Assembly (NCBI RefSeq): GCF_017051705.1
Contig: NZ_JAFIDJ010000002.1
Span: forward strand, 888,384-952,383
Source of the DNA: Algoriphagus lutimaris
GTDB taxonomy: Bacteria > Bacteroidota > Bacteroidia > Cytophagales > Cyclobacteriaceae
Length of the DNA stretch: 64,000 nt
Direction of reading: 5' to 3'
Position numbers and translations under genes: made by a program. Below the pieces are notes generated by a model. It was not told the DNA's origin. It ran no database searches and worked only from the letters and a program-made list of their open reading frames with translations. Positions 1 to 64,000 of this stretch are shown one piece after another; position 1 is the first letter of the stretch, and every line of letters begins with the position of its first letter.

Positions 1-85
1 TCCCAAGGAACCCTAGGATAAAAAAAATACCAGTAGCAAATATAAAGCCATTAAAAACCCTTTTCCCGTCAGCAATTTTATTCAT
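1..85 (-). CDS. Partial membrane protein, cut by window edge
   Basis: Reading leftward from an ATG at 85-83, the frame stays open to the window edge and gives 28 residues beginning MNKIADGKRVFNGF. A run of hydrophobic residues follows (about residues 13-28), which looks like a first transmembrane segment or signal anchor. Too little is visible to name a family. The next gene on the same strand ends after the 182-bp gap to its right, so this could be the last gene of that transcript or a separate unit. Confidence 0.4.
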   Translation of the reverse strand, partial: MNKIADGKRVFNGFIFATGIFFILGFLG

Positions 86-267
86 AAATAACCCTTTATT
101 TGACTTTGTTCCAACGTGAAACCAATGGCTCTAAGCTTCTTGCGTTTGTGAAGTTCCGGAATTTAAACTCAGGCAAATGGCTTTTTAAACTAAATAGAAG
201 AAGTCAATTTTAACTTTACAAAGCGATAAATAAAGAAACCAAGATGTTGAATTAAGAGTAGTTTCGA

Positions 268-1311
268 TTATAATGTAAGCCCTCTGAGATAGTTTTTACC
301 TTTCCATCCAAATCTATAACCTACGCCTGCTACAATCTGCTCTCTACTGCCCAAAAAGGTGTATATCGCATTAAATTGAAAACGATGATTAAGTTGATAG
401 TTAGCGCCAACGGTCATACTAACAGGATAATACAATCTCTTTGTAAAATCATAATAAATACTAAGCGGATCTTCACTCCTTAAAAAGTTTGAGAACCCAT
501 CATAAATACCTTCATATAACTCTCTTTGTTGATCATCGAGATCACCATACCATTCGTCCAATTTATCTGCAGCTTCTAATTTTCCCTCTGGTGTGATCCC
601 AACTAATTTTTCCAAATTGGCAGATCCATTGCTCTTAGGATTCAAACCTATATATTGGGCTCCGACCAGCAACACAAGATTCTGTTGGGGCTTTCCTCTA
701 AATCTAAGCATATAGCCAACTCTTCCATCAACAACGGTAGATTTTGATGGTCTATCTAGACTGGGGACAAAAGTCCAAGCTTGGACATAGTTAGCTGCCA
801 TTACCAAAGGTCCCACACCACCTGCGGCTACAGTACCCCAGCCAATAGTGTTTCCTGAATTTTCTGTTTGAAATTGTAAAGAAAACGGAAGCCCCATATC
901 CACATTCGTTTTAGACTCTATATGACCGGCTATAGCGAAAAAATTGATAAAAGGAAGAACATAAAAATCATACCGGGCTACAATTGCATTTACGCTGGCA
1001 TCAATAGATCTAAAACGTGCGAGACCATCCACATTTACCATCTTATCTGGGGCAAAACCGACTTTGAGATCATCCAGAATTAAGTTCTGTGTGGAATAAC
1101 CATAAGATATCGACACCCCATTTGGATAAGGAAGATCAAAACCCAACTCCCTCAATTTTGCTCCCATCACCGGGAATCGCCAAGGATAATTTGAAGTTTT
1201 TATACTATCTCTATATTTTTCATAAACTTCATCCAAACTCAAGTTTCCAATTTGACTAAAAGCTGATGTCCCAAACAAAATAAAAACTACTACTAATGTT
1301 AACTTCTTCAT
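268..1311 (-). CDS. Secreted beta-barrel outer-membrane protein
   Basis: A 347-residue protein with a clear signal peptide (MKKLTLVVVFILFGTSAFSQ, cut near residue 19). The rest is rich in alternating hydrophobic/aromatic strands such as VSISYGYSTQNLIL, VGYMLRFRG and the C-terminal EQIVAGVGYRFGWKG, which is typical of Bacteroidota outer-membrane barrels. A more polar helical stretch (about residues 225-275) interrupts the strand pattern and may be a plug or an extracellular loop. I do not recognise a named family. The start lies only 4 bases after the stop of the repeat lipoprotein upstream, so the two are probably co-transcribed and may act together in the outer membrane. Barrel topology is an inference from composition. 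Confidence 0.7.
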   Translation of the reverse strand: MKKLTLVVVFILFGTSAFSQIGNLSLDEVYEKYRDSIKTSNYPWRFPVMGAKLRELGFDLPYPNGVSISYGYSTQNLILDDLKVGFAPDKMVNVDGLARFRSIDASVNAIVARYDFYVLPFINFFAIAGHIESKTNVDMGLPFSLQFQTENSGNTIGWGTVAAGGVGPLVMAANYVQAWTFVPSLDRPSKSTVVDGRVGYMLRFRGKPQQNLVLLVGAQYIGLNPKSNGSANLEKLVGITPEGKLEAADKLDEWYGDLDDQQRELYEGIYDGFSNFLRSEDPLSIYYDFTKRLYYPVSMTVGANYQLNHRFQFNAIYTFLGSREQIVAGVGYRFGWKGKNYLRGLTL

Positions 1312-1315
1312 AAGA

Positions 1316-3265
1316 CTATTTATGGCTTAGTACTATTGTTGCTTCTTTAAAATTATTTGCAATCTGGACTTGCTCCCACAAATTATTATAGATCAAAAGA
1401 GCAATGATTGCAGATACTCTCTTTTCAGTGATTACATCCTCGAAGATTCCACTGGCTACCACCGCATTGATCAATTTTTGGGAAAGATCTTTTGCATCGA
1501 TAGCATTGATTGATTGAAGAACAGGAAGAAGAATTGCAGTTATATTTTCTTCGTTTATGGTATCTTTTATTATATCAAGAGATAAAATGCCTTTGGCAAT
1601 ATATCTGGCTAATGCCTCGGCATTGATGTTTGCAATGAAATCAATAGCAGGTTGTATTAAGAGTTTAATTGACTCTTCGGTTACATTTTCTTTAATAAAT
1701 TTATTGAGTGCCTGCGCGATTTTAAAGGATACCAACTCTGGATTAATATTGTCCAAAATGGGGCTTAAAAGGTTTGACAAATAATCGATTATTTGCGGAG
1801 ACACGTTATCTACCAAGTTCACTAACCAAGCTGAAATAGTCGATCCAACAAGCTCTGGATCCAACTGTTGTAATGCATTGATTGCAGAGACAAATACAGA
1901 ATTGATATTTTCAGTATTTAAAAATCCAGAAATCACCAATTTTCCCACTTCTGCAGCTGCTTTCTCTGCTCCACCTGCTAGGCTTATAACGGGCTTCGCT
2001 GCAATGAAAATAGCCTTGATTTGCTGTTCTATTTTTTCATAGTCTGGAGAAAGATTTAAATCCGGAAACTCTTCATTGATTTTTCCAATGAGCTGCTCAA
2101 GAGCTGCTGTTGTCTCCTTTGCCAATTGGCCCATTTGAAGAATGGATGTGTTTTCTATTTTAGAGGTAAAAGGAAGAAATAGTTCTTTGAAATTTTCCTC
2201 ATTAATCCAGACTTTCTCTACGATCGATGTAAGCGTATCTGAGATCACCTTGACTTGTTCATCATCTAATTTCGTGAATTTTTCCCAAGCTCCGGCGATA
2301 AGTACTTTGACATTTTCTTCATTGAAAATCTTTAAAAATTCATTTACAACAAGAGTAGAAATTGCCTTAGCACTTTCGTCAGGATTAGTGGATAATTCAT
2401 TCAAGAATGGCAGAACCAAATTATAAATATTTTCTGTAGAAAGGCCTTTATTAATGGCTTCAGCAACTTCCGAGGCAATTTTACTTGCCACTAAGTCCGG
2501 ATCGATATTGGTTATTTTTTCCAATTCCGGTCTTATCAAATCTGTTAATTTACCTTCCCAGTCAATAGCCCCCAAAGAATCAATTATCTTTCCAGCCAAA
2601 AGCTCGGCTGCTTCCTCAGGGTCAAAATCAGTGATTGATTCCAATTCCCCAGCCAAAGCCGAAACAACCAAGTCATTGATCAGCTTTTGGATCTTCTGGT
2701 TATTAAAAAGTAAATCCGCAACTAAATCTCCTAATTTATTTGGCGTTCTGTTAGCAACGGCACTGACCAATTTATCGTTGATATCCCGAATCAATGCACT
2801 TGCATCATCAGCTGTCACCGTCATCGAAAGCGTGTTTTCAGGCTCATTATATAAGTACCGATAATTTAATTTAACTTTTTCCGTTTTTATTTGAACTGTT
2901 CTATCGTTAAATACAAAATAGGAGGCAATACTATCACCCAATACGTCTATTGGCCCATTTGATGTAACCAAATTCCCCTCTGAATCAAAAATGACCGAGT
3001 AATCCCTCATATCCGACGCATCAAACACCATGTCATCTAAATCATAAATTCCAGATTTCATGACATCTTCACCCAATCCAAATAAAATTGGTGCTGGGAT
3101 ATCTGAACTCCTCACTTTTACAGTAAAATCCTCTAACTTCCACACGTTGGACTGAAGCAGATTATTGGTTTGGTCTACAGCTTTAATTATGGGGTCCAAA
3201 GGTTGTTCACATGCGAAAACCATCCCTAGAATTAGCAAAAAGCTTAATATTTTTTTCATTTTCAT
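1316..3265 (-). CDS. Lipoprotein with degenerate helical repeats
   Basis: A 649-residue protein. Residues 1-19 form a lipoprotein signal ending in FAC, with lipidated Cys19, so it should sit in a membrane facing the periplasm or surface. Residues 20-160 are mixed beta-like sequence with short motifs such as NVWKLEDFTVKV, as in small Bacteroidota lipoproteins. From about residue 175 to the end it is almost all alpha-helical and made of loosely repeated units of about 42 residues. Each begins with a pattern like NEENI or TEESI, followed by a hydrophobic helix, a P-x-L-x-x-I turn and an IA-rich helix. I count about eight copies, some imperfect. No known family is recognised. The beta-barrel gene follows 4 bases downstream. 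Confidence 0.7.
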   Translation of the reverse strand: MKMKKILSFLLILGMVFACEQPLDPIIKAVDQTNNLLQSNVWKLEDFTVKVRSSDIPAPILFGLGEDVMKSGIYDLDDMVFDASDMRDYSVIFDSEGNLVTSNGPIDVLGDSIASYFVFNDRTVQIKTEKVKLNYRYLYNEPENTLSMTVTADDASALIRDINDKLVSAVANRTPNKLGDLVADLLFNNQKIQKLINDLVVSALAGELESITDFDPEEAAELLAGKIIDSLGAIDWEGKLTDLIRPELEKITNIDPDLVASKIASEVAEAINKGLSTENIYNLVLPFLNELSTNPDESAKAISTLVVNEFLKIFNEENVKVLIAGAWEKFTKLDDEQVKVISDTLTSIVEKVWINEENFKELFLPFTSKIENTSILQMGQLAKETTAALEQLIGKINEEFPDLNLSPDYEKIEQQIKAIFIAAKPVISLAGGAEKAAAEVGKLVISGFLNTENINSVFVSAINALQQLDPELVGSTISAWLVNLVDNVSPQIIDYLSNLLSPILDNINPELVSFKIAQALNKFIKENVTEESIKLLIQPAIDFIANINAEALARYIAKGILSLDIIKDTINEENITAILLPVLQSINAIDAKDLSQKLINAVVASGIFEDVITEKRVSAIIALLIYNNLWEQVQIANNFKEATIVLSHK

Positions 3266-3793
3266 AAAGACATCATTTCAATTGGTAGCTACCAAAACCT
3301 TAATGAGAAAAAGAAGATATTCTACATTACTGAATATAATTCTAATTACTTTCTTTTCATTTTTAAATTCTTCCAATCTATCCTAGTGCTTCAATAAAAA
3401 GAACTCTCTGCTATGAAGGAACTGATATTTAGGTTTGGAAAATTATTGATTTAATATGCAAAATTAAGTAAATAAGCAAGGATGAGGCCTACTACTAAAG
3501 TCGTAGAAAAGTAGGTTTTTTGCCATAAAAAATGGGGGTTTATTCATGAAATATAAATCCTTTGATTTTTAAGAATTTAATCAAAACCGAGTTTCTATAT
3601 TCATTGTTTCTTATTTCTTGAGAGAAGGAATAATTAGAATACAATATTAATTTCAAAACCGTTATATATTTTTAATTCTAAATAGCTTGACAACATCAAA
3701 TTGTTTGTCAATGGTTTATAGAATTTTAAAATTAATATTTTAGAAAAGACTCCATTCCAATAAAACATAAAGATGTTTTTAATTAATGACTCT
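3266..3793. other. Gene-free AT-rich stretch with one hairpin
   Basis: No convincing coding frame on either strand; the short open frames here have no family resemblance. The only structure seen is a plus-strand hairpin at 3488-3515 followed by six T (see the terminator entry). The left end must contain the promoter of the repeat lipoprotein, but no good TTG-N19-TAnnTTTG match was found. Confidence 0.6.
3488..3521 (+). terminator. Terminator-like hairpin without an obvious gene
   Basis: CCTACT at 3488-3493 pairs with AGTAGG at 3510-3515, and TTTTTT follows. The 16-base loop can form a smaller inner stem. The T-run is on the plus strand, but no plus-strand gene is seen upstream. It may end a small RNA or may be chance. 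Confidence 0.3.
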
Positions 3794-4810
3794 TTACGCT
3801 CTAATAAAGCCCTGAATTACGTTCTTTTTTCTTCCCCCAATAATTACCACTCCCTTTCCCAGCATCTTTCGGTCTAGTAAATTCTGCAAAGCTTCCGGTA
3901 CTTCTTTTAATGAATACCTCCTACTAATGTGCTGTTGAATTTTTCCCTCTTTTATCCATTGAACCAACTGAGAAATATTCTCAAAATTCTGTTTTTGCTC
4001 AAGTTTCGAAAATTGGCTCCAAAACACACCTATAATTGAACACCCTTTTAATAAAGGAAGATTCATCGGAATTCTAGGGATTTCCCCATTGGCAAACCCT
4101 ACGACAAGATAACGTCCTTTCCATGCTATTCCCCTCAAAGCTTTTTCCATAAAATCACCTCCAACTGGATCATAAATTACATCAACTCCTCTCCCATCAG
4201 TCAGCTCAAGGATTCGGGTTTTTAGATCTTCGCTTGTGTACTTAATCGTTTCTGAAGCTCCCTTTTCGCGGCATAGCTCAAGCTTCTCATTTGTCGAGGC
4301 AGCAGCAATTACTCTGGCACCCATTAGTTTCCCCAACTCCACCGCAGCCAGTCCCACTCCTCCTGCTGCGCCCAATACCAAAAGACTTTCTCCCGATAAT
4401 AACTTTGCACGATCCTTCAAGGCATGGTAAGATGTCGCATAAGTATATAATGTAGAAGCAGCCGTCTCAGAAGATAAACCCGAGGGTATTGCGAAAACGC
4501 GATCTCTATCCACTACCACTTTCTCAGCAAATCCACCCCAGCCGCAAAGTGCAAGAATTGTTTGTCCAACCTGGAATTGCGTGACATCTTTACCGATTTC
4601 TATCACTTTACCAACGACTTCTCCTCCAGGTGAAAAAGGCAAGTCTGGCTTAAACTGATACTTATTTTGGATCAGCAGCAGATCTGGAAAATTCACACCA
4701 CATGCATCCACCTCTATTAAAACTTGGTTTTCCCCAACAATTGGGTCTGGCACTTCTCTTAATTTCAAAAGATCAGGTCCTCCAAATTGCTCACAAAGAA
4801 TCGCTTTCAT
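3794..4810 (-). CDS. NADPH:quinone oxidoreductase-like zinc-type dehydrogenase
   Basis: 338 residues, the usual length for the quinone oxidoreductase branch of the medium-chain dehydrogenase family. The N-terminal GroES-like domain carries VDACGVNFPDLLLIQNKY and the PGGEVVGKVIEIG motif. The Rossmann domain has LGAAGGVGLAAVELGKLMGA (NADPH-binding GxxGGVG) and VIYDPVGG. The cysteine-rich structural zinc loop of alcohol dehydrogenases is missing, so a zinc-free NADPH-dependent reductase of quinones or enones is the best reading; the substrate cannot be told. It stands alone, divergent from the M20 dipeptidase. Confidence 0.85.
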   Translation of the reverse strand: MKAILCEQFGGPDLLKLREVPDPIVGENQVLIEVDACGVNFPDLLLIQNKYQFKPDLPFSPGGEVVGKVIEIGKDVTQFQVGQTILALCGWGGFAEKVVVDRDRVFAIPSGLSSETAASTLYTYATSYHALKDRAKLLSGESLLVLGAAGGVGLAAVELGKLMGARVIAAASTNEKLELCREKGASETIKYTSEDLKTRILELTDGRGVDVIYDPVGGDFMEKALRGIAWKGRYLVVGFANGEIPRIPMNLPLLKGCSIIGVFWSQFSKLEQKQNFENISQLVQWIKEGKIQQHISRRYSLKEVPEALQNLLDRKMLGKGVVIIGGRKKNVIQGFIRA

Positions 4811-4914
4811 TCGTTTTTATAGAATTTCATAAAGAAGAAAAGTAGTATTTAAAGTAGGCAATTCCTCATTAAAAGGATAATTTTGAGCTTTGTATAACCC
4901 AATTATAAACTTCT

Positions 4915-6303
4915 ATGGCAGTTTCAGATTTTATCCAGAATAATAAAGACCGTTTTTTAAATGAACTATTAGACTTATTGAGAATTCCATCCGTCAGTGC
5001 AGATCCTAAATTCAAAAATGATGTTTTTGCCGCAGCTGAATTTGTGAAGGAAAGCTTAATCAAAGCCGGAGCTGATACTGCAGAAATATGTGAGACCAAA
5101 GGGTATCCGATTGTCTATGGAGAAAAGGTCATAAACCCGGAATTCCCTACCGTATTGGTTTATGGGCATTATGATGTTCAACCTGCAGATCCATACGAAT
5201 TATGGGATTCTCCTCCATTTGAGCCAGTTATCAAAAAGACAGAAGAGCATCCACAAGGAGCAATTTTTGCTAGGGGTTCGGCCGATGATAAAGGACAATT
5301 CTACATGCATATAAAAGCTCTTGAAGCCATGATGGCTTCTGGAGATTTACCATGTAATGTGAAGTTTATGATTGAAGGAGAAGAAGAAGTCGGATCGGAT
5401 AACCTGGACAAATTTGTTATTGAAAATAAAGAGAAATTAAAAGCTGATGTCATTTTGATTTCAGACACTCATATGATCAGCATGAAAGACCCTTCCATTA
5501 CGGTAGGACTTCGTGGCATGGCTTATATGGAAGTGGAAGTGACTGGAGCAAATAGGGACTTACACTCTGGAACCTATGGTGGAGCAGTAGCCAACCCAAT
5601 CAATGTACTATGCGATATGATTTCTTCCATGAAGGATGAAAATGATCACATCACCATTCCAGGATTTTACGATAAAGTTGCAGATTTAACAGCAGAACAA
5701 AGAGCCAGGCTTAATGAAGCTCCTTTTGACCTCGATGAATACAAGAAGAAACTAAAAATAGCCGACGTTCAAGGTGAAAAAGGATATACAACCATTGAAC
5801 GAGTGGGTATCAGACCAACTTTAGATGTCAATGGTATTTGGGGAGGATATATTGGAGAAGGTGCAAAAACCGTGTTGCCATCCAAAGCCTCTGCAAAGAT
5901 TTCCATGCGATTGGTTCCAGATCAAGATTGGCATGAAATCTCTGAGCTTTTCGAAAACTATTTCAGGTCTATCGCTCCAAAATCAGTAACTGTCAAGGTA
6001 ATCCCACATCATGGAGGGTCTCCAGCTGTGGTTTCTGATAGCTCGATTGGATACCAAGCAGCAGAAAAAGCCATGGAGGAGACTTTTGGAAAAAGACCTA
6101 TTCCTACTAGAGAAGGCGGTTCTATCCCTATTGTCGCATTGTTTCAAAAAGAGCTGGAAACCGATCCAATTTTATTTGGTTTTGGTTTGGATACCGATGC
6201 ATTACACTCACCCAATGAACACTATGGGGTTGCCAATTATTTTATTGGAATTGAAACTATTGCGGCTTTCTTCAAACATTTCAAAACTTTAAGTAGTCAG
6301 TAA
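4915..6303 (+). CDS. M20 family dipeptidase
   Basis: 462-residue zinc peptidase of family M20, close to the CNDP/beta-Ala-Xaa dipeptidase branch. The metal-site motifs are visible: YGHYDVQPADP (first His and the Asp of HYD), GSADDKGQ (bridging Asp), EGEEEVGS (catalytic Glu plus metal Glu), and a C-terminal HSPNEHY His. The lid/dimerisation domain lies between about residues 200 and 350 (RDLHSGTYGG, then ERVGIRPTLDVNGIWGGY). There is no signal peptide, so it should be cytosolic and cleave dipeptides. The start follows a TAATTTTG -7-like element at 4878-4885 without a clear -33 box. The dsbD gene follows after 54 bases and is probably co-transcribed. Confidence 0.9.
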   Translation: MAVSDFIQNNKDRFLNELLDLLRIPSVSADPKFKNDVFAAAEFVKESLIKAGADTAEICETKGYPIVYGEKVINPEFPTVLVYGHYDVQPADPYELWDSPPFEPVIKKTEEHPQGAIFARGSADDKGQFYMHIKALEAMMASGDLPCNVKFMIEGEEEVGSDNLDKFVIENKEKLKADVILISDTHMISMKDPSITVGLRGMAYMEVEVTGANRDLHSGTYGGAVANPINVLCDMISSMKDENDHITIPGFYDKVADLTAEQRARLNEAPFDLDEYKKKLKIADVQGEKGYTTIERVGIRPTLDVNGIWGGYIGEGAKTVLPSKASAKISMRLVPDQDWHEISELFENYFRSIAPKSVTVKVIPHHGGSPAVVSDSSIGYQAAEKAMEETFGKRPIPTREGGSIPIVALFQKELETDPILFGFGLDTDALHSPNEHYGVANYFIGIETIAAFFKHFKTLSSQ

Positions 6304-6357
6304 TTCAGGAACTTATTGCACTTCAATTTCCTTTCGAATACAATCATCCTTGAATAC

Positions 6358-8424
6358 ATGAAAATCAACAGATTTCTTCAGGTAGCTGTAGCAATTATCT
6401 TATTCCTGAGTCTAGGCTCCCTTTCGGAAGCTCAGATTGTATCTCCCCCAAGTTGGAGTATTAGTTTGGAGCCTAATAAAACCCTTGTGGGCGAGGAATC
6501 TACGCTAGTATTTGAAGCTCAGATACCTATAGGCTGGTATGTTTACTCCAATGATTTTGATCCAGACTTAGGACCCAATTTGACCACCCTCGTTTTAGAA
6601 GAATCTGCAGATTATACGCTCTCAGGTTCTCTGACGCCTATTAATCCTAAAGAAAAGTTTGATCCTATCTGGAAAGGGGATGTCACGTATTTCATGGGAA
6701 AAGGAAGGTTTGAGCAAAAGTTTATTGCGAATTCCGAATCTGGAACCATTAAAGGCTATTTGGAATACCAAATGTGCTCAGATGTCACCGGCCAATGTAT
6801 CAACTATGAAGAAGATTTTGAAATTTCCTTCAATGCAGTCTCAGGAAGTAGCAGTGTAAATTCCGATGCAGCAGGTGAAGAACAGGCCGAATTAGATAGC
6901 CCATTTGATGTGGTAGAATCTGAATCTCCCTCTACAGATGCAGATGAGCAACAAGTCTCCACATTTACCACAGAAACTTCGGATTCAAGTGAGTCCTTAG
7001 TAGGTTTTATGGTGTTGGCATTCTTAGCAGGCTTGGCAGCATTGCTTACGCCTTGCGTGTTTCCCATGATCCCCATGACCGTCACCTTCTTTACTGGAAG
7101 GTCAAAATCCAAGGCAGCGGGAATCCGACAGGCCTTTATTTATGGACTTTCCATTATCGCAATTTATACCGTAGCCGGAACGGCAGTGGCCGCAATCCAA
7201 GGACCGGAATTTGCAAATTGGTTGGCAACCCACTGGGTACCCAACCTCTTCTTTTTCGGGGTTTTCATCTTCTTTGCCTTGGCTTTCTTAGGATTATTTG
7301 AAATAAATCTTCCATCCAGTTTTGTTAATAAAGTAGATGCCAAAGCTGAAAAAGGAGGCCTGGCCGGAGTATTCTTCATGGCCTTTACCTTAGTATTGGT
7401 TTCCTTTTCCTGTACAGGACCCATCGTCGGATCCATTTTGATTTCCTCCGCTGGAGGAGAACTTATCAAGCCGATTTTGGGAATGTTTGCGTTCTCAATG
7501 GCATTTGCAATTCCATTTACCTTATTCGCCATATTTCCAGAGTGGATGAAATCCCTACCAAAATCCGGAGGTTGGCTGAATTCAGTGAAAGTAGTATTGG
7601 GATTTTTGGAGTTGGCTTTGGCCTTCAAGTTCCTTTCCATAGCAGACCTGGTTTACCATTGGGGAATTTTGGATCGTGATATATTCTTGATCATCTGGAT
7701 TGTCATCTTTGGGGCAATGGGACTTTACTTACTAGGAAAAATCCGATTGCCACATGATTCTCCATTGGAAACTATTGGGGTACCAAGACTACTATTAGCT
7801 TTGATTACCTTCATGTTTGTGGTGTACATGATCCCTGGCTTATTTGGAGCTCCGCTGAAATTATTAAGCGGTTACCTTCCCCCAATGACTACTCAAAACT
7901 TCTCCATAGCTTCAGTGCCAGGATTAGAGTCAGAAAGACCCGTTTCTGACGAAACAATCCTCTATTCTGATATTTTGGAAATCCCTTACGGTATCCATGG
8001 CTACTTTGATTATGATCAAGCCATGGCAGCGGCCAAAAAAGCAGGGAAGCCCTTATTGATTGACTTTACTGGGCATGGCTGTGTCAACTGTCGTAAGATG
8101 GAAGAAAATGTTTGGGTAGATCCTGCTGTACTAACCCGACTTCAACAAGATTTTGTCATGGCCGCTTTGTACATTGATGAGAGACTGGAACTTCCAGAAA
8201 GTGAATGGTATACCTCTAAATACGATGGAAAGGTCAAAAAGACTTTAGGTAAGCAAAATGCGGATTTTCAGATCACTGAGTTTAATAATAATGCGCAACC
8301 TTATTATGTGATCTTGGACCACAATGGAGCACTTTTAGCAAAACCTCATTCTTATGATACCGATATCTCCAACTTTGTGGAATTTCTGGATGGGGCAAAG
8401 AAAGAATTTGAAAAGAGAAAGTAA
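6358..8424 (+). CDS. dsbD: Thiol:disulfide interchange protein DsbD
   Basis: 688 residues from the ATG at 6358. An upstream TTG at 6316 is in frame, but it would add 14 residues in front of a good signal peptide, so I prefer the ATG. Order of parts: signal peptide (to about residue 26); periplasmic DsbD-alpha-like domain with Cys140 and Cys147; a low-complexity acidic/Ser linker (about 165-215); eight-helix membrane domain with LTPCVFPMIPMTVTFFTG and SFSCTGPIVGS carrying the two membrane cysteines; C-terminal thioredoxin domain with CVNC at 575-578 in DFTGHGCVNCRKME. All six working cysteines are present. It should pass electrons from cytoplasmic thioredoxin to the periplasm for disulfide reduction and cytochrome c maturation, which fits the c-type cytochromes encoded at 44.8 and 50.4 kb. 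Confidence 0.92.
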   Translation: MKINRFLQVAVAIILFLSLGSLSEAQIVSPPSWSISLEPNKTLVGEESTLVFEAQIPIGWYVYSNDFDPDLGPNLTTLVLEESADYTLSGSLTPINPKEKFDPIWKGDVTYFMGKGRFEQKFIANSESGTIKGYLEYQMCSDVTGQCINYEEDFEISFNAVSGSSSVNSDAAGEEQAELDSPFDVVESESPSTDADEQQVSTFTTETSDSSESLVGFMVLAFLAGLAALLTPCVFPMIPMTVTFFTGRSKSKAAGIRQAFIYGLSIIAIYTVAGTAVAAIQGPEFANWLATHWVPNLFFFGVFIFFALAFLGLFEINLPSSFVNKVDAKAEKGGLAGVFFMAFTLVLVSFSCTGPIVGSILISSAGGELIKPILGMFAFSMAFAIPFTLFAIFPEWMKSLPKSGGWLNSVKVVLGFLELALAFKFLSIADLVYHWGILDRDIFLIIWIVIFGAMGLYLLGKIRLPHDSPLETIGVPRLLLALITFMFVVYMIPGLFGAPLKLLSGYLPPMTTQNFSIASVPGLESERPVSDETILYSDILEIPYGIHGYFDYDQAMAAAKKAGKPLLIDFTGHGCVNCRKMEENVWVDPAVLTRLQQDFVMAALYIDERLELPESEWYTSKYDGKVKKTLGKQNADFQITEFNNNAQPYYVILDHNGALLAKPHSYDTDISNFVEFLDGAKKEFEKRK

Positions 8425-8432
8425 TTAAAATG

Positions 8433-8470
8433 AAAAAGCTTCTGGAAACTTTTAATTCCAGAAGCTTTTT
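8433..8470. terminator. Bidirectional intrinsic terminator
   Basis: A perfect 15-bp stem (8433-8447 with 8456-8470) around an 8-base loop. The A-run on one side and T-run on the other let it end both dsbD (plus) and the S1/P1 nuclease gene (minus). Confidence 0.9.
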
Positions 8471-8490
8471 TGAAATCTCTTTTTGAGTAT

Positions 8491-9261
8491 TTAATAAATC
8501 TCCTCCAATACCTGAGCTAATCGTACACTCGCTGCTATTAATCGCTCCTCCACAATATCTCTGGTTTCATATCCATATTCGTAGGAGATCTTTTTATTTT
8601 CTGGAAGATTATAAACCATCGGTCTTAAGCTTACCGCTTCTTTCAACCAATCATCAATGGTAGCTTTTCTATATTGATTTTCCATCTCAGCTGTAATCCT
8701 CCTGCTCAATTCATCTCCAATTTCTGTGTAAGACATCGCCCAACGGTCAATCATTCCGGAATCCCATACCGAATGCAAATTACTTGGTTGGTAAAAATAC
8801 TCCAATTTGACATCGTTGCCTCCCCGATCTTCACCAGTACCAACATGTAAAGGTTGATGAATATCTTCAACAATATGAATCAGCATTTTCAGCTTTTCCG
8901 CTTCTTCCTGAGGACTCAAGTTACCAGCGATCAATTCACTTTTCAATCTAAGAATTGCTTCATAGGCATCACCACCCTCTTCCTGAAGTTCAGGATCATA
9001 CTCTCCAGACTTGCTGGTCAGGTAATGCCAAGAATATGCATAGTTGTAGGATCTGTCAGATTTGATTTCATCCATCCAAGTACCGCTTCTACCCAAGCTC
9101 ATGGGGCCGAGGACCTGCTCTACTTTCTTTCGAGTAGAGTTTTTCAACTGCATATTGGCCATATAGCCGATCAAATAGTGACCAAGTTGTCCCCAGGCGA
9201 AAACCTGTGACCCCATCAATGACATGATCAATGTCAATACAATAGATTTGATGAATTTCAT
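8491..9261 (-). CDS. Secreted S1/P1 zinc nuclease
   Basis: 256 residues. The signal peptide ends in QVFA, so the mature chain begins with Trp23. This is diagnostic for the S1/P1 family, where the N-terminal Trp is a zinc ligand. Further ligands are visible in GQLGHYLIGY, SWHYLTS, HIVEDIHQPLHVG and GGNDVKLEYF...NLHSVWDSGMID. The enzyme should be a periplasmic or exported trinuclear-zinc nuclease acting on single-stranded DNA or RNA, probably for nutrient scavenging. It stands alone between two minus-strand units, with a shared terminator at its 3' side. Confidence 0.92.
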   Translation of the reverse strand: MKFIKSIVLTLIMSLMGSQVFAWGQLGHYLIGYMANMQLKNSTRKKVEQVLGPMSLGRSGTWMDEIKSDRSYNYAYSWHYLTSKSGEYDPELQEEGGDAYEAILRLKSELIAGNLSPQEEAEKLKMLIHIVEDIHQPLHVGTGEDRGGNDVKLEYFYQPSNLHSVWDSGMIDRWAMSYTEIGDELSRRITAEMENQYRKATIDDWLKEAVSLRPMVYNLPENKKISYEYGYETRDIVEERLIAASVRLAQVLEEIY

Positions 9262-9319
9262 AACAATAAAATTAGTCCTAAATCTAAGGGGAAAATAAAA
9301 AGAAGAGGTAAACTGAATA

Positions 9320-10510
9320 TTAAGAATTTTGCAATTCTGACACTGCCAACCAAGCCATTAAGCCTGCTCCTATTTCCAAGGCATCTTCTTCAATGTCAAA
9401 AGTTGGGGTGTGTACTCCAGAAGTGATTCCTTTTGCCTCATTTCTGGTACCCAATCTATAAAAACAACCGTTGATCTCTTGGGAATAATAGGCAAAGTCC
9501 TCTGCAGCCATCCAAATATCCAAATCCAATACATTTTCCTTTCCTAGGTATTCAATGGCAGCTTGCTGGGATCTGTCTGTTAATTCTGGATCATTTTGTA
9601 AGAATGGATATCCTTTTCGGATTTCGAAATCCAGTTCTCCTCCCATTCCTTCTACAATCCCATGAGCGATCTGAAGCATTTTTTCATGTGCTTTCGCCCG
9701 CCATTCTTCATTCAGGGTTCTGAACGTTCCCTGAATCTTCACTTCATTTGGAATCACATTGGTGGCTCCTAAGGCTTCAAATCGTCCAAAAGATAGAACC
9801 GATGGGATTTTAGGACTTGCAGCTCTACTTACCACTTGTTGTAATGCCACAATCATATGGGAAGCAATCAATACAGGATCAATCAACGTTTCAGGCATGG
9901 CTCCATGCCCACCTTTACCTTTGACAGTAACATAGATTTCATCGGCGCTAGCCATGTAAATACCTTTTCTGAAGCCTACTTTACCAGAATCAATAAAAGG
10001 CATCACATGCTGACCAATAATTCCGGCAGGTCTAGGGTCCTCTAGTACTTTATCTTTGATCATTAAAGAAGCTCCACCAGGTACTACCTCTTCTCCTGGT
10101 TGAAAAATCAATTTGATGGTACCTTCAAAATCGTCTTTTACTTCATTGAGGATTTTAGCCGCTCCCAATAAAGAAGCAGTATGGGCATCATGGCCACAGG
10201 CATGCATCACTCCTACATTTTTAGATTTATAAGGCACATCGTTAGCTTCTATGATTGGCAAGGCATCCATATCAGCTCGAAGAGCCACTACTTTTTTGCT
10301 TGGATTTTTACCTTCGATCAAAGCTGACCAGCCTGTAGTAGCTTTTTTATCAATCTTAGTAATTCCCAAATCCTTGAGCTTTTCTTCTACAAAAGCAGAG
10401 GTCTTAAACTCGACATAGGATAGTTCTGGATTGGCATGCAGATGTCTGCGGTTCGCAATAACTTCTTCTTTATAGGCCTTGGCCAGTGACTTAATTTTGT
10501 CCTTCAGCAT
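9320..10510 (-). CDS. M20D amidohydrolase (N-acyl amino acid hydrolase type)
   Basis: 396-residue zinc amidohydrolase of subfamily M20D (hippurate hydrolase/IAA-amino acid hydrolase/N-acetyl-diaminopimelate deacetylase group). Seen: RRHLHANPELSY near the N-terminus, ALRADMDALPI, GVMHACGHDAHTASLLGAA (metal Cys and His), IFQPGEEVVPGG, GQHVMPFIDSGKVG and a C-terminal GVHTPTFDIEEDAL. No signal peptide. The substrate is not readable from sequence. Its start overlaps the end of the SPOR lipoprotein gene by 20 bases, so it is the last gene of a secA-SPOR-amidohydrolase run. Confidence 0.88.
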   Translation of the reverse strand: MLKDKIKSLAKAYKEEVIANRRHLHANPELSYVEFKTSAFVEEKLKDLGITKIDKKATTGWSALIEGKNPSKKVVALRADMDALPIIEANDVPYKSKNVGVMHACGHDAHTASLLGAAKILNEVKDDFEGTIKLIFQPGEEVVPGGASLMIKDKVLEDPRPAGIIGQHVMPFIDSGKVGFRKGIYMASADEIYVTVKGKGGHGAMPETLIDPVLIASHMIVALQQVVSRAASPKIPSVLSFGRFEALGATNVIPNEVKIQGTFRTLNEEWRAKAHEKMLQIAHGIVEGMGGELDFEIRKGYPFLQNDPELTDRSQQAAIEYLGKENVLDLDIWMAAEDFAYYSQEINGCFYRLGTRNEAKGITSGVHTPTFDIEEDALEIGAGLMAWLAVSELQNS

Positions 10511-11033
10511 TCGAATTTAAGATTTCAGGGGCTTCATATTCTTTTCTCTGAAATCTATCCTGAATAATTCTTGCAGTAGGAAACTGAGATTTGATCAGTG
10601 AAAAGCTCTTATGAGCCTCTATTTTATAATTAAACTTACCCACCTTTACCATATAGCGTGGCTCTTGGTATTGCATTTCAGCTTTTATATCAGGAAAATA
10701 TTCCTTCAATTCATCTTGAGTCTCAAATGCCTTTGTTCGGTCAATGCCAGAATAAACCAATACCGAATACCCGTTGAAATAAGGCTCCGTTACATTTTTA
10801 TCATAGATTTCTTGAATCTTCTGTTCTAGCTCTGCATCTACCGTTTTCACGGAAGTATTGACATTGTCATTGGATTTAGCTGCCAATTCAGCTTCATAAT
10901 TAGGATACACAGGCAATGAACTCGTCAGATTTTCTTGATAAGAAGCATAAGCAGATGCTCCTCCAGAAGCTGACTTACTGGAATTACAACCTACTACAAT
11001 GACTACTAATCCGAGAATCCAAACTGCTTTCAT
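10491..11033 (-). CDS. SPOR-like lipoprotein
   Basis: 180 residues with a lipoprotein signal ending VVVGC (Cys16). A Ser/Ala-rich linker is followed by a coiled or flexible part (about 50-85). The C-terminal 75 residues have the SPOR fold pattern: YSVLVYSGIDRTKAFETQD, YPDI-like middle strand, and PRYMVKVGKFNYKIEAHKSF. SPOR domains bind denuded peptidoglycan, so the protein probably sits at the inner face of the outer membrane at division or remodelling sites. It lies 11 bases after secA. Confidence 0.75.
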   Translation of the reverse strand: MKAVWILGLVVIVVGCNSSKSASGGASAYASYQENLTSSLPVYPNYEAELAAKSNDNVNTSVKTVDAELEQKIQEIYDKNVTEPYFNGYSVLVYSGIDRTKAFETQDELKEYFPDIKAEMQYQEPRYMVKVGKFNYKIEAHKSFSLIKSQFPTARIIQDRFQRKEYEAPEILNSNAEGQN

Positions 11034-11044
11034 AATCTGTTACT

Positions 11045-14000
11045 TTAATCGATAATAATACACTTACCTTCCTGAATATCCTGCTCCACACTTTTATATT
11101 TCACATCTGATTTGGTAGTTCCATTGGTATATTGAACATTCACCCGATCATTTCTTCCATAAGCTTTGTCTGACTTTCTTGGAGCAACCACTTGAGGAGC
11201 TGGTCTTCCAGCACTTGCTGCAGCAGCAGCCGCTCTATTGGCACCAGGATTCAAAGTACTGGAAACTTCTGCTTTGCTCGCTTGTCCCTGTGGCTCTGCC
11301 GCTCTCGGAGGCTGCGCCACATTCACTTGACTTGGGTCTTGCTTCGGTAAATCCGCCCTAGAAATGAATGAAATGACATCTTCGTTCAATTTACCGATGA
11401 AGCGCTTGAACATTTCAAACGCTTCAAACTTATAAATCAATAACGGGTCTTTTTGCTCATACACTGCATTCTGAACAGACTGCTTCAAGTCATCCATATC
11501 GCGCAGATGCTCTTTCCAGTTTTGATCAATGATCGCCAAGGTCACGTTCTTTTCAATGGATCGGATCAATTCACGACCTTCACTATTGATCATTCCCTCT
11601 AGATTTACGACTACTCCAATCTGCTTGATGCCATCAGAAATCGGAACCATGATATCTTTTACAGTAGCTCCTCTTTCTTCCTGAACTTTCTTGAAGATTG
11701 GGAGCGCAGTGCTCATGATTAACTCATTCTTTTTCTGGTAATTATCAAAGGCTGCTTCATACAACTCCTGAGTCAAAGTAGTAGAATCCTTAGATTTCAA
11801 ATCACTTTCAGAAATCTGATAATCCAAGCCCAATGACGTAAAGACATTCAATCTCAAATCTTCTGGATCACCGGTAGATTTTCCCATTTCGATGTTGCTT
11901 TCGCATACATCATACATGATATTCAATATATCTAACTCCAGACGATCTCCTTTTAGTGCATTTCTTCTTCTTTTATACACTACTTCACGCTGTGAGTTCA
12001 TCACATCATCATACTCTAGCAACCTCTTTCTGGTGCCAAAGTTATTTTCTTCTACTTTCGTTTGAGCACGCTCAATGGATTTAGTAATCATACTATGTTG
12101 AATTACCTCTCCTTCTTCAAGCCCCATTCGGTCCATTAACTTGGCAATTCGATCCGAACCAAATAGACGCATTAGGCTATCTTCAAGCGAAACGAAGAAT
12201 TGAGAAGAACCCACATCACCTTGACGTCCAGCACGACCTCTCAACTGTCTATCCACCCTTCTGGATTCGTGTCTTTCGGTACCTATAATGGCTAAACCTC
12301 CTGCTTTTTTGGATTCATCCGAAAGCTTAATATCGGTACCACGACCTGCCATGTTGGTAGCGATGGTTACGGTACCTGCTTGACCAGCAGCAGCAACTAC
12401 ATCTGCTTCCTTCGCGTGTTGCTTCGCATTCAATACCTGATGAGGAATTTTCTTCAAAGTCAGCATTCTACTTAACACCTCTGAAATTTCCACTGAAGTG
12501 GTACCCACCAAGACAGGTCTTCCGGCTGCTACCAATTCATTGATTTCATCAACCACCGCATTGAATTTCTCACGGACGGTTTTATAAACTTTATCTTCTC
12601 TATCTGAACGTTGGATAACTCGGTTGGTAGGAATTACTACCACGTCCAATTTATAGATTTCCCAAAATTCCCCAGCTTCAGTTTCTGCTGTACCAGTCAT
12701 ACCAGCCAACTTGTGGTACATTCTGAAATAGTTCTGTAAGGTAATCGTCGCGTAAGTCTGAGTGGCATCCTCCACTTTCACGTTTTCCTTCGCTTCAATC
12801 GCCTGGTGTAATCCATCCGAGTATCTTCTACCCTCCATGACACGACCTGTTTGCTCATCCACGATCTTCACTTTTCCATCCACAATGATGTACTCTGTGT
12901 CTCGTTCAAACATACAATAAGCCTTTAGCAATTGATTTACGGTATGGATACGTTGTGCTTTTACACCATAGTCTTTGATGACTTCTTCTTTTCGAACCAA
13001 CTTCTCTTTATCATTCAAAGAATCATCCTTTTCCAAGTCTGCGATTACTACACCGATATCCGGCAAAATGAAAAACTCAGCATTTTCATTTTTGCTAGTC
13101 ATCGTATCTATCCCACGATCAGTCAAATCAACCACATTGGTTTTTTCATCAATCGTAAACAAAAGTGGCTCATCAGCCTCAGGCATGTTTCGCTTATTGT
13201 CCTGTAGATAGAAGTTTTCTGTTTTTTGAAGAATTACCCGAATACCTGGCTCAGAAAGGTACTTGATCAATGGCTTGTATTTAGGCATCCCTCTAAAAGC
13301 TCTAAATAATGCCAATCCCCCTTCTTTTTCATTTCCTTCTGCCAATAATTTCTTAGCAGAGGTAAGGTATCCTTGAACTAATTTTCTTTGTTCGTCAACC
13401 AAAGTGGCCACACGAGGCTTCATGTCATCAAACTCATGTACATCGCCTTTTGGCACAGGGCCAGAAATAATCAATGGAGTACGAGCATCATCAATCAATA
13501 CGGAATCGACCTCATCGACCATGGCAAAATGATGCTTGCCTTGAACCAAGTCTCCGCCATCACGAGCCATGTTGTCACGCAAATAGTCAAATCCAAATTC
13601 GTTATTGGTACCATACACGATATCACATGCATAGGCTTTCTTTCTTCCAGCTGAATTCGGTTGGTATTTATCAATACAGTCTACAGACAGCCCATGGAAT
13701 TCAAAAAGTGGTGCATTCCATTCGGAGTCACGTTTCGCCAGGTAATCATTGACTGTGACAATGTGAACTCCTCTTCCTGCCAAGGCATTGAGGTACGCAG
13801 GAAGTGTGGAAACCAAGGTTTTACCCTCACCAGTAGCCATCTCTGCAATTTTACCACTATGTAAAACCATCCCTCCTATTAGCTGAACATCGTAGTGGAC
13901 CATATCCCAAACTACTTCGTTACCTGCTGCTAACCAGGTGTTGTGCCAGATGGCAAGATCTCCATCGATTTCAACATTTTGCTTGCGAGCTGCCAATTCA

Positions 14001-14422
14001 CGGTCATGTAAATTGGCTGTAACTTTCAGCTGCTTGTTTTCTTTGAATCTTCTCGCAGTCTCTTTCACTACAGCAAAAGCCGTAGGCATAACCTCCAAAA
14101 GTACCTCTTCCAAGGATTCATCCCGCTGCTTCTCCAGTTGATCAATTTCGTTGAAAAGTTGGTCCTTTTCATGAATTGCATTCGCAGGAAGTTCATTGAT
14201 CTTTATTCTTAGCTCTCCAATGCTATCATCGATAGTTTTGAGTTTAGCATCAATGATACCTTTGATTTCAGCAGTCTTTGCCCGCAACTCATCATCACTG
14301 AGAGAAGCTAAGCTTTTAAAGATCTTATTGATCTCTTCTACTTTTGGGGATAATTCTTTAATATCTCTATCGGACTTAGTACCGAATACTTTCGCGAGTC
14401 CTTTGGCAATTAATTCTAACAT
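11045..14422 (-). CDS. secA: Preprotein translocase ATPase SecA
   Basis: 1,125 residues, the long form usual in Bacteroidota (E. coli SecA is about 900). Walker A is in KIAEMATGEGKTLVSTLPAY and the DEAD-type Walker B in FAMVDEVDSVLIDDARTPLI. Motifs of the second nucleotide-binding fold include TNMAGRGTDIKL and RQLRGRAGRQGD. The DWNLHL-like scaffold region carries DQNWKEHLRDMDDLKQSV. The C-terminal tail is an Ala/Pro-rich linker ending GKCIIID and lacks the CxC zinc motif that binds SecB in E. coli, as far as I can see. It drives Sec-dependent export of the many signal-peptide proteins encoded here. The downstream SPOR lipoprotein and amidohydrolase are probably co-transcribed. Confidence 0.97.
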   Translation of the reverse strand: MLELIAKGLAKVFGTKSDRDIKELSPKVEEINKIFKSLASLSDDELRAKTAEIKGIIDAKLKTIDDSIGELRIKINELPANAIHEKDQLFNEIDQLEKQRDESLEEVLLEVMPTAFAVVKETARRFKENKQLKVTANLHDRELAARKQNVEIDGDLAIWHNTWLAAGNEVVWDMVHYDVQLIGGMVLHSGKIAEMATGEGKTLVSTLPAYLNALAGRGVHIVTVNDYLAKRDSEWNAPLFEFHGLSVDCIDKYQPNSAGRKKAYACDIVYGTNNEFGFDYLRDNMARDGGDLVQGKHHFAMVDEVDSVLIDDARTPLIISGPVPKGDVHEFDDMKPRVATLVDEQRKLVQGYLTSAKKLLAEGNEKEGGLALFRAFRGMPKYKPLIKYLSEPGIRVILQKTENFYLQDNKRNMPEADEPLLFTIDEKTNVVDLTDRGIDTMTSKNENAEFFILPDIGVVIADLEKDDSLNDKEKLVRKEEVIKDYGVKAQRIHTVNQLLKAYCMFERDTEYIIVDGKVKIVDEQTGRVMEGRRYSDGLHQAIEAKENVKVEDATQTYATITLQNYFRMYHKLAGMTGTAETEAGEFWEIYKLDVVVIPTNRVIQRSDREDKVYKTVREKFNAVVDEINELVAAGRPVLVGTTSVEISEVLSRMLTLKKIPHQVLNAKQHAKEADVVAAAGQAGTVTIATNMAGRGTDIKLSDESKKAGGLAIIGTERHESRRVDRQLRGRAGRQGDVGSSQFFVSLEDSLMRLFGSDRIAKLMDRMGLEEGEVIQHSMITKSIERAQTKVEENNFGTRKRLLEYDDVMNSQREVVYKRRRNALKGDRLELDILNIMYDVCESNIEMGKSTGDPEDLRLNVFTSLGLDYQISESDLKSKDSTTLTQELYEAAFDNYQKKNELIMSTALPIFKKVQEERGATVKDIMVPISDGIKQIGVVVNLEGMINSEGRELIRSIEKNVTLAIIDQNWKEHLRDMDDLKQSVQNAVYEQKDPLLIYKFEAFEMFKRFIGKLNEDVISFISRADLPKQDPSQVNVAQPPRAAEPQGQASKAEVSSTLNPGANRAAAAAASAGRPAPQVVAPRKSDKAYGRNDRVNVQYTNGTTKSDVKYKSVEQDIQEGKCIIID

Positions 14423-14520
14423 GTCGAGTGAATGTGATTCTCAAATCGGGCTCTAAAATTAAGCCCTTTTTATTACAATTGATAATGATATTCAGTTAGT
14501 CCTGAATGATCCTTTTTCTT

Positions 14521-15294
14521 CTAAAGTTTAATAGTTCCGCTAAACACTTGCTCTGCTGGACCGATTAACCAAATATCGGTAAAACCTCCTGATGGCTTAG
14601 AAGTAAATTTAACGGATAACTTCCCTCCAAGGGTATTAATTTTTATTTCAGCGGCAGGAAGATCCTTTCCATAGACCAATGCTGCGGCGGTCACCCCTGT
14701 CCCACAGGAAAGGGTTTCATTTTCTACGCCTCTTTCATAGGTTCTAACAAATAGCTCATCATCAGAAATCGCTTCTACAAAGTTGACATTGGCACCTCCG
14801 GGAGCATAAGAGGAACTGTATCTCACCTCTTTACCTTCGGCATAAACTGGATAGTCAGATACTGCACCTACTAAACGAATATGATGAGGCGATCCGGTAT
14901 TGACGAAATAATCCTGCTCTTTGGACTCTATACCGCTCACATCTCCCATCAGTAACTGGACTAAACCATCTTTGATCACTGCATCATGAGCACCATCAAT
15001 GGCAAGAAAATGAGTCTTGAATGTAACAATTCCCAAAAATGCAGAAAAAGCAACAGCACATCGTGCTCCATTTCCACACATACTCTGCGACCCATCGGCA
15101 TTGAAATAAATCATTTCAAAATCATAATCTGGATGATTCCGAATCAAAATCAATCCATCGGCCCCTATTCCAAACTTACGGTTGCATAACTTTGAAACAA
15201 GCTCCAAATTAGAAACATCAAATGCTTCAGAACGATCATCGATCATTACAAAATCATTTCCTGTTCCTTGATATTTATAAAAGGTAATTTCCAT
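14521..15294 (-). CDS. dapF: Diaminopimelate epimerase
   Basis: 257 residues, close to the usual ~270. Catalytic Cys pair visible: MCGNGARC (Cys about 73) and ETLSCGTGVTAAAL (Cys about 198). The N-terminus FYKYQGTGNDFVMIDDR is the family signature. It converts LL- to meso-diaminopimelate for lysine and peptidoglycan. Encoded 98 bases upstream of secA on the same strand. A minus-strand TAAGTTTG -7-like element lies at 15351-15358, but no matching -33 box was seen. Confidence 0.96.
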   Translation of the reverse strand: MEITFYKYQGTGNDFVMIDDRSEAFDVSNLELVSKLCNRKFGIGADGLILIRNHPDYDFEMIYFNADGSQSMCGNGARCAVAFSAFLGIVTFKTHFLAIDGAHDAVIKDGLVQLLMGDVSGIESKEQDYFVNTGSPHHIRLVGAVSDYPVYAEGKEVRYSSSYAPGGANVNFVEAISDDELFVRTYERGVENETLSCGTGVTAAALVYGKDLPAAEIKINTLGGKLSVKFTSKPSGGFTDIWLIGPAEQVFSGTIKL

Positions 15295-15373
15295 GGAATT
15301 ATAATTCTAGCAACTTGGTTCAAAAATTCAACCAACTGCCATATAGATTGCAAACTTAATCAACTTGTCACAA

Positions 15374-15394
15374 AATCAGACTTATTGTCTGATT
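15374..15394. repeat. Inverted repeat in divergent intergenic region
   Basis: AATCAGAC (15374-15381), a five-base spacer TTATT, then GTCTGATT (15387-15394): a perfect 8-bp dyad between dapF and the divergent MazG-like gene. It could be an operator or a 5'-UTR hairpin; no poly-T follows. Confidence 0.5.
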
Positions 15395-15556
15395 CTCAAT
15401 TTAAAAAACGGCAGAAATTGCGCTAGTATACAGCCCATTTCGAATAATCAAGGGGCTTTTCAAAGCAGATCCTCAATTTGCAGGAATAAAAGCTTCCTCT
15501 AAAGACCGGTTATTCCAGTCTTTTTCATTTATTTCGAACAATCATTAAAATAAAAC

Positions 15557-16024
15557 ATGCAAGATCCAAAGTCACTTACCTCGGTCGCTTTATTTCACGA
15601 GACATTCAAACATCCAGTTTTAGCTGAACCTACCATTCCTTCCGATACGCGCTGTAATCTACGTGTTTCCTTATTGGCAGAAGAGCTAAGAGAATTGGAA
15701 GAAGCGATTGAAAACAAAGACCTGGTTGAAATTGCCGATGCTCTTTGTGATTTACAATACGTATTATCTGGTGCCATCTTAGAGTTTGGATTAGGAGAAA
15801 AATTCAAAACCCTATTTGATGAGGTTCAACGCTCCAACATGAGTAAAGCCTGTAAATCAGAAGAAGAAGCGAAAGCGACCGTAGCACATTATGAAGCAAA
15901 GGGAACTCCTTGCTTTTATGAAAAAGAAGGGGAGCTTTATTTAGTTTTCAGAGAAGGGGATCACAAAACCCTAAAATCAGTCAATTATTCTCCTGCTGAC
16001 TTAGCAGGTATCCTCAATAAATAA
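15557..16024 (+). CDS. MazG-like nucleoside triphosphate pyrophosphohydrolase
   Basis: 155 residues. The all-alpha NTP pyrophosphohydrolase core is visible in the first 100 residues: the Mg-binding EE-x-x-E in LLAEELRELEEAI and the partner E-x-x-D in LVEIADALCDLQYVLSGA. This is the MazG/HisE/PRA-PH superfamily. It probably hydrolyses a nucleoside triphosphate to the monophosphate and pyrophosphate; the substrate is unknown. The C-terminal 50 residues (ATVAHYEAKGTPCFYEKEG) are a short extension seen in Bacteroidota members. Its stop is one base from the stop of the convergent mechanosensitive channel gene. Confidence 0.8.
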   Translation: MQDPKSLTSVALFHETFKHPVLAEPTIPSDTRCNLRVSLLAEELRELEEAIENKDLVEIADALCDLQYVLSGAILEFGLGEKFKTLFDEVQRSNMSKACKSEEEAKATVAHYEAKGTPCFYEKEGELYLVFREGDHKTLKSVNYSPADLAGILNK

Positions 16025-16025
16025 A

Positions 16026-16892
16026 TTAAGAAGTCTTCAGACTTTTCCCCTGATGATTTTTCAATTCAACGATCTTGGCCGGCAAATTATAGCCGGCCTT
16101 TTCTAATGCCGTCAATACCTGAATGATGGCGTTACTTTTGACTACTGCATCAGAAATTGAACGTTCAAAAGTATCTACCCAAAATGTCACTTGGATATTT
16201 AAGGTACTTTCTGCTAATTCCACAACCCAAACTTTCGGGGATTTAGCCCCTTGCAGCACCCCTGGAACAGTCACAATAGAAGATTGGATCAATTCAACTG
16301 CACCTTGGTAATCGGAACCATAATCCAGACCAATAATAAAATCATATCGAAGGAATCCATCAATGGTAAAATTGGTCAGTGGGTTTTTTAGAATGACTCC
16401 ATTAGGAATGAATACATCTTTTCCGTCTGCCGTTTTAATTTGGGTATCTCTCAGGTTGAGGGTAAGTACCTGACCTCTCATCCCAATGATATCTACCAAA
16501 TCACCTACCCGAAAAGGTCTTTTGAATGCGAGAATGATCCCTGCTAAAAAGTTTTCCCCAATATCTTTCAAGGCAAAACCAATGATGAAAGCGGAAATTC
16601 CGGCCCCGGCCAATAATCCAGAAACCACTCCTGATAAACCAATAATTCTAAGGACAACCAACAAGCCAGCTAGGATGACCAAAGCACTGGCAATCCCAGC
16701 AAGAAAATTTGCCAGTAAATCATCCTCCATTCGCTTTATCAAACGAGCCCTCAGAAAGGTCTTCGATTTTCTAGCGAAAAAGACAAATAATAAAAAAACA
16801 CCTAAAGCGACACCCGCAACGAGCAATCCGTTTTTGAGGGTAGCCCAATCCATAGAGAAAAATTCCAATTCCTTCATTTTAGTAAAATACAA
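16026..16892 (-). CDS. Small-conductance mechanosensitive channel (MscS family)
   Basis: 288 residues. Three hydrophobic segments: about 20-42, 60-85 and the pore helix GLLAGAGISAFIIGFALKD with its Gly/Ala pattern. The cytoplasmic beta domain follows (ILAFKRPFRVGDLVDIIGMRGQV, the family signature, then IPNGVILKNPLTNFT). It should open under osmotic downshock to release solutes. Start is uncertain: in-frame ATGs also lie at 16877 and 16853, and none has a Shine-Dalgarno. Its 3' end overlaps the terminator of the facing MazG-like gene. Confidence 0.88.
   Translation of the reverse strand: MYFTKMKELEFFSMDWATLKNGLLVAGVALGVFLLFVFFARKSKTFLRARLIKRMEDDLLANFLAGIASALVILAGLLVVLRIIGLSGVVSGLLAGAGISAFIIGFALKDIGENFLAGIILAFKRPFRVGDLVDIIGMRGQVLTLNLRDTQIKTADGKDVFIPNGVILKNPLTNFTIDGFLRYDFIIGLDYGSDYQGAVELIQSSIVTVPGVLQGAKSPKVWVVELAESTLNIQVTFWVDTFERSISDAVVKSNAIIQVLTALEKAGYNLPAKIVELKNHQGKSLKTS
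16077..16102 (+). terminator. Terminator of MazG-like gene inside mscS coding region
   Basis: GGCCGGC (16077-16083), loop of 8, GCCGGCC (16092-16098), then TTTT. This strong GC stem with a plus-strand T-run lies 53 bases past the MazG-like stop and inside the antisense 3' end of the channel gene. A weaker 5-bp hairpin (16031-16044) precedes it. Confidence 0.65.
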
Positions 16893-16954
16893 AAAGTCAA
16901 TCAGATTAGAATTTTCTGCCCTATCAATGTAGGAATATGAGGAACTTGCTTGAA

Positions 16955-18406
16955 TTAAAAAGGATTGCCAAGGTCTTTCATTGCAACATATACAGTCTTC
17001 AATTGGGAATAATGCTCGATGGCCGCCAATCCATTTTCTCTTCCTATCCCGGATTGTTTATAGCCCCCAAAAGGGATTTCAACTGGATTGATATTGTAGG
17101 TATTGATCCAACACATACCTGCTTGAAGACCGGCTACCATACGATGGGCTCTTCGCAAATCATTGGTATAGACACCAGCAGCTAAACCAAACTCGGTATC
17201 ATTGGCACGTTGTAAAACCTCTGACTCCTCTTTGAATGTCAGGATAGTCATGACCGGACCAAAAATTTCTTCTTGAACGATCTGGCAATGGTCCACTTTG
17301 CTTCCAAAAATAGTGGGCTCAATGAAATAACCTCCTTCACAACCAGAGACCTTGATTTGCTTCCCGCCATAGATTAATTCGGCTCCTTGCTCTTTCCCCA
17401 ATTCAATGTAGCCCATCACTTTTTCAAAATGGCTTTTATTGATTAGTGCACCTATTTGGGTCTCAGGATTTGAAGGATTACCCACTCTGAGCTGCTTCGC
17501 CTTTTCGACAAGTGTTGCAATAAATTTTTCGCGGATAGTTTCATGCACAAAAACGCGAGTTCCATTGCTACAAATTTCTCCTTGAGTGTAAAAGTTGCCA
17601 AGCATGGCCCCATTGACCGCTTCATCAATATCGGCATCTTCAAAAATAATAATGGGTGATTTTCCCCCTAATTCCAAAGTAACATGCTTCAGGGTAGCAG
17701 CAGAAGCAGCCATGACCTTCTTTCCCGTTCCTACTTCCCCAGTTATAGAAACCTTAGCGATGTCTGGGTGAGCAGTCATTAATTGTCCTACTTCTCCATC
17801 GCCTTGGATCACGTTGAAAACTCCATCAGGCATCCCAGCTTCCTTAAATACATCACCCAAAAGAAAGGCTGTCAAAGGAGTCAATTCAGCAGGTTTAAAA
17901 ATCATCACATTCCCACAAGCTAAAGCAGGGGCTGCTTTCCAGCAAGCGATTTGAATTGGATAGTTCCATGCTCCTATTCCTCCGCAAATACCCAAAGGTT
18001 CCCTCTTGGTATAGGCAAAATCTCCTCCCAATTCAAAATGCTCTCCATGTAAGGAGGGGGCTAATCCTGCATAATATTCCAAACAATCTGCTCCGGAAAT
18101 TACATCTACTGCTATAGCTTCTTTGAAGGGTTTACCGGAATCCTGAGATTCCAATAAGGCCAATTCCTCATTTTTCTCACGTAATAATGCTGAAGCTTTA
18201 TGTAAAATTCTTCCTCGTTCGGTGGGAGACATGGCAGACCATACTTTGAAGCCTCTTTTTGCGGACTCAATCGCCTTTTCAAAATCTTCCGGAGAAGCAC
18301 TGGTGACTTGATGAGTCTTTTCACCGGTAGCAGGATTGAAGTTATCAAAAATCTTACCTTGTCCGCCGACTGGCTTATTATCTATAAATAAAGGGATGAT
18401 TTGCAT
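16955..18406 (-). CDS. betB: Betaine-aldehyde dehydrogenase
   Basis: 483 residues, NAD(P)-dependent aldehyde dehydrogenase. Cofactor motif SITGEVGTGKKVM, catalytic Glu in HVTLELGGKSPIII, catalytic Cys279 in YTQGEICSNGTRVFV (the SNGTRVF context is characteristic of BetB), and the C-terminal NPVEIPFGGYKQSGIGREN. It should oxidise betaine aldehyde to glycine betaine, an osmoprotectant. No choline dehydrogenase or transporter is next to it. The neighbouring mechanosensitive channel gives an osmotic theme, but co-regulation is not shown. Other aldehydes are possible substrates. Confidence 0.82.
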   Translation of the reverse strand: MQIIPLFIDNKPVGGQGKIFDNFNPATGEKTHQVTSASPEDFEKAIESAKRGFKVWSAMSPTERGRILHKASALLREKNEELALLESQDSGKPFKEAIAVDVISGADCLEYYAGLAPSLHGEHFELGGDFAYTKREPLGICGGIGAWNYPIQIACWKAAPALACGNVMIFKPAELTPLTAFLLGDVFKEAGMPDGVFNVIQGDGEVGQLMTAHPDIAKVSITGEVGTGKKVMAASAATLKHVTLELGGKSPIIIFEDADIDEAVNGAMLGNFYTQGEICSNGTRVFVHETIREKFIATLVEKAKQLRVGNPSNPETQIGALINKSHFEKVMGYIELGKEQGAELIYGGKQIKVSGCEGGYFIEPTIFGSKVDHCQIVQEEIFGPVMTILTFKEESEVLQRANDTEFGLAAGVYTNDLRRAHRMVAGLQAGMCWINTYNINPVEIPFGGYKQSGIGRENGLAAIEHYSQLKTVYVAMKDLGNPF

Positions 18407-18539
18407 TTTTGTAGATTTAATGGCCTTGTGGGATCATTTTTCGTGAAATAAAGGCAAAAGTTGAATGGTCATTCAAATTTATAGGTCTTATGATCCTGTC
18501 CCAAGAAAGTAGCGGTGGAATTTGAAAAAATTAATGAAG

Positions 18540-18584
18540 CATACCCTAAAATACAAAAAGCCCCACATCACTGTGAGGCTTTTG
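18540..18584. repeat. Direct repeat copy 1 (degenerate tRNA terminator)
   Basis: 45 bp matching 18894-18938 with three differences. It contains the same hairpin as the tRNA-Leu terminator, but a T-to-C change puts a mismatch in the stem. The two copies are 354 bp apart and enclose the GIY-YIG gene. Confidence 0.85.
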
Positions 18585-18589
18585 GATTT

Positions 18590-18657
18590 ACCTCCTACAG
18601 GGAGGCCAGGAGCGGGACTGGTAAAATCGAACCTACCTGCAGTAGGCAGGCCCGCAC
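18590..18657 (-). pseudogene. tRNA-Leu 3'-end fragment broken by palindromes
   Basis: Blocks identical to the 3' part of tRNA-Leu at 18941-18965 (CCAGGAGCGGGA, AATCGAACC, CGCAC on the plus strand) are present in order. They are separated by extra sequence containing two imperfect palindromes, CCTCC-TACAG-GGAGG (18591-18605) and CCTACCTGCAGTAGGCAGG (about 18632-18650). With the adjoining direct repeat, this looks like a displaced, decaying copy of the tRNA 3' end plus terminator. Confidence 0.6.
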
Positions 18658-18896
18658 TATTTTAGCAATGCCTTTAAAAACCGCTTACCATGGCTTGTTT
18701 TCAATTCCTTTTCCCGTCTTCTTGCGGAAGACCTATCTGGAAATTCTTCACTATAAATCAATTTGAAGGGCCGATAGGGTTTTGTAGTTCGCTCGTATCC
18801 CGAATTGTGACGTGTTATCCGGTTTTCAAGATCGGAGGTGAGACCTACATAAATGTATTCTCTGGTCTGACTCGATATAGCATAAACTTGAAACAT
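18657..18896 (-). CDS. Orphan GIY-YIG domain nuclease
   Basis: 79 residues, a single GIY-YIG domain. Seen: VYAISSQTREYIYVGLTSDLENRITRH split below the 20 limit as VYAISS and YIYVGLTSDLENR (the paired tyrosines, Gly and the catalytic Arg), then SARRREKELK with the metal-binding Glu and a Lys-rich tail. Small free-standing proteins of this kind (UPF0213/YhbQ-like) are common in Bacteroidota, and their role is not settled. The ATG lies inside a 45-bp direct repeat immediately after the tRNA-Leu terminator, and the stop abuts a broken copy of the tRNA 3' end. The gene therefore seems to sit in an insertion or duplication at the tRNA. Confidence 0.85.
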   Translation of the reverse strand: MFQVYAISSQTREYIYVGLTSDLENRITRHNSGYERTTKPYRPFKLIYSEEFPDRSSARRREKELKTSHGKRFLKALLK

Positions 18897-18938
18897 ACCC
18901 TAAAATACAAAAAGCCTCACATTGCTGTGAGGCTTTTG
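18894..18938. repeat. Direct repeat copy 2 (tRNA-Leu downstream)
   Basis: Intact copy of the 45-bp repeat. It includes the tRNA-Leu terminator and the ATG of the GIY-YIG gene. Partner at 18540-18584. Confidence 0.85.
18910..18937 (-). terminator. Terminator of tRNA-Leu
   Basis: A perfect 12-bp stem (18910-18921 with 18926-18937) around a 4-base loop, with a T-rich tail on the minus strand. It starts two bases after the tRNA 3' end. Confidence 0.85.
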
Positions 18939-19022
18939 TACCAGGAGCGGGAATCGAACCCGCACGGCCGTGAAGCCACAAGATTTTAAGTCTTGCGTGT
19001 CTACCTATTCCACCATCCCGGC
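18939..19022 (-). tRNA. tRNA-Leu (anticodon TAA)
   Basis: 84-nt class II tRNA on the minus strand. The acceptor stem GCCGGGA pairs with TCCTGGT through two G-U pairs, with A as discriminator. The anticodon loop reads ACTTAAAAT with TAA. A long variable arm (TGGCTTCACGGCC) and a T-arm GCGGG-TTCGATT-CCCGC are visible. CCA is not encoded. It is transcribed after tRNA-Gly. Confidence 0.95.
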
Positions 19023-19063
19023 TTCACTCCAACAATTCGGAGCTACTTAAACTCTAAACAAGA

Positions 19064-19084
19064 AAGCCCTTGAATCAAGGGCTT
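19064..19084 (-). terminator. Hairpin between tRNA-Gly and tRNA-Leu
   Basis: AAGCCCTT (19064-19071) pairs with AAGGGCTT (19077-19084). On the minus strand it is followed by TCTTGTTT, a weak T-tract. It may be a terminator of tRNA-Gly or a processing signal in a joint transcript. Confidence 0.5.
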
Positions 19085-19089
19085 CTTAG

Positions 19090-19162
<73 letters not shown>

Positions 19163-19202
19163 TTTTTCAAAACTCAAACGATCTTTGAGCGATTTGTGGA
19201 TG

Positions 19203-19233
19203 CAAAGGTAAGATCGTAAAATAAATTTACAAG
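19203..19233 (-). promoter_or_regulatory. Bacteroidota-type promoter of the tRNA genes
   Basis: On the minus strand: CTTG (19233-19230), a 19-base spacer, then TACCTTTG (19210-19203). This fits the Bacteroidota housekeeping sigma consensus TTTG-N19-TAnnTTTG, with only the first base of the -33 box differing. The start of tRNA-Gly is 40 bases downstream of the -7 box. Confidence 0.75.
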
Positions 19234-19287
19234 TATTGAACGCGTATTTTTTTTCTTTTTCTTACGAAAAATTCTGATAAACTTGAT

Positions 19288-20097
19288 TTACAGCACCATA
19301 TCAAAGTCATACGATGCGATAATTTTTATCATTTCTCCCAAGTTTTTTGCCCCCAACTTCCTTAAAATATTTTTTCGATGGGTAGAAACCGTGTTAAAAG
19401 AGATATTCAATTTTTCACTGATTTCTTTGGATCCTAGCCCATCCAATATCAATCTAACAATCTCTTTTTCCTTTTTAGTCAAGGAAATTTCACGATCTGA
19501 AGGAGAGTTTTTGCTGACAAAAATCCTAGTTCCATCATCTTTCACATAGGAATAATTCCAGTCATAATTTTTGGTCTTAGGAGGAGTATGCAGTTTCACA
19601 ATGATATGTAAATCCATCGCAAAATTACCGGCCGAGTCGATCAAATAAGGTTTTACCCTTCCCATCATCCAAAACACTTCCTGGGTAGTTCTATGAACCC
19701 ATCTGGTGGTATAAGAAAACTCAAATCGATGTCTCTCCGCAATGGATAGCTGATGAAAAGCATCAAGCACAATCTTCTGGAAACGAAAAAGTTCTTCTCT
19801 ATCGTCTGGATGAATCATGGTAAATGAGGTTTCCATCCCTTTCGATTTAAACATAGAGGCAGGATAGCCTGTCAACTCCTCTATGTTTCCAGTAAAGAAC
19901 CCTAAACTTAAATTTCGGTAATCAAAACATGCAATTACCAATCCTTCTCTCATCCCAATATTTTGACTGAGAACTTCAAGATCAGCAAGCATCTGTTCCT
20001 CGTTAGGGGAATCTTTAAACTCCTGCTCTTTCCATGAATGAAAAAATTTTGAATACTTATCCTGCTTTTTCAGGTCCTTCAAAAGCACCTTATCCAT
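19288..20097 (-). CDS. PAS-LuxR transcriptional regulator
   Basis: 269 residues. Residues about 50-180 look like a PAS/PAC sensor domain (FDYRNLSLGFFTGNIEELTG, then SFTMIHPDDREELFRF and the PAC-like RWVHRTTQEVFWMMGRVKPY). Residues about 200-262 are a LuxR/GerE helix-turn-helix (LTKKEKEIVRLILDGL, SKEISEKLNISFNTVSTHR, NILRKLGA). Proteins of this layout are common in Bacteroidota and probably respond to a small ligand or internal signal, which cannot be named here. No receiver domain is present. It lies 53 bases downstream of mutS on the same strand. Confidence 0.85.
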   Translation of the reverse strand: MDKVLLKDLKKQDKYSKFFHSWKEQEFKDSPNEEQMLADLEVLSQNIGMREGLVIACFDYRNLSLGFFTGNIEELTGYPASMFKSKGMETSFTMIHPDDREELFRFQKIVLDAFHQLSIAERHRFEFSYTTRWVHRTTQEVFWMMGRVKPYLIDSAGNFAMDLHIIVKLHTPPKTKNYDWNYSYVKDDGTRIFVSKNSPSDREISLTKKEKEIVRLILDGLGSKEISEKLNISFNTVSTHRKNILRKLGAKNLGEMIKIIASYDFDMVL

Positions 20098-20150
20098 AAA
20101 CTCTGCTTCCTTGGTTAAACTCTATTCTAATATACATATTTACCAATCAA

Positions 20151-22757
20151 CTACCCTTCTAATTTTTTCTTAATCTCATGTAATTTCAATAAAGCCTCAA
20201 TAGGAGAAATCGCATTGATATCTATTTGCTCTATTAACTCTTTGGCCTCTTGAATCTTAGGATCAAGCTCAAATAAACTTAATTGATAATTATTTTTAGG
20301 AATAGATTTAATGCTTTCGTTTTTCTCATTGACTGCTTTGTCTTTTTCCAAGTGCCCCATAATTTCAGAGGCCCTTAAAACAACCGGATTAGGCATGCCC
20401 GCCATTTGTGCTACATGAATACCAAAGCTATGTTCGCTACCACCTTCCTTCAATTTTCTCATGAAAATGACTTTGTTTCCCACTTCTTTGACCGAAACAT
20501 TAAAGTTTTTTATCCTCGGAAAATCTTCTGTCAACTGGTTTAATTCGTGGTAATGAGTTGCAAAAAGTGTCTTAGCTTTAAAATTCGGATGATTATGTAG
20601 GTATTCCACGATGGACCAAGCTATGGAAATCCCATCATAAGTAGAAGTTCCTCTTCCTATTTCATCCATCAAAACTAAACTTCGGTTAGATAAATTATTC
20701 AAAATGCTAGCCGTTTCGGTCATCTCCACCATAAACGTAGACTCTCCTTTTGATAAATTATCGGATGCTCCAACTCTTGTAAAAACCTTGTCAATAATTC
20801 CTACTCGAGCAAATGAAGCCGGAACAAAACTTCCCATTTGTGCCATCAAAACAATCAAAGCTGTTTGTCTTAATAATGCCGATTTACCTGCCATGTTAGG
20901 ACCAGTAATGATCATGATTTGCTGGCTGTCATGATCCAAATAAATATCGTTTGGAACATAATTTTCTCCTAATGGTAGTTGTTTCTCTATCACAGGGTGA
21001 CGACCATCTTTAAATTCCAATGTTTCGGTATCTGAAACTTTTGGCCTAGTATAAGAATTAGACAATGCTACTTGAGCAAAAGATAATAACACATCCAGGG
21101 TACCTACTACCCGTGCATTTTGCTGAATTTGAGTAACATATTTAGCAGTTTCCTGAACCAACTCTAAAAAATACTTTTGTTCCAATCCTACTAATCTCTC
21201 CTCTGCATGAAGGATTTTTTCCTCATAATCTTTTAATTCTGGAGTAATATACCGCTCCGCATTGACCAAAGTTTGCTTTCTGATCCATTCTTGAGGAACC
21301 TTATCTTTGTGGGCGTGCGTAACTTCTAGGTAATAACCAAAGACTTTATTAAAGGCTATTTTTAAAGAGGTTATTCCAGTATTCTGAACTTCACGTTGCT
21401 GAAGCTGAACCAAAAAGTCCTTTCCAGTATTGGCTAGGTTTCTATACTCATCAAGCTCTTCATCAACTCCATCTTTGATGATGCCTCCTTGATGTGTCAG
21501 CATAGGAGCATCTTCTTTGAGCTCTTTGTCAATTTTTTCCAACAAAAACTCACAAAGATTGAGTTGATCCGAAAGCCTTTTTAAGGTTGGATTTTCCTTA
21601 CTTTTTAAAAGCTCCTTGATAGGAATAAGTGCTTTTAGGGCTCTTTTGATCTGATTGATCTCTCTAGGGTTTGCTCTTCCTACCACTACTTTGGATATCA
21701 AGCGCTCCAAATCCCCTATATGTTTGAGCTCTCCTACGATAATTTCTATCAATGATGAATTTTGATAGAAGAAATCTACAACATCCAGCCTTTCTTCGAT
21801 GGCTCCTTTGTCTTTAAGAGGCAACACCATCCACTTTTTCATCATTCTGGAACCCATGGGTGTAACGGTTTGATCCAATATCTGAATCAATGGCACTCCT
21901 CCTTCATGCTGAGGATAAACCAACTCCAAATTGCGGATGGTAAATTTATCCAACCATACATATTTCTCCTCTGCAATTCTGGAAATAGCCGAGATATGCT
22001 GAATTTCTTTATGCTCTGTCTCTTCCAGGTAATATAAAATTGCCCCTGCTGCGATTATCCCTAATTCTTGATCTTCAATTCCAAAACCTTTTAGGTTAGC
22101 GGTTCCAAAATGGCCCTTAAGTTTTTCATAGGTAAAGTCAAATTGGAAAACCCAATCTTCACAATGAAACGTAATGAAATCATCCTTTAGCAGTTCCTGA
22201 GCCACTTTTCTAGTAGCTTTGGAGTAAATAATTTCGGAAGGAGCAAAACTCTGGATCAACTTTTCCAGATAAGATGCTGAACCCTCGGCGCACATGAATT
22301 CACCTGTGGACAAGTCTAGAAATGATATACCATGTGTATCCTTTCCAAAGTGGATGGACGCTAAATAATTATTTCGTTTCGTGTCCAGTACCTGATCATT
22401 GAAGGAAAGGCCTGGTGTTACTAATTCAGTCACGCCCCTCTTCACAATTCCTTTGACTGATTTGGGATCCTCCAATTGGTCACAAATAGCAACCCTGTTT
22501 CCAGCTCTTACCAATTTAGGTAGGTAAGTATCAAGGGAGTGGTGGGGAAAACCTGCCAATTCAATATGAGAGGCAGAGCCATTTGCTCTTTTCGTCAATA
22601 CAATGTCCAGAACCTTGCTTGCTTTGACGGCATCTTCACCAAAAGTTTCATAAAAATCCCCTACCCGAAACAACAATAAGGCGCCTGGATGTTTGGCTTT
22701 AATGGCATTATACTGCTTCATTAAAGGGGTTTCTTTGCCATCTTTGGATTTACTCAT
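20151..22757 (-). CDS. mutS: DNA mismatch repair protein MutS
   Basis: 868 residues, the usual length. The mismatch-recognition motif with Phe-x-Glu is in FRVGDFYETFGEDA near residue 35. ATPase motifs lie in the C-terminal third: Walker A ITGPNMAGKSALLRQT (P-loop about residues 615-623), DEIGRGTSTYDGISIAWS (Walker B), and TLFATHYHELNQL. It recognises base mismatches and small loops and recruits MutL. It is divergent from the TrmH-family gene, with 94 bases between the starts. Confidence 0.98.
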   Translation of the reverse strand: MSKSKDGKETPLMKQYNAIKAKHPGALLLFRVGDFYETFGEDAVKASKVLDIVLTKRANGSASHIELAGFPHHSLDTYLPKLVRAGNRVAICDQLEDPKSVKGIVKRGVTELVTPGLSFNDQVLDTKRNNYLASIHFGKDTHGISFLDLSTGEFMCAEGSASYLEKLIQSFAPSEIIYSKATRKVAQELLKDDFITFHCEDWVFQFDFTYEKLKGHFGTANLKGFGIEDQELGIIAAGAILYYLEETEHKEIQHISAISRIAEEKYVWLDKFTIRNLELVYPQHEGGVPLIQILDQTVTPMGSRMMKKWMVLPLKDKGAIEERLDVVDFFYQNSSLIEIIVGELKHIGDLERLISKVVVGRANPREINQIKRALKALIPIKELLKSKENPTLKRLSDQLNLCEFLLEKIDKELKEDAPMLTHQGGIIKDGVDEELDEYRNLANTGKDFLVQLQQREVQNTGITSLKIAFNKVFGYYLEVTHAHKDKVPQEWIRKQTLVNAERYITPELKDYEEKILHAEERLVGLEQKYFLELVQETAKYVTQIQQNARVVGTLDVLLSFAQVALSNSYTRPKVSDTETLEFKDGRHPVIEKQLPLGENYVPNDIYLDHDSQQIMIITGPNMAGKSALLRQTALIVLMAQMGSFVPASFARVGIIDKVFTRVGASDNLSKGESTFMVEMTETASILNNLSNRSLVLMDEIGRGTSTYDGISIAWSIVEYLHNHPNFKAKTLFATHYHELNQLTEDFPRIKNFNVSVKEVGNKVIFMRKLKEGGSEHSFGIHVAQMAGMPNPVVLRASEIMGHLEKDKAVNEKNESIKSIPKNNYQLSLFELDPKIQEAKELIEQIDINAISPIEALLKLHEIKKKLEG

Positions 22758-22851
22758 GGGAGGGTATGCTTACTTTATACTATTTTTGCTCAGGTTATTC
22801 CTTTAGAATAAAACCTGAAAATAAGGCAATCCTCAAGCAGAACAAAAGGCG

Positions 22852-23385
22852 ATGAAAAAATTAAGTATGGAAGAGCTCAACAGGCTCTCAATTGAAGATT
22901 ACAAAAAAGCAGGAAAAAGCCCGATTGTGCTTGTTTTGGATAATGTGAGAAGCCTTAATAATGTGGGTTCAGCGTTTCGAACAGGAGATGCATTTCGAGT
23001 AGAAAAAATTTTTCTCTGTGGTATCACAGGAACTCCTCCTCATCGAGATATTCAAAAAACAGCCTTAGGTGCTACAGAATCCGTGGAATGGAGCTATTCT
23101 GAAAGCACAGTTGAAGCAATTACCTACTTAAAAGCACAGGGATATAAAATTTGCGCCTTGGAACAGGTCGATAATTCTATTTTTTTAAATGAGTACCAAC
23201 CTGAAATAACAGATAAAATTGCGCTGATTTTTGGAAATGAAGTGTTTGGGGTAGAAGATGATGTCTTGGAAAAATGCGACCATGTCCTGGAAATCCCTCA
23301 ATTGGGGACAAAACATTCCTTAAATATCTCTGTCACCTTAGGGATAGCCGTCTGGGATATGATGGTAAAGCTAAAGCAGTTTTAG
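22852..23385 (+). CDS. TrmH/SpoU-family RNA 2'-O-methyltransferase
   Basis: 177 residues, a minimal SPOUT methyltransferase. The three family motifs are clear: VLDNVRSLNNVGSAFRTGDA (motif 1 with catalytic Arg), IALIFGNEVFGVEDDVLEKC (motif 2) and IPQLGTKHSLNISVTLGIAV (motif 3, knot). There is no extra RNA-binding domain. It should methylate a ribose in tRNA or rRNA; the exact target is not readable. A TATTTTTG -7-like element at 22781-22788 lies upstream with no clear -33. Confidence 0.88.
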   Translation: MKKLSMEELNRLSIEDYKKAGKSPIVLVLDNVRSLNNVGSAFRTGDAFRVEKIFLCGITGTPPHRDIQKTALGATESVEWSYSESTVEAITYLKAQGYKICALEQVDNSIFLNEYQPEITDKIALIFGNEVFGVEDDVLEKCDHVLEIPQLGTKHSLNISVTLGIAVWDMMVKLKQF

Positions 23386-23389
23386 TTTT

Positions 23390-23703
23390 TTTAAATCGAT
23401 ATCTGATTACTTTAGAACCTCTTAGGATACTCATTTCGTCAAGTAAACTGGCCATTTCCAATTGGAAGCCAAAATTTATGTTCTCAAAGGGTAAATATTT
23501 AAGACTGACAGTATGGCTAAACCTGAAATATAATTCCCTCTGCCACTAGGTCATGCGTAGACTTGAACTGTTTCATTTTGGAAAAAGGAATAATTGAGAA
23601 CCAGTTCCAAGTCGGTACATTCAAAACTATTATCTCCCTCTAACCGGAATTCCGGAAGCCATTTATCCCCTAATAGCCGGTCTACACCAACAAAAAAGTC
23701 TAT
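23390..23703 (-). pseudogene. Frameshifted remnant of a possible beta-strand-rich protein
   Basis: Two minus-strand stretches read like real protein in different frames. 23703-23551 gives DFFVGVDRLLGDKW, LPEFRLEGDNSFECTDLEL and VLNYSFFQNETVQVYA, then TGA. 23545-23390 gives WQRELYFRFSHTVSL, KYLPFENINFGFQLEMASLL and ends near VIRYRF. A single small indel at about 23545-23551 would join them. Upstream the frame is broken by TAG at 23709-23707 and no start is seen. The alternating pattern and the aromatic end suggest the C-terminal part of an outer-membrane barrel, but no family is recognised. Its 3' end runs into the trmH-like gene. Confidence 0.35.
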
Positions 23704-23833
23704 TGCCTATAGGAAATGAGGTTCTCTACTGGGCTTGGGCAATAAATGCGCTACTATTTAAAAAGACACAGAAAAAAAATAATTTTTTGAAGAAGTGTTT
23801 TTTAGTTGTACTAAATCCTTTCGAATGTTACTC

Positions 23834-24280
23834 CTATAGTTTTAAATCACCCATCTTAACATGGGTTTTGATCATATTTGAACTCGCTTTAGCTACGATT
23901 TTTCCCGTTTTTTTTCTGATCACCGCTTCCCAATGGTTTATATTCGCCCCTGATCGTACGAGCTCGGCTGTAAGATCCAAATCTTCTCCAATTTGAGCAG
24001 AGGAAAGAAAGTCTACACTTAGATTAATACTGGTCATTAAATATTCTGTACCAGTCACAAAATTTGCCATTCCTATTGCATCATCCAACATCAAAGATGC
24101 AACTCCCCCGTGAAGAATTCGGGCAGGGTTACACATATCTGGCCTTACTTTGTACCTCACTTTAATGTGGGATTCTGAAACTTCCAAAAGCGTTCCATCA
24201 AGCCAATTTCCTGCAGATGAAGGGGTATGATCTAATTTTTTCCCAATTAGGGCGGTAAAAAACTCTAAAGGCGTCGGCAT
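23834..24280 (-). CDS. PaaI-like hotdog thioesterase
   Basis: 148 residues, single hotdog domain. The family signature PARILHGGVASLMLDDAIGMA has the HGG motif before the central helix and Asp in the helix, as in PaaI/YigI-type acyl-CoA thioesterases. Strands follow in TSINLSVDFLSSAQIGEDL and WEAVIRKKTGKIVAKAS. It should hydrolyse an acyl- or aryl-CoA thioester in the cytosol. It is the last gene of a minus-strand run and starts 8 bases after the unknown 196-residue gene. Confidence 0.82.
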   Translation of the reverse strand: MPTPLEFFTALIGKKLDHTPSSAGNWLDGTLLEVSESHIKVRYKVRPDMCNPARILHGGVASLMLDDAIGMANFVTGTEYLMTSINLSVDFLSSAQIGEDLDLTAELVRSGANINHWEAVIRKKTGKIVAKASSNMIKTHVKMGDLKL

Positions 24281-24288
24281 TTTTACAA

Positions 24289-24879
24289 CTATTTATCCTC
24301 TAATAACTTAAAATAATCGTTCAATATTTCTTTTATCGCCGCTTGTTCTTCTTTTTTTTGCCATAAAGGTTGCCAGCCATATTTAGATTTTATTGAAAAA
24401 TTAGCCTGAGCATCAATCCAGAGTTTTATGGAATTCACATAGGATAAAAAGGTCTGAGCATTCCCATTTTCAAAATTAAAGGAAGTAGAATCAGTTGGAG
24501 TAATTGCTTTGATGTTCAATGGCCAATCCAAATTTTTTGGCTCCAGATAAATATAAGCCTCATCTTTTAAGGAGTTTTGGATAATCACCAAGTCTAATCC
24601 TGGTTCATTTTCTTCCTGATTTCTGTCCTTATGCCTAAACAAGAGCATTTTGGCATCTTTACGGGCTTCGCGATCATAATGAATCGCCCTCAAGTTTAAA
24701 AAAAACAGGCGATTGGAGTCATTCACCTTAAACGTTTGATCTTCTCCGGTATTATTTGCTCTTTTTTCGTCGAAAAAAGAAAGTATCAATACAATGAATA
24801 CTGAAGCTATCCCAAATATTCTTAGAATTTTCAGTAGCTCAGGCGTAAATATTGGATCATTAGAGGTGCCTTTTCCCAT
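24289..24879 (-). CDS. Unknown protein with one N-terminal membrane helix
   Basis: 196 residues, not recognised. One hydrophobic segment (about residues 20-38, RIFGIASVFIVLILSFF) follows a short polar N-terminus and suggests a type II anchor. The rest is soluble, with mixed strands (RLFFLNLRAIHYD, DLVIIQNSLKDEAYIYL) and a charged C-terminal helix (KKEEQAAIKEILNDYFKLL). It lies between the SDR and thioesterase genes in a tightly packed minus-strand run, so it is probably translated from the same message. Confidence 0.65.
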   Translation of the reverse strand: MGKGTSNDPIFTPELLKILRIFGIASVFIVLILSFFDEKRANNTGEDQTFKVNDSNRLFFLNLRAIHYDREARKDAKMLLFRHKDRNQEENEPGLDLVIIQNSLKDEAYIYLEPKNLDWPLNIKAITPTDSTSFNFENGNAQTFLSYVNSIKLWIDAQANFSIKSKYGWQPLWQKKEEQAAIKEILNDYFKLLEDK

Positions 24880-24914
24880 ACTTTAATCAACTGTAAACCT
24901 ATTTAAAGGTTAGA

Positions 24915-25673
24915 TTAATGTACGTAGGATCCTGCGTTAATGTCTATGCTAGTTCCTGTAGCATGGTCAGCCAAGCCAGAGCAAAGAAGAGTAATCATTG
25001 GGGCGATATCTTCTGGTTTAGTCAACTCAGTCAATGCAATGTCATTTAAAGCATATTCTTCCCCATATTCGGATAAAATTTCATTGGCCATATCTGTCCG
25101 AGTAAATCCAGGTGCCACCAAAAATGCTTTAATCCCTACTTTTCCGTAATACCTAGCTATAGATCTGGTCAAGCTGATTAATGCCCCTTTTGAAGCAGCA
25201 TAAGCTAAATAATCCGTGGTATCTCCGCGAAATGCTGCTCTGGAGGAAATATTTATTATTCTCCCATTTTCCAATTCTTTGGCCTGATCAATAAATTCTT
25301 TGCATAAAATTCCCAAAGCAGTAGTATTGACCTGTAATGTTTGGTCCCAAATCTTTGCCCATTCATCAGTAGGCAAGGTATCCGGAGCTGATTTAGCAAT
25401 TCCGGCATTATTTACAATCCCGGATAGGGGACCATATTTTTTTACCAAATAAGGTATAAAACCAATCACTTGAGAAGAGTCTCCTAGATCACATTTTTCA
25501 ATAAACCCAGAGGTCTTTAGTTCTTTCTGTAGTTTGAGGGCTTCTGATTCATTTGCATTAAAGTGTACAATCACCTCAGCACCTGATTCAGAAAGTTGCT
25601 TTGCAATGGCTCTTCCAATTCCTCGAGATGCGCCTGTAACCAGGATTCTCTGACCTGTTAATGAAATATTCAT
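24915..25673 (-). CDS. SDR-family oxidoreductase, FabG-like
   Basis: 252 residues, classical short-chain dehydrogenase. NAD(P) motif VTGASRGIGRAIAKQL, NNAG motif (GIVNNAGIAKSAPDT), catalytic Ser in IINISSRAAF and the YAASK pair (Tyr/Lys) in DYLAYAASKGALISLTR. It resembles 3-oxoacyl-ACP reductases but is not next to other fatty acid synthesis genes. Its partners here are an MBOAT acyltransferase and an SGNH-like protein 11 bases upstream, so it may reduce an acyl or sugar precursor used by them. That link is inference. Confidence 0.82.
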   Translation of the reverse strand: MNISLTGQRILVTGASRGIGRAIAKQLSESGAEVIVHFNANESEALKLQKELKTSGFIEKCDLGDSSQVIGFIPYLVKKYGPLSGIVNNAGIAKSAPDTLPTDEWAKIWDQTLQVNTTALGILCKEFIDQAKELENGRIINISSRAAFRGDTTDYLAYAASKGALISLTRSIARYYGKVGIKAFLVAPGFTRTDMANEILSEYGEEYALNDIALTELTKPEDIAPMITLLCSGLADHATGTSIDINAGSYVH

Positions 25674-25684
25674 AGTTGGAAATT

Positions 25685-26587
25685 TTAAAATGAACTTTTG
25701 AGAATATTGAATTCTTCAATAAATGCTTCTGTTGCTATTTTTTTCCCTGAGTTTACCATATGGATGTAGTCAGAAAAATACTTAGGATCATTAATTTTTC
25801 GGGAATGGTTAATCACAAGAAATTTTGAATTATCAACCTTGATATCATCCCTTAAATAGGGAGCAATGTAGATGATTAACTTACTTCCATTCTTTTGTGC
25901 CAACTCGCTTATTTTATCAAGAATTGGGTTTGGTAACTCCGTCTCAAAGAACCTTGGTTCCGGCATAATTTCTTGAGCCAAATAATCGGGATATTGGTAA
26001 TTTCCCAATTCATCAAATAAATACTTATAATCAGGTTTGATTAAAGCTAAACCCGCTGGAGGTAATAATTCCATGTTATAATAGGCATAACCCAATACAG
26101 GAAAGTATTGTGAACTGAATAATGGTTTCACCCAACCTTCCTCATATTTTTCAAAATACCTTTGAATATAATCTTCCGAAACAAAGGGCAGGAACCTATG
26201 ATCATTTTCAGAAATAATGGTCTTTGAAGTTTCAAAATCAGGTAAGTCCAAGGAAACCACAACCCATTCAGAGGAATAACCTTGGGCATAAAAATGCTCA
26301 AGCATCAATAAAGTCGAAGGCAGTGCAGTATAATCCATCGAAAAATTTACAGAGTAGCCATCAATCGCTTCACCAATCAATTTTGTATCAATAGCCGCCA
26401 AACTTCTACTTGATCCAAAAACAGTCAAATCAAAAGCCTGATTTGGTGAAAAATGATGGACCAAATAGGTTGTTTTGAAAAAATCACTCTTACTTAGAGT
26501 TCTTAAACCTATAAATGCCAAAAAATTAGCAATTAAAAGTGTAAGAACTAGGTAAACAATTGATTTAGTTACAAACTTTTTCATCAA
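25685..26587 (-). CDS. SGNH-like membrane-anchored partner of the MBOAT
   Basis: 300 residues. An N-terminal membrane anchor (about residues 10-28, IVYLVLTLLIANFLAFIGL) is followed by an extracytoplasmic domain. DLTVFGSSRSLAAIDTKLI has the GSSR nucleophile block seen in SGNH-type proteins that accompany MBOAT acyltransferases (AlgJ/AlgX- and DltD-like). The C-terminal SDYIHMVNSGKKIA gives the Asp-x-x-His pair. It probably takes an acyl group from the MBOAT product and passes it to an exported polymer, or removes it. The gene starts 3 bases after the MBOAT stop. Confidence 0.7.
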   Translation of the reverse strand: MMKKFVTKSIVYLVLTLLIANFLAFIGLRTLSKSDFFKTTYLVHHFSPNQAFDLTVFGSSRSLAAIDTKLIGEAIDGYSVNFSMDYTALPSTLLMLEHFYAQGYSSEWVVVSLDLPDFETSKTIISENDHRFLPFVSEDYIQRYFEKYEEGWVKPLFSSQYFPVLGYAYYNMELLPPAGLALIKPDYKYLFDELGNYQYPDYLAQEIMPEPRFFETELPNPILDKISELAQKNGSKLIIYIAPYLRDDIKVDNSKFLVINHSRKINDPKYFSDYIHMVNSGKKIATEAFIEEFNILKSSF

Positions 26588-26590
26588 GCA

Positions 26591-28006
26591 TCAAAATTGA
26601 AAATAGATGAAACTTTCATGGTTTTTAAAACCCCCGAAGTAAAATATAAACAGTACAATCAATACCAAGCTCCAAGAAGGAAGCAACACTTCTTTTTTCT
26701 GTTTGCTTTCAAAGTAGCCTTCTATTATCATCATTCCCATGATACATAGCATAACAATTGTTAAAATGATCTTTCGTTTATTCGCTTCAAAAATAAAATT
26801 GGAAGATCCTTCATTGCTAAATATCAAACCAATGTAATTAAATGCTTGGGAAACGCTGTCCGCCCTAAAAAAAATCCAACCTAAACAGACGACAGTAAAG
26901 GTTAAAAATATTTTTGGCAGATTTTTAAGGATGGAATGCTCATGTAAATCCTGATGGGGTTTCATAAAGAAAAATGGAATGTATAAGATCCCATGAATCA
27001 AACCCCAAATGATAAATGTCCAATTGGCCCCATGCCAAAAGCCACTAACCAAAAAAACAATCAAAACATTTCTAAAGGATATCCATGTGGAAACCCTACT
27101 CCCTCCAAGAGGAATATAAACATAATCTCTAAACCAACTGGAAAGTGAAATGTGCCATCTTTTCCAAAAGTCATTGATGTTTTGAGCTAAATAGGGAAAT
27201 CTAAAATTTAGCATCAAATCAAATCCAAAAATACGCGACAATCCAATTGCTATATCTGAATATCCACTAAAATCTCCATATATCTGAAATGCAAATAATA
27301 CCACACCAAGGATTAATGATAGGCTTGATTGATTGGTATAATCTAGAAATATTTCATCTACCATAAATGCAGCATTATCTGCTATTACAATCTTTTTAAA
27401 CAAACCCCAAATGATCAACCTTAGACCAGAAACAGCAAATAAATACTCAAAAACCCGAGGTTTTTGAAATTGTCCTAATAAATGGGAAGCTCTTTCAATA
27501 GGTCCAGCAACCAATTGAGGAAAAAAGCTAACGAAACCAAAAAATGCCAACCAATCATTGGTAGGCTCTAGTTTTCTCCTATAAACATCTATGGTGTAAC
27601 TCAAGGTTTGAAAAGTATAGAAACTTATCCCCACTGGTAAAATAATATTCAACCTTCCAGTAGATATCTCTTTCCCAAAAAATGTAAATGCTTCACTTAG
27701 TGATTCGGAAAAAAAATTATAGTATTTGAAAAAACCTAGAAGACCTAAGTTTGTCAACAAACTTAATCCAAGCAGCATTTTCCTCTTTGATTCCACAGTA
27801 AGAGTACCTAACCGTTTTCCAATCAGAAAATCTATTCCAGAACTAAATATAATTAAACTCAAAAAGCGCCAATCCCACCAACCATAGAAGATGTAACTTG
27901 CTACTAATAAGATATATAGTTGAAATCGAAAGTGCTTTCTTAATGCCCAATAAAGTATAAATACTATTGGAAGGAAGATGGCAAACTCAATGGAATTAAA
28001 CAGCAT
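26591..28006 (-). CDS. MBOAT family membrane O-acyltransferase
   Basis: 471 residues with about ten to twelve hydrophobic segments. The MBOAT core is clear: FWKRWHISLSSWFRDYVYIP, LGGSR, and the invariant His in LVSGFWHGANWTFIIWGLIH. This is the AlgI/DltB-like branch that moves acyl groups across the inner membrane to exported carbohydrates or other acceptors. The co-encoded SGNH-like protein and SDR suggest a small acylation module. No alginate or teichoic acid genes are near, so the acceptor is unknown. Confidence 0.9.
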   Translation of the reverse strand: MLFNSIEFAIFLPIVFILYWALRKHFRFQLYILLVASYIFYGWWDWRFLSLIIFSSGIDFLIGKRLGTLTVESKRKMLLGLSLLTNLGLLGFFKYYNFFSESLSEAFTFFGKEISTGRLNIILPVGISFYTFQTLSYTIDVYRRKLEPTNDWLAFFGFVSFFPQLVAGPIERASHLLGQFQKPRVFEYLFAVSGLRLIIWGLFKKIVIADNAAFMVDEIFLDYTNQSSLSLILGVVLFAFQIYGDFSGYSDIAIGLSRIFGFDLMLNFRFPYLAQNINDFWKRWHISLSSWFRDYVYIPLGGSRVSTWISFRNVLIVFLVSGFWHGANWTFIIWGLIHGILYIPFFFMKPHQDLHEHSILKNLPKIFLTFTVVCLGWIFFRADSVSQAFNYIGLIFSNEGSSNFIFEANKRKIILTIVMLCIMGMMIIEGYFESKQKKEVLLPSWSLVLIVLFIFYFGGFKNHESFIYFQF

Positions 28007-28029
28007 AGAAATTTAAGATTGCCAAGGAT

Positions 28030-28563
28030 TTACCAGTTTTCCCTAATCATCAATGCTTGAATATGGGCTAAATGATGCTTCCCATGCCAACCATACATTA
28101 ATGTTATTTCACTGAGAGGTGCCGAATGCTGTGATTCCGGGTGGTAATAAGTTTTAGAAAAATCAGCCGGAGACATATGATCTAAGATCACCCCCCATTT
28201 GAAATGTATATTTTTAAGTATTCCGATGGATATATCGATAGGCAATTTATTATCCGCCAATTCAGCCCAAGCTGCTTCATTATAAGGTTTAATAGTAGGG
28301 TTTATTTCAGTTAAGGCTAATTTAAACCTAGAATAGGCATTGATATGACTATCTGCGCAGTGGTGAATTACCTGCCTGACAGTCCAACCCCCTGGTCTAT
28401 AAGGAGTATCCAATTGTTCCTCCGACATATTCTTCACAGTGGATTCCAAAAATTTTGGAAAGGACTTAATATCTTCAATCGCTTCTGCTAAATCCGGTTC
28501 CGTGATTTGGGATGGTATTTGAAATCTGCCAATTGGATATTTCAACAATTCAATGTCTATCAT
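28030..28563 (-). CDS. bstA: DinB-fold thiol transferase (BstA/YfiT-like)
   Basis: About 177 residues from the ATG at 28563. An in-frame ATG at 28587 would overlap comF, but the family normally starts just before the LKYPIGRF motif, so the shorter start is preferred. A four-helix DinB domain carries three metal His: VRQVIHHCADSHINAYSRFK and MYGWHGKHHLAHIQAL. GGWTVRQ and RFKLALTEINPTIKPYNE are also close to Bacillus YfiT (bacillithiol S-transferase). Whether this organism makes bacillithiol cannot be judged from the window. It follows comF by 7 bases. Confidence 0.85.
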   Translation of the reverse strand: MIDIELLKYPIGRFQIPSQITEPDLAEAIEDIKSFPKFLESTVKNMSEEQLDTPYRPGGWTVRQVIHHCADSHINAYSRFKLALTEINPTIKPYNEAAWAELADNKLPIDISIGILKNIHFKWGVILDHMSPADFSKTYYHPESQHSAPLSEITLMYGWHGKHHLAHIQALMIRENW

Positions 28564-28570
28564 ATAGTCT

Positions 28571-29263
28571 TTATTTTCCTGCTGCAATGGTAATCAAATC
28601 TACAGTTTTTGCTCCATTAGCCAAAAGCACATTTGCACAAGAGCATAGAGTCGCCCCCGTGGTAATTACGTCATCTACCAATAAAATTCTTCTTCCATCT
28701 GTCGGCCTAGCTAAAACAAAAACTTCATCCACATTTTCCATTCTTTGAATTCTTGTCTTCTTAGTCTGAGTTTCAGTGAATTTCTTTCTTTCTAACAATT
28801 CTTCCATAGGTAATTTCAATCCATTGGAAAGCCCTTTTGCAAACTCCTCACTTTGATTGTAGCCTCTACGATATTTTTTAATGGGATGAAGTGGAACCGG
28901 AACAATAACATCCCAATTTTTTGTCAAATCAACTTCATTTAATTGATAGGAATAAAGTTCCCCTAATTGAATTCCTAGCTTTGGCTTATTTCGATATTTA
29001 AGACAATGGAGAATTTTTTGACTTTGACCATTTTTTGTAAATCTTAAAAATGACATGGTCATACCCACATTTGCGATACCTTTTATTTTTTGAATTAGGT
29101 CATTTTCACTTGGCATCAGATGATATAGTGTTTTAGGTAGCGTTCCAATGCATATTTTACAAAGGCAGGATTCAAAATCAAATAAATTTCTACCACATAA
29201 ATCACAGGTTCTGGGGAATATTAAATCAAAAAAATCTTTGATAAAAAGTAAACGCATCAGCAA
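28571..29263 (-). CDS. comF: ComF family amidophosphoribosyltransferase-like protein
   Basis: 230 residues. The N-terminal zinc finger has CDLCGR and CLCKIC (four Cys). The C-terminal phosphoribosyltransferase domain has the PRPP loop in RRILLVDDVITTGATLCSCA and the family motif RRGYNQSEEFAKGL. ComF is needed for DNA uptake in naturally competent bacteria, but homologues are found in most Bacteroidota, and the role there is less clear. First gene of the minus-strand run ending with the thioesterase. Confidence 0.9.
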   Translation of the reverse strand: MLMRLLFIKDFFDLIFPRTCDLCGRNLFDFESCLCKICIGTLPKTLYHLMPSENDLIQKIKGIANVGMTMSFLRFTKNGQSQKILHCLKYRNKPKLGIQLGELYSYQLNEVDLTKNWDVIVPVPLHPIKKYRRGYNQSEEFAKGLSNGLKLPMEELLERKKFTETQTKKTRIQRMENVDEVFVLARPTDGRRILLVDDVITTGATLCSCANVLLANGAKTVDLITIAAGK

Positions 29264-29340
29264 AAAGTTCTGTTAGTACAATCCTAGGCCGAATACCTGC
29301 TATATTTGCCTGTAAATGTGTATCCTAAACTGTTAATTTA

Positions 29341-29682
29341 ATGAATCTCATAGAGGAATTCAATGATTATAGAGCGATGATGAATGAAAAAATCATGGCT
29401 GCTGACAATAAAGTGTTAAAGAGGATTTTCAATTTGGATACGAATGCCTTTGCTGAAGGTGCTCTGGATGTCAAAACCAAAGAAATGTTGGGTCTTGCTT
29501 GTTCGATGGTTTTGAGGTGTGATGATTGCGTAAAATATCATCTAGGCAAATGCAAAGAGGTTGGATTGAATAAAACCGAAATTTTTGAGGTATTTTCGAT
29601 TGCAACTTTAATAGGTGGATCCATTGTAATTCCTCATTTAAGAAGAGCTTCAGAATACTGGGAAGAACTTGAAAATCAATAG
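29341..29682 (+). CDS. AhpD-like carboxymuconolactone decarboxylase family protein
   Basis: 113 residues. The redox motif CDDC (Cys60, Cys63) with His67 lies in VLRCDDCVKYHLGKCKEVG, as in AhpD-type alkylhydroperoxidases. The surrounding helices (MLGLACSMVL, IFEVFSIATLIGGSIV) fit the CMD fold. It probably takes part in thiol-peroxide metabolism; a lactone decarboxylase role is unlikely because of the CxxC. First gene of a plus-strand run reaching to 36.2 kb. TATATTTG at 29301-29308 could be its -7 box, but no TTTG lies 19 bases upstream. Confidence 0.85.
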   Translation: MNLIEEFNDYRAMMNEKIMAADNKVLKRIFNLDTNAFAEGALDVKTKEMLGLACSMVLRCDDCVKYHLGKCKEVGLNKTEIFEVFSIATLIGGSIVIPHLRRASEYWEELENQ

Positions 29683-29690
29683 TTTACAAG

Positions 29691-30053
29691 ATGTTTAAAA
29701 AGGATTTAGATCTAGAAAAAAGGTGGGCCAAACTGTTAGAAGGTCTAAAAGAAACGATAGGAAAAAAACCATCAGATCTAAATGGCGTTTTGTTTCTAAT
29801 AGGAGTACAAGAATTGGGTCAGGGAAACAAGACTTTTACGAAGGAGCAAAAGCAAGATTTGATGCATATTGCCATTTGTAAAGTACTAAGCTATGATGGT
29901 TTCTATGAGTTAGACTTTGTAGACCAAGATGGTTGGCCACACTGGAAGTTGGTAAAAGAGCTTCCATATTTCGATTTATTGGAACAAGAAAAATTGTTAA
30001 AAATTCAGGTACTGGAATATTTTGAAAAAGAGTACGAAATAGAAATAAAGTAA
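29691..30053 (+). CDS. Conserved small protein of unknown function
   Basis: 120 residues, mostly helical, no signal peptide or membrane segment. Seen: NGVLFLIGVQELGQGNKTF, KQDLMHIAICKVLSYDGFYE and DGWPHWKLVKELPYFDLLEQ. It seems to be a soluble Bacteroidota-type protein, and I cannot assign a family function. It sits between the AhpD-like gene (8 bases) and xth (2 bases) and is therefore translated as part of a compact operon. Confidence 0.7.
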   Translation: MFKKDLDLEKRWAKLLEGLKETIGKKPSDLNGVLFLIGVQELGQGNKTFTKEQKQDLMHIAICKVLSYDGFYELDFVDQDGWPHWKLVKELPYFDLLEQEKLLKIQVLEYFEKEYEIEIK

Positions 30054-30055
30054 AA

Positions 30056-30820
30056 ATGAAGATTGTCTCCTATAATGTAAACGGCATTCGGGCTGCCATG
30101 AACAAAGGATTTGTAGAATGGTTACAACAAACAAACCCAGATGTTATTGGTTTACAGGAAGTTAAGGCATTAGAAAGTCAGATTGATAGTTCTATATTTA
30201 AGGACTTAGGATATGAAATTTATTGGTATCCAGCAGTGAAAAAAGGCTATAGTGGAGTAGCAATTTTTACTAAGAAAAGCCCTAAATCTATCAAACATGG
30301 TATGGGATTGGATAAATATGATGATGAAGGAAGGTTGTTAGAAGTTGAATTCGATGATTTTTCTTTTATATCTGCTTATTTTCCATCTGGTACCACTGGA
30401 GACATTAGACAAAGCTTTAAATATGAATTCTTGGATGATATCTATGGATACATGCAGGACTTAAAACAATCGAAACCAAATATCATTTTAAGTGGAGACT
30501 ATAATATTTGTCATAAAGCAATAGATATTCATAATCCTATTTCCAACAAAAATAGTTCTGGCTTTTTACCAGAAGAACGAGCATGGATGGATAAATTCAC
30601 TGACTCAGGATTTACAGATACATTCCGTTATTTTAATGAAGATCCTAATCATTATACCTGGTGGAGTTATAGAGCCAATGCAAGAGCAAAGAATTTAGGT
30701 TGGAGAATAGATTATCATATGGCCTCCAAAGAAATGCAAAATAAACTGAAAAGGTCCGTAATTTTGCCTGATGCAAAACATTCAGATCATTGTCCCATAT
30801 TATTAGAATTAACTGAATAA
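30056..30820 (+). CDS. xth: Exodeoxyribonuclease III
   Basis: 254 residues, exonuclease III/AP endonuclease family. Motifs in order: SYNVNGIRAAMNKGFVEWL (Asn ligand), DVIGLQEVKA (metal Glu), SGDYNICHKAIDIHNP (Asp/Asn), LGWRIDYHMAS and AKHSDHCPILLEL (Asp-His pair). It cleaves DNA at abasic sites and degrades 3' ends in base-excision repair. Full length for the family; third gene of the plus-strand run. Confidence 0.95.
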   Translation: MKIVSYNVNGIRAAMNKGFVEWLQQTNPDVIGLQEVKALESQIDSSIFKDLGYEIYWYPAVKKGYSGVAIFTKKSPKSIKHGMGLDKYDDEGRLLEVEFDDFSFISAYFPSGTTGDIRQSFKYEFLDDIYGYMQDLKQSKPNIILSGDYNICHKAIDIHNPISNKNSSGFLPEERAWMDKFTDSGFTDTFRYFNEDPNHYTWWSYRANARAKNLGWRIDYHMASKEMQNKLKRSVILPDAKHSDHCPILLELTE

Positions 30821-30852
30821 ATCATACCTGTTGATCATTGAATAAAATTAAG

Positions 30853-31254
30853 ATGAAATCAATAAAAATTTCCATACCCTCATTAATAGAGAATATTAAA
30901 ATAATCGAAAGTTTTATCGATAACGCAAGAGAAAACTTCGATATCAACGATGATATCTATGGAAATATCATGATTTCCGTCACAGAATGCATCAGCAATG
31001 CAATTATTCATGGAAATCAACATGACAAGAATAAATTAGTCCATCTGGAACTATTTATGGAAGATGAGCTTTTACGGTTCATTATAGAAGATGAAGGTCC
31101 TGGCTTTGATCTAACAGAATTAAGAGACCCTACAGAACCGGAAAACATAGAAAAACCAGGAGGAAGGGGAATTTTCCTGATCAAACATTTATCCGACGAA
31201 GTAAAATTTGAAGAGGAAGGAAGAAAGACCATTTTATCTTTCTATATGAATTAA
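30853..31254 (+). CDS. RsbW-like anti-sigma/ATP-binding protein
   Basis: 133 residues from the ATG at 30853; an in-frame TTG at 30838 would add only five residues. A single GHKL ATPase domain: N-box TECISNAIIHGNQHDKN, G1 box EDEGPGFDLTEL and G2 box GRGIFLIKHLSDEVKFE. This is the RsbW/SpoIIAB serine-kinase anti-sigma fold. No anti-anti-sigma (STAS) or sigma gene is adjacent, so the partner is unknown. It lies between xth and ybeY; in Bacteroidota a small kinase of this type is often found here. Confidence 0.85.
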   Translation: MKSIKISIPSLIENIKIIESFIDNARENFDINDDIYGNIMISVTECISNAIIHGNQHDKNKLVHLELFMEDELLRFIIEDEGPGFDLTELRDPTEPENIEKPGGRGIFLIKHLSDEVKFEEEGRKTILSFYMN

Positions 31255-31257
31255 AAC

Positions 31258-31683
31258 ATGGCTATAAATTTCTTTGAGGAAGAAACCACTTTTCGTTTAG
31301 AGAAAAGACTAAAACGTAAAAAATGGCTTAAATCGATAGCAGATTCAGAAGAATTTAAAATCCTGGATTTAAATTACATCTTTTGCAGCGATGAATACCT
31401 CTACAACATCAATGTTGAATACCTAAACCATGATACTTATACAGATATCATCACCTTTGATAATTCTGAAGAAGAAGACAAAATTGAAGGAGATGTTTTC
31501 ATTAGTATCGATCGAGTAGAAGAAAACTCAAAAAAACATCAAGTACCTATAGAAGATGAACTAAGCCGGGTAATTAGTCACGGCCTATTTCATTTAATGG
31601 GATACAAAGACAAGAAAATAGAAGAAGTCGAAATAATGCGAACAAAAGAGGAGTTCGCAATTAATTTATTTCAAAACATCTAG
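31258..31683 (+). CDS. ybeY: Endoribonuclease YbeY (rRNA maturation)
   Basis: 141 residues. Metal motif RVISHGLFHLMGYKDKK: His108 and His112 are present, but the position of the third His (118) holds Asp. Other family blocks are NVEYLNHDTYTDIITFD and EGDVFISIDRVEEN. It takes part in 16S rRNA 3'-end processing and ribosome quality control. The start is 3 bases after the kinase gene. The parS sites begin directly at its stop. Confidence 0.93.
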   Translation: MAINFFEEETTFRLEKRLKRKKWLKSIADSEEFKILDLNYIFCSDEYLYNINVEYLNHDTYTDIITFDNSEEEDKIEGDVFISIDRVEENSKKHQVPIEDELSRVISHGLFHLMGYKDKKIEEVEIMRTKEEFAINLFQNI

Positions 31684-31699
31684 TGTTCCACGTGGAACA
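31684..31699. promoter_or_regulatory. parS: parS site 1 (ParB binding)
   Basis: A perfect 16-bp palindrome TGTTCCACGTGGAACA. It matches the highly conserved bacterial parS consensus TGTTnCACGTGnAACA and lies just past the ybeY stop. Confidence 0.9.
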
Positions 31700-31729
31700 G
31701 ATGAATAATTTGAGTTCTATTAATACTAA

Positions 31730-31745
31730 TGTTTCACGTGAAACA
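31730..31745. promoter_or_regulatory. parS: parS site 2 (ParB binding)
   Basis: A perfect 16-bp palindrome TGTTTCACGTGAAACA, the best-known parS sequence. It is 46 bp from site 1 and 20 bases upstream of mnmG. Such sites mark the origin region, where ParB loads and spreads. Confidence 0.95.
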
Positions 31746-31764
31746 GTAAACAAAAATATAAATC

Positions 31765-33630
31765 ATGTTTCCAAAATATGATGTAATTGTAGTAGGAGCA
31801 GGACATGCTGGATGTGAAGCGGCGCATGCAGCAGCACAAATGGGTTCCAAGGTATTATTGTGTACAATGAATATGAATACCATTGCCCAAATGTCTTGTA
31901 ATCCTGCAATGGGAGGAGTGGCAAAAGGTCAAATCGTTCGAGAAATTGACGCGTTGGGAGGAATGTCTGGAATAATTTCAGATAAATCCATGATTCAGTT
32001 TAGAATGCTAAACAGATCAAAAGGCCCAGCTATGTGGTCACCACGATCTCAAAATGATAGGATGAGATTCGCAGAAGAGTGGAGATTAGCCTTAGAGAGA
32101 ACACCAAATGTGGATTTCTGGCAAGAAATGATTACTGGAATCCTAGTAAAGGATGGCAGAGCAAAAGGAGTCAGAACAGGTATAGGGATAGAGATTGAGG
32201 CAGAAAGCGTAGTTTTGACCAATGGAACTTTCCTAAATGGTCTTATTCATATTGGAGAAAAACAATTTGGAGGAGGTAGAACAGGAGAAGCTGCTGCTAA
32301 AGGAATTACAGAACAATTGGTTTCTTTGGGTTTCGAATCTGGTAGGATGAAGACTGGAACCCCTCCAAGAGTGGATGGAAGAAGTTTGGATTATACCAAA
32401 ATGGAAGTTCAGTATGGGGATGAAAATCCAGAGAAATTCAGCTATTCTGATGAAACTCAACCTATCAAAGAGCAAAGAACCTGCTGGATAACTTATACCA
32501 ATAAAGATGTTCATAGTACTTTAGAGGAAGGATTTGACCGTTCTCCCATGTTTAATGGAAGGATTCAAGGATTAGGTCCGAGATATTGTCCTTCTATTGA
32601 AGACAAGATAAATAGGTTTGCAGAACGAGATAGACACCAAATATTTGTGGAACCTGAAGGGTGGGACACAGTAGAAATCTACGTCAACGGATTTTCGACC
32701 TCTTTACCTGAAGACGTACAATACAAAGCAATCCGTAAAATCGCTGGGTTCGAAAACGCAAAAATGTTTAGACCGGGATATGCTATAGAATATGATTTCT
32801 TCCCACCAACTCAGCTCAAACTTACTTTAGAAACCCAATTGGTAGAAAACTTATACTTCGCAGGACAGATCAACGGTACCACAGGCTATGAAGAAGCAGC
32901 ATCTCAAGGACTAATTGCTGGAATCAATGCAAGTTTAAAAGTACAGGAAAAGGAACCTTTCTTATTGAAGAGATCAGATGCATACATAGGTGTTCTAATT
33001 GATGATTTGATAAATAAAGGGACTGAAGAACCCTATAGAATGTTCACATCAAGAGCAGAATTCAGGTTGTTACTTAGACAAGACAATGCAGATTTACGTC
33101 TTACCCAATTAGGCTATGATATTAATTTGGCAAGCCAGGAAAGATTGGATAAAATGCTAAATAAAAAGAAAGAAACTGCCCGGCTAATAAATGATCTAAA
33201 ACAAAAAAAACTGGCTCCAGAACAAATAAATAAAGGTTTAGAACAAATAGGCACAGCAGAAATCAAAGAAAAAATAACAGCAGAAAAACTGTTGAAAAGA
33301 CCGCAAATTGGTTTGAATGACTTAATGATTTTAGATCCCGAATTAGACCAATTCCTATCAGGTTTCACTACTGCTGTCAGGGAACAGGCTGAAGTTCAAA
33401 TTAAATACGACAGCTATATTGAAAAAGAACAGCAGATGGTAGAAAAACTGAGTAATATGGAAAATTATAAAATTCCACTCAAGTTTGATTACTTAACCAT
33501 TCCTGCACTTTCTAATGAAGGAAAACAAAAGCTAAACAAAATAAAACCCGAAACCTTAGGACAAGCTTCAAGAATCAGTGGGGTATCGCCAGCTGACCTC
33601 TCGATCCTTACCGTTTATTTAGGAAGATAA
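31765..33630 (+). CDS. mnmG: tRNA uridine 34 carboxymethylaminomethyl enzyme MnmG
   Basis: 621 residues, full length. FAD-binding N-terminus VIVVGAGHAGCEAAHAAAQM; family motifs CNPAMGGVAKGQIVREIDAL, TGTPPRVDGRSLDYT, GPRYCPSIEDKI and GYEEAASQGLIAGINA; C-terminal helical MnmE-binding domain. With MnmE it modifies the wobble uridine of several tRNAs. mnmG (gidA) is next to the origin in many bacteria, which agrees with the parS sites in front and the DnaA-box stretch 2.5 kb behind. Methyltransferase gene follows after 2 bases. Confidence 0.98.
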   Translation: MFPKYDVIVVGAGHAGCEAAHAAAQMGSKVLLCTMNMNTIAQMSCNPAMGGVAKGQIVREIDALGGMSGIISDKSMIQFRMLNRSKGPAMWSPRSQNDRMRFAEEWRLALERTPNVDFWQEMITGILVKDGRAKGVRTGIGIEIEAESVVLTNGTFLNGLIHIGEKQFGGGRTGEAAAKGITEQLVSLGFESGRMKTGTPPRVDGRSLDYTKMEVQYGDENPEKFSYSDETQPIKEQRTCWITYTNKDVHSTLEEGFDRSPMFNGRIQGLGPRYCPSIEDKINRFAERDRHQIFVEPEGWDTVEIYVNGFSTSLPEDVQYKAIRKIAGFENAKMFRPGYAIEYDFFPPTQLKLTLETQLVENLYFAGQINGTTGYEEAASQGLIAGINASLKVQEKEPFLLKRSDAYIGVLIDDLINKGTEEPYRMFTSRAEFRLLLRQDNADLRLTQLGYDINLASQERLDKMLNKKKETARLINDLKQKKLAPEQINKGLEQIGTAEIKEKITAEKLLKRPQIGLNDLMILDPELDQFLSGFTTAVREQAEVQIKYDSYIEKEQQMVEKLSNMENYKIPLKFDYLTIPALSNEGKQKLNKIKPETLGQASRISGVSPADLSILTVYLGR

Positions 33631-33632
33631 TC

Positions 33633-34529
33633 ATGGCTGAAAGACTCAGTAAATGCCCACTCTGCAAAAGTGGGCTTTTTCTTAATTACACAGAAATCAA
33701 AGATTATGCAGTAAGCAAGGAGACCTTCATTATCTGCCAATGCCAGAATTGTTCCTTACTTTTTACCAATCCTAGACCCAAAGAAGATAAAATAGGTCCC
33801 TATTATGATTTCCCAGAATATTATTCCCACGAAAAGAATAATAAAAATATTACCCAATACATTTATAATAAGGTAAGGGATTATGCAGTTTCTGAGAAAG
33901 TAAAGCTGATTACTTCTCTAAAAGGAACAGGCAAACTTCTGGATTATGGCTGCGGAACAGGAGAATTCCTAAATGCTGCTAAACAAAAGGGTTGGAAAGT
34001 AAAAGGAGTAGAACCTACAAAAAAAGCCAGAGAACAGGCAAATCTACTATTGGAAGATTCGGTCGTGAGAACCATCGATCAGTTAGAAGGTAAAAAGAAA
34101 TATGATGTAATCAGTCTTTTTCATGTATTGGAACACATCCATACACTTAGGAAAACCATAAAAACACTTATAAAACACTTAAAATCAGATGGTTACATAC
34201 TAATTGCTGTCCCGAATCCAGCATCTTGGGATGCACAAAACTATGGAAAAGAATGGGCTGGATGGGACGTACCTAGACACCTTTATCATTTCAATGAAAC
34301 TGCTATCAAAAACTTCGAACAACTATTTGATTTAGAATTAGTTAGAACTGATCCAATGACTTTTGACAGCTACTATGTATCCTTATTATCCGAAGGATAT
34401 CTTCAACCAAATCAACCTACTATTACAAAATACCTAAAAGCAGTAATTTCCGGTTGGAGATCCAACAAAAAAGCAAAAAACCAAATTGGACAATACTCCA
34501 GTAATCTCTTTATTTTTAAAAAGAAGTGA
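33633..34529 (+). CDS. Class I SAM methyltransferase with zinc ribbon
   Basis: 298 residues. The N-terminus has Cys pairs CPLC (8-11) and CQC-QNC (35-40), likely a zinc ribbon. It is followed by a class I methyltransferase fold: KLLDYGCGTGEFLNAAKQ (SAM loop), YDVISLFHVLEHIHTL and GYILIAVPNPASWDAQ. This layout (Methyltransf_23 with zinc ribbon) is common for methylation of small molecules or sugars; the substrate is unknown. Its stop overlaps the GTG start of the next gene by 4 bases, showing translational coupling. Confidence 0.85.
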   Translation: MAERLSKCPLCKSGLFLNYTEIKDYAVSKETFIICQCQNCSLLFTNPRPKEDKIGPYYDFPEYYSHEKNNKNITQYIYNKVRDYAVSEKVKLITSLKGTGKLLDYGCGTGEFLNAAKQKGWKVKGVEPTKKAREQANLLLEDSVVRTIDQLEGKKKYDVISLFHVLEHIHTLRKTIKTLIKHLKSDGYILIAVPNPASWDAQNYGKEWAGWDVPRHLYHFNETAIKNFEQLFDLELVRTDPMTFDSYYVSLLSEGYLQPNQPTITKYLKAVISGWRSNKKAKNQIGQYSSNLFIFKKK

Positions 34530-36187
34530 AATACAGATTATACATAGCATCCCTATTCATCGCTTTTCTATTATATGCTTGCGCAAAGCAAAGCACCCCA
34601 ATGGGAGGACCTCGAGATCAGGACCCACCAGTGGTACTAGAAATGTATCCAACCAACCAAAGTCTGAACCAAAAGCCTGAGGAAATTTTAATCGTATTCG
34701 ATGAATACATCAAACTTGATAACCCTAATAAAAATATTATCATTACTCCTAAAGTAAACAAAGATGAATTAGTAATTACAGCACTAAAAAACATAGTGAA
34801 AATAGAACTGAATCAAGATTTGGAAGACAGTACTACTTATGTATTCAACTTCCAAAAATCTATTCAAGACTTATCGGAGGGTAACCCCACAGAAAATTTA
34901 AAACTTGTTTTTTCTACAGGAGAAACAATAGACAGCTTAAAATTTACAGGAAAAGTCAATAATTACTTTCCAAAAAGAGGATTCTCTTACGAAAATGTAA
35001 TCATAGGATTGTATGAATCAAATGATACAACTGATGTTTTTACAGCTCCTCCTTATTACTTAAGTCAAGCAGATTCATTAGGAAATTTTTCAATTGAAAA
35101 CATCAAAGCAGGAAGGTATAGGGCTTATGCTTGGGATGATGACAATAATTCACTCAAAGCAGAATATAAAAGCGAAGCCTATGATTTCATCCTAGATACC
35201 ATTGATATTCAAAATGAAGTATCAGGAGCAGTATTTAATCTATCCAATGCAGATCAAACTCAAATAAAACTAACAAGATCATCTTCTTCTGGAGGAAATT
35301 ATGACTTAGTACTCAATAAGGATCCTTTAGAAATTGAATTAGAAAATGAAAGAATAGGAAAAGATATTTTTTATAAAGTAGCCGATAAAAAAATCACACT
35401 TTTTTCAAAAGAGCCTATTCAAGACAGCGTGAAAATTGGTGTTCTACTCCAAGATTCGTTGAGTTTTAAGGTAGATACTACCATTTATGCAAAGTTTGAA
35501 GAAACCGAAAGAAGAGCGGAAAAATTAACTTACACAGTTAATTCTGGAAAAAACTTTTACCAGGAGTTATTCATAGAATTAACCTTTAATAAACCACTAG
35601 CTGATATCTATTTCGATTCATTATACATCACCTATGATACAGCATCTCAAATCACTATAACCCCTGAGATGCTTTCTTTTCAAGATTCAATGAAAAGGGA
35701 CCAGTTAAATATTAAACTAGTAATACCTGACTCCCTTAATACAGATATATTCAGTATAAATGCAGCGGATTCTACATTTAAAGATATCGAAGGACAATTC
35801 AATGAAGCAGTTTTAGCAGCAAACTACAGAAAGCTCAAAAGAGAGACCTTAGCAGACGAGATATCAGGACAAATAATAGGTGGGACAGCACCTTACCTCA
35901 TTCAATTAATTGATTCTAAATCCCAAATTGCAAAGGAGCTATACATAACGGATGGAAACCAATTCAAATTTGAACTGTTAGAACCTATTACATACAAAAT
36001 CAGAGTAATCGAAGACTTAAATAAAAATCGCCGATGGGACCCTTCTAATTATCTAGAGAACAGGTACGCTGAACGAGTCTTTTATTACGTACATCCAGAT
36101 ACCAATTTACAAGAGATAGTTGTAAAATCAGGATGGATTACCGAAGACCTTACCATCGAAGCAACTCCAAAAACAGGGTTAAAATAG
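34526..36187 (+). CDS. Ig-like domain lipoprotein
   Basis: 553 residues from a GTG start that overlaps the upstream stop (GTGA). The lipoprotein signal ends in LLYAC, Cys about 19. Next comes a Bacteroidota-type SbsA/Ig-like_5 domain (about 30-130: PPVVLEMYPTNQSLNQKP, EILIVFDEYIKLD). A long beta-rich region follows, with possible carboxypeptidase-regulatory-like folds (SLGNFSIENIKAGRYRAYAW; YKIRVIEDLNKNRRWDP). It should be an outer-membrane or surface lipoprotein; no enzymatic motif was seen. Last gene before the candidate origin. Confidence 0.85.
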   Translation: MKYRLYIASLFIAFLLYACAKQSTPMGGPRDQDPPVVLEMYPTNQSLNQKPEEILIVFDEYIKLDNPNKNIIITPKVNKDELVITALKNIVKIELNQDLEDSTTYVFNFQKSIQDLSEGNPTENLKLVFSTGETIDSLKFTGKVNNYFPKRGFSYENVIIGLYESNDTTDVFTAPPYYLSQADSLGNFSIENIKAGRYRAYAWDDDNNSLKAEYKSEAYDFILDTIDIQNEVSGAVFNLSNADQTQIKLTRSSSSGGNYDLVLNKDPLEIELENERIGKDIFYKVADKKITLFSKEPIQDSVKIGVLLQDSLSFKVDTTIYAKFEETERRAEKLTYTVNSGKNFYQELFIELTFNKPLADIYFDSLYITYDTASQITITPEMLSFQDSMKRDQLNIKLVIPDSLNTDIFSINAADSTFKDIEGQFNEAVLAANYRKLKRETLADEISGQIIGGTAPYLIQLIDSKSQIAKELYITDGNQFKFELLEPITYKIRVIEDLNKNRRWDPSNYLENRYAERVFYYVHPDTNLQEIVVKSGWITEDLTIEATPKTGLK

Positions 36188-36663
36188 GATTAAATTCCTC
36201 CTGTTGATAACTAGGGATAAGCTGTGGAAAAGAGTAAACAAAAACAGGAAAAAAACATACTTATCCCCATCCTTGTAAAATGAAAAAAACAAATTCATAC
36301 TGTTGGGGGATAACTATAGAAATGTCCACAGAAGCCCAATAAGTAATCCACAGCTATTTTACCAACAGATAATAAAAATTAAAAAACTTCAAAATAGTGG
36401 ATAAAAAATCACTGATCAGAAAATCAAGGATTTACATGTGGAAAAAGCTGGTATAACTGTTGGGATAAAGAAGAATAAACTACTAAAGGATGGTGGAGAA
36501 CTTTTTAAATGAACTTTGTCCACAAATCCACACACCTAATAACTGTAATAGTTCTTTTTTAAAAACTAAATATAATAACTATTAAAAGGTGGATAATGTG
36601 GATAGATTCAAGAATAAGCCATTTTTTCATTAACTTATTTATCCATAACCCAAAAAACACAAA
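36188..36663. other. oriC: Candidate chromosomal replication origin (oriC)
   Basis: 476 bp without a gene, rich in 9-mers close to the DnaA box TTATCCACA. With one mismatch: 36202-36210, 36223-36231, 36261-36269, 36344-36352, 36396-36404, 36437-36445, 36516-36524, 36588-36596, 36597-36605 and 36639-36647. With two mismatches: 36305-36313, 36322-36330, 36460-36468 and 36524-36532. No perfect box was found. An AT-rich tract at about 36541-36588 could be the unwinding element. Hand counts of G and C suggest that skew on the plus strand turns positive to the right of it. Two parS sites and mnmG lie within 5 kb. Confidence 0.75.
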
Positions 36664-38412
36664 ATGGCCTTACATCGATTATTTGATCTTATCCCATATC
36701 AGATCAGTGAATACGATAAAGAGATTTCACTTGCTTTTAAAGAAAATGGTACATGGCAAACTTATTCTTCCAGAGAGGTAAAAGAAATAGTAGATAATTT
36801 GAGCTTGGCATTTTTAAAAGCAGGAATTTCAAAGAATGATAAAGTTGCCCTAATTTCCCAAAATAGACCTGAGTGGAATTTTGTAGACTTGGCTTTGCAG
36901 CAAATAGGGGCGATTTCTATCCCCATGTATCCTACAATAACTATCGAAGATTATCGATACATATTCGATCACGCAGAAGTTAAAATGATTTTTGTAGGAG
37001 ACCAGGAAATTCTAACCAAAGCACAAGAAGCTGCAGATGGCAGGAATATCTACTGTTTTCAGAAATTGGAGGGAGTAGAATTTTGGAGAGATTTTATGGA
37101 ATTAGGTCAAAATGGAGATCTGGGCGAACTAGAACAAGCCAAATTGAAAGTAACTCCCGAGGATCTATTCACAATCATTTATACTTCAGGAACGACTGGT
37201 AGACCCAAAGGAGTCATGCTAACTCATCAAAATGTGTTAAGCAATGTGTTGGCAGTTTCTGAGCGCTTAGTTCTTGAAAAGGGAACTAGTAAAGTTTTAA
37301 GCTTTTTGCCTATCTGTCATATTTTTGAGAGAACCGGCTCATTTTGTTGTTTCTATTTGGGTATATCGATTTATTATGCAGAAAGTCTTGAAAAAATTGG
37401 GGATAATCTCAGAGAAATCAAACCCCATGGTTTTAATACTGTTCCTCGACTTTTGGAAAAGATTTATGATAAGATAGTATCTAAGGGATATGAATTGAAA
37501 GGAATAAAAAAGTCACTTTTCTTTTGGGCTTTAAAATTAGGAAATCAATATGATCCAGCAACTGATCAAGGAGCTTGGTATAATTGGCAGTTGAAAATGG
37601 CTAATAAATTGATTTTTAGTAAATGGAGAGAAGCCTTGGGAGGAGAAATAATCCAGATCAATTCAGGTGCCTCTGCATTACAACCTCGATTAGCTAGAAT
37701 TTTCTGGGCTGCTGGAATCAAAGTTTGTGAAGGGTATGGTCTTACAGAGACATCCCCTGTAGTTTCATCATCTATTTGTAACCATGATGAGATCAGAATC
37801 GGTTATGTAGGTAAAATCTTAGAAGGAGTTGAAGTGAAAATCGCTGCAGATGGTGAAATTCTGGTGAAGGGACCCAATGTAATGCAAGGGTATTACAAGC
37901 AGGAGGATCTCACCGCTACTGTACTCCAAAATGGCTGGTTCCACACTGGAGATATTGGAGAGCTGGATGGAGAATACTTAAAAATTACCGATCGAAAGAA
38001 AGAGATGTTTAAAACTTCTGGAGGCAAATACGTTGCTCCGCAAGTAATAGAAAATAAAATCAAAGAATCCAGTCTCATTGACCAGATTATGGTAGTTGGT
38101 GAAAACAGAAATTATCCTGCAGCTCTCATCGTTCCGAGCGAAGATGGCTTGAAAGAATATTGCAGGCATAAAGGATATCCATTTACTCAAATGGCTGAAA
38201 TGGTAGAAAGGCCGGAAATTATTGCTAAATATGAAAGGGTTATAGAGGAGATGAACAAGTATTTTGCAAAATGGGAAACCATTAAACGCTTTAAAATACT
38301 TCCGGATCCATGGTCTATTGAATCTGGTGAATTAACCCCTACTATGAAATTGAAGAGAAAAATCATCTTGGGTAAATTCGAGAAAGAGGTAGAAAATCTT
38401 TATAAATCTTGA
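36664..38412 (+). CDS. Long-chain acyl-CoA synthetase
   Basis: 582 residues, ANL superfamily. AMP-binding motif FTIIYTSGTTGRPKGVMLTH, then FLPICHIFERTGSFCCFYLG, EGYGLTETSPVVS (A5), GWFHTGDIGELDGEYLKITD and the hinge DRKKEMFKTSGGKYVAPQ. It matches the FadD15-type long-chain fatty acid CoA ligases common in Bacteroidota. It activates fatty acids as CoA thioesters and thus feeds the beta-oxidation operon that starts 280 bases downstream. It is the first gene right of the candidate origin. Confidence 0.93.
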   Translation: MALHRLFDLIPYQISEYDKEISLAFKENGTWQTYSSREVKEIVDNLSLAFLKAGISKNDKVALISQNRPEWNFVDLALQQIGAISIPMYPTITIEDYRYIFDHAEVKMIFVGDQEILTKAQEAADGRNIYCFQKLEGVEFWRDFMELGQNGDLGELEQAKLKVTPEDLFTIIYTSGTTGRPKGVMLTHQNVLSNVLAVSERLVLEKGTSKVLSFLPICHIFERTGSFCCFYLGISIYYAESLEKIGDNLREIKPHGFNTVPRLLEKIYDKIVSKGYELKGIKKSLFFWALKLGNQYDPATDQGAWYNWQLKMANKLIFSKWREALGGEIIQINSGASALQPRLARIFWAAGIKVCEGYGLTETSPVVSSSICNHDEIRIGYVGKILEGVEVKIAADGEILVKGPNVMQGYYKQEDLTATVLQNGWFHTGDIGELDGEYLKITDRKKEMFKTSGGKYVAPQVIENKIKESSLIDQIMVVGENRNYPAALIVPSEDGLKEYCRHKGYPFTQMAEMVERPEIIAKYERVIEEMNKYFAKWETIKRFKILPDPWSIESGELTPTMKLKRKIILGKFEKEVENLYKS

Positions 38413-38419
38413 TATTCTT

Positions 38420-38433
38420 TTGATCCAGATCAA
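38420..38433. repeat. TTGATC palindrome after the acyl-CoA ligase gene
   Basis: TTGATC-CA-GATCAA, a perfect 6-bp dyad with a 2-base centre, 8 bases past the stop. No T-run follows at once, so a protein site is as likely as a weak terminator. Confidence 0.35.
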
Positions 38434-38539
38434 TTTATGTTTTTGAAGTGAATTGATCGATAATTTAAGACTTTTCAATTTTGCCAAACATGATTTGGAA
38501 TAGGAAGCTATTCTTAAATTATATTCTGAATATTTTTAT

Positions 38540-38569
38540 ATTGATTGAAATTACTAGTAAATAGTTTTG
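38540..38569 (+). promoter_or_regulatory. Possible promoter of the marR-fad operon
   Basis: ATTG (38540-38543), an 18-base spacer and TAGTTTTG (38562-38569), close to the TTTG-N19-TAnnTTTG consensus. If used, transcription would start near 38575, just before the two palindromes. Confidence 0.4.
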
Positions 38570-38600
38570 TTTATTTTAGAATTACCATTTTTAATTTGTG

Positions 38601-38640
38601 ATGCATGCATAACTTTTTATAGAATATAGTATGCATGCAT
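38601..38640. promoter_or_regulatory. Twin ATGCATGCAT palindromes, likely MarR operator
   Basis: Two identical perfect 10-bp palindromes at 38601-38610 and 38631-38640 are spaced 30 bp centre to centre, about three helical turns. They lie 52 bases before the marR-type gene. MarR dimers bind short palindromes in front of their own gene, so autoregulation of the fad operon is a good guess. Confidence 0.6.
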
Positions 38641-38692
38641 ACAAAATTTTCGTTACATTAGAAGTCCTTAGAATTTGGACAAAATCTGAAGT

Positions 38693-39163
38693 ATGAAGCG
38701 AGAAGAGACAGTTGATTATCATATTAAAAGTGCCTGGCATGCTATTTCTAGAATGTACAATCAGAAGGCAGCAGGTGAAGGGTTTACTACAGCGATAGGT
38801 TTTGTCCTGATCAATATTAATTCTAAAGAAGGGACACCGGCTACGAAAATAGCCCCGATGATGGGATTGGAAACAAGAAGCCTTACTCGCATGCTGAAAA
38901 ACATGGAAGAAAAAGGACTCATTTATAAGAAGCCTGATCTTGTAGATAAAAGATCCGTTAGAATATTTTTAACGGAAGAAGGAAAAAGAAAAAAAGAAAT
39001 TTCAATAGCCACTATCAAGGAGTTTAACGAACTGATTCGCGAGGTAGTAAGCGAAACTGATTTGAAAAATTTCTTTCAAGTTTTTGAGAAAATTCAATTG
39101 GTGATCGATCAGGTTCAGTCCGAAGGATCAGATGAAATCAACAAAATCATATTTGAACTATAA
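38693..39163 (+). CDS. MarR family transcriptional regulator
   Basis: 156 residues. Winged helix-turn-helix in the middle: GTPATKIAPMMGLETRSLTR (helices 3-4), MLKNMEEKGLIYKKPDLVDK and RSVRIFLTEEGKRKKEI (wing with the conserved D-x-R-S/R). Flanking helices form the dimer. It is encoded 45 bases before the beta-oxidation genes on the same strand and probably represses them until an acyl-CoA or fatty acid binds. The ligand is inferred from context only. Confidence 0.88.
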   Translation: MKREETVDYHIKSAWHAISRMYNQKAAGEGFTTAIGFVLININSKEGTPATKIAPMMGLETRSLTRMLKNMEEKGLIYKKPDLVDKRSVRIFLTEEGKRKKEISIATIKEFNELIREVVSETDLKNFFQVFEKIQLVIDQVQSEGSDEINKIIFEL

Positions 39164-39208
39164 ACTAAGAGCCTTATTAGGCCAATAACTACCGAAAAAC
39201 CCAAAGAA

Positions 39209-41614
39209 ATGAAAAGAACTATAAAAAATGTCGCCATTTTAGGTTCAGGAGTGATGGGGTCAAGAATTGCCTGTCATTTCGCAAACATAGGTGTACAAGT
39301 ACTTTTATTAGATATTGTTCCTTTCGAATTAACGGAACAGGAAGAGCAGAAAGGATTAACGAAAGAGCACCCGATGGTCCGAAATAGGATTGTAAATACG
39401 GCTTTGCAAAATACCTTAAAAGCTAAACCATCTCCTATCTATGATAAGGACTTTGCCTCAAGAATTCGGACTGGAAACTTTGATGATGATTTATCTAAAA
39501 TCAAAGATTATGACTGGATTATGGAAGTGGTCGTAGAACGACTGGATATTAAGCAATCACTTTTTGAAAAGGTTGAAAAATTCAGGAAACCTGGAACCTT
39601 GATTACCTCCAATACATCTGGTATTCCTATGCATATGATGTGTGAAGGTAGGTCTGAAGATTTTCAGATCAATTTTGCAGGAACTCACTTTTTTAATCCT
39701 CCTCGCTATCTCAGGTTATTGGAGATTATTCCAGGGCCTAAAACGAATCCTGAGATTATCGAATTCCTGATGGATTATGGAGATAAATTTCTAGGTAAAG
39801 AAACGGTCTTGTGTAAAGATACTCCTGCTTTTATTGCCAATAGAATTGGAGTGTATGCCATTATTTCGGCTATGCATTCTATTGAAAAAATGGGATTAGG
39901 TGTCTCTGAAGTGGATAAATTGACGGGAACGGTGATAGGTAGAGCAAAATCTGCCACGTTTAGAACCATGGATGTTGTGGGATTGGATACTACAGTGAAT
40001 GTGGCCAATAACCTATACAAAGCACTTCCCAATGATGAATCTCGAGAGAAATTTAAGCTCCCAAAAATTGTCGAAGTCCTTTATGACAATAAGTGGTTTG
40101 GAGATAAAACAGGCCAAGGTTATTTCAAAATGATCCGTCATAAAGATGGATCGAAAGAATTAAAAGAAATTGACTTCAATACATTCGAATACAAGGACGT
40201 TGAAAAACCAAAATTTAAAGCATTAGAAGCCTCCAAAAGCATTGAAGACCTAAAAGAGCGACTCAAGTTCTTGGTCAATTTTGATGATCAAGCCGGAGAA
40301 TTTTACCGCACCACTTTTTATGACTTGTTCAGGTACTGTTCCAATAGAATACCGGAAATAGCTGATGAGTTGTATAGAATCGATCAGGCGGTAAGCGCAG
40401 GTTTTGGATGGGAATATGGACCTTTTGAAACTTGGGATTTTCTGGGAGTAAAAGAAACGGTAGAAAAAATGGAAGCTGCAGGCGAAAAACCAGCAGCTTG
40501 GGTATATGAAATGTTAGACGCTGGCAATTCTTCATTTTACAAAGTAGATGCAGGCAAAAAACACTATTATGATATTCCTACTAAGACATACAAAGAGGTA
40601 CCTGGAATAGAGGATTTCATCATTCTTGATACGTTAAAATCTGCAGGGAAAAAGATCTGGGGAAATGCTGGAGCTACAGTCTATGATATGGGTGATGAGG
40701 TGATCGGATTGGAATTTCATACCAAAATGAATTCCATGGGGTCTGAAGTGGTAGAAGGGATCAATACTGCGATTGGAATGGCAGAAAAATCTTACAAAGG
40801 ATTGGTGATTGGAAACGAGGGGGCCAATTTCTCTGCGGGAGCCAACCTTGCCATGTTGTTTATGTTTGCCGGGGATCAGGATTTCGATGAGATCAATTTA
40901 ATGATTGCCCAATTCCAAAATACTATGATGCGAGCTAGATTTTCTTCTGTTCCAGTGGTGGTAGCTCCTCATAATATGACCTTGGGAGGTGGATGTGAAC
41001 TCTCTTTACATTCAGATCATGTTCAAGCTCATGCAGAATTGTATATGGGATTAGTGGAAGTCGGTGTAGGCTTAATACCTGCAGGTGGTGGTACCAAAGA
41101 AATGACCTTGAGATTTTCAGATAGCTTGATTAGTGGGGATGTGGAATTGAATCAACTACAGGAATACTTTATGAACATTGCCATGGCAAAGGTTTCTACC
41201 TCTGCTCAGGAAGCAAAAGATTTGGGTTATCTGAGAAAGAGCGACGGAATTACATTGAACCGTAAGCGACAATTGGCAGATGCCAAATCCAAAGTAATTT
41301 CCCTGTTTAATGAGGGCTATTCACAGCCTATAGAAAAGAAAGACATTAAAGTACTTGGAAAGGAATCCTTGGCTTTATTTGAAGCAGGTATTACCGGAAT
41401 GCAATACGGAGCCTATATTTCTGAACATGATGCTAAAATCGCCAGAAAACTGGCTTGGGTAATGTCAGGGGGAGACTTGTCTTCTCCAACAGAGGTATCA
41501 GAACAATATTTATTGGATTTGGAACGAGAGGCATTTTTAAGTTTGACCGGAGAGAAAAAGACCTTAGAAAGAATACATAGCATTCTGTTCAAAGGAAAAC
41601 CTTTGAGAAATTAA
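39209..41614 (+). CDS. fadN: 3-hydroxyacyl-CoA dehydrogenase / enoyl-CoA hydratase
   Basis: 801 residues with the dehydrogenase part first: NAD motif VAILGSGVMGSRIACHFAN, GTHFFNPPRYLRLLEIIPG and AFIANRIGVYAII. A second HAD_C-like region is at about 350-430. The crotonase part is at the C-terminus (about 500-700: GNEGANFSAGANLAMLFMFA, oxyanion residues; APHNMTLGGGCELSLHSDH; GVGLIPAGGGTKEM). This order is that of Bacillus FadN and opposite to E. coli FadB. It carries out the hydration and NAD-dependent oxidation steps of fatty acid beta-oxidation. Thiolase and acyl-CoA dehydrogenase genes follow within 45 bases each. Confidence 0.92.
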   Translation: MKRTIKNVAILGSGVMGSRIACHFANIGVQVLLLDIVPFELTEQEEQKGLTKEHPMVRNRIVNTALQNTLKAKPSPIYDKDFASRIRTGNFDDDLSKIKDYDWIMEVVVERLDIKQSLFEKVEKFRKPGTLITSNTSGIPMHMMCEGRSEDFQINFAGTHFFNPPRYLRLLEIIPGPKTNPEIIEFLMDYGDKFLGKETVLCKDTPAFIANRIGVYAIISAMHSIEKMGLGVSEVDKLTGTVIGRAKSATFRTMDVVGLDTTVNVANNLYKALPNDESREKFKLPKIVEVLYDNKWFGDKTGQGYFKMIRHKDGSKELKEIDFNTFEYKDVEKPKFKALEASKSIEDLKERLKFLVNFDDQAGEFYRTTFYDLFRYCSNRIPEIADELYRIDQAVSAGFGWEYGPFETWDFLGVKETVEKMEAAGEKPAAWVYEMLDAGNSSFYKVDAGKKHYYDIPTKTYKEVPGIEDFIILDTLKSAGKKIWGNAGATVYDMGDEVIGLEFHTKMNSMGSEVVEGINTAIGMAEKSYKGLVIGNEGANFSAGANLAMLFMFAGDQDFDEINLMIAQFQNTMMRARFSSVPVVVAPHNMTLGGGCELSLHSDHVQAHAELYMGLVEVGVGLIPAGGGTKEMTLRFSDSLISGDVELNQLQEYFMNIAMAKVSTSAQEAKDLGYLRKSDGITLNRKRQLADAKSKVISLFNEGYSQPIEKKDIKVLGKESLALFEAGITGMQYGAYISEHDAKIARKLAWVMSGGDLSSPTEVSEQYLLDLEREAFLSLTGEKKTLERIHSILFKGKPLRN

Positions 41615-41658
41615 ATCGCCTGGTATCAAGAAACTCAATAACTCAAAAAAGCACAATA

Positions 41659-42834
41659 ATGGAAGCATATATAGTAAATGGATATAGGTCTGCAGTGGGT
41701 AAAGCCAAAAAAGGAGGTTTTAGGTTTTATAGACCTGATGATTTGGCCGCTGATGTAATCACTCATTTGATTGCCAATACACCTGGTTTGGAAACAAAGC
41801 ACATCGATGATTTGATTGTTGGAAATGCGGTACCCGAGGCAGAACAAGGCATGCAAATGGGTAGAATGATTTCTTTGCTTGCACTTGGAATCGATAATCC
41901 CGGATTTATCATCAACAGGTATTGTGGCTCCGGATTGGAAGCTATTGCTTTGGCTGTAGGAAAAGTGAAAGCTGGAATGGCTGATTGCATCATTGCTGGA
42001 GGAACTGAAAGTATGTCCTTGGTACCGATGATGGGCTACAAAACGGTTTTGAATTATAAAATTGCTACCGAGCATCCATCCTACTACATCAGTATGGGAT
42101 TGACTGCAGAGGAATTGGCAAAAGAATATAACATTACTAGAGAAGAGGCTGATGCGTTTTCAGTTCGGTCACATGAGCGAGCTTTGGCTGCTATTGCCGA
42201 AGGAAAATTTAAAGATGAAATCGTCCCTGTAGAAGTTGAAGAAACTTACTTGGATGAAAAAGGGAAAAAGAAAACCAGAAAATATGTGGTAGACACGGAT
42301 GAGGGCCCTAGACCTGGTACTACCCTGGAAGTTTTGTCCGGTTTGAAGCCTGCATTTAAAAATGGAGGGCAAGTCACTGCAGGTAATTCTTCCCAAACTT
42401 CTGACGGAGCTTCTTTTGTCGTGGTGATGTCTGAAAAGTTCATGAAGTCTCTCAATTTGGAGCCCGTAGCGAGATTAATGTCTTACAGTGTTGCTGGGGT
42501 AGATCCAAGAATTATGGGAATTGGCCCAAAAGAGGCTGTTCCAAAAGCCCTGAAGCAAGCTGGGCTAAGTCTACAGGATATTGATTTAGTGGAATTGAAT
42601 GAAGCATTTGCTGCTCAAGGTTTGGCAGTTATTAAGTCCTTGGATTTGAATCCTGATATCGTCAATGTCAATGGTGGAGCAGTAGCATTAGGGCACCCGT
42701 TAGGTTGTACTGGAGCAAAACTTTCGGTACAGATTTTTAACGAGTTAAGGAGACAAAATAAAAAATATGGCCTCGTAACTGCGTGTGTTGGTGGTGGTCA
42801 AGGAGTAGCAGGCGTTTATGAGTTATTGAAATAA
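41659..42834 (+). CDS. fadA: Acetyl-CoA C-acyltransferase (thiolase)
   Basis: 391 residues. Nucleophile Cys in NRYCGSGLEAIALAVGK (about residue 92), GGTESMSLVPM, the catalytic His in NGGAVALGHPLGCTGAK and the C-terminal CVGGGQGVAGVYE with the second Cys near GLVTACVGGG. It cleaves 3-ketoacyl-CoA in the last step of beta-oxidation. The biosynthetic direction is less likely given the operon partners. Confidence 0.93.
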   Translation: MEAYIVNGYRSAVGKAKKGGFRFYRPDDLAADVITHLIANTPGLETKHIDDLIVGNAVPEAEQGMQMGRMISLLALGIDNPGFIINRYCGSGLEAIALAVGKVKAGMADCIIAGGTESMSLVPMMGYKTVLNYKIATEHPSYYISMGLTAEELAKEYNITREEADAFSVRSHERALAAIAEGKFKDEIVPVEVEETYLDEKGKKKTRKYVVDTDEGPRPGTTLEVLSGLKPAFKNGGQVTAGNSSQTSDGASFVVVMSEKFMKSLNLEPVARLMSYSVAGVDPRIMGIGPKEAVPKALKQAGLSLQDIDLVELNEAFAAQGLAVIKSLDLNPDIVNVNGGAVALGHPLGCTGAKLSVQIFNELRRQNKKYGLVTACVGGGQGVAGVYELLK

Positions 42835-42879
42835 TTCAAGCTTCAAAATCGAAAAAGAAAAAAATTAATAGCATTCCAA

Positions 42880-44673
42880 ATGGCAACGTTAGCAAAATCT
42901 ATCAAAGGAGGAGAATTCCTGGTTCGGGAAACCTCAGCACATGAAATTTTTATTCCAGAGGAATATACTGAAGAGCAAAAAATGATGGCTCTGGCTTGTC
43001 AGGACTTTATTGACACTGAAATTACTCCTAAGATTGAGGAGATTGATAGTATGAAAAATCCTGATCTGGTTCCTTCAATTTTCAAAAAAGCGGGTGAACT
43101 TGGCTTATTAGGAATCTCTGTACCTGAAGAGTATGGAGGGATGGGGATGAACTTTGTTACTTCCATGCTGATTGCGGATATCATTGGCTCAGCTGGTTCC
43201 TTTTCTACAACTTATGGAGCGCATACCGGAATCGGAACCCTTCCGATTTTGTATTACGGTACGGAAGAGCAAAAGCAAAAGTATCTGCCAAAGCTAGCCA
43301 CTGGTGAGTGGGCAGCATGTTATTGCTTGACAGAACCCGATGCAGGATCGGATGCGAACAGTGGAAAAACCAAAGCAGAACTAACGCCGGACGGTAAGCA
43401 TTATTTGATTAATGGGCAAAAGATGTGGATTTCGAATGCAGGATTCGCTGACTTATTTATCGTCTTTGCCAAAATTGAGGACGATAAGAATTTGACCGCT
43501 TTTATTGTTGAAAAAACATTTGGGGGAATCACCATGAATGAGGAGGAGAAAAAGATGGGTATTAAAGGGTCCTCTACCCGTCAGGTATTCTTCAATGATT
43601 GTAAGGTTCCGGTAGAAAACATGCTTTCGGACCGTCAAAATGGATTTAAGATTGCTGTGAATATCTTAAACATTGGTAGAATAAAATTAGGCTCTGGGAT
43701 TTTAGGAGGTGTAAGAGCAGTCACTACGAAAGCAATCAAGTATTCCACGGAAAGAAAACAATTCGGAGTAAGCATCAACACCTTTGGAGCAATTAAATCC
43801 AAGTTGGCAGAAATGGCCATAAGAACATACGTTTCAGAATCGCTTTGCTATAGAGCGGGTCAGGATATAGAAGAGCAGATTAATTCTTTCGTCGCAGAAG
43901 GAATGGAGGAAAGCCAAGCTAAATTAAAGGGAGTAGAAGCTTTTGCCATGGAGTGTGCTATCGCGAAAATACACGGATCTGAAGTATTGGATTATGTAGT
44001 GGATCAAGGTGTCCAAGTGTATGGAGGAATGGGCTATTCTGCGGAAGCACCTATGGAAAGAGCTTATCGGGATGCTCGGATCGCCCGCATTTATGAAGGG
44101 ACGAATGAAATCAACCGGATGTTGATGATTGGAATGCTTTTGAAAAGAGCCATGAAAGGAGAAATTAACTTATTTGAGCCTGCGATGGCTGTTTCTGCTG
44201 AATTGACTTCGGTGCCTTCTTTCGAAACCATTGACACATCTGAGTTATTTGCCTCAGAAAAAGAAGTGCTGAAGAAGTTGAAAAAAGTATTCTTAATGGT
44301 CGGAGGTAAAGCTGCGATGGCATTGCAAGATAAAATTGAAGAGGAGCAGGAAATCATGATGAATTTGGCTGATGTAATGATCGAGATTTATGCTGCAGAA
44401 TCGGCAATTCTTCGGAGTGAAAAACTCGTGAGCATTCAAGGTGAAGAAGCTACTGCCCATCAAATTGCGATGAGCCAGGTTTATTTGGCTGAAGCTGTAG
44501 ATAAAATAAATGCAGCAGCAAAAGAAGCCATTGCAAGTTTTACCAAAGGAGATGAACAAAAAGTGATGCTCATGGGACTGAAAAGATTCACCAAAGCTGA
44601 TTTAGTGAATACCAAGGAACTTAGAAGGCAAATTGCCGATTATATGATCGAGCAAGGGAAATACCCATTTTAA
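42880..44673 (+). CDS. Acyl-CoA dehydrogenase (long-chain type)
   Basis: 597 residues, longer than the ~380 of short-chain enzymes because of a C-terminal helical extension as in VLCAD/FadE-like and Bacillus FadE proteins. FAD/substrate motifs: CYCLTEPDAGSDANSGKTKA, KMWISNAGFADLFIVFAK, RKQFGVSINTFGAIKSKLAE, and YGGMGYSAEAPMERAYRDAR. The catalytic Glu is in IYEGTNEINR. It performs the first, flavin-dependent step of beta-oxidation and should hand electrons to ETF, not encoded here. A strong terminator follows 22 bases downstream, closing the operon. Confidence 0.93.
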   Translation: MATLAKSIKGGEFLVRETSAHEIFIPEEYTEEQKMMALACQDFIDTEITPKIEEIDSMKNPDLVPSIFKKAGELGLLGISVPEEYGGMGMNFVTSMLIADIIGSAGSFSTTYGAHTGIGTLPILYYGTEEQKQKYLPKLATGEWAACYCLTEPDAGSDANSGKTKAELTPDGKHYLINGQKMWISNAGFADLFIVFAKIEDDKNLTAFIVEKTFGGITMNEEEKKMGIKGSSTRQVFFNDCKVPVENMLSDRQNGFKIAVNILNIGRIKLGSGILGGVRAVTTKAIKYSTERKQFGVSINTFGAIKSKLAEMAIRTYVSESLCYRAGQDIEEQINSFVAEGMEESQAKLKGVEAFAMECAIAKIHGSEVLDYVVDQGVQVYGGMGYSAEAPMERAYRDARIARIYEGTNEINRMLMIGMLLKRAMKGEINLFEPAMAVSAELTSVPSFETIDTSELFASEKEVLKKLKKVFLMVGGKAAMALQDKIEEEQEIMMNLADVMIEIYAAESAILRSEKLVSIQGEEATAHQIAMSQVYLAEAVDKINAAAKEAIASFTKGDEQKVMLMGLKRFTKADLVNTKELRRQIADYMIEQGKYPF

Positions 44674-44695
44674 CTAAACAGGGATTATTTGGTGA

Positions 44696-44727
44696 AACCT
44701 CTGGTACTTTGTGCCAGAGGTTTTTTT
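44696..44727 (+). terminator. Terminator of the fad operon
   Basis: AACCTCTGG (44696-44704) pairs with CCAGAGGTT (44714-44722), with further pairs TAC/GTG inside and a TTT loop. A T-run follows to 44727. Confidence 0.92.
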
Positions 44728-44795
44728 ATTTCTAAAACCAGACAGAAAAACAATATATTTTTCTGTATTTAACAAAAACTCCCAAATTAGTATCG

Positions 44796-46475
44796 ATGAA
44801 AAAATTAAGTACCCTTTTTTCCGTTTTGACAATTCTTGCTACCCTATCCTGTACTTCAACTAATGAAGAAGAGTTTGGTGCAACTATTAGTCAAGACGTT
44901 GATCAAATTAAAGCCGGAAAAGTCCTTTTTGATCAGAATTGCTCTACTTGTCATAATTTTAACGAGAATGCAATAGGCCCTAATCTAAGTGGTCTTACCC
45001 GTCAGGTAGAAACAGATTGGATCAAAAGATTTATTAAAAACCCATCTGAGTTTTTTAAAGCTAAAGATGAAAGAGCAGAAAGGCTTTTAGCCATTTATAA
45101 AAATGAAATGCCTGCATTTCCAAACTTTTCAGAATCAGATCTGAATTCTATTCTAAGCTATCTTCACACCTTTGAAACCCTCCCTATTGAAATTTTAGGA
45201 GACACTACCTCGAACTTAATTCCCGAGAAAATACAGGATTCAGGAATTAGATTTGAATTAGAGTTTTTTGCGCAACTACCGGCTTCAGACACAACTCCAG
45301 CTTTGGCTAAAATGACTAAAATGGAGCCAATTCCTGGCACAAATCGCCTAATGATCAATGACCAGCGGATAGGAATCTATGAGTTAGTGAATCAAAAACC
45401 ACAGCTATATCTAGATTTATTAAAGCAAAGACCTGATATGGTGAGTAAACCGGGGTGGGCAACGGGTTTGGGTAGCTTCACCTTTCATCCGGAGTTTTTG
45501 GAGAATGGTCTATTTTATACAGCTCATACTGAGCCAGGAGGAACCCAACTTTCAGATTTTGGCTATACTGATAGCTTGAATGTTTTTATGCAATGGGTTC
45601 TAACTGAATGGAAAACAGATTCGCCAAATTCAAAAACCTTCGAAGGAACCAGTCGGGAAATTCTCCGAATTGATAATGCTTCTCAGGCTCATGGAATGCA
45701 GGAGCTCACATTTAATCCAAATTCGAAAAAAGGAGATGAAGATTTTGGGTTGCTTTATATAGGATATGGAGATGGTGGTACAGTAGAAAAACGATTTGCC
45801 TATATCTCAGATCATGGAGGGACTGGGGTTTACAGCAGTATTTTGAGAATTGATCCTGCAGGGAATAATAGTGCCAATGGAAAATATGGGATCCCTACAA
45901 TTAACCCATTTTCTGGTATCCAAGGAAAAGCAGGTGAAGTTTTGGCGTTTGGGTTTCGGAATCCAAATAGAATATTTTGGGATGAATCAGGCAAATTATT
46001 TGCAACTGATATTGGGCAGCATAGTATTGAAGAGATTAATTTGATTGAGCCGGGAAAATTTTATGGCTGGCCCATTCGGGAAGGAAGATTTATGATTAAT
46101 CCTTTTGGAAGCTTCCGTACCCTTTATCCCTTGCCAAAGGATGATGAAAAAAAGGGGGTAACTTATCCTCTTATTCAGTTGGAGCATGATGAAGCTGTGG
46201 CGGTAATTGGAGGCTATTTTCTTTCAGAGGGGAGACTAAAAGGGAATTTTGTGTTTGGAGATATTCCAACAGGTAGATTGTTTTTTGCTGATTTAGATCA
46301 AAATCCAAACCCTGAAGTGAAAAGTATGAAAGTGGTTTTTGAAGGGAATGAAACGACTATGGAAGAAATAGTTGGCGGTCGAGTAGATTTGAAATTTGGA
46401 ATCGATGCCGAAAAACAGGTTTATATCATGAGTAAGAATCAAGGAAAAATCTATAAAATCGTCAATACTCTATGA
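44796..46475 (+). CDS. Cytochrome c-fused PQQ-type sugar dehydrogenase lipoprotein
   Basis: 559 residues. Lipoprotein signal ends in TLSC (Cys19). A cytochrome c domain comes first (about 35-115): heme motif CSTCH at 49-53 and likely Met ligand in NEMPAFPNFSESD. A six-bladed glucose/sorbosone dehydrogenase propeller follows (about 145-555), with GSFTFHPEFLENGLFYTAH, HGMQELTFNPNSKKGDEDFG, VLAFGFRNPNRIFWDESGKL, ATDIGQHSIEEINLIEPGK and YGWPIREG. It probably oxidises a sugar or alcohol in the periplasm and passes electrons to its own heme. PQQ dependence is inferred from the family. The beta-lactamase-fold gene overlaps its stop by 4 bases. Confidence 0.88.
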   Translation: MKKLSTLFSVLTILATLSCTSTNEEEFGATISQDVDQIKAGKVLFDQNCSTCHNFNENAIGPNLSGLTRQVETDWIKRFIKNPSEFFKAKDERAERLLAIYKNEMPAFPNFSESDLNSILSYLHTFETLPIEILGDTTSNLIPEKIQDSGIRFELEFFAQLPASDTTPALAKMTKMEPIPGTNRLMINDQRIGIYELVNQKPQLYLDLLKQRPDMVSKPGWATGLGSFTFHPEFLENGLFYTAHTEPGGTQLSDFGYTDSLNVFMQWVLTEWKTDSPNSKTFEGTSREILRIDNASQAHGMQELTFNPNSKKGDEDFGLLYIGYGDGGTVEKRFAYISDHGGTGVYSSILRIDPAGNNSANGKYGIPTINPFSGIQGKAGEVLAFGFRNPNRIFWDESGKLFATDIGQHSIEEINLIEPGKFYGWPIREGRFMINPFGSFRTLYPLPKDDEKKGVTYPLIQLEHDEAVAVIGGYFLSEGRLKGNFVFGDIPTGRLFFADLDQNPNPEVKSMKVVFEGNETTMEEIVGGRVDLKFGIDAEKQVYIMSKNQGKIYKIVNTL

Positions 46476-47752
46476 TAAAATCATTAAAGAGCCTTCTTTC
46501 CATCTCTATTGGTCTCGCTTTACTGCTTAGTTCTTGCACAAAGCAAGAAGAGAAGTCAGATTTTATTGTTAATGAACTTGCTATTGCCAGATTAGACTCT
46601 ACCCTACAAGCCTATGTTAATTCGGGAAATGTAGCAGGGATTTCTGCATTGATTTTTGAGAAGGATCAGGAGGTGTATTTTAATGCTTTTGGATATGCCA
46701 ATAAAGAGAAGAATATCCCGATGCAGAGAAATACCATTGTCCAGATTTATTCGATGACAAAACCTATTACGGGTACTTCTTTGATGACCTTATATGAAGA
46801 AGGAAAATTCCAACTTGATGATCCACTTGAAAAATATGCGCCTGAATTTGCCAATATGAAAGTTTACCAAGGGGTAGATGAAAATGGAAAAATGATTTTG
46901 GTAGATACAGAGAGACCAGTGACGATCCGTGACATTACCAGGCATACAGGCGGTTTTCCCAACCGTGACAATATCCCAGGTTTGAGTGAGGTAATGAAGG
47001 AAAAAGATGCCAGAAGCTATGAAAACACACTTACGGTGATGGCAGAGAAAATTGGAAGTACTCCGCTTTGGTTCCAACCTGGCACCCAGTGGGAATATGG
47101 CCAATCAGTAGATGTGCAGGCCTTTTTGGTAGAAAGAATTTCCGGAATTCCTTATGAAGAGTATGTTTATGAGCATGTGTTGGGCCCCTTACAGATGAGC
47201 GATACTCGATATGTGGTTAGAGAAGAAGATTTAGATAGATTTTCTGCTGCTTATCAGCGAACAGGTGAAGGAGAATTGACCCAAATGCCCGACTCTGTAG
47301 CCCATGCTTTTAACCTTAAAAAATGGCCTTTGACTCCAGGAGGATTTGGGTTGACATCTACTTTGGATGATTACATGACTTTTGCGAGAATGCTTGTTAA
47401 TGAAGGCTCTCTAAAAGGAACTACTATTCTGAAACCAGAAACTGTAAAATTGATGGCAACGAACCATCTTCCTGATTCCGTCACAGAAAGATCCTGGCTT
47501 CCAAGCAAAGGAAGAGTCGGCTTCGGAATTGACTTCGCTGTTCGGACAGACCCACCGGCTTCCGCAGAGGAAATGAATGGTGTGGTTGGAGAGTTTTTTT
47601 GGGATGGAGCGGCAAGTACTTTATTTTGGGTAGACCCTGTCAATGAATTGACTGCTGTCCTGTTTGTTCAGTTATTCCCTTATGATGGAATAAGGCTTCA
47701 TAAAAATTTTAGAGATGCAGTATATGGGAAGTATGTTCCAACACCAAACTGA
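46472..47752 (+). CDS. Serine hydrolase of beta-lactamase fold (lipoprotein)
   Basis: 426 residues. Lipoprotein signal ends in LLSSC (Cys22). Class C beta-lactamase/DD-peptidase/esterase fold with catalytic Ser94 and Lys97 in QIYSMTKPITG. The second motif is in QWEYGQSVDVQAFLVE (Tyr with Gly-Gln instead of the usual x-Asn), and HTGG (RHTGGFPNRD) and FGLTSTLDDYMTFARM follow. It may be an esterase, amidase or peptidase acting in the envelope; true beta-lactamase activity is not implied. ATGA overlap with the dehydrogenase gene shows translational coupling. Confidence 0.85.
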   Translation: MIKSLKSLLSISIGLALLLSSCTKQEEKSDFIVNELAIARLDSTLQAYVNSGNVAGISALIFEKDQEVYFNAFGYANKEKNIPMQRNTIVQIYSMTKPITGTSLMTLYEEGKFQLDDPLEKYAPEFANMKVYQGVDENGKMILVDTERPVTIRDITRHTGGFPNRDNIPGLSEVMKEKDARSYENTLTVMAEKIGSTPLWFQPGTQWEYGQSVDVQAFLVERISGIPYEEYVYEHVLGPLQMSDTRYVVREEDLDRFSAAYQRTGEGELTQMPDSVAHAFNLKKWPLTPGGFGLTSTLDDYMTFARMLVNEGSLKGTTILKPETVKLMATNHLPDSVTERSWLPSKGRVGFGIDFAVRTDPPASAEEMNGVVGEFFWDGAASTLFWVDPVNELTAVLFVQLFPYDGIRLHKNFRDAVYGKYVPTPN

Positions 47753-47853
47753 GCAATAATTCCTTAATTATGAATGGTTTCAGTAAAATCTAATAATTTC
47801 AGTAGATTAGGATACCAGTCATTTTTTGACATAAAACCACCAACCTACTGACA

Positions 47854-50277
47854 ATGATTAAAAAAAAACTGAAGCAGGCTTGGGCATGGATAAGTGCCAA
47901 GACTTTGTTGATCACACCAGGTAAAACCTCTATCAAAGGTGCTGCCATAGGTTTACTAATCGGGAGCATTGGTTTGTTGCTCCTTTCATCCATAATTAGA
48001 GCATTTAATATCCGGGACCCTTGGATCTTGGTATTAGGCATTTTGCTTGTTGCTGCTGCCATCCTCGCAGCATTCTTATCAGCTTGGGTGATCAAATTGA
48101 TTTATAAAATTCCCAAGTGGTATAAAATAGCCTTATTGGTATCGGTTCCACTATTTTCCTTTACTTTTTATGGGAATTTTCTGTTGATGGGATGGTGCGT
48201 TTTAGTTTTTTCCTTCCTTGGTGCTTTTTGGATTACGTTTACAAAAACCGGCTTTCAAAAACTTAAAACTCCCAAAAAGGTCATTTTTATCCTTGGGAGT
48301 CTCTTAGGAATTATAGGCTTTGGGCTTACTATCTATTACTATTCTCTCAGAGGTTTGGAAATGGATAAGATAGAAAATGCCGCACTTTATTCAGAAGTTG
48401 AAATTCCTACTATTGAGGGGGAATCACCAGCTACTCCAGGTTCTTTTGAAGTCAAAACCTTTACCTATGGAAGTGGAAAAGATAAACATCGAAAGGAATT
48501 TGGAGAGGAAGTAACCTTTAAAACGGACTCCGTCAATGGGGTAGCTTTTTTGGATAATTGGGATGGATTTGGTGGTTGGTGGCGAGAGAAATATTGGGGA
48601 TTTGATTCCAAATCCTTGCCCATAAACGGTAGAGTTTGGTATCCTGAGGGTCCAGGACCTTTCCCTTTGGTATTGGTGGTCCATGGAAACCACTCCATGC
48701 AAGATTATTCTGATCCGGGCTATGATTACTTGGGGGAGTTATTGGCTTCTCGAGGTATGATATTGGCCTCTGTAGATGAAAATTTTGTCAATGGTTCCTG
48801 GTCAGACATTTTTGGAGGATTGAGCAAAGAAAATGATGCCCGAGGTTGGCTTTTATTGGAGCATCTGAAAGTTTGGGATCAGTGGAATACCTCTTCGGAT
48901 CATCCATTTGCAGGAAAAATTGATATGGACCGTATAGCCCTGATGGGCCATTCCAGAGGAGGTGAAGCGGTGGCTCATGCTGCCATGCTCAATGAATTGG
49001 ATTATTATCCAGATGATGCCACGATACCTTTGGGTTATCATTTCAATATTCAGTCCATCGTGTCCATTGCTCCAGTTGATGGGCAATACCAACCCGGGGA
49101 AACCCGCACAAAATTTAAGGACGTTGATTACTTTGTTTTTCATGGATCACAGGATGCAGATGTAACTTCTTTTATGGGATCCATGCAATTCGAACGTGTC
49201 TATTTTGAAGACTCCAGCTACCATTTCAAGACAGGTCTATATATCCAAGGGGCAAATCATGGTCAGTTCAATACCTCTTGGGGGGATAATGATTCAGGAA
49301 ACCCCTTCAAAGGCTTGTTGAATCTGGAGCAACAAATGGATGAAAAGTCTCAACAGGAAATTGCCAAGGTGTATATTTCTGCCTTTTTGGAAACCACTCT
49401 AAATGCTGACACTAAATACCTCCCTTTATTTATGGATGCCAGATCTGGGAAAGGCTGGCTTCCTGAAACCATTTATTTGAACCAGTTTGAAGATTCAAAT
49501 ACACGCTACTTGGTAGATTTCAATAAAGATTTTGATGTAACTAATACAGGCTACGGAGGAGAAATTGTTGGGAATAACCTTAGTGTATGGAGAGAATCAG
49601 AAGTTAAACTAAAATATGGAAAGAAAGGTACACGGGCAGTTTTTTTAGGATGGAGTTATGAGGTTCCGGATAGCTTAAAAGAACGTCCTATACAGGAAGT
49701 TGTGCCCGATTCGTTGATTGCCTCCTACTCTATTTTCCCAAAATCTGAGGATTTAATGCTAGACTCTACCTCAGTTTTCGTTTTTGAAATGGCTGAGTCC
49801 AAAGAAAATTCCAATCCAAAAGCCAGTGGAAAATGGATTTCTGATGAGGATGAAGAGGAAAATGAAGAGGATCTAAATGGAGATGTCAAATCCGAAAATA
49901 ATAATTCCAGTGAAGAAGATGAACCCAAAGAGGGGGAAGATGAAGAAAAAGAGCCTGAGAAGCCTTTGGATTTGAGCATTCATTTAGTGGATAGCAGTGG
50001 AAATCACGTGAGCTTTCTCCTGAGTGAATTTTCCTCCCTGCAACGCCAAATTGTAGTCAATACCCTTAAAACAGATTTTGTAGAAGGAGATGGTAGTTCA
50101 GAAATTGTATTTCAGAAATATACCTTTGATTTGGAGGAGCTTAAAAATAAAAACAACACATTGAATCCTTATCAATTAAGAGAAATCAAATTGGTTTTTA
50201 ATCAATCTGAAAAAGGAGTGATCGTGTTAGACAAACCAGGCTTCTCGAAAAAAATAAATTTGGTAAAGATCGATTAA
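47854..50277 (+). CDS. Membrane-anchored alpha/beta hydrolase with acidic linker
   Basis: 807 residues. Residues about 25-160 hold four or five membrane helices. A periplasmic or surface alpha/beta hydrolase domain follows (about 225-525): oxyanion loop LVLVVHGNHSM, nucleophile Ser367 in ALMGHSRGGEAVAHAAM, acid in YFVFHGSQDADVTSFMG and His in QGANHGQFNTSWGDND. The C-terminal third is beta-rich and contains a very acidic low-complexity linker (about 655-700, mostly Glu/Asp). The family resembles dienelactone-hydrolase/PETase-like esterases; the substrate is unknown. It lies in the plus-strand cluster between the two GSDH genes. Confidence 0.8.
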   Translation: MIKKKLKQAWAWISAKTLLITPGKTSIKGAAIGLLIGSIGLLLLSSIIRAFNIRDPWILVLGILLVAAAILAAFLSAWVIKLIYKIPKWYKIALLVSVPLFSFTFYGNFLLMGWCVLVFSFLGAFWITFTKTGFQKLKTPKKVIFILGSLLGIIGFGLTIYYYSLRGLEMDKIENAALYSEVEIPTIEGESPATPGSFEVKTFTYGSGKDKHRKEFGEEVTFKTDSVNGVAFLDNWDGFGGWWREKYWGFDSKSLPINGRVWYPEGPGPFPLVLVVHGNHSMQDYSDPGYDYLGELLASRGMILASVDENFVNGSWSDIFGGLSKENDARGWLLLEHLKVWDQWNTSSDHPFAGKIDMDRIALMGHSRGGEAVAHAAMLNELDYYPDDATIPLGYHFNIQSIVSIAPVDGQYQPGETRTKFKDVDYFVFHGSQDADVTSFMGSMQFERVYFEDSSYHFKTGLYIQGANHGQFNTSWGDNDSGNPFKGLLNLEQQMDEKSQQEIAKVYISAFLETTLNADTKYLPLFMDARSGKGWLPETIYLNQFEDSNTRYLVDFNKDFDVTNTGYGGEIVGNNLSVWRESEVKLKYGKKGTRAVFLGWSYEVPDSLKERPIQEVVPDSLIASYSIFPKSEDLMLDSTSVFVFEMAESKENSNPKASGKWISDEDEEENEEDLNGDVKSENNNSSEEDEPKEGEDEEKEPEKPLDLSIHLVDSSGNHVSFLLSEFSSLQRQIVVNTLKTDFVEGDGSSEIVFQKYTFDLEELKNKNNTLNPYQLREIKLVFNQSEKGVIVLDKPGFSKKINLVKID

Positions 50278-50415
50278 CATTTATAAAAACTTGGATTAAT
50301 AGTTCATTTATCCCAATAAAATGCCGTAGAACGTATTTTGAATAGTGGCTTGTTGCCTATTTTTTCAAATTGACAAATTAAAAGCCGAAAACAATTATCC
50401 AAAATCAATTGATTA

Positions 50416-53229
50416 ATGAGTCATTTGGTAAATAAAATTTATAAAGGCCAGATTTTCATGGTCTTTCTTTTATTCATGGGATTGATTTCCTGTAAAGAAA
50501 CGGAGCCAGCGGATGATCCTACCATCAAACCAGAGGAAAATCGCTTTACAAAAGTGGTTTTGACGGAGGGGATGGACGAACCTATGGAAATGACTTTTCT
50601 TCCAGGAAAAAGAGTGTTGATTGTAGAAAGAAAAGGGGGGGTCAAAATACTAGATGAGAATACTGGTGAAATGACCTTGGTAGCTACCATTCCCGTAAAT
50701 ACAAAATACACTAATAAAGAGGGAGCTGTACGAGAAGCAGAAGAAGGTTTAATGGGCGTAATAGCACATCCGGATTTTGAAAAAAACCATTGGATATATC
50801 TTTATTATGCAGATCCTGTGGATACACAGCATGTCTTGGCCCGCTATGAATTGGATGGTAATACCCTGAAAGAAGAGACCAAAAAAGTTCTTTTGGTTGT
50901 TCCAACGCAACGGGAAGAATGTTGCCATACCGGTGGAGGGATGGTCTTTGACCAAGAAGGAAACTTATATCTTACTGTGGGAAATAATACAGTAAATCCA
51001 AGAACAGGTTCTTCCAATCTGGATGAAAGACCAGGCCATGAAAATTCGGACGATCAAAGAGCTCCAGGAAATACCAATGACTTAAGAGGAAAAATTTTAA
51101 GAATCCACCCAGAAGATGATGGTACTTATACTATTCCTGAAGGAAATTTATTTCCTTCAGGCACAGAGAAAACAAGACCAGAAATATATACAATGGGACA
51201 TAGGAACCCTTGGAGACCTACTTTGGATAGTGAAACCGGTTACCTGTATTGGGGTGAAGTAGGCCCGGATGCTTCTGTTGATTCCATTTGGGGTCCTAAA
51301 GGGTATGATGAATTTAACCAAGCCAAAGGTCCTGGATTTTTTGGATGGCCTTACTTTATTGCTAATAATAGACCTTACAATAGACATGATCTGGCCACAG
51401 ATACCTATGGAGAGCCTTTTGATGTCAACAATCCTGTAAATGAATCTGTAAATAATACGGGCTTAAGAGAGCTACCTACTCCAGTGATTCCTGCATTTAT
51501 ATATTATCCTTATGGTGTTTCTGAGGAGTTTCCAATGCTCGGTAGTTCTGGAAGAAGTGCGACTGGAGGACCAGTTTTAAGAAAGAAGGACTTTTCAAAA
51601 GATGCTCCGTTTGTTTTCCCGGCTTATTATGAAGGAAAATGGTTAATTGTAGACTTCATGAGAGGTTGGATCATGGCAGTTACCATGGATGAAAATGGTG
51701 ATTATCAATCCATGGAGCGTTTTCTTCCTAACGATAATTTCAGCTCTGCCATAGATATGGATTTTGGTCCAGATGGAGCATTATATGTTTTGGAGTATGG
51801 TAGTGCCTGGTTTAGGGGAAATTCCAATTCTAAATTGGTTAAAATCGAATACAATGCGGGAAATAGAAAGCCTAACGTAAGTGCTTCTGCAGATGTGTTG
51901 GCCGGAGCTGTTCCATTTACCTCCAACTTTTCCTCAGAAGGAACCAGTGATTACGACGATTATGATCAAGGTAAGCTTGACTATTCTTGGTCTATATCTT
52001 CAAATAACGGCACTGAAGAAACGCTTCAAGGAGAAAATGCTACTTATACCTTTGATACTCCAGGGGTGTATGAAGTTCAACTTACGGTGACAGATACCAA
52101 AGGAGAATCAAATGTTGCAAACCTTGAGTTGATTGCCGGAAATGATCGCCCTGAGGTGAGTATTGATTTCAAAGGAAAAAACAGAACTTTTTATTTTGGA
52201 GAAAGCTCTTTGGAATATCAAGTGAGCGTTTCGGATAAAGAAGATGGGTCTACTTTGGATGGTTCGATCAAACCTGAGGAAATGGCTATCACATTTGATT
52301 ACGTTCCAGCTGGATTTGATCCAATTGAAATGGCATCTAATCAAAGTGGAGCAGAGTCCATGGCAGTATTGAATATTGGTAGAAATTTGATTGAAGCCAG
52401 TGATTGTAAATCTTGTCATCAGTATGACTCTACTTCTATTGGGCCAAGTTATTCTGCGGTTGCCCAAAAATATTCCAATACTCCTGCTAATGTTGATATG
52501 TTAGTAAGTAAGATTATTAATGGCGGAAGCGGTGTATGGGGAGATCATGCTATGAGTGCTCACCCACAGCTTTCTGAAGCTGATGCCAAGAGAATGGTGG
52601 AATATATTTTCAGTTTGAATGAAGTGAATCCAACTGTTACATCTCTTCCTTTGGAAGGACAACTGAATCCACAATTTCCAACCGGTGAAGATGGCCAAGG
52701 TGGATTTTTATTGAGAGCTTTTTATACCGACAAAGGAGCTGGCAATATTACTTCCTTGACTGGCGAGGATTATGTGGCTTTAAGAAATCCTTTCTTGGAC
52801 CCACAACTTTCGGAGATGCGAAAAGGTGTTCAATTATTGACAACGCCTAGTATCAATTTCTTTATGGTAGGTGACCAATCCTATATAGGATTCAAGGACA
52901 TTGATTTGACAGAAGTACAGGAAATTGTTCTTTACCTTGGAATTAGCAACAGAAACGGAGCCAAAGGAGCATCAGTGGAGGTAAGAGTTGACTCTCCTAC
53001 TGGAACGCTTATTGGTCAAACAGAAAAAGTTACTGAAGCGCCGAACGGAGGCTTTAGACCTCCAGCTGGAGTATCACGCTTGGAGTGGAGAAGACAGAAT
53101 TCTGCCAAACCATCAGCGAAAATATCCGAGGTAAGCGGCAAACACGATATTTATTTTATATTTAAAAATGCAGATGCGAAATCAGAGGAAATCTTAGCTG
53201 CGATTAATGAAATAGAATTCAAAAAATAG
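50416..53229 (+). CDS. Multidomain PQQ-type dehydrogenase with PKD, cytochrome c and CBM-like end
   Basis: 937 residues. Lipoprotein signal ends LISC (Cys26 or so). A glucose/sorbosone dehydrogenase propeller spans about 40-475 (EEGLMGVIAHPDFEKNHWIY, CCHTGGGMVFDQEGNLYLTV, NDLRGKILRIHPEDDGTY, MGHRNPWRPTLDSETGYLYW). A PKD domain follows (about 485-575, ending GVYEVQLTVTDTKG). The cytochrome c domain has CKSCH at 664-668 and its Met ligand in GDHAMSAHPQLSEADAKRM. A jelly-roll, carbohydrate-binding-like end (about 765-937) closes the protein. This domain order is typical of large carbohydrate-oxidising lipoproteins of Bacteroidota. The enzyme should oxidise a bound sugar and pass electrons to its heme. 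Confidence 0.88.
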   Translation: MSHLVNKIYKGQIFMVFLLFMGLISCKETEPADDPTIKPEENRFTKVVLTEGMDEPMEMTFLPGKRVLIVERKGGVKILDENTGEMTLVATIPVNTKYTNKEGAVREAEEGLMGVIAHPDFEKNHWIYLYYADPVDTQHVLARYELDGNTLKEETKKVLLVVPTQREECCHTGGGMVFDQEGNLYLTVGNNTVNPRTGSSNLDERPGHENSDDQRAPGNTNDLRGKILRIHPEDDGTYTIPEGNLFPSGTEKTRPEIYTMGHRNPWRPTLDSETGYLYWGEVGPDASVDSIWGPKGYDEFNQAKGPGFFGWPYFIANNRPYNRHDLATDTYGEPFDVNNPVNESVNNTGLRELPTPVIPAFIYYPYGVSEEFPMLGSSGRSATGGPVLRKKDFSKDAPFVFPAYYEGKWLIVDFMRGWIMAVTMDENGDYQSMERFLPNDNFSSAIDMDFGPDGALYVLEYGSAWFRGNSNSKLVKIEYNAGNRKPNVSASADVLAGAVPFTSNFSSEGTSDYDDYDQGKLDYSWSISSNNGTEETLQGENATYTFDTPGVYEVQLTVTDTKGESNVANLELIAGNDRPEVSIDFKGKNRTFYFGESSLEYQVSVSDKEDGSTLDGSIKPEEMAITFDYVPAGFDPIEMASNQSGAESMAVLNIGRNLIEASDCKSCHQYDSTSIGPSYSAVAQKYSNTPANVDMLVSKIINGGSGVWGDHAMSAHPQLSEADAKRMVEYIFSLNEVNPTVTSLPLEGQLNPQFPTGEDGQGGFLLRAFYTDKGAGNITSLTGEDYVALRNPFLDPQLSEMRKGVQLLTTPSINFFMVGDQSYIGFKDIDLTEVQEIVLYLGISNRNGAKGASVEVRVDSPTGTLIGQTEKVTEAPNGGFRPPAGVSRLEWRRQNSAKPSAKISEVSGKHDIYFIFKNADAKSEEILAAINEIEFKK

Positions 53230-53316
53230 CTTCCAACTGATTGAATCATCTCCTTTTTTCAGGGCAAGTTTTTTGAGACTGAAAGCTCAAGGAAAAAATA
53301 AAAACCCAAAATAGCC

Positions 53317-53348
53317 AAGCCCCAAACCGAAAGGTTTGGGGCTTTTTG
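53317..53348. terminator. Bidirectional terminator between GSDH and AsmA genes
   Basis: A perfect 12-bp stem (53317-53328 with 53333-53344) with a GAAA tetraloop and T-run. A-run and T-run on opposite sides serve the plus-strand dehydrogenase gene and the minus-strand asmA-like gene. Confidence 0.92.
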
Positions 53349-53360
53349 CTTCAATATGGC

Positions 53361-56300
53361 TTAGTTTTCTTTGATTATGGTGGTATCTGGTTTGGTTTCT
53401 TTGGGAGCAGATAAAAATCCTTTCAGTAGTTTTTTAGCTTCATTTACTGCTTTGTCTTTGGTGACATTTGCCTGCTTTTCTAATTCTTTTTTGACACTAT
53501 CTTGAACTACTTCCGCCTTGAGCTTCATTTCTTTTTTGATACTATCCTGAGCAGCATTGAATTGCTCTGTAGCTTTCGTTTGCAATGTTTGAGTTTCCCC
53601 GCTTACTCTAGCTTTTAATGCATTTGTCAATAAACTTTCCATACTATTCCCTCCTGCCAAAGCTATTTTTGGAGAATTGTATGTGCCTGAAAGATTCAAA
53701 GCAATAGGGATTTTGGTGTTTTCATCTACTGTAGATCCCGAAAGGGTTGCCAAAATTGAATTGGCTTGAGTCCCAAATTTTCCAGCAGGAACTTGCATAT
53801 TGATCAGGTAATTGATGGACCCGTCAAACCCGGCAGATCCTTGTACATTGGCTTCATAATCCCAAAGTTTTACATCAAATGGCTTCACATCCATTACCCC
53901 ATTATCAATGGAAATGGGGATGGAAATATTACGCAATTGTAGCGTATTGACATCCTTTAGTTTGGTCAAGCTGGTGATGCCCTCCAAAATTTTACTGTCT
54001 TTAAGGGCTGTTTCGGCTATTTTTAACAAGCCAGAGCCATCCAAACTTGATAAAAGAGGCATCATATCTTGGCCTAAGTTTCCTGAGAAACTAAGATTTG
54101 AATTGAATTTTCCTGTCAGGTTTTGTGCAATAGGAGCAAAAGCTTTGACTGTATTAAATGATTTAAAAGCCTCTGCTATACTTAACTCCACGATATTCAA
54201 ATCAAAATCAAATTTTGGTACCGTAATATCTCTAGGATCATAGGTACCGCTTAATGCAATGCTTCCGCCTAAAGTTTTCATGGAGGCATCACTAAACTTC
54301 AACACTCCATCCTTCAAGGTCATGCTTCCCTTCATATCTCTAAGATTCATGTTGTCATAAATGACTTCATTCGCTGATACACTCATGGTGAAATCAATAT
54401 TTGTCGGAAGCTCTATGACAGTCAATTCTGTGCTTGAAGTGTCTGGGCTATTATCTTCTGTCATCCATTCGTTCACATTGAACCGAGTGCTGTTGATCGC
54501 CAATTGACCTTTTAAGGTGCCATTCTCACTGAGAAGATATTCCATGTAGTTGGACAATGATCCCGTCGCTTGGACAGGACTTTCTCCTAATTTAGAGTCA
54601 AATTCAGTGAGCTTAATACTAGTAGGACTAAACTCAGTGATTGCTTTGGATATTTCAACACCTTGAGGTATCTCTGAAGAGCTGTACTTAAAGTCCGATA
54701 CTTCCATTGTTCCTTTGGTGTCCAATTGCTGATATTTTCCTGCTTCCAAGGCAGCATAGGATCCTTGAGTTAGTATATCAGCTTGAATTCGACCTTCCAA
54801 ATTCATGTCATCCACAGGAAAAATTGCCATGATTTTTTTCAGGTCCACTTCCCCTTTGATTTCTCCATCCCAATTCAATTTTTCAAAATCAGTGATTTTC
54901 ATTTTTCCATGGATTTCCTCTTCTTCCAATTCAAAACCAAATTGGCTTAGGTTGACCAAGAAATCGTTCATTTTGCCACTGTTGTTCTGAATCAAGGCAT
55001 TCACACGGATGTTTTCAATTGGGGCAGGATATTCGGTACTTTTTGCATAGCCATTTGCCAACACTAGTTTGGCATCAATTGCTGGAATCACTCCGGCAAT
55101 AGAATCATATTTCCCTTTTGCCGTTGCATTGATAGCTAGATTTCCTTTCAGCGCCAATCCATCAATTGGAAAAATGGAAGTCATTTCCTCTAGATTTAAT
55201 TTCCCATTGATCGCGGCATCCATGGTATAAGAAATTAAGTCTTGCAAAAAGAATTTTCCAGAAAGTGGATTGCTACCAAACTCTAAATTGAAAGTAGGAA
55301 TAGAAACAGATGTATTGTCTAAGTGATCAGTTTCGTTAAAGACGTGTAAGTCTAGATTTACATTTTTGACGGGTCTTGGTAGATCGGGGTATTGAAACAT
55401 CCCGTCAGCGATTTTCAAGCTGATGTCAAAAGAGGGGAATTTAGTCTCATTATAAATTCCTTTGACAAAACCCGAGAAGTCCATGGTCCCAGATGTTTCC
55501 AGGCTGGAAAAGCTATCTGAATAGATTCCCGGAACCAAGGAAAGGACACTTTTAAATTCATTGTTTCTTCCAGAGAAAGCTAGATCCAATTCAATATCAT
55601 CTGTAGGCATGGCCAGAAACCCTGAGAGCCCAAATACAAAATCATTCAGTTGAAACTCACCTTCTCCAAGGGTAAATTTCATTTTATCCATATCAATGTT
55701 GACCAACGTCTCTCCTGAAAAAGTCTTATTGGAAAGGTAGCTAGTACCTTCATAATTTATTTCCGCAATTAAGGCCTCAAGTTCTATTGGTAATTCATAT
55801 ACGTCAGAAGTAAATTCTCCATTTCCCGTAGCATTAATATCTCCTAAAGCCATAAAGTAACGAAGGGAACGATCGTCATAAACCAGGTTAAGATGATTGA
55901 TTTCAATTTGGTCTACACCTATTCTTAGGTTGCTTTCTTCCGTTGTGGTAGATTCTTCAGATGGATAAGTGATATCATAGTTGGCAGTTCCATCCTCCAA
56001 TACTTTCACATAAAGGCTTCCTCCATTCAAATGTACTCCTGTCAAGGTAGGATAGTCATTAAACAATACCGACTTCAAATTAAAATCTATTTGAAGTTCA
56101 TCTAACCTTGCCAGCGTGTCATTTTCAAAAGGTGCATTTCCTACGATTCCAAAATCTTTGACATTAGCCGAGATGTCAGGAAAATTTCTAAAAATGCTGA
56201 GACTGATGTTATCCAAATCATACAGCACCTTTGCATTCACAGATTGGGCAATTTCTTGGTCAATTCGGGCAGCTATTTTATCCTTGAATATGAAGGGAAT

Positions 56301-56363
56301 AGCGATGGCTGAAGCGATCAGAAATAAAAATATAGCAGATAGTATTAATAGAGTCTTTTTCAT
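53361..56363 (-). CDS. AsmA family protein
   Basis: 1,000 residues, AsmA/TamB superfamily. One N-terminal membrane helix (about 4-24), then a very long beta-rich periplasmic region with many repeats of short beta-groove-like segments (IEINHLNLVYDDRSLRYF, GEFQLNDFVFGLSGFLAM, GALTLKDG-like). The AsmA_2 C-terminal block is visible in FNSNLSFSGNLGQDMMPLLS and GLLKIAETALKDSKILEGIT. The end (about 920-1000) is a Lys/Glu-rich coiled coil. Such proteins are thought to form bridges that move lipids to the outer membrane; that function is inferred from the family. Monocistronic by position. Confidence 0.88.
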   Translation of the reverse strand: MKKTLLILSAIFLFLIASAIAIPFIFKDKIAARIDQEIAQSVNAKVLYDLDNISLSIFRNFPDISANVKDFGIVGNAPFENDTLARLDELQIDFNLKSVLFNDYPTLTGVHLNGGSLYVKVLEDGTANYDITYPSEESTTTEESNLRIGVDQIEINHLNLVYDDRSLRYFMALGDINATGNGEFTSDVYELPIELEALIAEINYEGTSYLSNKTFSGETLVNIDMDKMKFTLGEGEFQLNDFVFGLSGFLAMPTDDIELDLAFSGRNNEFKSVLSLVPGIYSDSFSSLETSGTMDFSGFVKGIYNETKFPSFDISLKIADGMFQYPDLPRPVKNVNLDLHVFNETDHLDNTSVSIPTFNLEFGSNPLSGKFFLQDLISYTMDAAINGKLNLEEMTSIFPIDGLALKGNLAINATAKGKYDSIAGVIPAIDAKLVLANGYAKSTEYPAPIENIRVNALIQNNSGKMNDFLVNLSQFGFELEEEEIHGKMKITDFEKLNWDGEIKGEVDLKKIMAIFPVDDMNLEGRIQADILTQGSYAALEAGKYQQLDTKGTMEVSDFKYSSSEIPQGVEISKAITEFSPTSIKLTEFDSKLGESPVQATGSLSNYMEYLLSENGTLKGQLAINSTRFNVNEWMTEDNSPDTSSTELTVIELPTNIDFTMSVSANEVIYDNMNLRDMKGSMTLKDGVLKFSDASMKTLGGSIALSGTYDPRDITVPKFDFDLNIVELSIAEAFKSFNTVKAFAPIAQNLTGKFNSNLSFSGNLGQDMMPLLSSLDGSGLLKIAETALKDSKILEGITSLTKLKDVNTLQLRNISIPISIDNGVMDVKPFDVKLWDYEANVQGSAGFDGSINYLINMQVPAGKFGTQANSILATLSGSTVDENTKIPIALNLSGTYNSPKIALAGGNSMESLLTNALKARVSGETQTLQTKATEQFNAAQDSIKKEMKLKAEVVQDSVKKELEKQANVTKDKAVNEAKKLLKGFLSAPKETKPDTTIIKEN

Positions 56364-56503
56364 AATCGTTGAAATTGGGCAATTGAGTTGTATAGGACCT
56401 TTTATACAGAATGGAATTGCAATGCTAATTACGGAGAACTGTTCCGTAAAGGCTTAATTTAAAGCAAGATTTAAGCCGTTCAATAGTAAATTTTTTGACT
56501 TGG

Positions 56504-56541
56504 AAATAAGAAAGGCCATGATTTAGAAAAAAACCATGACC
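56504..56541 (-). terminator. Probable terminator of dgt
   Basis: On the minus strand GGTCATG (56541-56535) pairs with CATGGCC (56520-56514), one G-U pair and a 14-base loop, followed by TTTCTTATTT. It lies 26 bases past the dgt stop. Confidence 0.45.
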
Positions 56542-56566
56542 TGTAATATGAAAAGCAGTATTTTAG

Positions 56567-57913
56567 TTAAGACCCCGGAAAGGAAATTCCTTTTACTCTT
56601 CTATATAGATTGACTGCATATTTATCTGTCATTCCAGAAATGAAATCAACCAAAGACCTCAGTAATGGATAAGGATTTACTTCAGCTCCCCAGCCCTTTA
56701 ATGGAAAGTCTTCTGGAAGCAGTCGTAAAATACTTTTATCTTGACCTGAGAATCTTTCAGGAAGATAAAATTGGTGATATAATGCCTGAGAAAATACAGA
56801 AAGTAACCCTTCCAGTACCTGGAAGCCTGCTGCTTCCTTTTCTAATACGACCTTGGAGCGATAAATTTTATCTATAGAGACCATGGTGATTTGTTGGAGT
56901 GCTTTAGCAGATGGTATAATGTCTGTCAATGCTTTGTCAAAGTTTCCCTTGCACATGCTCTCCTCATACTGTGCAAAAACTTCTACAGTTTCACGGATTA
57001 ACTCTCCGATTGCCAATGCCCTTAATGCACCTAGGTTTTGGGAATTGGTCCGATTTTTCAGTTTTTTCGGATCAAATTTATCTTTCAAAATGGGAGCTAA
57101 AAGCTTGACAGTTTCTTCAAAACTTACCAGGCCCAAAGTGCATCCATCTTCCAAATCAATAATACTGTAGCATATGTCATCTGCGGCTTCTACCAAAAAT
57201 GCTAGGGGGTGTCGTAACCAACATTCAGGGCTGGATTTCTCCATTCCCAAAAAGGTTCCCATTTGCTCAAAATCAACTAATTGATTAATAAAAAAGCCAT
57301 ATTTTTTCTGACTTCTTCTTGCGATGTCCCTATGTGGAATAAAGCTAGGTCGAGGATATTTGGTAAATGCTGCAAGCGTAGCATAAGTGAGTTTCAAACC
57401 ATTTGATTTTGAAACTAACATTCTGAATCCCTGTGCATTACCTTCAAAGTTGCAAAGGTCTTCCCATTGCTCACCCCGTACATGAGATTCCCAACATTTC
57501 CCAGTATCGTGAAATTTAAAAAAATCGGAAATAGCTTCTTCTCCTGCATGTCCAAAAGGAGGATTTCCAATATCGTGAGTTAGTGCAGCAGCAGCCACAA
57601 TAGCCCCTACTTCATAGGCTGAAATCCCCGTTTTTTGCAGATTAGGGTATTTTTCCAATAGAAATTCTCCAGCAGATTTACCTAATGACCTTCCTACGCT
57701 TGATACTTCAAGACTATGCGTTAACCGGGTGTGGACAAAGGCCTGTTCGGGTAATGGAAAGACCTGTGTTTTGTCCTGTAGATTTCGAAAAGGAGCTGAA
57801 AATATGATCCTATCATAATCTACTTCAAACTCACTTCTTGTAATTTGAGTTGGAATAAAACCGGGCTCATCTCCAAATCTGCCCCTGGCCAATAATTTTT
57901 CCCATTTCATCAT
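56567..57913 (-). CDS. dgt: Deoxyguanosinetriphosphate triphosphohydrolase
   Basis: About 448 residues. In-frame ATGs at 57928, 57913 and 57910 precede the conserved MKWEKLLARGRFG block, so one of the last two is the likely start. HD-domain metal motifs: FVHTRLTHSLEVSSVGRS, AALTHDIGNPPFGHAGEEAI and EAADDICYSIIDLEDG. EVDYDRIIFSAPFRNLQDKT is the family signature. It hydrolyses dGTP (or other dNTPs) to the nucleoside and triphosphate, controlling dNTP pools. Divergent from the first DUF4382 gene. Confidence 0.94.
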   Translation of the reverse strand: MMKWEKLLARGRFGDEPGFIPTQITRSEFEVDYDRIIFSAPFRNLQDKTQVFPLPEQAFVHTRLTHSLEVSSVGRSLGKSAGEFLLEKYPNLQKTGISAYEVGAIVAAAALTHDIGNPPFGHAGEEAISDFFKFHDTGKCWESHVRGEQWEDLCNFEGNAQGFRMLVSKSNGLKLTYATLAAFTKYPRPSFIPHRDIARRSQKKYGFFINQLVDFEQMGTFLGMEKSSPECWLRHPLAFLVEAADDICYSIIDLEDGCTLGLVSFEETVKLLAPILKDKFDPKKLKNRTNSQNLGALRALAIGELIRETVEVFAQYEESMCKGNFDKALTDIIPSAKALQQITMVSIDKIYRSKVVLEKEAAGFQVLEGLLSVFSQALYHQFYLPERFSGQDKSILRLLPEDFPLKGWGAEVNPYPLLRSLVDFISGMTDKYAVNLYRRVKGISFPGS

Positions 57914-57973
57914 CCCCAAAAATAACAAGCTACTTTTACAATCCGTTTAAAAAAATTAAATTGTAAATTGGCA

Positions 57974-57993
57974 CGGACATTGAAACTTGTCCG
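57974..57993. repeat. Short inverted repeat before the DUF4382 gene
   Basis: CGGACA (57974-57979) and TGTCCG (57988-57993) with an 8-base spacer lie 26 bases before the first DUF4382 gene and in front of the divergent dgt. Possible operator or 5'-UTR hairpin. Confidence 0.4.
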
Positions 57994-58018
57994 GTCAAAC
58001 TAACCCAACAATTTACGT

Positions 58019-58864
58019 ATGAAGAATATATTTAATTATTTGATGTTGCTCGGAGTAATGCTTTTTGCTGTTGCATGCTCCAATGATGATGAAACTCCAA
58101 ACGGAGGAAACGCCAGAGTAAATTTTTACTTGGTAGATGCTCCTGGAGATTTTGAGGAAGTTTGGATTGAAGTGCTTGCAATTAGAGTTAAAGCAGAAGA
58201 TGATTCCATGGATGATGATGTTCAAGGCAATGATGATGATGACGAGAATGAATCTGATTGGATTGAAATTCCTTACGATGAAGCTAGCCCTTACGTGAAT
58301 TTGATGGATCTAACAGGTGAAAATTCCTTGTTTATTGGATCAGAAGATTTTCCTGAAGGCGAAATTGATCAATTGCGATTGGTGCTTGGAGATGATAACT
58401 ACGTGATCAGAGACGGTGAACGTTCTGATTTGACAACACCAAGTGCTCAGCAAAGTGGACTGAAAATCAAGGTTGATGAAGATATTGAAGGAGGTATGAG
58501 TTATAACTTGGTTATTGATTTTGATGTTGCAAAATCAATTGTTGAGGCAGGAAACTCCGGGAATATTATCTTGAAGCCTGTTTTAAGAGCCTATTTGGAA
58601 GAAGCAGCTTCAGGAGTAATGGGCCAAGTATTCCCAGCAGAAGCTCAACCAGTGGCAGTGAATGCCCTAAAAGGTGATGATGAGTATAATACATTTGTCG
58701 ATGATAATGGTAATTTCAAAATTTTAGGAATGGATGATGGAGTCTATACCTTTACATTTACTCCAAATGATGGTTACCAAATATTGGTAGTAGAAAATGT
58801 TGTTGTAGAGGAAGGAGTTGTGCTTACCCTAGACCCTATTACACTTCTACCTATAGAAGAATAA
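58019..58864 (+). CDS. DUF4382 lipoprotein, copy 1
   Basis: 281 residues. Lipoprotein signal ends in VAC (Cys20). The DUF4382 domain (about 30-200) starts with ARVNFYLVDAPGDFEEVWIE and contains LRLVLGDDNYVIRDGE and MSYNLVIDFDVAKSIVEAG. A very acidic loop rich in Asp (about 62-80) lies inside it. The last 75 residues are a carboxypeptidase-regulatory-like fold (DNGNFKILGMDDGVYTFTF). Function unknown; probably anchored in the outer membrane or at the surface. A homologous gene follows, but a strong terminator separates them. Confidence 0.85.
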   Translation: MKNIFNYLMLLGVMLFAVACSNDDETPNGGNARVNFYLVDAPGDFEEVWIEVLAIRVKAEDDSMDDDVQGNDDDDENESDWIEIPYDEASPYVNLMDLTGENSLFIGSEDFPEGEIDQLRLVLGDDNYVIRDGERSDLTTPSAQQSGLKIKVDEDIEGGMSYNLVIDFDVAKSIVEAGNSGNIILKPVLRAYLEEAASGVMGQVFPAEAQPVAVNALKGDDEYNTFVDDNGNFKILGMDDGVYTFTFTPNDGYQILVVENVVVEEGVVLTLDPITLLPIEE

Positions 58865-58870
58865 AAATGA

Positions 58871-58896
58871 AAGCCGGTTTCGACCGGCTTTTTTTT
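58871..58896 (+). terminator. Terminator of DUF4382 copy 1
   Basis: AAGCCGGT (58871-58878), TTCG loop, ACCGGCTT (58883-58890), then T-run to 58896. Confidence 0.93.
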
Positions 58897-58958
58897 ATGA
58901 TTTTTTGATCTATCTCCCAAAGGCTAAATTTTGACTACTTTTAGGCTAAATTTGTAAA

Positions 58959-59762
58959 GTGAAAAGAAGCGTTTTTAATTTCTTAAGTATTCTTTTAATT
59001 CTGTGCTTTTGGGGTTGTAGCGAATTTGATTCTAACCCTAAAGGCTTGCTGAACCTTATTCTGATAGATGCACCTGCACAATGGGACTCTGTTTTTGTGG
59101 AGATCCAAGGGGTTGATGTAGAGTTGATCAGATCGGGTAGAGAAGATGGTGTGATTGAAACCTATTTTCTTCCTTATGCTCCAGGAGATAAAAAAATTGA
59201 AGTTAGCTCCTTGGTAGCGGGGGAAGCTCTTTTATTAGGTAGGGATGAATTACCAAATGGGAAGGTGTTGGGTTTGACTATGAGATTGGGAAATGAATAT
59301 TTCCTCTACCTAGATGAAAAAAGGTATTCTATGAGTTTGGCAGAATCTTCCTCCAATGAGGTACCTATAGAAATTGAAATGGATATTGAGCAAGGGTTTT
59401 CCTATGATATCGTATTGGATTTTGATCTTGAAAAATCTATAAAAGTCATAGGTGAAGGGCCTTTGTCTTTTGAGTTGAATCCTTCGGTAAAAGCGTATAA
59501 AGGCGCAGGCACAGGAGAAATTAGGGGGGTAGTCAGCCCCACTGCCTTGCAACCAGCTGTCTATGCAATTTTAGAAGGGGATTCAATAAGTACACATACC
59601 AACAGTTCTGGAACCTATAATTTTAGACTTCCTGAGGGGACTTATTCACTTTACTTTGATCCCAAAAATGAGTCTTATGCAGATACCCTAATTCACAATG
59701 TGGAAGTAGTGGCTAGAGAAACAAATTCCTTGGATTTGGTGACTTTAAAATTGAAGCCTTAG
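58959..59762 (+). CDS. DUF4382 lipoprotein, copy 2
   Basis: 267 residues from a GTG at 58959; no ATG lies near, and the frame gives a good lipoprotein signal ending WGC (Cys20). Same layout as copy 1: LLNLILIDAPAQWDSVFVEI, LGLTMRLGNEYFLYLDEKRY, FSYDIVLDFDLEKSIKVIG, and the C-terminal NSSGTYNFRLPEGTYSLYFD fold. It lacks the Asp-rich loop of copy 1 and is much less alike in the rest, so the duplication is old. ribD starts 1 base after its stop. Two copies of AGGCTAAATTT lie just upstream. Confidence 0.85.
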   Translation: MKRSVFNFLSILLILCFWGCSEFDSNPKGLLNLILIDAPAQWDSVFVEIQGVDVELIRSGREDGVIETYFLPYAPGDKKIEVSSLVAGEALLLGRDELPNGKVLGLTMRLGNEYFLYLDEKRYSMSLAESSSNEVPIEIEMDIEQGFSYDIVLDFDLEKSIKVIGEGPLSFELNPSVKAYKGAGTGEIRGVVSPTALQPAVYAILEGDSISTHTNSSGTYNFRLPEGTYSLYFDPKNESYADTLIHNVEVVARETNSLDLVTLKLKP

Positions 59763-59763
59763 T

Positions 59764-60786
59764 ATGAATGATCAACTCTACATGCAAAGAGCTTTAGAGC
59801 TTGCTGAATTAGGGAGAGGTAATGTAAGTCCAAACCCAATGGTGGGATGTGTGATTGTGAAGGAGGGATTTATTATCGGGGAGGGATACCATCGGAAATA
59901 TGGGGAAGCTCACGCGGAAGTCAATGCAGTAAATGATGTCAAAGATCCTAAGTTAATAGAGGGCGCTACTGCCTATGTGACTTTGGAGCCATGCGCCCAT
60001 TTTGGGAAAACTCCTCCTTGTGCCAATTTATTGGTGGAAATGAAGATAGGAAGAGTTGTCATTGCAGCCGTGGATTCCAACCCTTTGGTTGGGGGAAAAG
60101 GCATTAATATCTTAAAAGAAGCGGGAATTGAAGTGGACACCGGAATTTTAGAAGAAGAAGCCCGATGGCAAAATCGCAGATTTTTTACGCAAATAGAAAA
60201 AAAGCGTCCTTATGTGATTCTCAAGTGGGCCCAAACCGCTGATGGCTTCGTAGCAAGAAAAGATTATTCCTCAAAATGGATAAGTAATTTTTCCAGCCGT
60301 CAATTGGTTCATAAGTGGAGAGCAGAGGAAGATGCAATTATGGTAGGGAAGAATACTGCTAAATATGACAATCCTACCCTGAATGTAAGAAATTGGGTAG
60401 GTAAGAATCCTTTAAGGATTCTTGTTGATAGCAGATTGGAATTACCAAAAGACTTAAAATTATTTGATCAAGCAGTTCCTACTGTATGTTATAACACTCA
60501 AAAATCAGAAGTATATGGGAATTTAGAGTTTGTGAGACTAAAGTCTGGATTTTCTGTTCAAGATATACTTCAGGATTTAAATCAAAGGAAAATTCAAAGC
60601 CTGATTGTCGAAGGTGGGAGTTTCCTATTGAATAAATTTTTGGAATCTGAACTTTGGGATGAAGCTCGTGTGTTTACCAGTCAAAATAAATTTGAGGAAG
60701 GAATTGTTGCTCCAATCATTAATAATCCTGCATCCGAATTTATTTCAATTTTAGAAGATCGTCTAGCAATACATTATCATGTCTGA
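59764..60786 (+). CDS. ribD: Bifunctional riboflavin deaminase/reductase RibD
   Basis: 340 residues. Deaminase half: zinc motif HAEVNAV (His50, Glu52) and EPCAHFGKTPPC (Cys77, Cys86), after RGNVSPNPMVGCVIV. Reductase half from about 148: YVILKWAQTADGFVARKDYS, EDAIMVGKNTAKYDNPTLNV, LRILVDSRLELP and IVEGGSFLLNKFL. It carries out the second and third steps of riboflavin synthesis from GTP. No FMN riboswitch is found in front, since it is translated right after the DUF4382 gene. It overlaps the next gene by 8 bases. Confidence 0.94.
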   Translation: MNDQLYMQRALELAELGRGNVSPNPMVGCVIVKEGFIIGEGYHRKYGEAHAEVNAVNDVKDPKLIEGATAYVTLEPCAHFGKTPPCANLLVEMKIGRVVIAAVDSNPLVGGKGINILKEAGIEVDTGILEEEARWQNRRFFTQIEKKRPYVILKWAQTADGFVARKDYSSKWISNFSSRQLVHKWRAEEDAIMVGKNTAKYDNPTLNVRNWVGKNPLRILVDSRLELPKDLKLFDQAVPTVCYNTQKSEVYGNLEFVRLKSGFSVQDILQDLNQRKIQSLIVEGGSFLLNKFLESELWDEARVFTSQNKFEEGIVAPIINNPASEFISILEDRLAIHYHV

Positions 60787-61261
60787 AAATCTATTTATCC
60801 CAGAAGCTGCTACCAAGGCAGAAAAATACGAAGCGGTAATCCCGCAAATTGAAGCGCTGATAAGTGGAGAACCAGACTTATATGCCAATTTGGCCAATAT
60901 TTCTGCAGCCTTGAAAGAGGCTTTTGGATTTTTTTGGGTAGGCTTTTATTTGGTGAAGGAAACTCAATTGGTATTAGGTCCATTCCAGGGCCCTATCGCT
61001 TGTACTCGGATTTCAATTGGAAAAGGGGTTTGTGGTACGGCTTGGCAAGAAGCCAAAACGCAAGTTGTTCCGGATGTTGATGCTTTTCCAGGACATATTG
61101 CATGTAGCTCTGCCTCAAAATCAGAAATTGTGGTCCCTGTATTTAAAGATAAACAGGTCGTAATGATCTTGGATGTGGATTCTGACCAATTAGATGATTT
61201 TGATCAAACCGACCAAAAGTATCTGGAAAAGTTAATGGACTCTTTAGGAAATACTTTATAA
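60779..61261 (+). CDS. msrC: Free methionine-R-sulfoxide reductase (GAF)
   Basis: 160 residues, one GAF domain. Cys75, Cys85 and Cys109 lie in PIACTRISIGKGVCGTAWQ and GHIACSSASKSEIVVPV. Their spacing (10 and 24) equals that of the three catalytic Cys in yeast fRMsr (91, 101, 125). It should reduce free L-methionine-R-sulfoxide with thioredoxin. Overlaps ribD by 8 bases, so the two are coupled. Confidence 0.9.
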   Translation: MSENLFIPEAATKAEKYEAVIPQIEALISGEPDLYANLANISAALKEAFGFFWVGFYLVKETQLVLGPFQGPIACTRISIGKGVCGTAWQEAKTQVVPDVDAFPGHIACSSASKSEIVVPVFKDKQVVMILDVDSDQLDDFDQTDQKYLEKLMDSLGNTL

Positions 61262-61273
61262 TAAATCCGTTCT

Positions 61274-61310
61274 AGTCTATTAATCAAGGGTTCTTTAGTT
61301 TAGACTTTTT
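61274..61310 (+). terminator. Possible terminator of ribD-msrC
   Basis: AGTCTA (61274-61279) pairs with TAGACT (61301-61306), with T to 61310. The long 21-base loop makes it weak, and it reaches into the 3' end of the facing hydrolase gene. Confidence 0.3.
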
Positions 61311-62062
61311 CCAAATGAACGGATGATCTCAATCGTTTCTTCCTTTCTTTCAATCATTCCTACATGACCAGTTTCTGGAAGTTCAACGTAGTTGGTCACC
61401 GCTTCTTGGTGTTTTCTACTTGCTTCAATTGGTACCGCTGCATCCAGTTCTCCAGCGATCATCAATTTTGAACCTTGAAAATTTTCTAAGACTTCCATTC
61501 GGTCTTTTCGATCTCTCATGGCTTTGGTAAGCACAATTAATCCCTCAAGAGAACAATTTTTACCTTGTTCGATGGCTAGTTGGATGTCTGAATATAATTC
61601 CTCTCTTCTATTTTCCGGAAAAAGAGGTGGAACAAAAGAAGTAACAAAGGTATCTACTCCATATTTCTGAAGGAAAATTACGGTGCGGTCTCGCATTTCT
61701 TTCTTTTCCTGACTGTCTGCAAAAGCAGTAGAATGAAAAAGGCCTATGGCTTTTAACTTGTGCCCCATTAACTCTGTGAGGGCTAAAGTAACGTAGCCGC
61801 CTAAGGAATGTCCGATTACTATAGGGTTTAAAATGCCTTCTTCCTCCAACCAATTTTCCAATAAAACAGCTATCTCTTCCATAGTCAGACTAGATTGCTC
61901 AAGTTTGGAATTTCCTATGCCGGGAAGATTTGGACAAATGATTCTAAAATCCTTGGATAATGAATTGGCAAAATCACTCCACATTTCTGCTATTTCACAA
62001 AAACCGTGGATCAGGACAATGGGTTGACCCTGTCCTTTTTCAAAAAATTCAATACCAGACAT
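61295..62062 (-). CDS. Alpha/beta hydrolase
   Basis: 255 residues. Oxyanion loop IVLIHGFCEIAEMW, nucleophile Ser86 in PIVIGHSLGGYVTLAL, acid in MIAGELDAAVPIE (about 208) and His in ELPETGHVGMIE (about 234). A small cap lies at about 115-185. Looks like an esterase or thioesterase of the general alpha/beta fold; the substrate is unknown. Starts 11 bases after dxs and is probably in the same message. Confidence 0.85.
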   Translation of the reverse strand: MSGIEFFEKGQGQPIVLIHGFCEIAEMWSDFANSLSKDFRIICPNLPGIGNSKLEQSSLTMEEIAVLLENWLEEEGILNPIVIGHSLGGYVTLALTELMGHKLKAIGLFHSTAFADSQEKKEMRDRTVIFLQKYGVDTFVTSFVPPLFPENRREELYSDIQLAIEQGKNCSLEGLIVLTKAMRDRKDRMEVLENFQGSKLMIAGELDAAVPIEASRKHQEAVTNYVELPETGHVGMIERKEETIEIIRSFGKSLN

Positions 62063-62073
62063 ATTTGTGTTTT

Positions 62074-63987
62074 TTAGAGGGATTTGGCTACCTCAGCCAT
62101 GCTTCTCACAGCATCTGCTATTCCATCAGGATCAAAACCACACTCTTTTTGCAATTCAATTTGCTCACCGTGTTCGATGACCTCATCTGGAATTCCCAAA
62201 CGTTTTATTTGTGCTTGATAGCCATGATCCATCATCCATTCTAGAACTGCAGATCCAAAACCGCCCATGAGACATCCATCCTCCACAGTGATAACCTTTT
62301 TGAATTTGCCAAACACCTCATGGAGTAATTCTCCATCCAATGGTTTAGCAAATCGCATATCATAGTGCGCAGGATTTAGACCTTCTTTTTGGAGGGTTTC
62401 ACATGCTTCTACAGCGTAGTTTCCAATGTGGCCCAAAGTTAAAATTGCTACTTCCTCTCCTTCTTTGATGATTCGTCCTTGTCCTGCAGGAATTTGTCTA
62501 AATGGTGTTTTCCATTCTGGCATTACTCCTTTACCTCTTGGATATCGAATGGAATATGGTCCATTGTGCAATGAACCTGAATACATCATATTTCGGAGTT
62601 CCTCTTCATTCATTGGTGCAGAAACAACCAGATTTGGAATGCATCTGAAATAGGCAATATCATAGGCACCGTGATGGGTAGGTCCATCAGCCCCAGCAAA
62701 ACCAGCTCGATCAAGACAAAGTACTACTGGAAGGTTTTGAAGGCACACATCATGTACTACCTGATCATAGGCACGCTGCATGAAGGTGGAATAGATATTA
62801 CAAAAAGGTACTAAACCTTGGGTAGCAAGACCTGCCGAAAATGTAACTGCATGTTGTTCCGCAATGCCCACATCAAATGCTCGGTCAGGCATGGCTTTCA
62901 TCATGATATTCATGGACGATCCCGATGGCATGGCTGGAGTCACCCCCATGATTCTATCATCCATTTCAGCTAATTCCACTAAGGTATTTCCAAAAACATC
63001 TTGATACTTTGGAGCTTGAGGAATTGAAGGAGTTTTCTTGAAAATTTCTCCTGTTACTTTATCGAAAGTGCCTGGTGCATGCCAAGTCGTCTTGTTTCCA
63101 TTTTCTGCAGGCGCGTATCCCTTTCCTTTGACTGTGACGCAGTGCAAAATTTTCGGGCCAGGGATATCTTTCAAATCCTTGAGAATTTCAGCCAAATGAT
63201 TTACATCATGTCCGTCTACAGGACCAAAGTATCTTAAATTCAAGGATTCGAATAAGTTACTTTGATGAAGTACTGCGGATTTGATGGCTCCCTCTACTTT
63301 TGAGATAACTTCTTGGGCACTAGAACCGAATTTGCTGAATTTTCCCAAGAGCTTCCATACTTCATCTTTTACTTTATTATAAGTATGCGAAGTAGTAATA
63401 TCTGTGAGGTAGTCCTTGAGTGCTCCTACGTTAGGATCAATGGACATACAGTTATCATTCAAAATAATCAGGACATTGGAGTCACTGACTCCTGCATGGT
63501 TCATGGCTTCAAATGCCATTCCCCCGGTCATAGATCCATCGCCAATGACTGCGACATGTTGCTTGTGAACTCCTTTGTATTTGGAGCCTACAGCCATTCC
63601 CAAAGCAGCAGAAATGGAAGTGCTGGAATGACCTACACCAAATGTGTCGTATTCGCTCTCTTTTCTTTTAGGGAAACCGGAAATACCTCCGTACACTCGA
63701 TTGGTATGAAATTGATCTCTACGGCCAGTTAGGATTTTATGCCCATAGGCTTGATGGCCTACATCCCACACCAATTGATCTTCAGGAGTATTTAAAACGT
63801 AATGAAGAGCCACGGTCAGCTCTACTACACCTAAACTTGCACCAAAATGTCCCCCATACACGGAAACGTTATCTACTATAAATTGACGCAATTCATCGCA
63901 TATCTGAACGAGTTTTTCCTTCTGAAACTTCTTCAGGTCAGCAGGGCTGTTGATTTGCGCTAATAATTCTCCTGGTTGAATCAACAT
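62074..63987 (-). CDS. dxs: 1-deoxy-D-xylulose-5-phosphate synthase
   Basis: 637 residues, full length. TPP motif GDGSMTGGMAFEAMNHAG to LNDNCMSIDPNVG, the central EQHAVTFSAGLATQG with catalytic Glu, and DRAGFAGADGPTHHGAYDIA. The N-terminus VELTVALHYVLNTPEDQLVW, DVGHQAYGHKILTGRRDQF is also typical. It joins pyruvate and glyceraldehyde-3-phosphate at the start of the MEP isoprenoid route. Its promoter lies outside the window to the right. Confidence 0.97.
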   Translation of the reverse strand: MLIQPGELLAQINSPADLKKFQKEKLVQICDELRQFIVDNVSVYGGHFGASLGVVELTVALHYVLNTPEDQLVWDVGHQAYGHKILTGRRDQFHTNRVYGGISGFPKRKESEYDTFGVGHSSTSISAALGMAVGSKYKGVHKQHVAVIGDGSMTGGMAFEAMNHAGVSDSNVLIILNDNCMSIDPNVGALKDYLTDITTSHTYNKVKDEVWKLLGKFSKFGSSAQEVISKVEGAIKSAVLHQSNLFESLNLRYFGPVDGHDVNHLAEILKDLKDIPGPKILHCVTVKGKGYAPAENGNKTTWHAPGTFDKVTGEIFKKTPSIPQAPKYQDVFGNTLVELAEMDDRIMGVTPAMPSGSSMNIMMKAMPDRAFDVGIAEQHAVTFSAGLATQGLVPFCNIYSTFMQRAYDQVVHDVCLQNLPVVLCLDRAGFAGADGPTHHGAYDIAYFRCIPNLVVSAPMNEEELRNMMYSGSLHNGPYSIRYPRGKGVMPEWKTPFRQIPAGQGRIIKEGEEVAILTLGHIGNYAVEACETLQKEGLNPAHYDMRFAKPLDGELLHEVFGKFKKVITVEDGCLMGGFGSAVLEWMMDHGYQAQIKRLGIPDEVIEHGEQIELQKECGFDPDGIADAVRSMAEVAKSL

Positions 63988-64000
63988 GATCTAATTTCTG

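Follow-up and report, generated by a model that had tools for sequence, protein, structure and literature searches.

The question raised by this locus is whether an intergenic gap with no dnaA beside it is the place at which an Algoriphagus chromosome begins to replicate. The window analysed here is a single 64,000-nucleotide stretch (G000:C8:888384-952383) of an assembly of 4.72 Mb in 61 contigs. An initial annotation of this window had proposed a candidate origin, uncoupled from dnaA, in the gap between an Ig-like gene and an acyl-CoA ligase gene. The gap, 36188-36663, fills exactly the space between the ORFs at 34526-36187 and 36664-38412, and a Big_5 domain on the left and the ligase on the right bear out the description of its neighbours. 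GC-skew polarity, parS sites, a DnaA-box cluster, duplex instability, conservation across the genus and a sequence profile searched across the order agree on this gap as oriC, and we consider it very probable that it is the single bidirectional origin of this chromosome. The features are collected in Table 1.

Table 1. Features of the candidate origin region and its neighbours, in window coordinates
Feature	Position	Strand	Basis or remark
Very probable oriC region, DnaA-box intergenic gap, 476 bp	36188..36663	.	Box excess and conservation in 21/21 named Algoriphagus/Cyclobacteriaceae loci
DnaA box, 1 mismatch, TTATCAACA	36202..36210	-	
DnaA box, 1 mismatch, TTTTCCACA	36223..36231	-	Conserved block in alignment A1
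DnaA box, 1 mismatch, TTATCCCCA	36261..36269	+	
DnaA box, 1 mismatch, TAATCCACA	36344..36352	+	
DnaA box, 1 mismatch, TTATCCACT	36396..36404	-	
DnaA box, 1 mismatch, TTTTCCACA	36437..36445	-	Conserved block ACATGTGGAnAA
Tandem pair, first box, TTGTCCACA, 1 mismatch	36516..36524	+	Overlaps the best conserved ten-base block, 36520-36529
Tandem pair, second box overlapping the first, AAATCCACA, 2 mismatches	36524..36532	+	Conserved in alignment A2
DnaA-trio-like run, bottom strand 3'-GAT TAT TGA CAT TAT-5'	36536..36550	-	Middle A in 4/5
Predicted DNA unwinding element, AT-rich	36546..36585	.	Nearest-neighbour energy, rank 1 of 63,961 window 40-mers
DnaA box, right of unwinding element, TTATCCACC	36588..36596	-	
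DnaA box, right of unwinding element, CTATCCACA	36597..36605	-	
DnaA box, 1 mismatch, TTATCCATA	36639..36647	+	
parS, perfect	31684..31699	.	Genome-wide site search
parS, perfect	31730..31745	.	Genome-wide site search
mnmG (gidA)	31765..33630	+	TIGR00136, E 3.7e-255
Methyltransferase, between mnmG and oriC	33633..34529	+	PF13489
Ig-like (Big_5) protein, left neighbour of oriC	34526..36187	+	PF13205
Acyl-CoA ligase, right neighbour of oriC	36664..38412	+	

The gap was scanned for copies of TTATCCACA. Ten copies with one mismatch and seven with two were found, in both orientations as the initial annotation had said; its figure of at least ten one-mismatch sites stands, but its count of four two-mismatch sites was too low. 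Not one perfect box was found in this species, which is a point against placing oriC at the gap. The ten one-mismatch boxes compare with 0.15 expected per 476 bp, an approximately 67-fold excess, and the seven two-mismatch boxes with 1.8 expected. The background rate was taken from 864 kb of the same genome in 41 pieces, namely the window and 40 samples of 20 kb, with 15 later samples falling outside it. The densest 500 bp in any of these 40 samples held four one-mismatch boxes, and none of 5000 sequences simulated from the dinucleotides of the gap itself reached ten, the maximum being four. From these counts we conclude that the box cluster exceeds chance. By nearest-neighbour energy, no 40-mer in the window is less stable than the AT-rich tract noted earlier, which puts a predicted easily melted element beside the boxes.

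Genome skew was read from 20-kb samples rather than as a full curve. On the contig that carries the window (C8), skew was negative or about zero left of the window, except for four slightly positive samples at 600-680 kb, and positive in every sample right of it. On contig C1 the samples stayed positive as far as 1.1 Mb, were mixed at 1.14-1.2 Mb and turned negative from there on, the dnaA sample among them. Skew in these samples therefore turns from negative to positive at the gap, as expected for oriC, and back again near C1:1.1-1.2 Mb. Two relatives assembled in one contig were read in the same way. In one (G009) the sign changed between 4.25 Mb, where skew was about zero, and 4.39 Mb, and the orthologous site lies at 4.400 Mb. 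In the other (G021), where the site lies at 4.907 Mb, a second minimum coincided with it, but the deepest among the samples fell approximately 0.2 Mb further left, at about 4.66-4.70 Mb; our guess for this genome is a rearrangement left of the origin (L189-L191, L199-L218; C1, 4.50-5.07 Mb).

The initial annotation had expected the skew minimum to fall in the gap. The polarity does turn here, but the raw cumulative curve of the window bottoms out at 29205, a departure from that expectation only at the 7-kb scale. The same offset of about 7 kb was seen in 18 of 19 relatives, whose loci reach only 8 kb upstream, and gene direction flips at 29.3 kb. Because gene direction can shift a raw skew minimum, we turned to skew at third codon positions, read on the coding strand. 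When the origin was set at the gap, leading ORFs averaged +0.151 (n=228) and lagging ORFs -0.077 (n=186). Left of the gap, the eight plus-strand genes from 29.3 kb onward had a lagging-like mean of -0.074 (sd 0.285): the two leftmost short genes (29341-30053) gave +0.26 and +0.44, mnmG gave +0.04 (it is about zero in most relatives), and the other five were negative. Among 19 Algoriphagus/Cyclobacteriaceae loci (19 of 21, the short contigs L086 and L089 being left out of this and the raw-minimum count), negative third-codon skew was found for 59 of 75 plus-strand ORFs left of the gap and for 4 of 96 right of it. These counts are not independent because the loci are related; the switch nonetheless falls at the gap. 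The third-codon data suggest that the 7-kb offset comes from gene direction, and we rejected the raw minimum as the exact origin in favour of the gap, where third-codon skew switches.

A search of the whole genome for parS with up to one mismatch returned two places only, 31684 and 31730, both perfect and both 4.5 kb left of the gap, just ahead of mnmG. Proximity of parS to oriC is usual in bacteria, not universal. The earlier placement of parS and mnmG within 5 kb of the gap was accurate. We rejected parB as a neighbour of oriC, its only match lying on another contig (G000:C19:67179-67709). An Rfam search of the window returned two tRNAs only. An RsbW-like anti-sigma kinase gene (30838-31254), between xth and ybeY, adjoins parS, and a YfiT-family bacillithiol transferase gene (NF009807; 28030-28587) lies beside a comF-like gene. 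Directly after the ligase, on the plus strand, 38693-44673 encodes a regulator and beta-oxidation genes (MarR-like, FadB-like, thiolase, FadE-like).

The single dnaA of this genome lies on contig C1 (G000:C1:2425927), outside the window as the initial annotation had noted, and encodes a normal, full-length DnaA (TIGR00362, E 4.2e-162). It is not within a few kb of the gap, as it would be for a dnaA-linked oriC. Joining C1 and C8 in the way suggested by their skews would put dnaA about 1.1 Mb from the gap, with about 0.54 Mb of other contigs unplaced. The proposed uncoupling from dnaA is right and unsurprising, as a Prevotella paper reports that oriC commonly lies far from dnaA in Bacteroidetes (PMC4755523).

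Conservation was examined upstream of the ligase gene, whose product is 80-83% identical to its orthologues in A. iocasae, A. pacificus and A. aestuarii and 94% identical in a same-genus genome, which places this genome in or near Algoriphagus. Loci with minus-strand matches were kept in contig direction, and their 'downstream' column was read as the upstream side. The 600 bp before the ligase contained 3-11 boxes in all 21 named Algoriphagus/Cyclobacteriaceae loci, the place of the gap being kept, and the parS pair was found 4.9-5.0 kb upstream in 20 of them, the contig of the 21st being too short. Among 22 same-genus loci, our own included, 19 had 5-10 boxes upstream of the ligase and the remaining three (L060, L061 and L064) end at most 75 bp upstream. 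Ligase orthologues of other families were rejected as a guide to oriC, there being no box cluster directly upstream of them: at least three boxes in the upstream 1.5 kb were found for none of eight such orthologues, and in the upstream 600 bp for none of 59 other named loci. Two Marivirga loci (L097 and L098) had six and four boxes, 2.3-2.4 kb upstream of the ligase and 4.6-4.9 kb from parS; the cluster is about 2 kb further from the ligase there, with the same parS spacing and a changed right flank. We therefore regard the ligase as a local neighbour only. In Agaribacillus aureus (L104) seven one-mismatch boxes occur in 500 bp about 8.1 kb downstream of the ligase start, in a locus without parS.

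The window was aligned with 18 of the 21 named loci (alignment A1; L078, L081 and L085 were left out against redundancy). The best conserved ten-base block of these 19 sequences, 36520-36529, scored 0.94 against 0.66 overall, and the two blocks of 36530-36549 scored 0.85 each; further conserved blocks are 36630-36639 (0.85) and 36430-36439 (0.84). The best blocks belong to a module in which TTGTCCACA is followed by the overlapping AAATCCACA, three bases, a trinucleotide run and the AT-rich element. The top-strand T that pairs with the middle A of trios 1, 2 and 4 was invariant in all 19 aligned rows. The rules given for the basal unwinding system (BUS) in PMC8287927 are a box with up to two mismatches and a second with up to four, a spacer of 0-16 bp, and at least three consecutive trios with a middle A. 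Here the first box (TTGTCCACA) has one mismatch and the second (AAATCCACA) two, and the trios begin 11 bp from the first and 3 bp from the second. Counted from the first trio, the run is two and is then broken by the third, which lacks the middle A; three consecutive trios are found only from the fourth onward (CAT TAT CAA GAA AAA), 12 bp from the second box, under a rule that is lax in AT-rich DNA. As judged from its sequence, the layout fits the published rules, with the strict three-trio run starting at the fourth trio and the rules being lax. Any likeness of the module to the B. subtilis origin beyond these rules is one that we presume.

A sequence-only profile of the module (R1) was built on the genus of the window, the sequence of the gap included. 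In its own genome R1 matched the gap with E 5.7e-20, together with a weaker opposite-strand reading at the same place; no other credible match was obtained there, the next place having E 0.63. Over 146 genomes of the order, 112 matched at E<=0.1 and 67 at E<=1e-3, with no match at E<=0.1 in 34. mnmG and dnaA were sought only in the 67 genomes of the stricter set, and were found in 66 and 65, respectively. In 51 of the 67 genomes the module followed mnmG downstream at a distance of 1.4-8.5 kb, and in 47 of these 51 it ran in the direction of mnmG. The four opposite-strand best matches (G053, G093, G117 and G129) belong to one genus, and each was matched on both strands at the same place. All six genomes of the genus of the window showed this linkage, as did 45 of 61 outside it; by estimate, chance would place a site within 10 kb of mnmG on a given side in about 0.2% of genomes of 5 Mb. 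In 12 of the remaining 16 genomes the module and mnmG were on different contigs, one (G162) had no mnmG match, and in three they were apart on one contig, by 2.7 Mb (G044), 1.7 Mb (G059) and 50 kb (G060). In these three, either the origin has moved or the weak match arose by chance. G044 (C1:3017363) and G059 (C1:2059495) are of one genus.

Module and dnaA shared a contig in 16 relatives, none of which had the two close together, the nearest distance being 378 kb. Perfect parS sites occurred in 41 of the 67 genomes and, by eye, near mnmG in many. We rejected parS as part of an order-wide core, as it lies 24-32 kb from mnmG in several genomes of one genus (e.g. G053, G093 and G139). We see the balance as even on a broader reading, in which the origin is tied across the order to mnmG and not to dnaA, mnmG-oriC being the conserved core of an ancestral origin region, with the module kept in place and direction and dnaA the part that left.

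Three other accounts of these data were weighed. An origin close by, placed either near 29.3 kb, where the gene strand switches, or at parS (31.7 kb), with the gap as an accessory DnaA-binding locus, would agree with the raw cumulative minimum and its offset in relatives, with the flip of gene direction, and with the positive third-codon skew of the two leftmost plus-strand genes. However, there is no box cluster at that position, with one one-mismatch site (28725) within 1 kb of 29.3 kb, and of the five plus-strand genes that lie between 30.8 kb and the gap, four show strongly negative third-codon skew, like that of lagging genes. The ORF counts in relatives likewise change at the gap, and it is downstream of mnmG that the conserved element recurs in the 51 genomes. 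We consider an origin at 29.3 kb or parS very unlikely.

Box clusters are also carried by E. coli loci of the datA/DARS type, and the gap lies upstream of a same-strand gene. It could on these grounds be a locus for DnaA titration or reactivation, or a DnaA-controlled promoter of the ligase, with the origin elsewhere. Against such a function, skew polarity centres on the gap, both parS sites are here and the module adjoins the window's least stable DNA; moreover, beyond the genus it is mnmG that the module accompanies, and the ligase does not keep with it (0/8 and 0/59 loci, as above). We find this reading hardly credible. An origin beside dnaA is the common bacterial layout, and a second origin there might be used instead of, or in addition to, the gap. 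Yet the 20 kb around dnaA (L042) held at most two boxes in any 500 bp, skew was negative in the dnaA sample and in those neighbouring it, and R1 had no match outside the gap below E 0.63. We give this last account next to no chance and retain the gap as the very probable oriC.

With oriC at the gap, initiation may be pictured as follows. DnaA supplied from its distant gene would bind the box array, and DnaA from the tandem pair (36516-36532) would be loaded onto the trinucleotide run (36536-36550), on its bottom strand, and stretch it. The AT-rich element (36546-36585) would then open and the helicase be loaded, and two forks would depart, to the left and to the right. Organisation and segregation of the new origins would fall to ParB at the two parS sites beside mnmG.

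The likely replication start is in this way fixed for the genus; at least one same-genus record (G021) is numbered from dnaA, which misplaces its replichores. The 476-bp fragment might yield replicative vectors for Algoriphagus, and Xu et al. 2012 reportedly describe oriC-based replicative plasmids in Cytophaga hutchinsonii. Among the literature matches listed, none was recognised by title or abstract as treating an Algoriphagus origin or an order-wide mnmG linkage, DoriC tables and subscription papers being outside the scope of this search; DoriC may well hold predicted Algoriphagus origins. Our literature search found no paper on the DnaA-trio in Bacteroidetes, and the compact, conserved candidate unwinding module described here comes from a phylum absent by name from the main text of the BUS survey.

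An oriC apart from dnaA has already been described as common among Bacteroidetes (PMC4755523). We regard this locus as a well-resolved case of a known arrangement, a very probable chromosomal oriC whose conserved module is unusually clear. Two further papers place a predicted oriC at mnmG in two Flavobacteriaceae, Mariniflexile litorale and Algorimicrobium bowmanii (PMC12843772, PMC11278836); in the Mariniflexile paper (PMC11278836) the text sets oriC by mnmG and a figure legend labels ter there. Prevotella intermedia OMA14 and these two species have in common with our case a predicted oriC at a skew transition, which in Prevotella is also far from dnaA. Theirs were predicted with Ori-Finder, each in a single genome or strain, whereas conservation, the unwinding module and order-wide linkage were tested here. 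With the BUS of B. subtilis and other bacteria, as set out in PMC8287927 and PMC6669920, the putative Algoriphagus module shares tandem boxes, a short spacer, a middle-A trinucleotide run and an adjoining AT-rich element. It differs in that its third trio is broken, and oriC of B. subtilis adjoins dnaA (PMC8287927, PMC6669920), whereas that proposed for Algoriphagus does not. In Escherichia coli, oriC lies between mioC and gidA (mnmG) according to PMC10225481 and likewise has mnmG as a neighbour, whereas in Algoriphagus mnmG is 2.6 kb from oriC, with two genes between.
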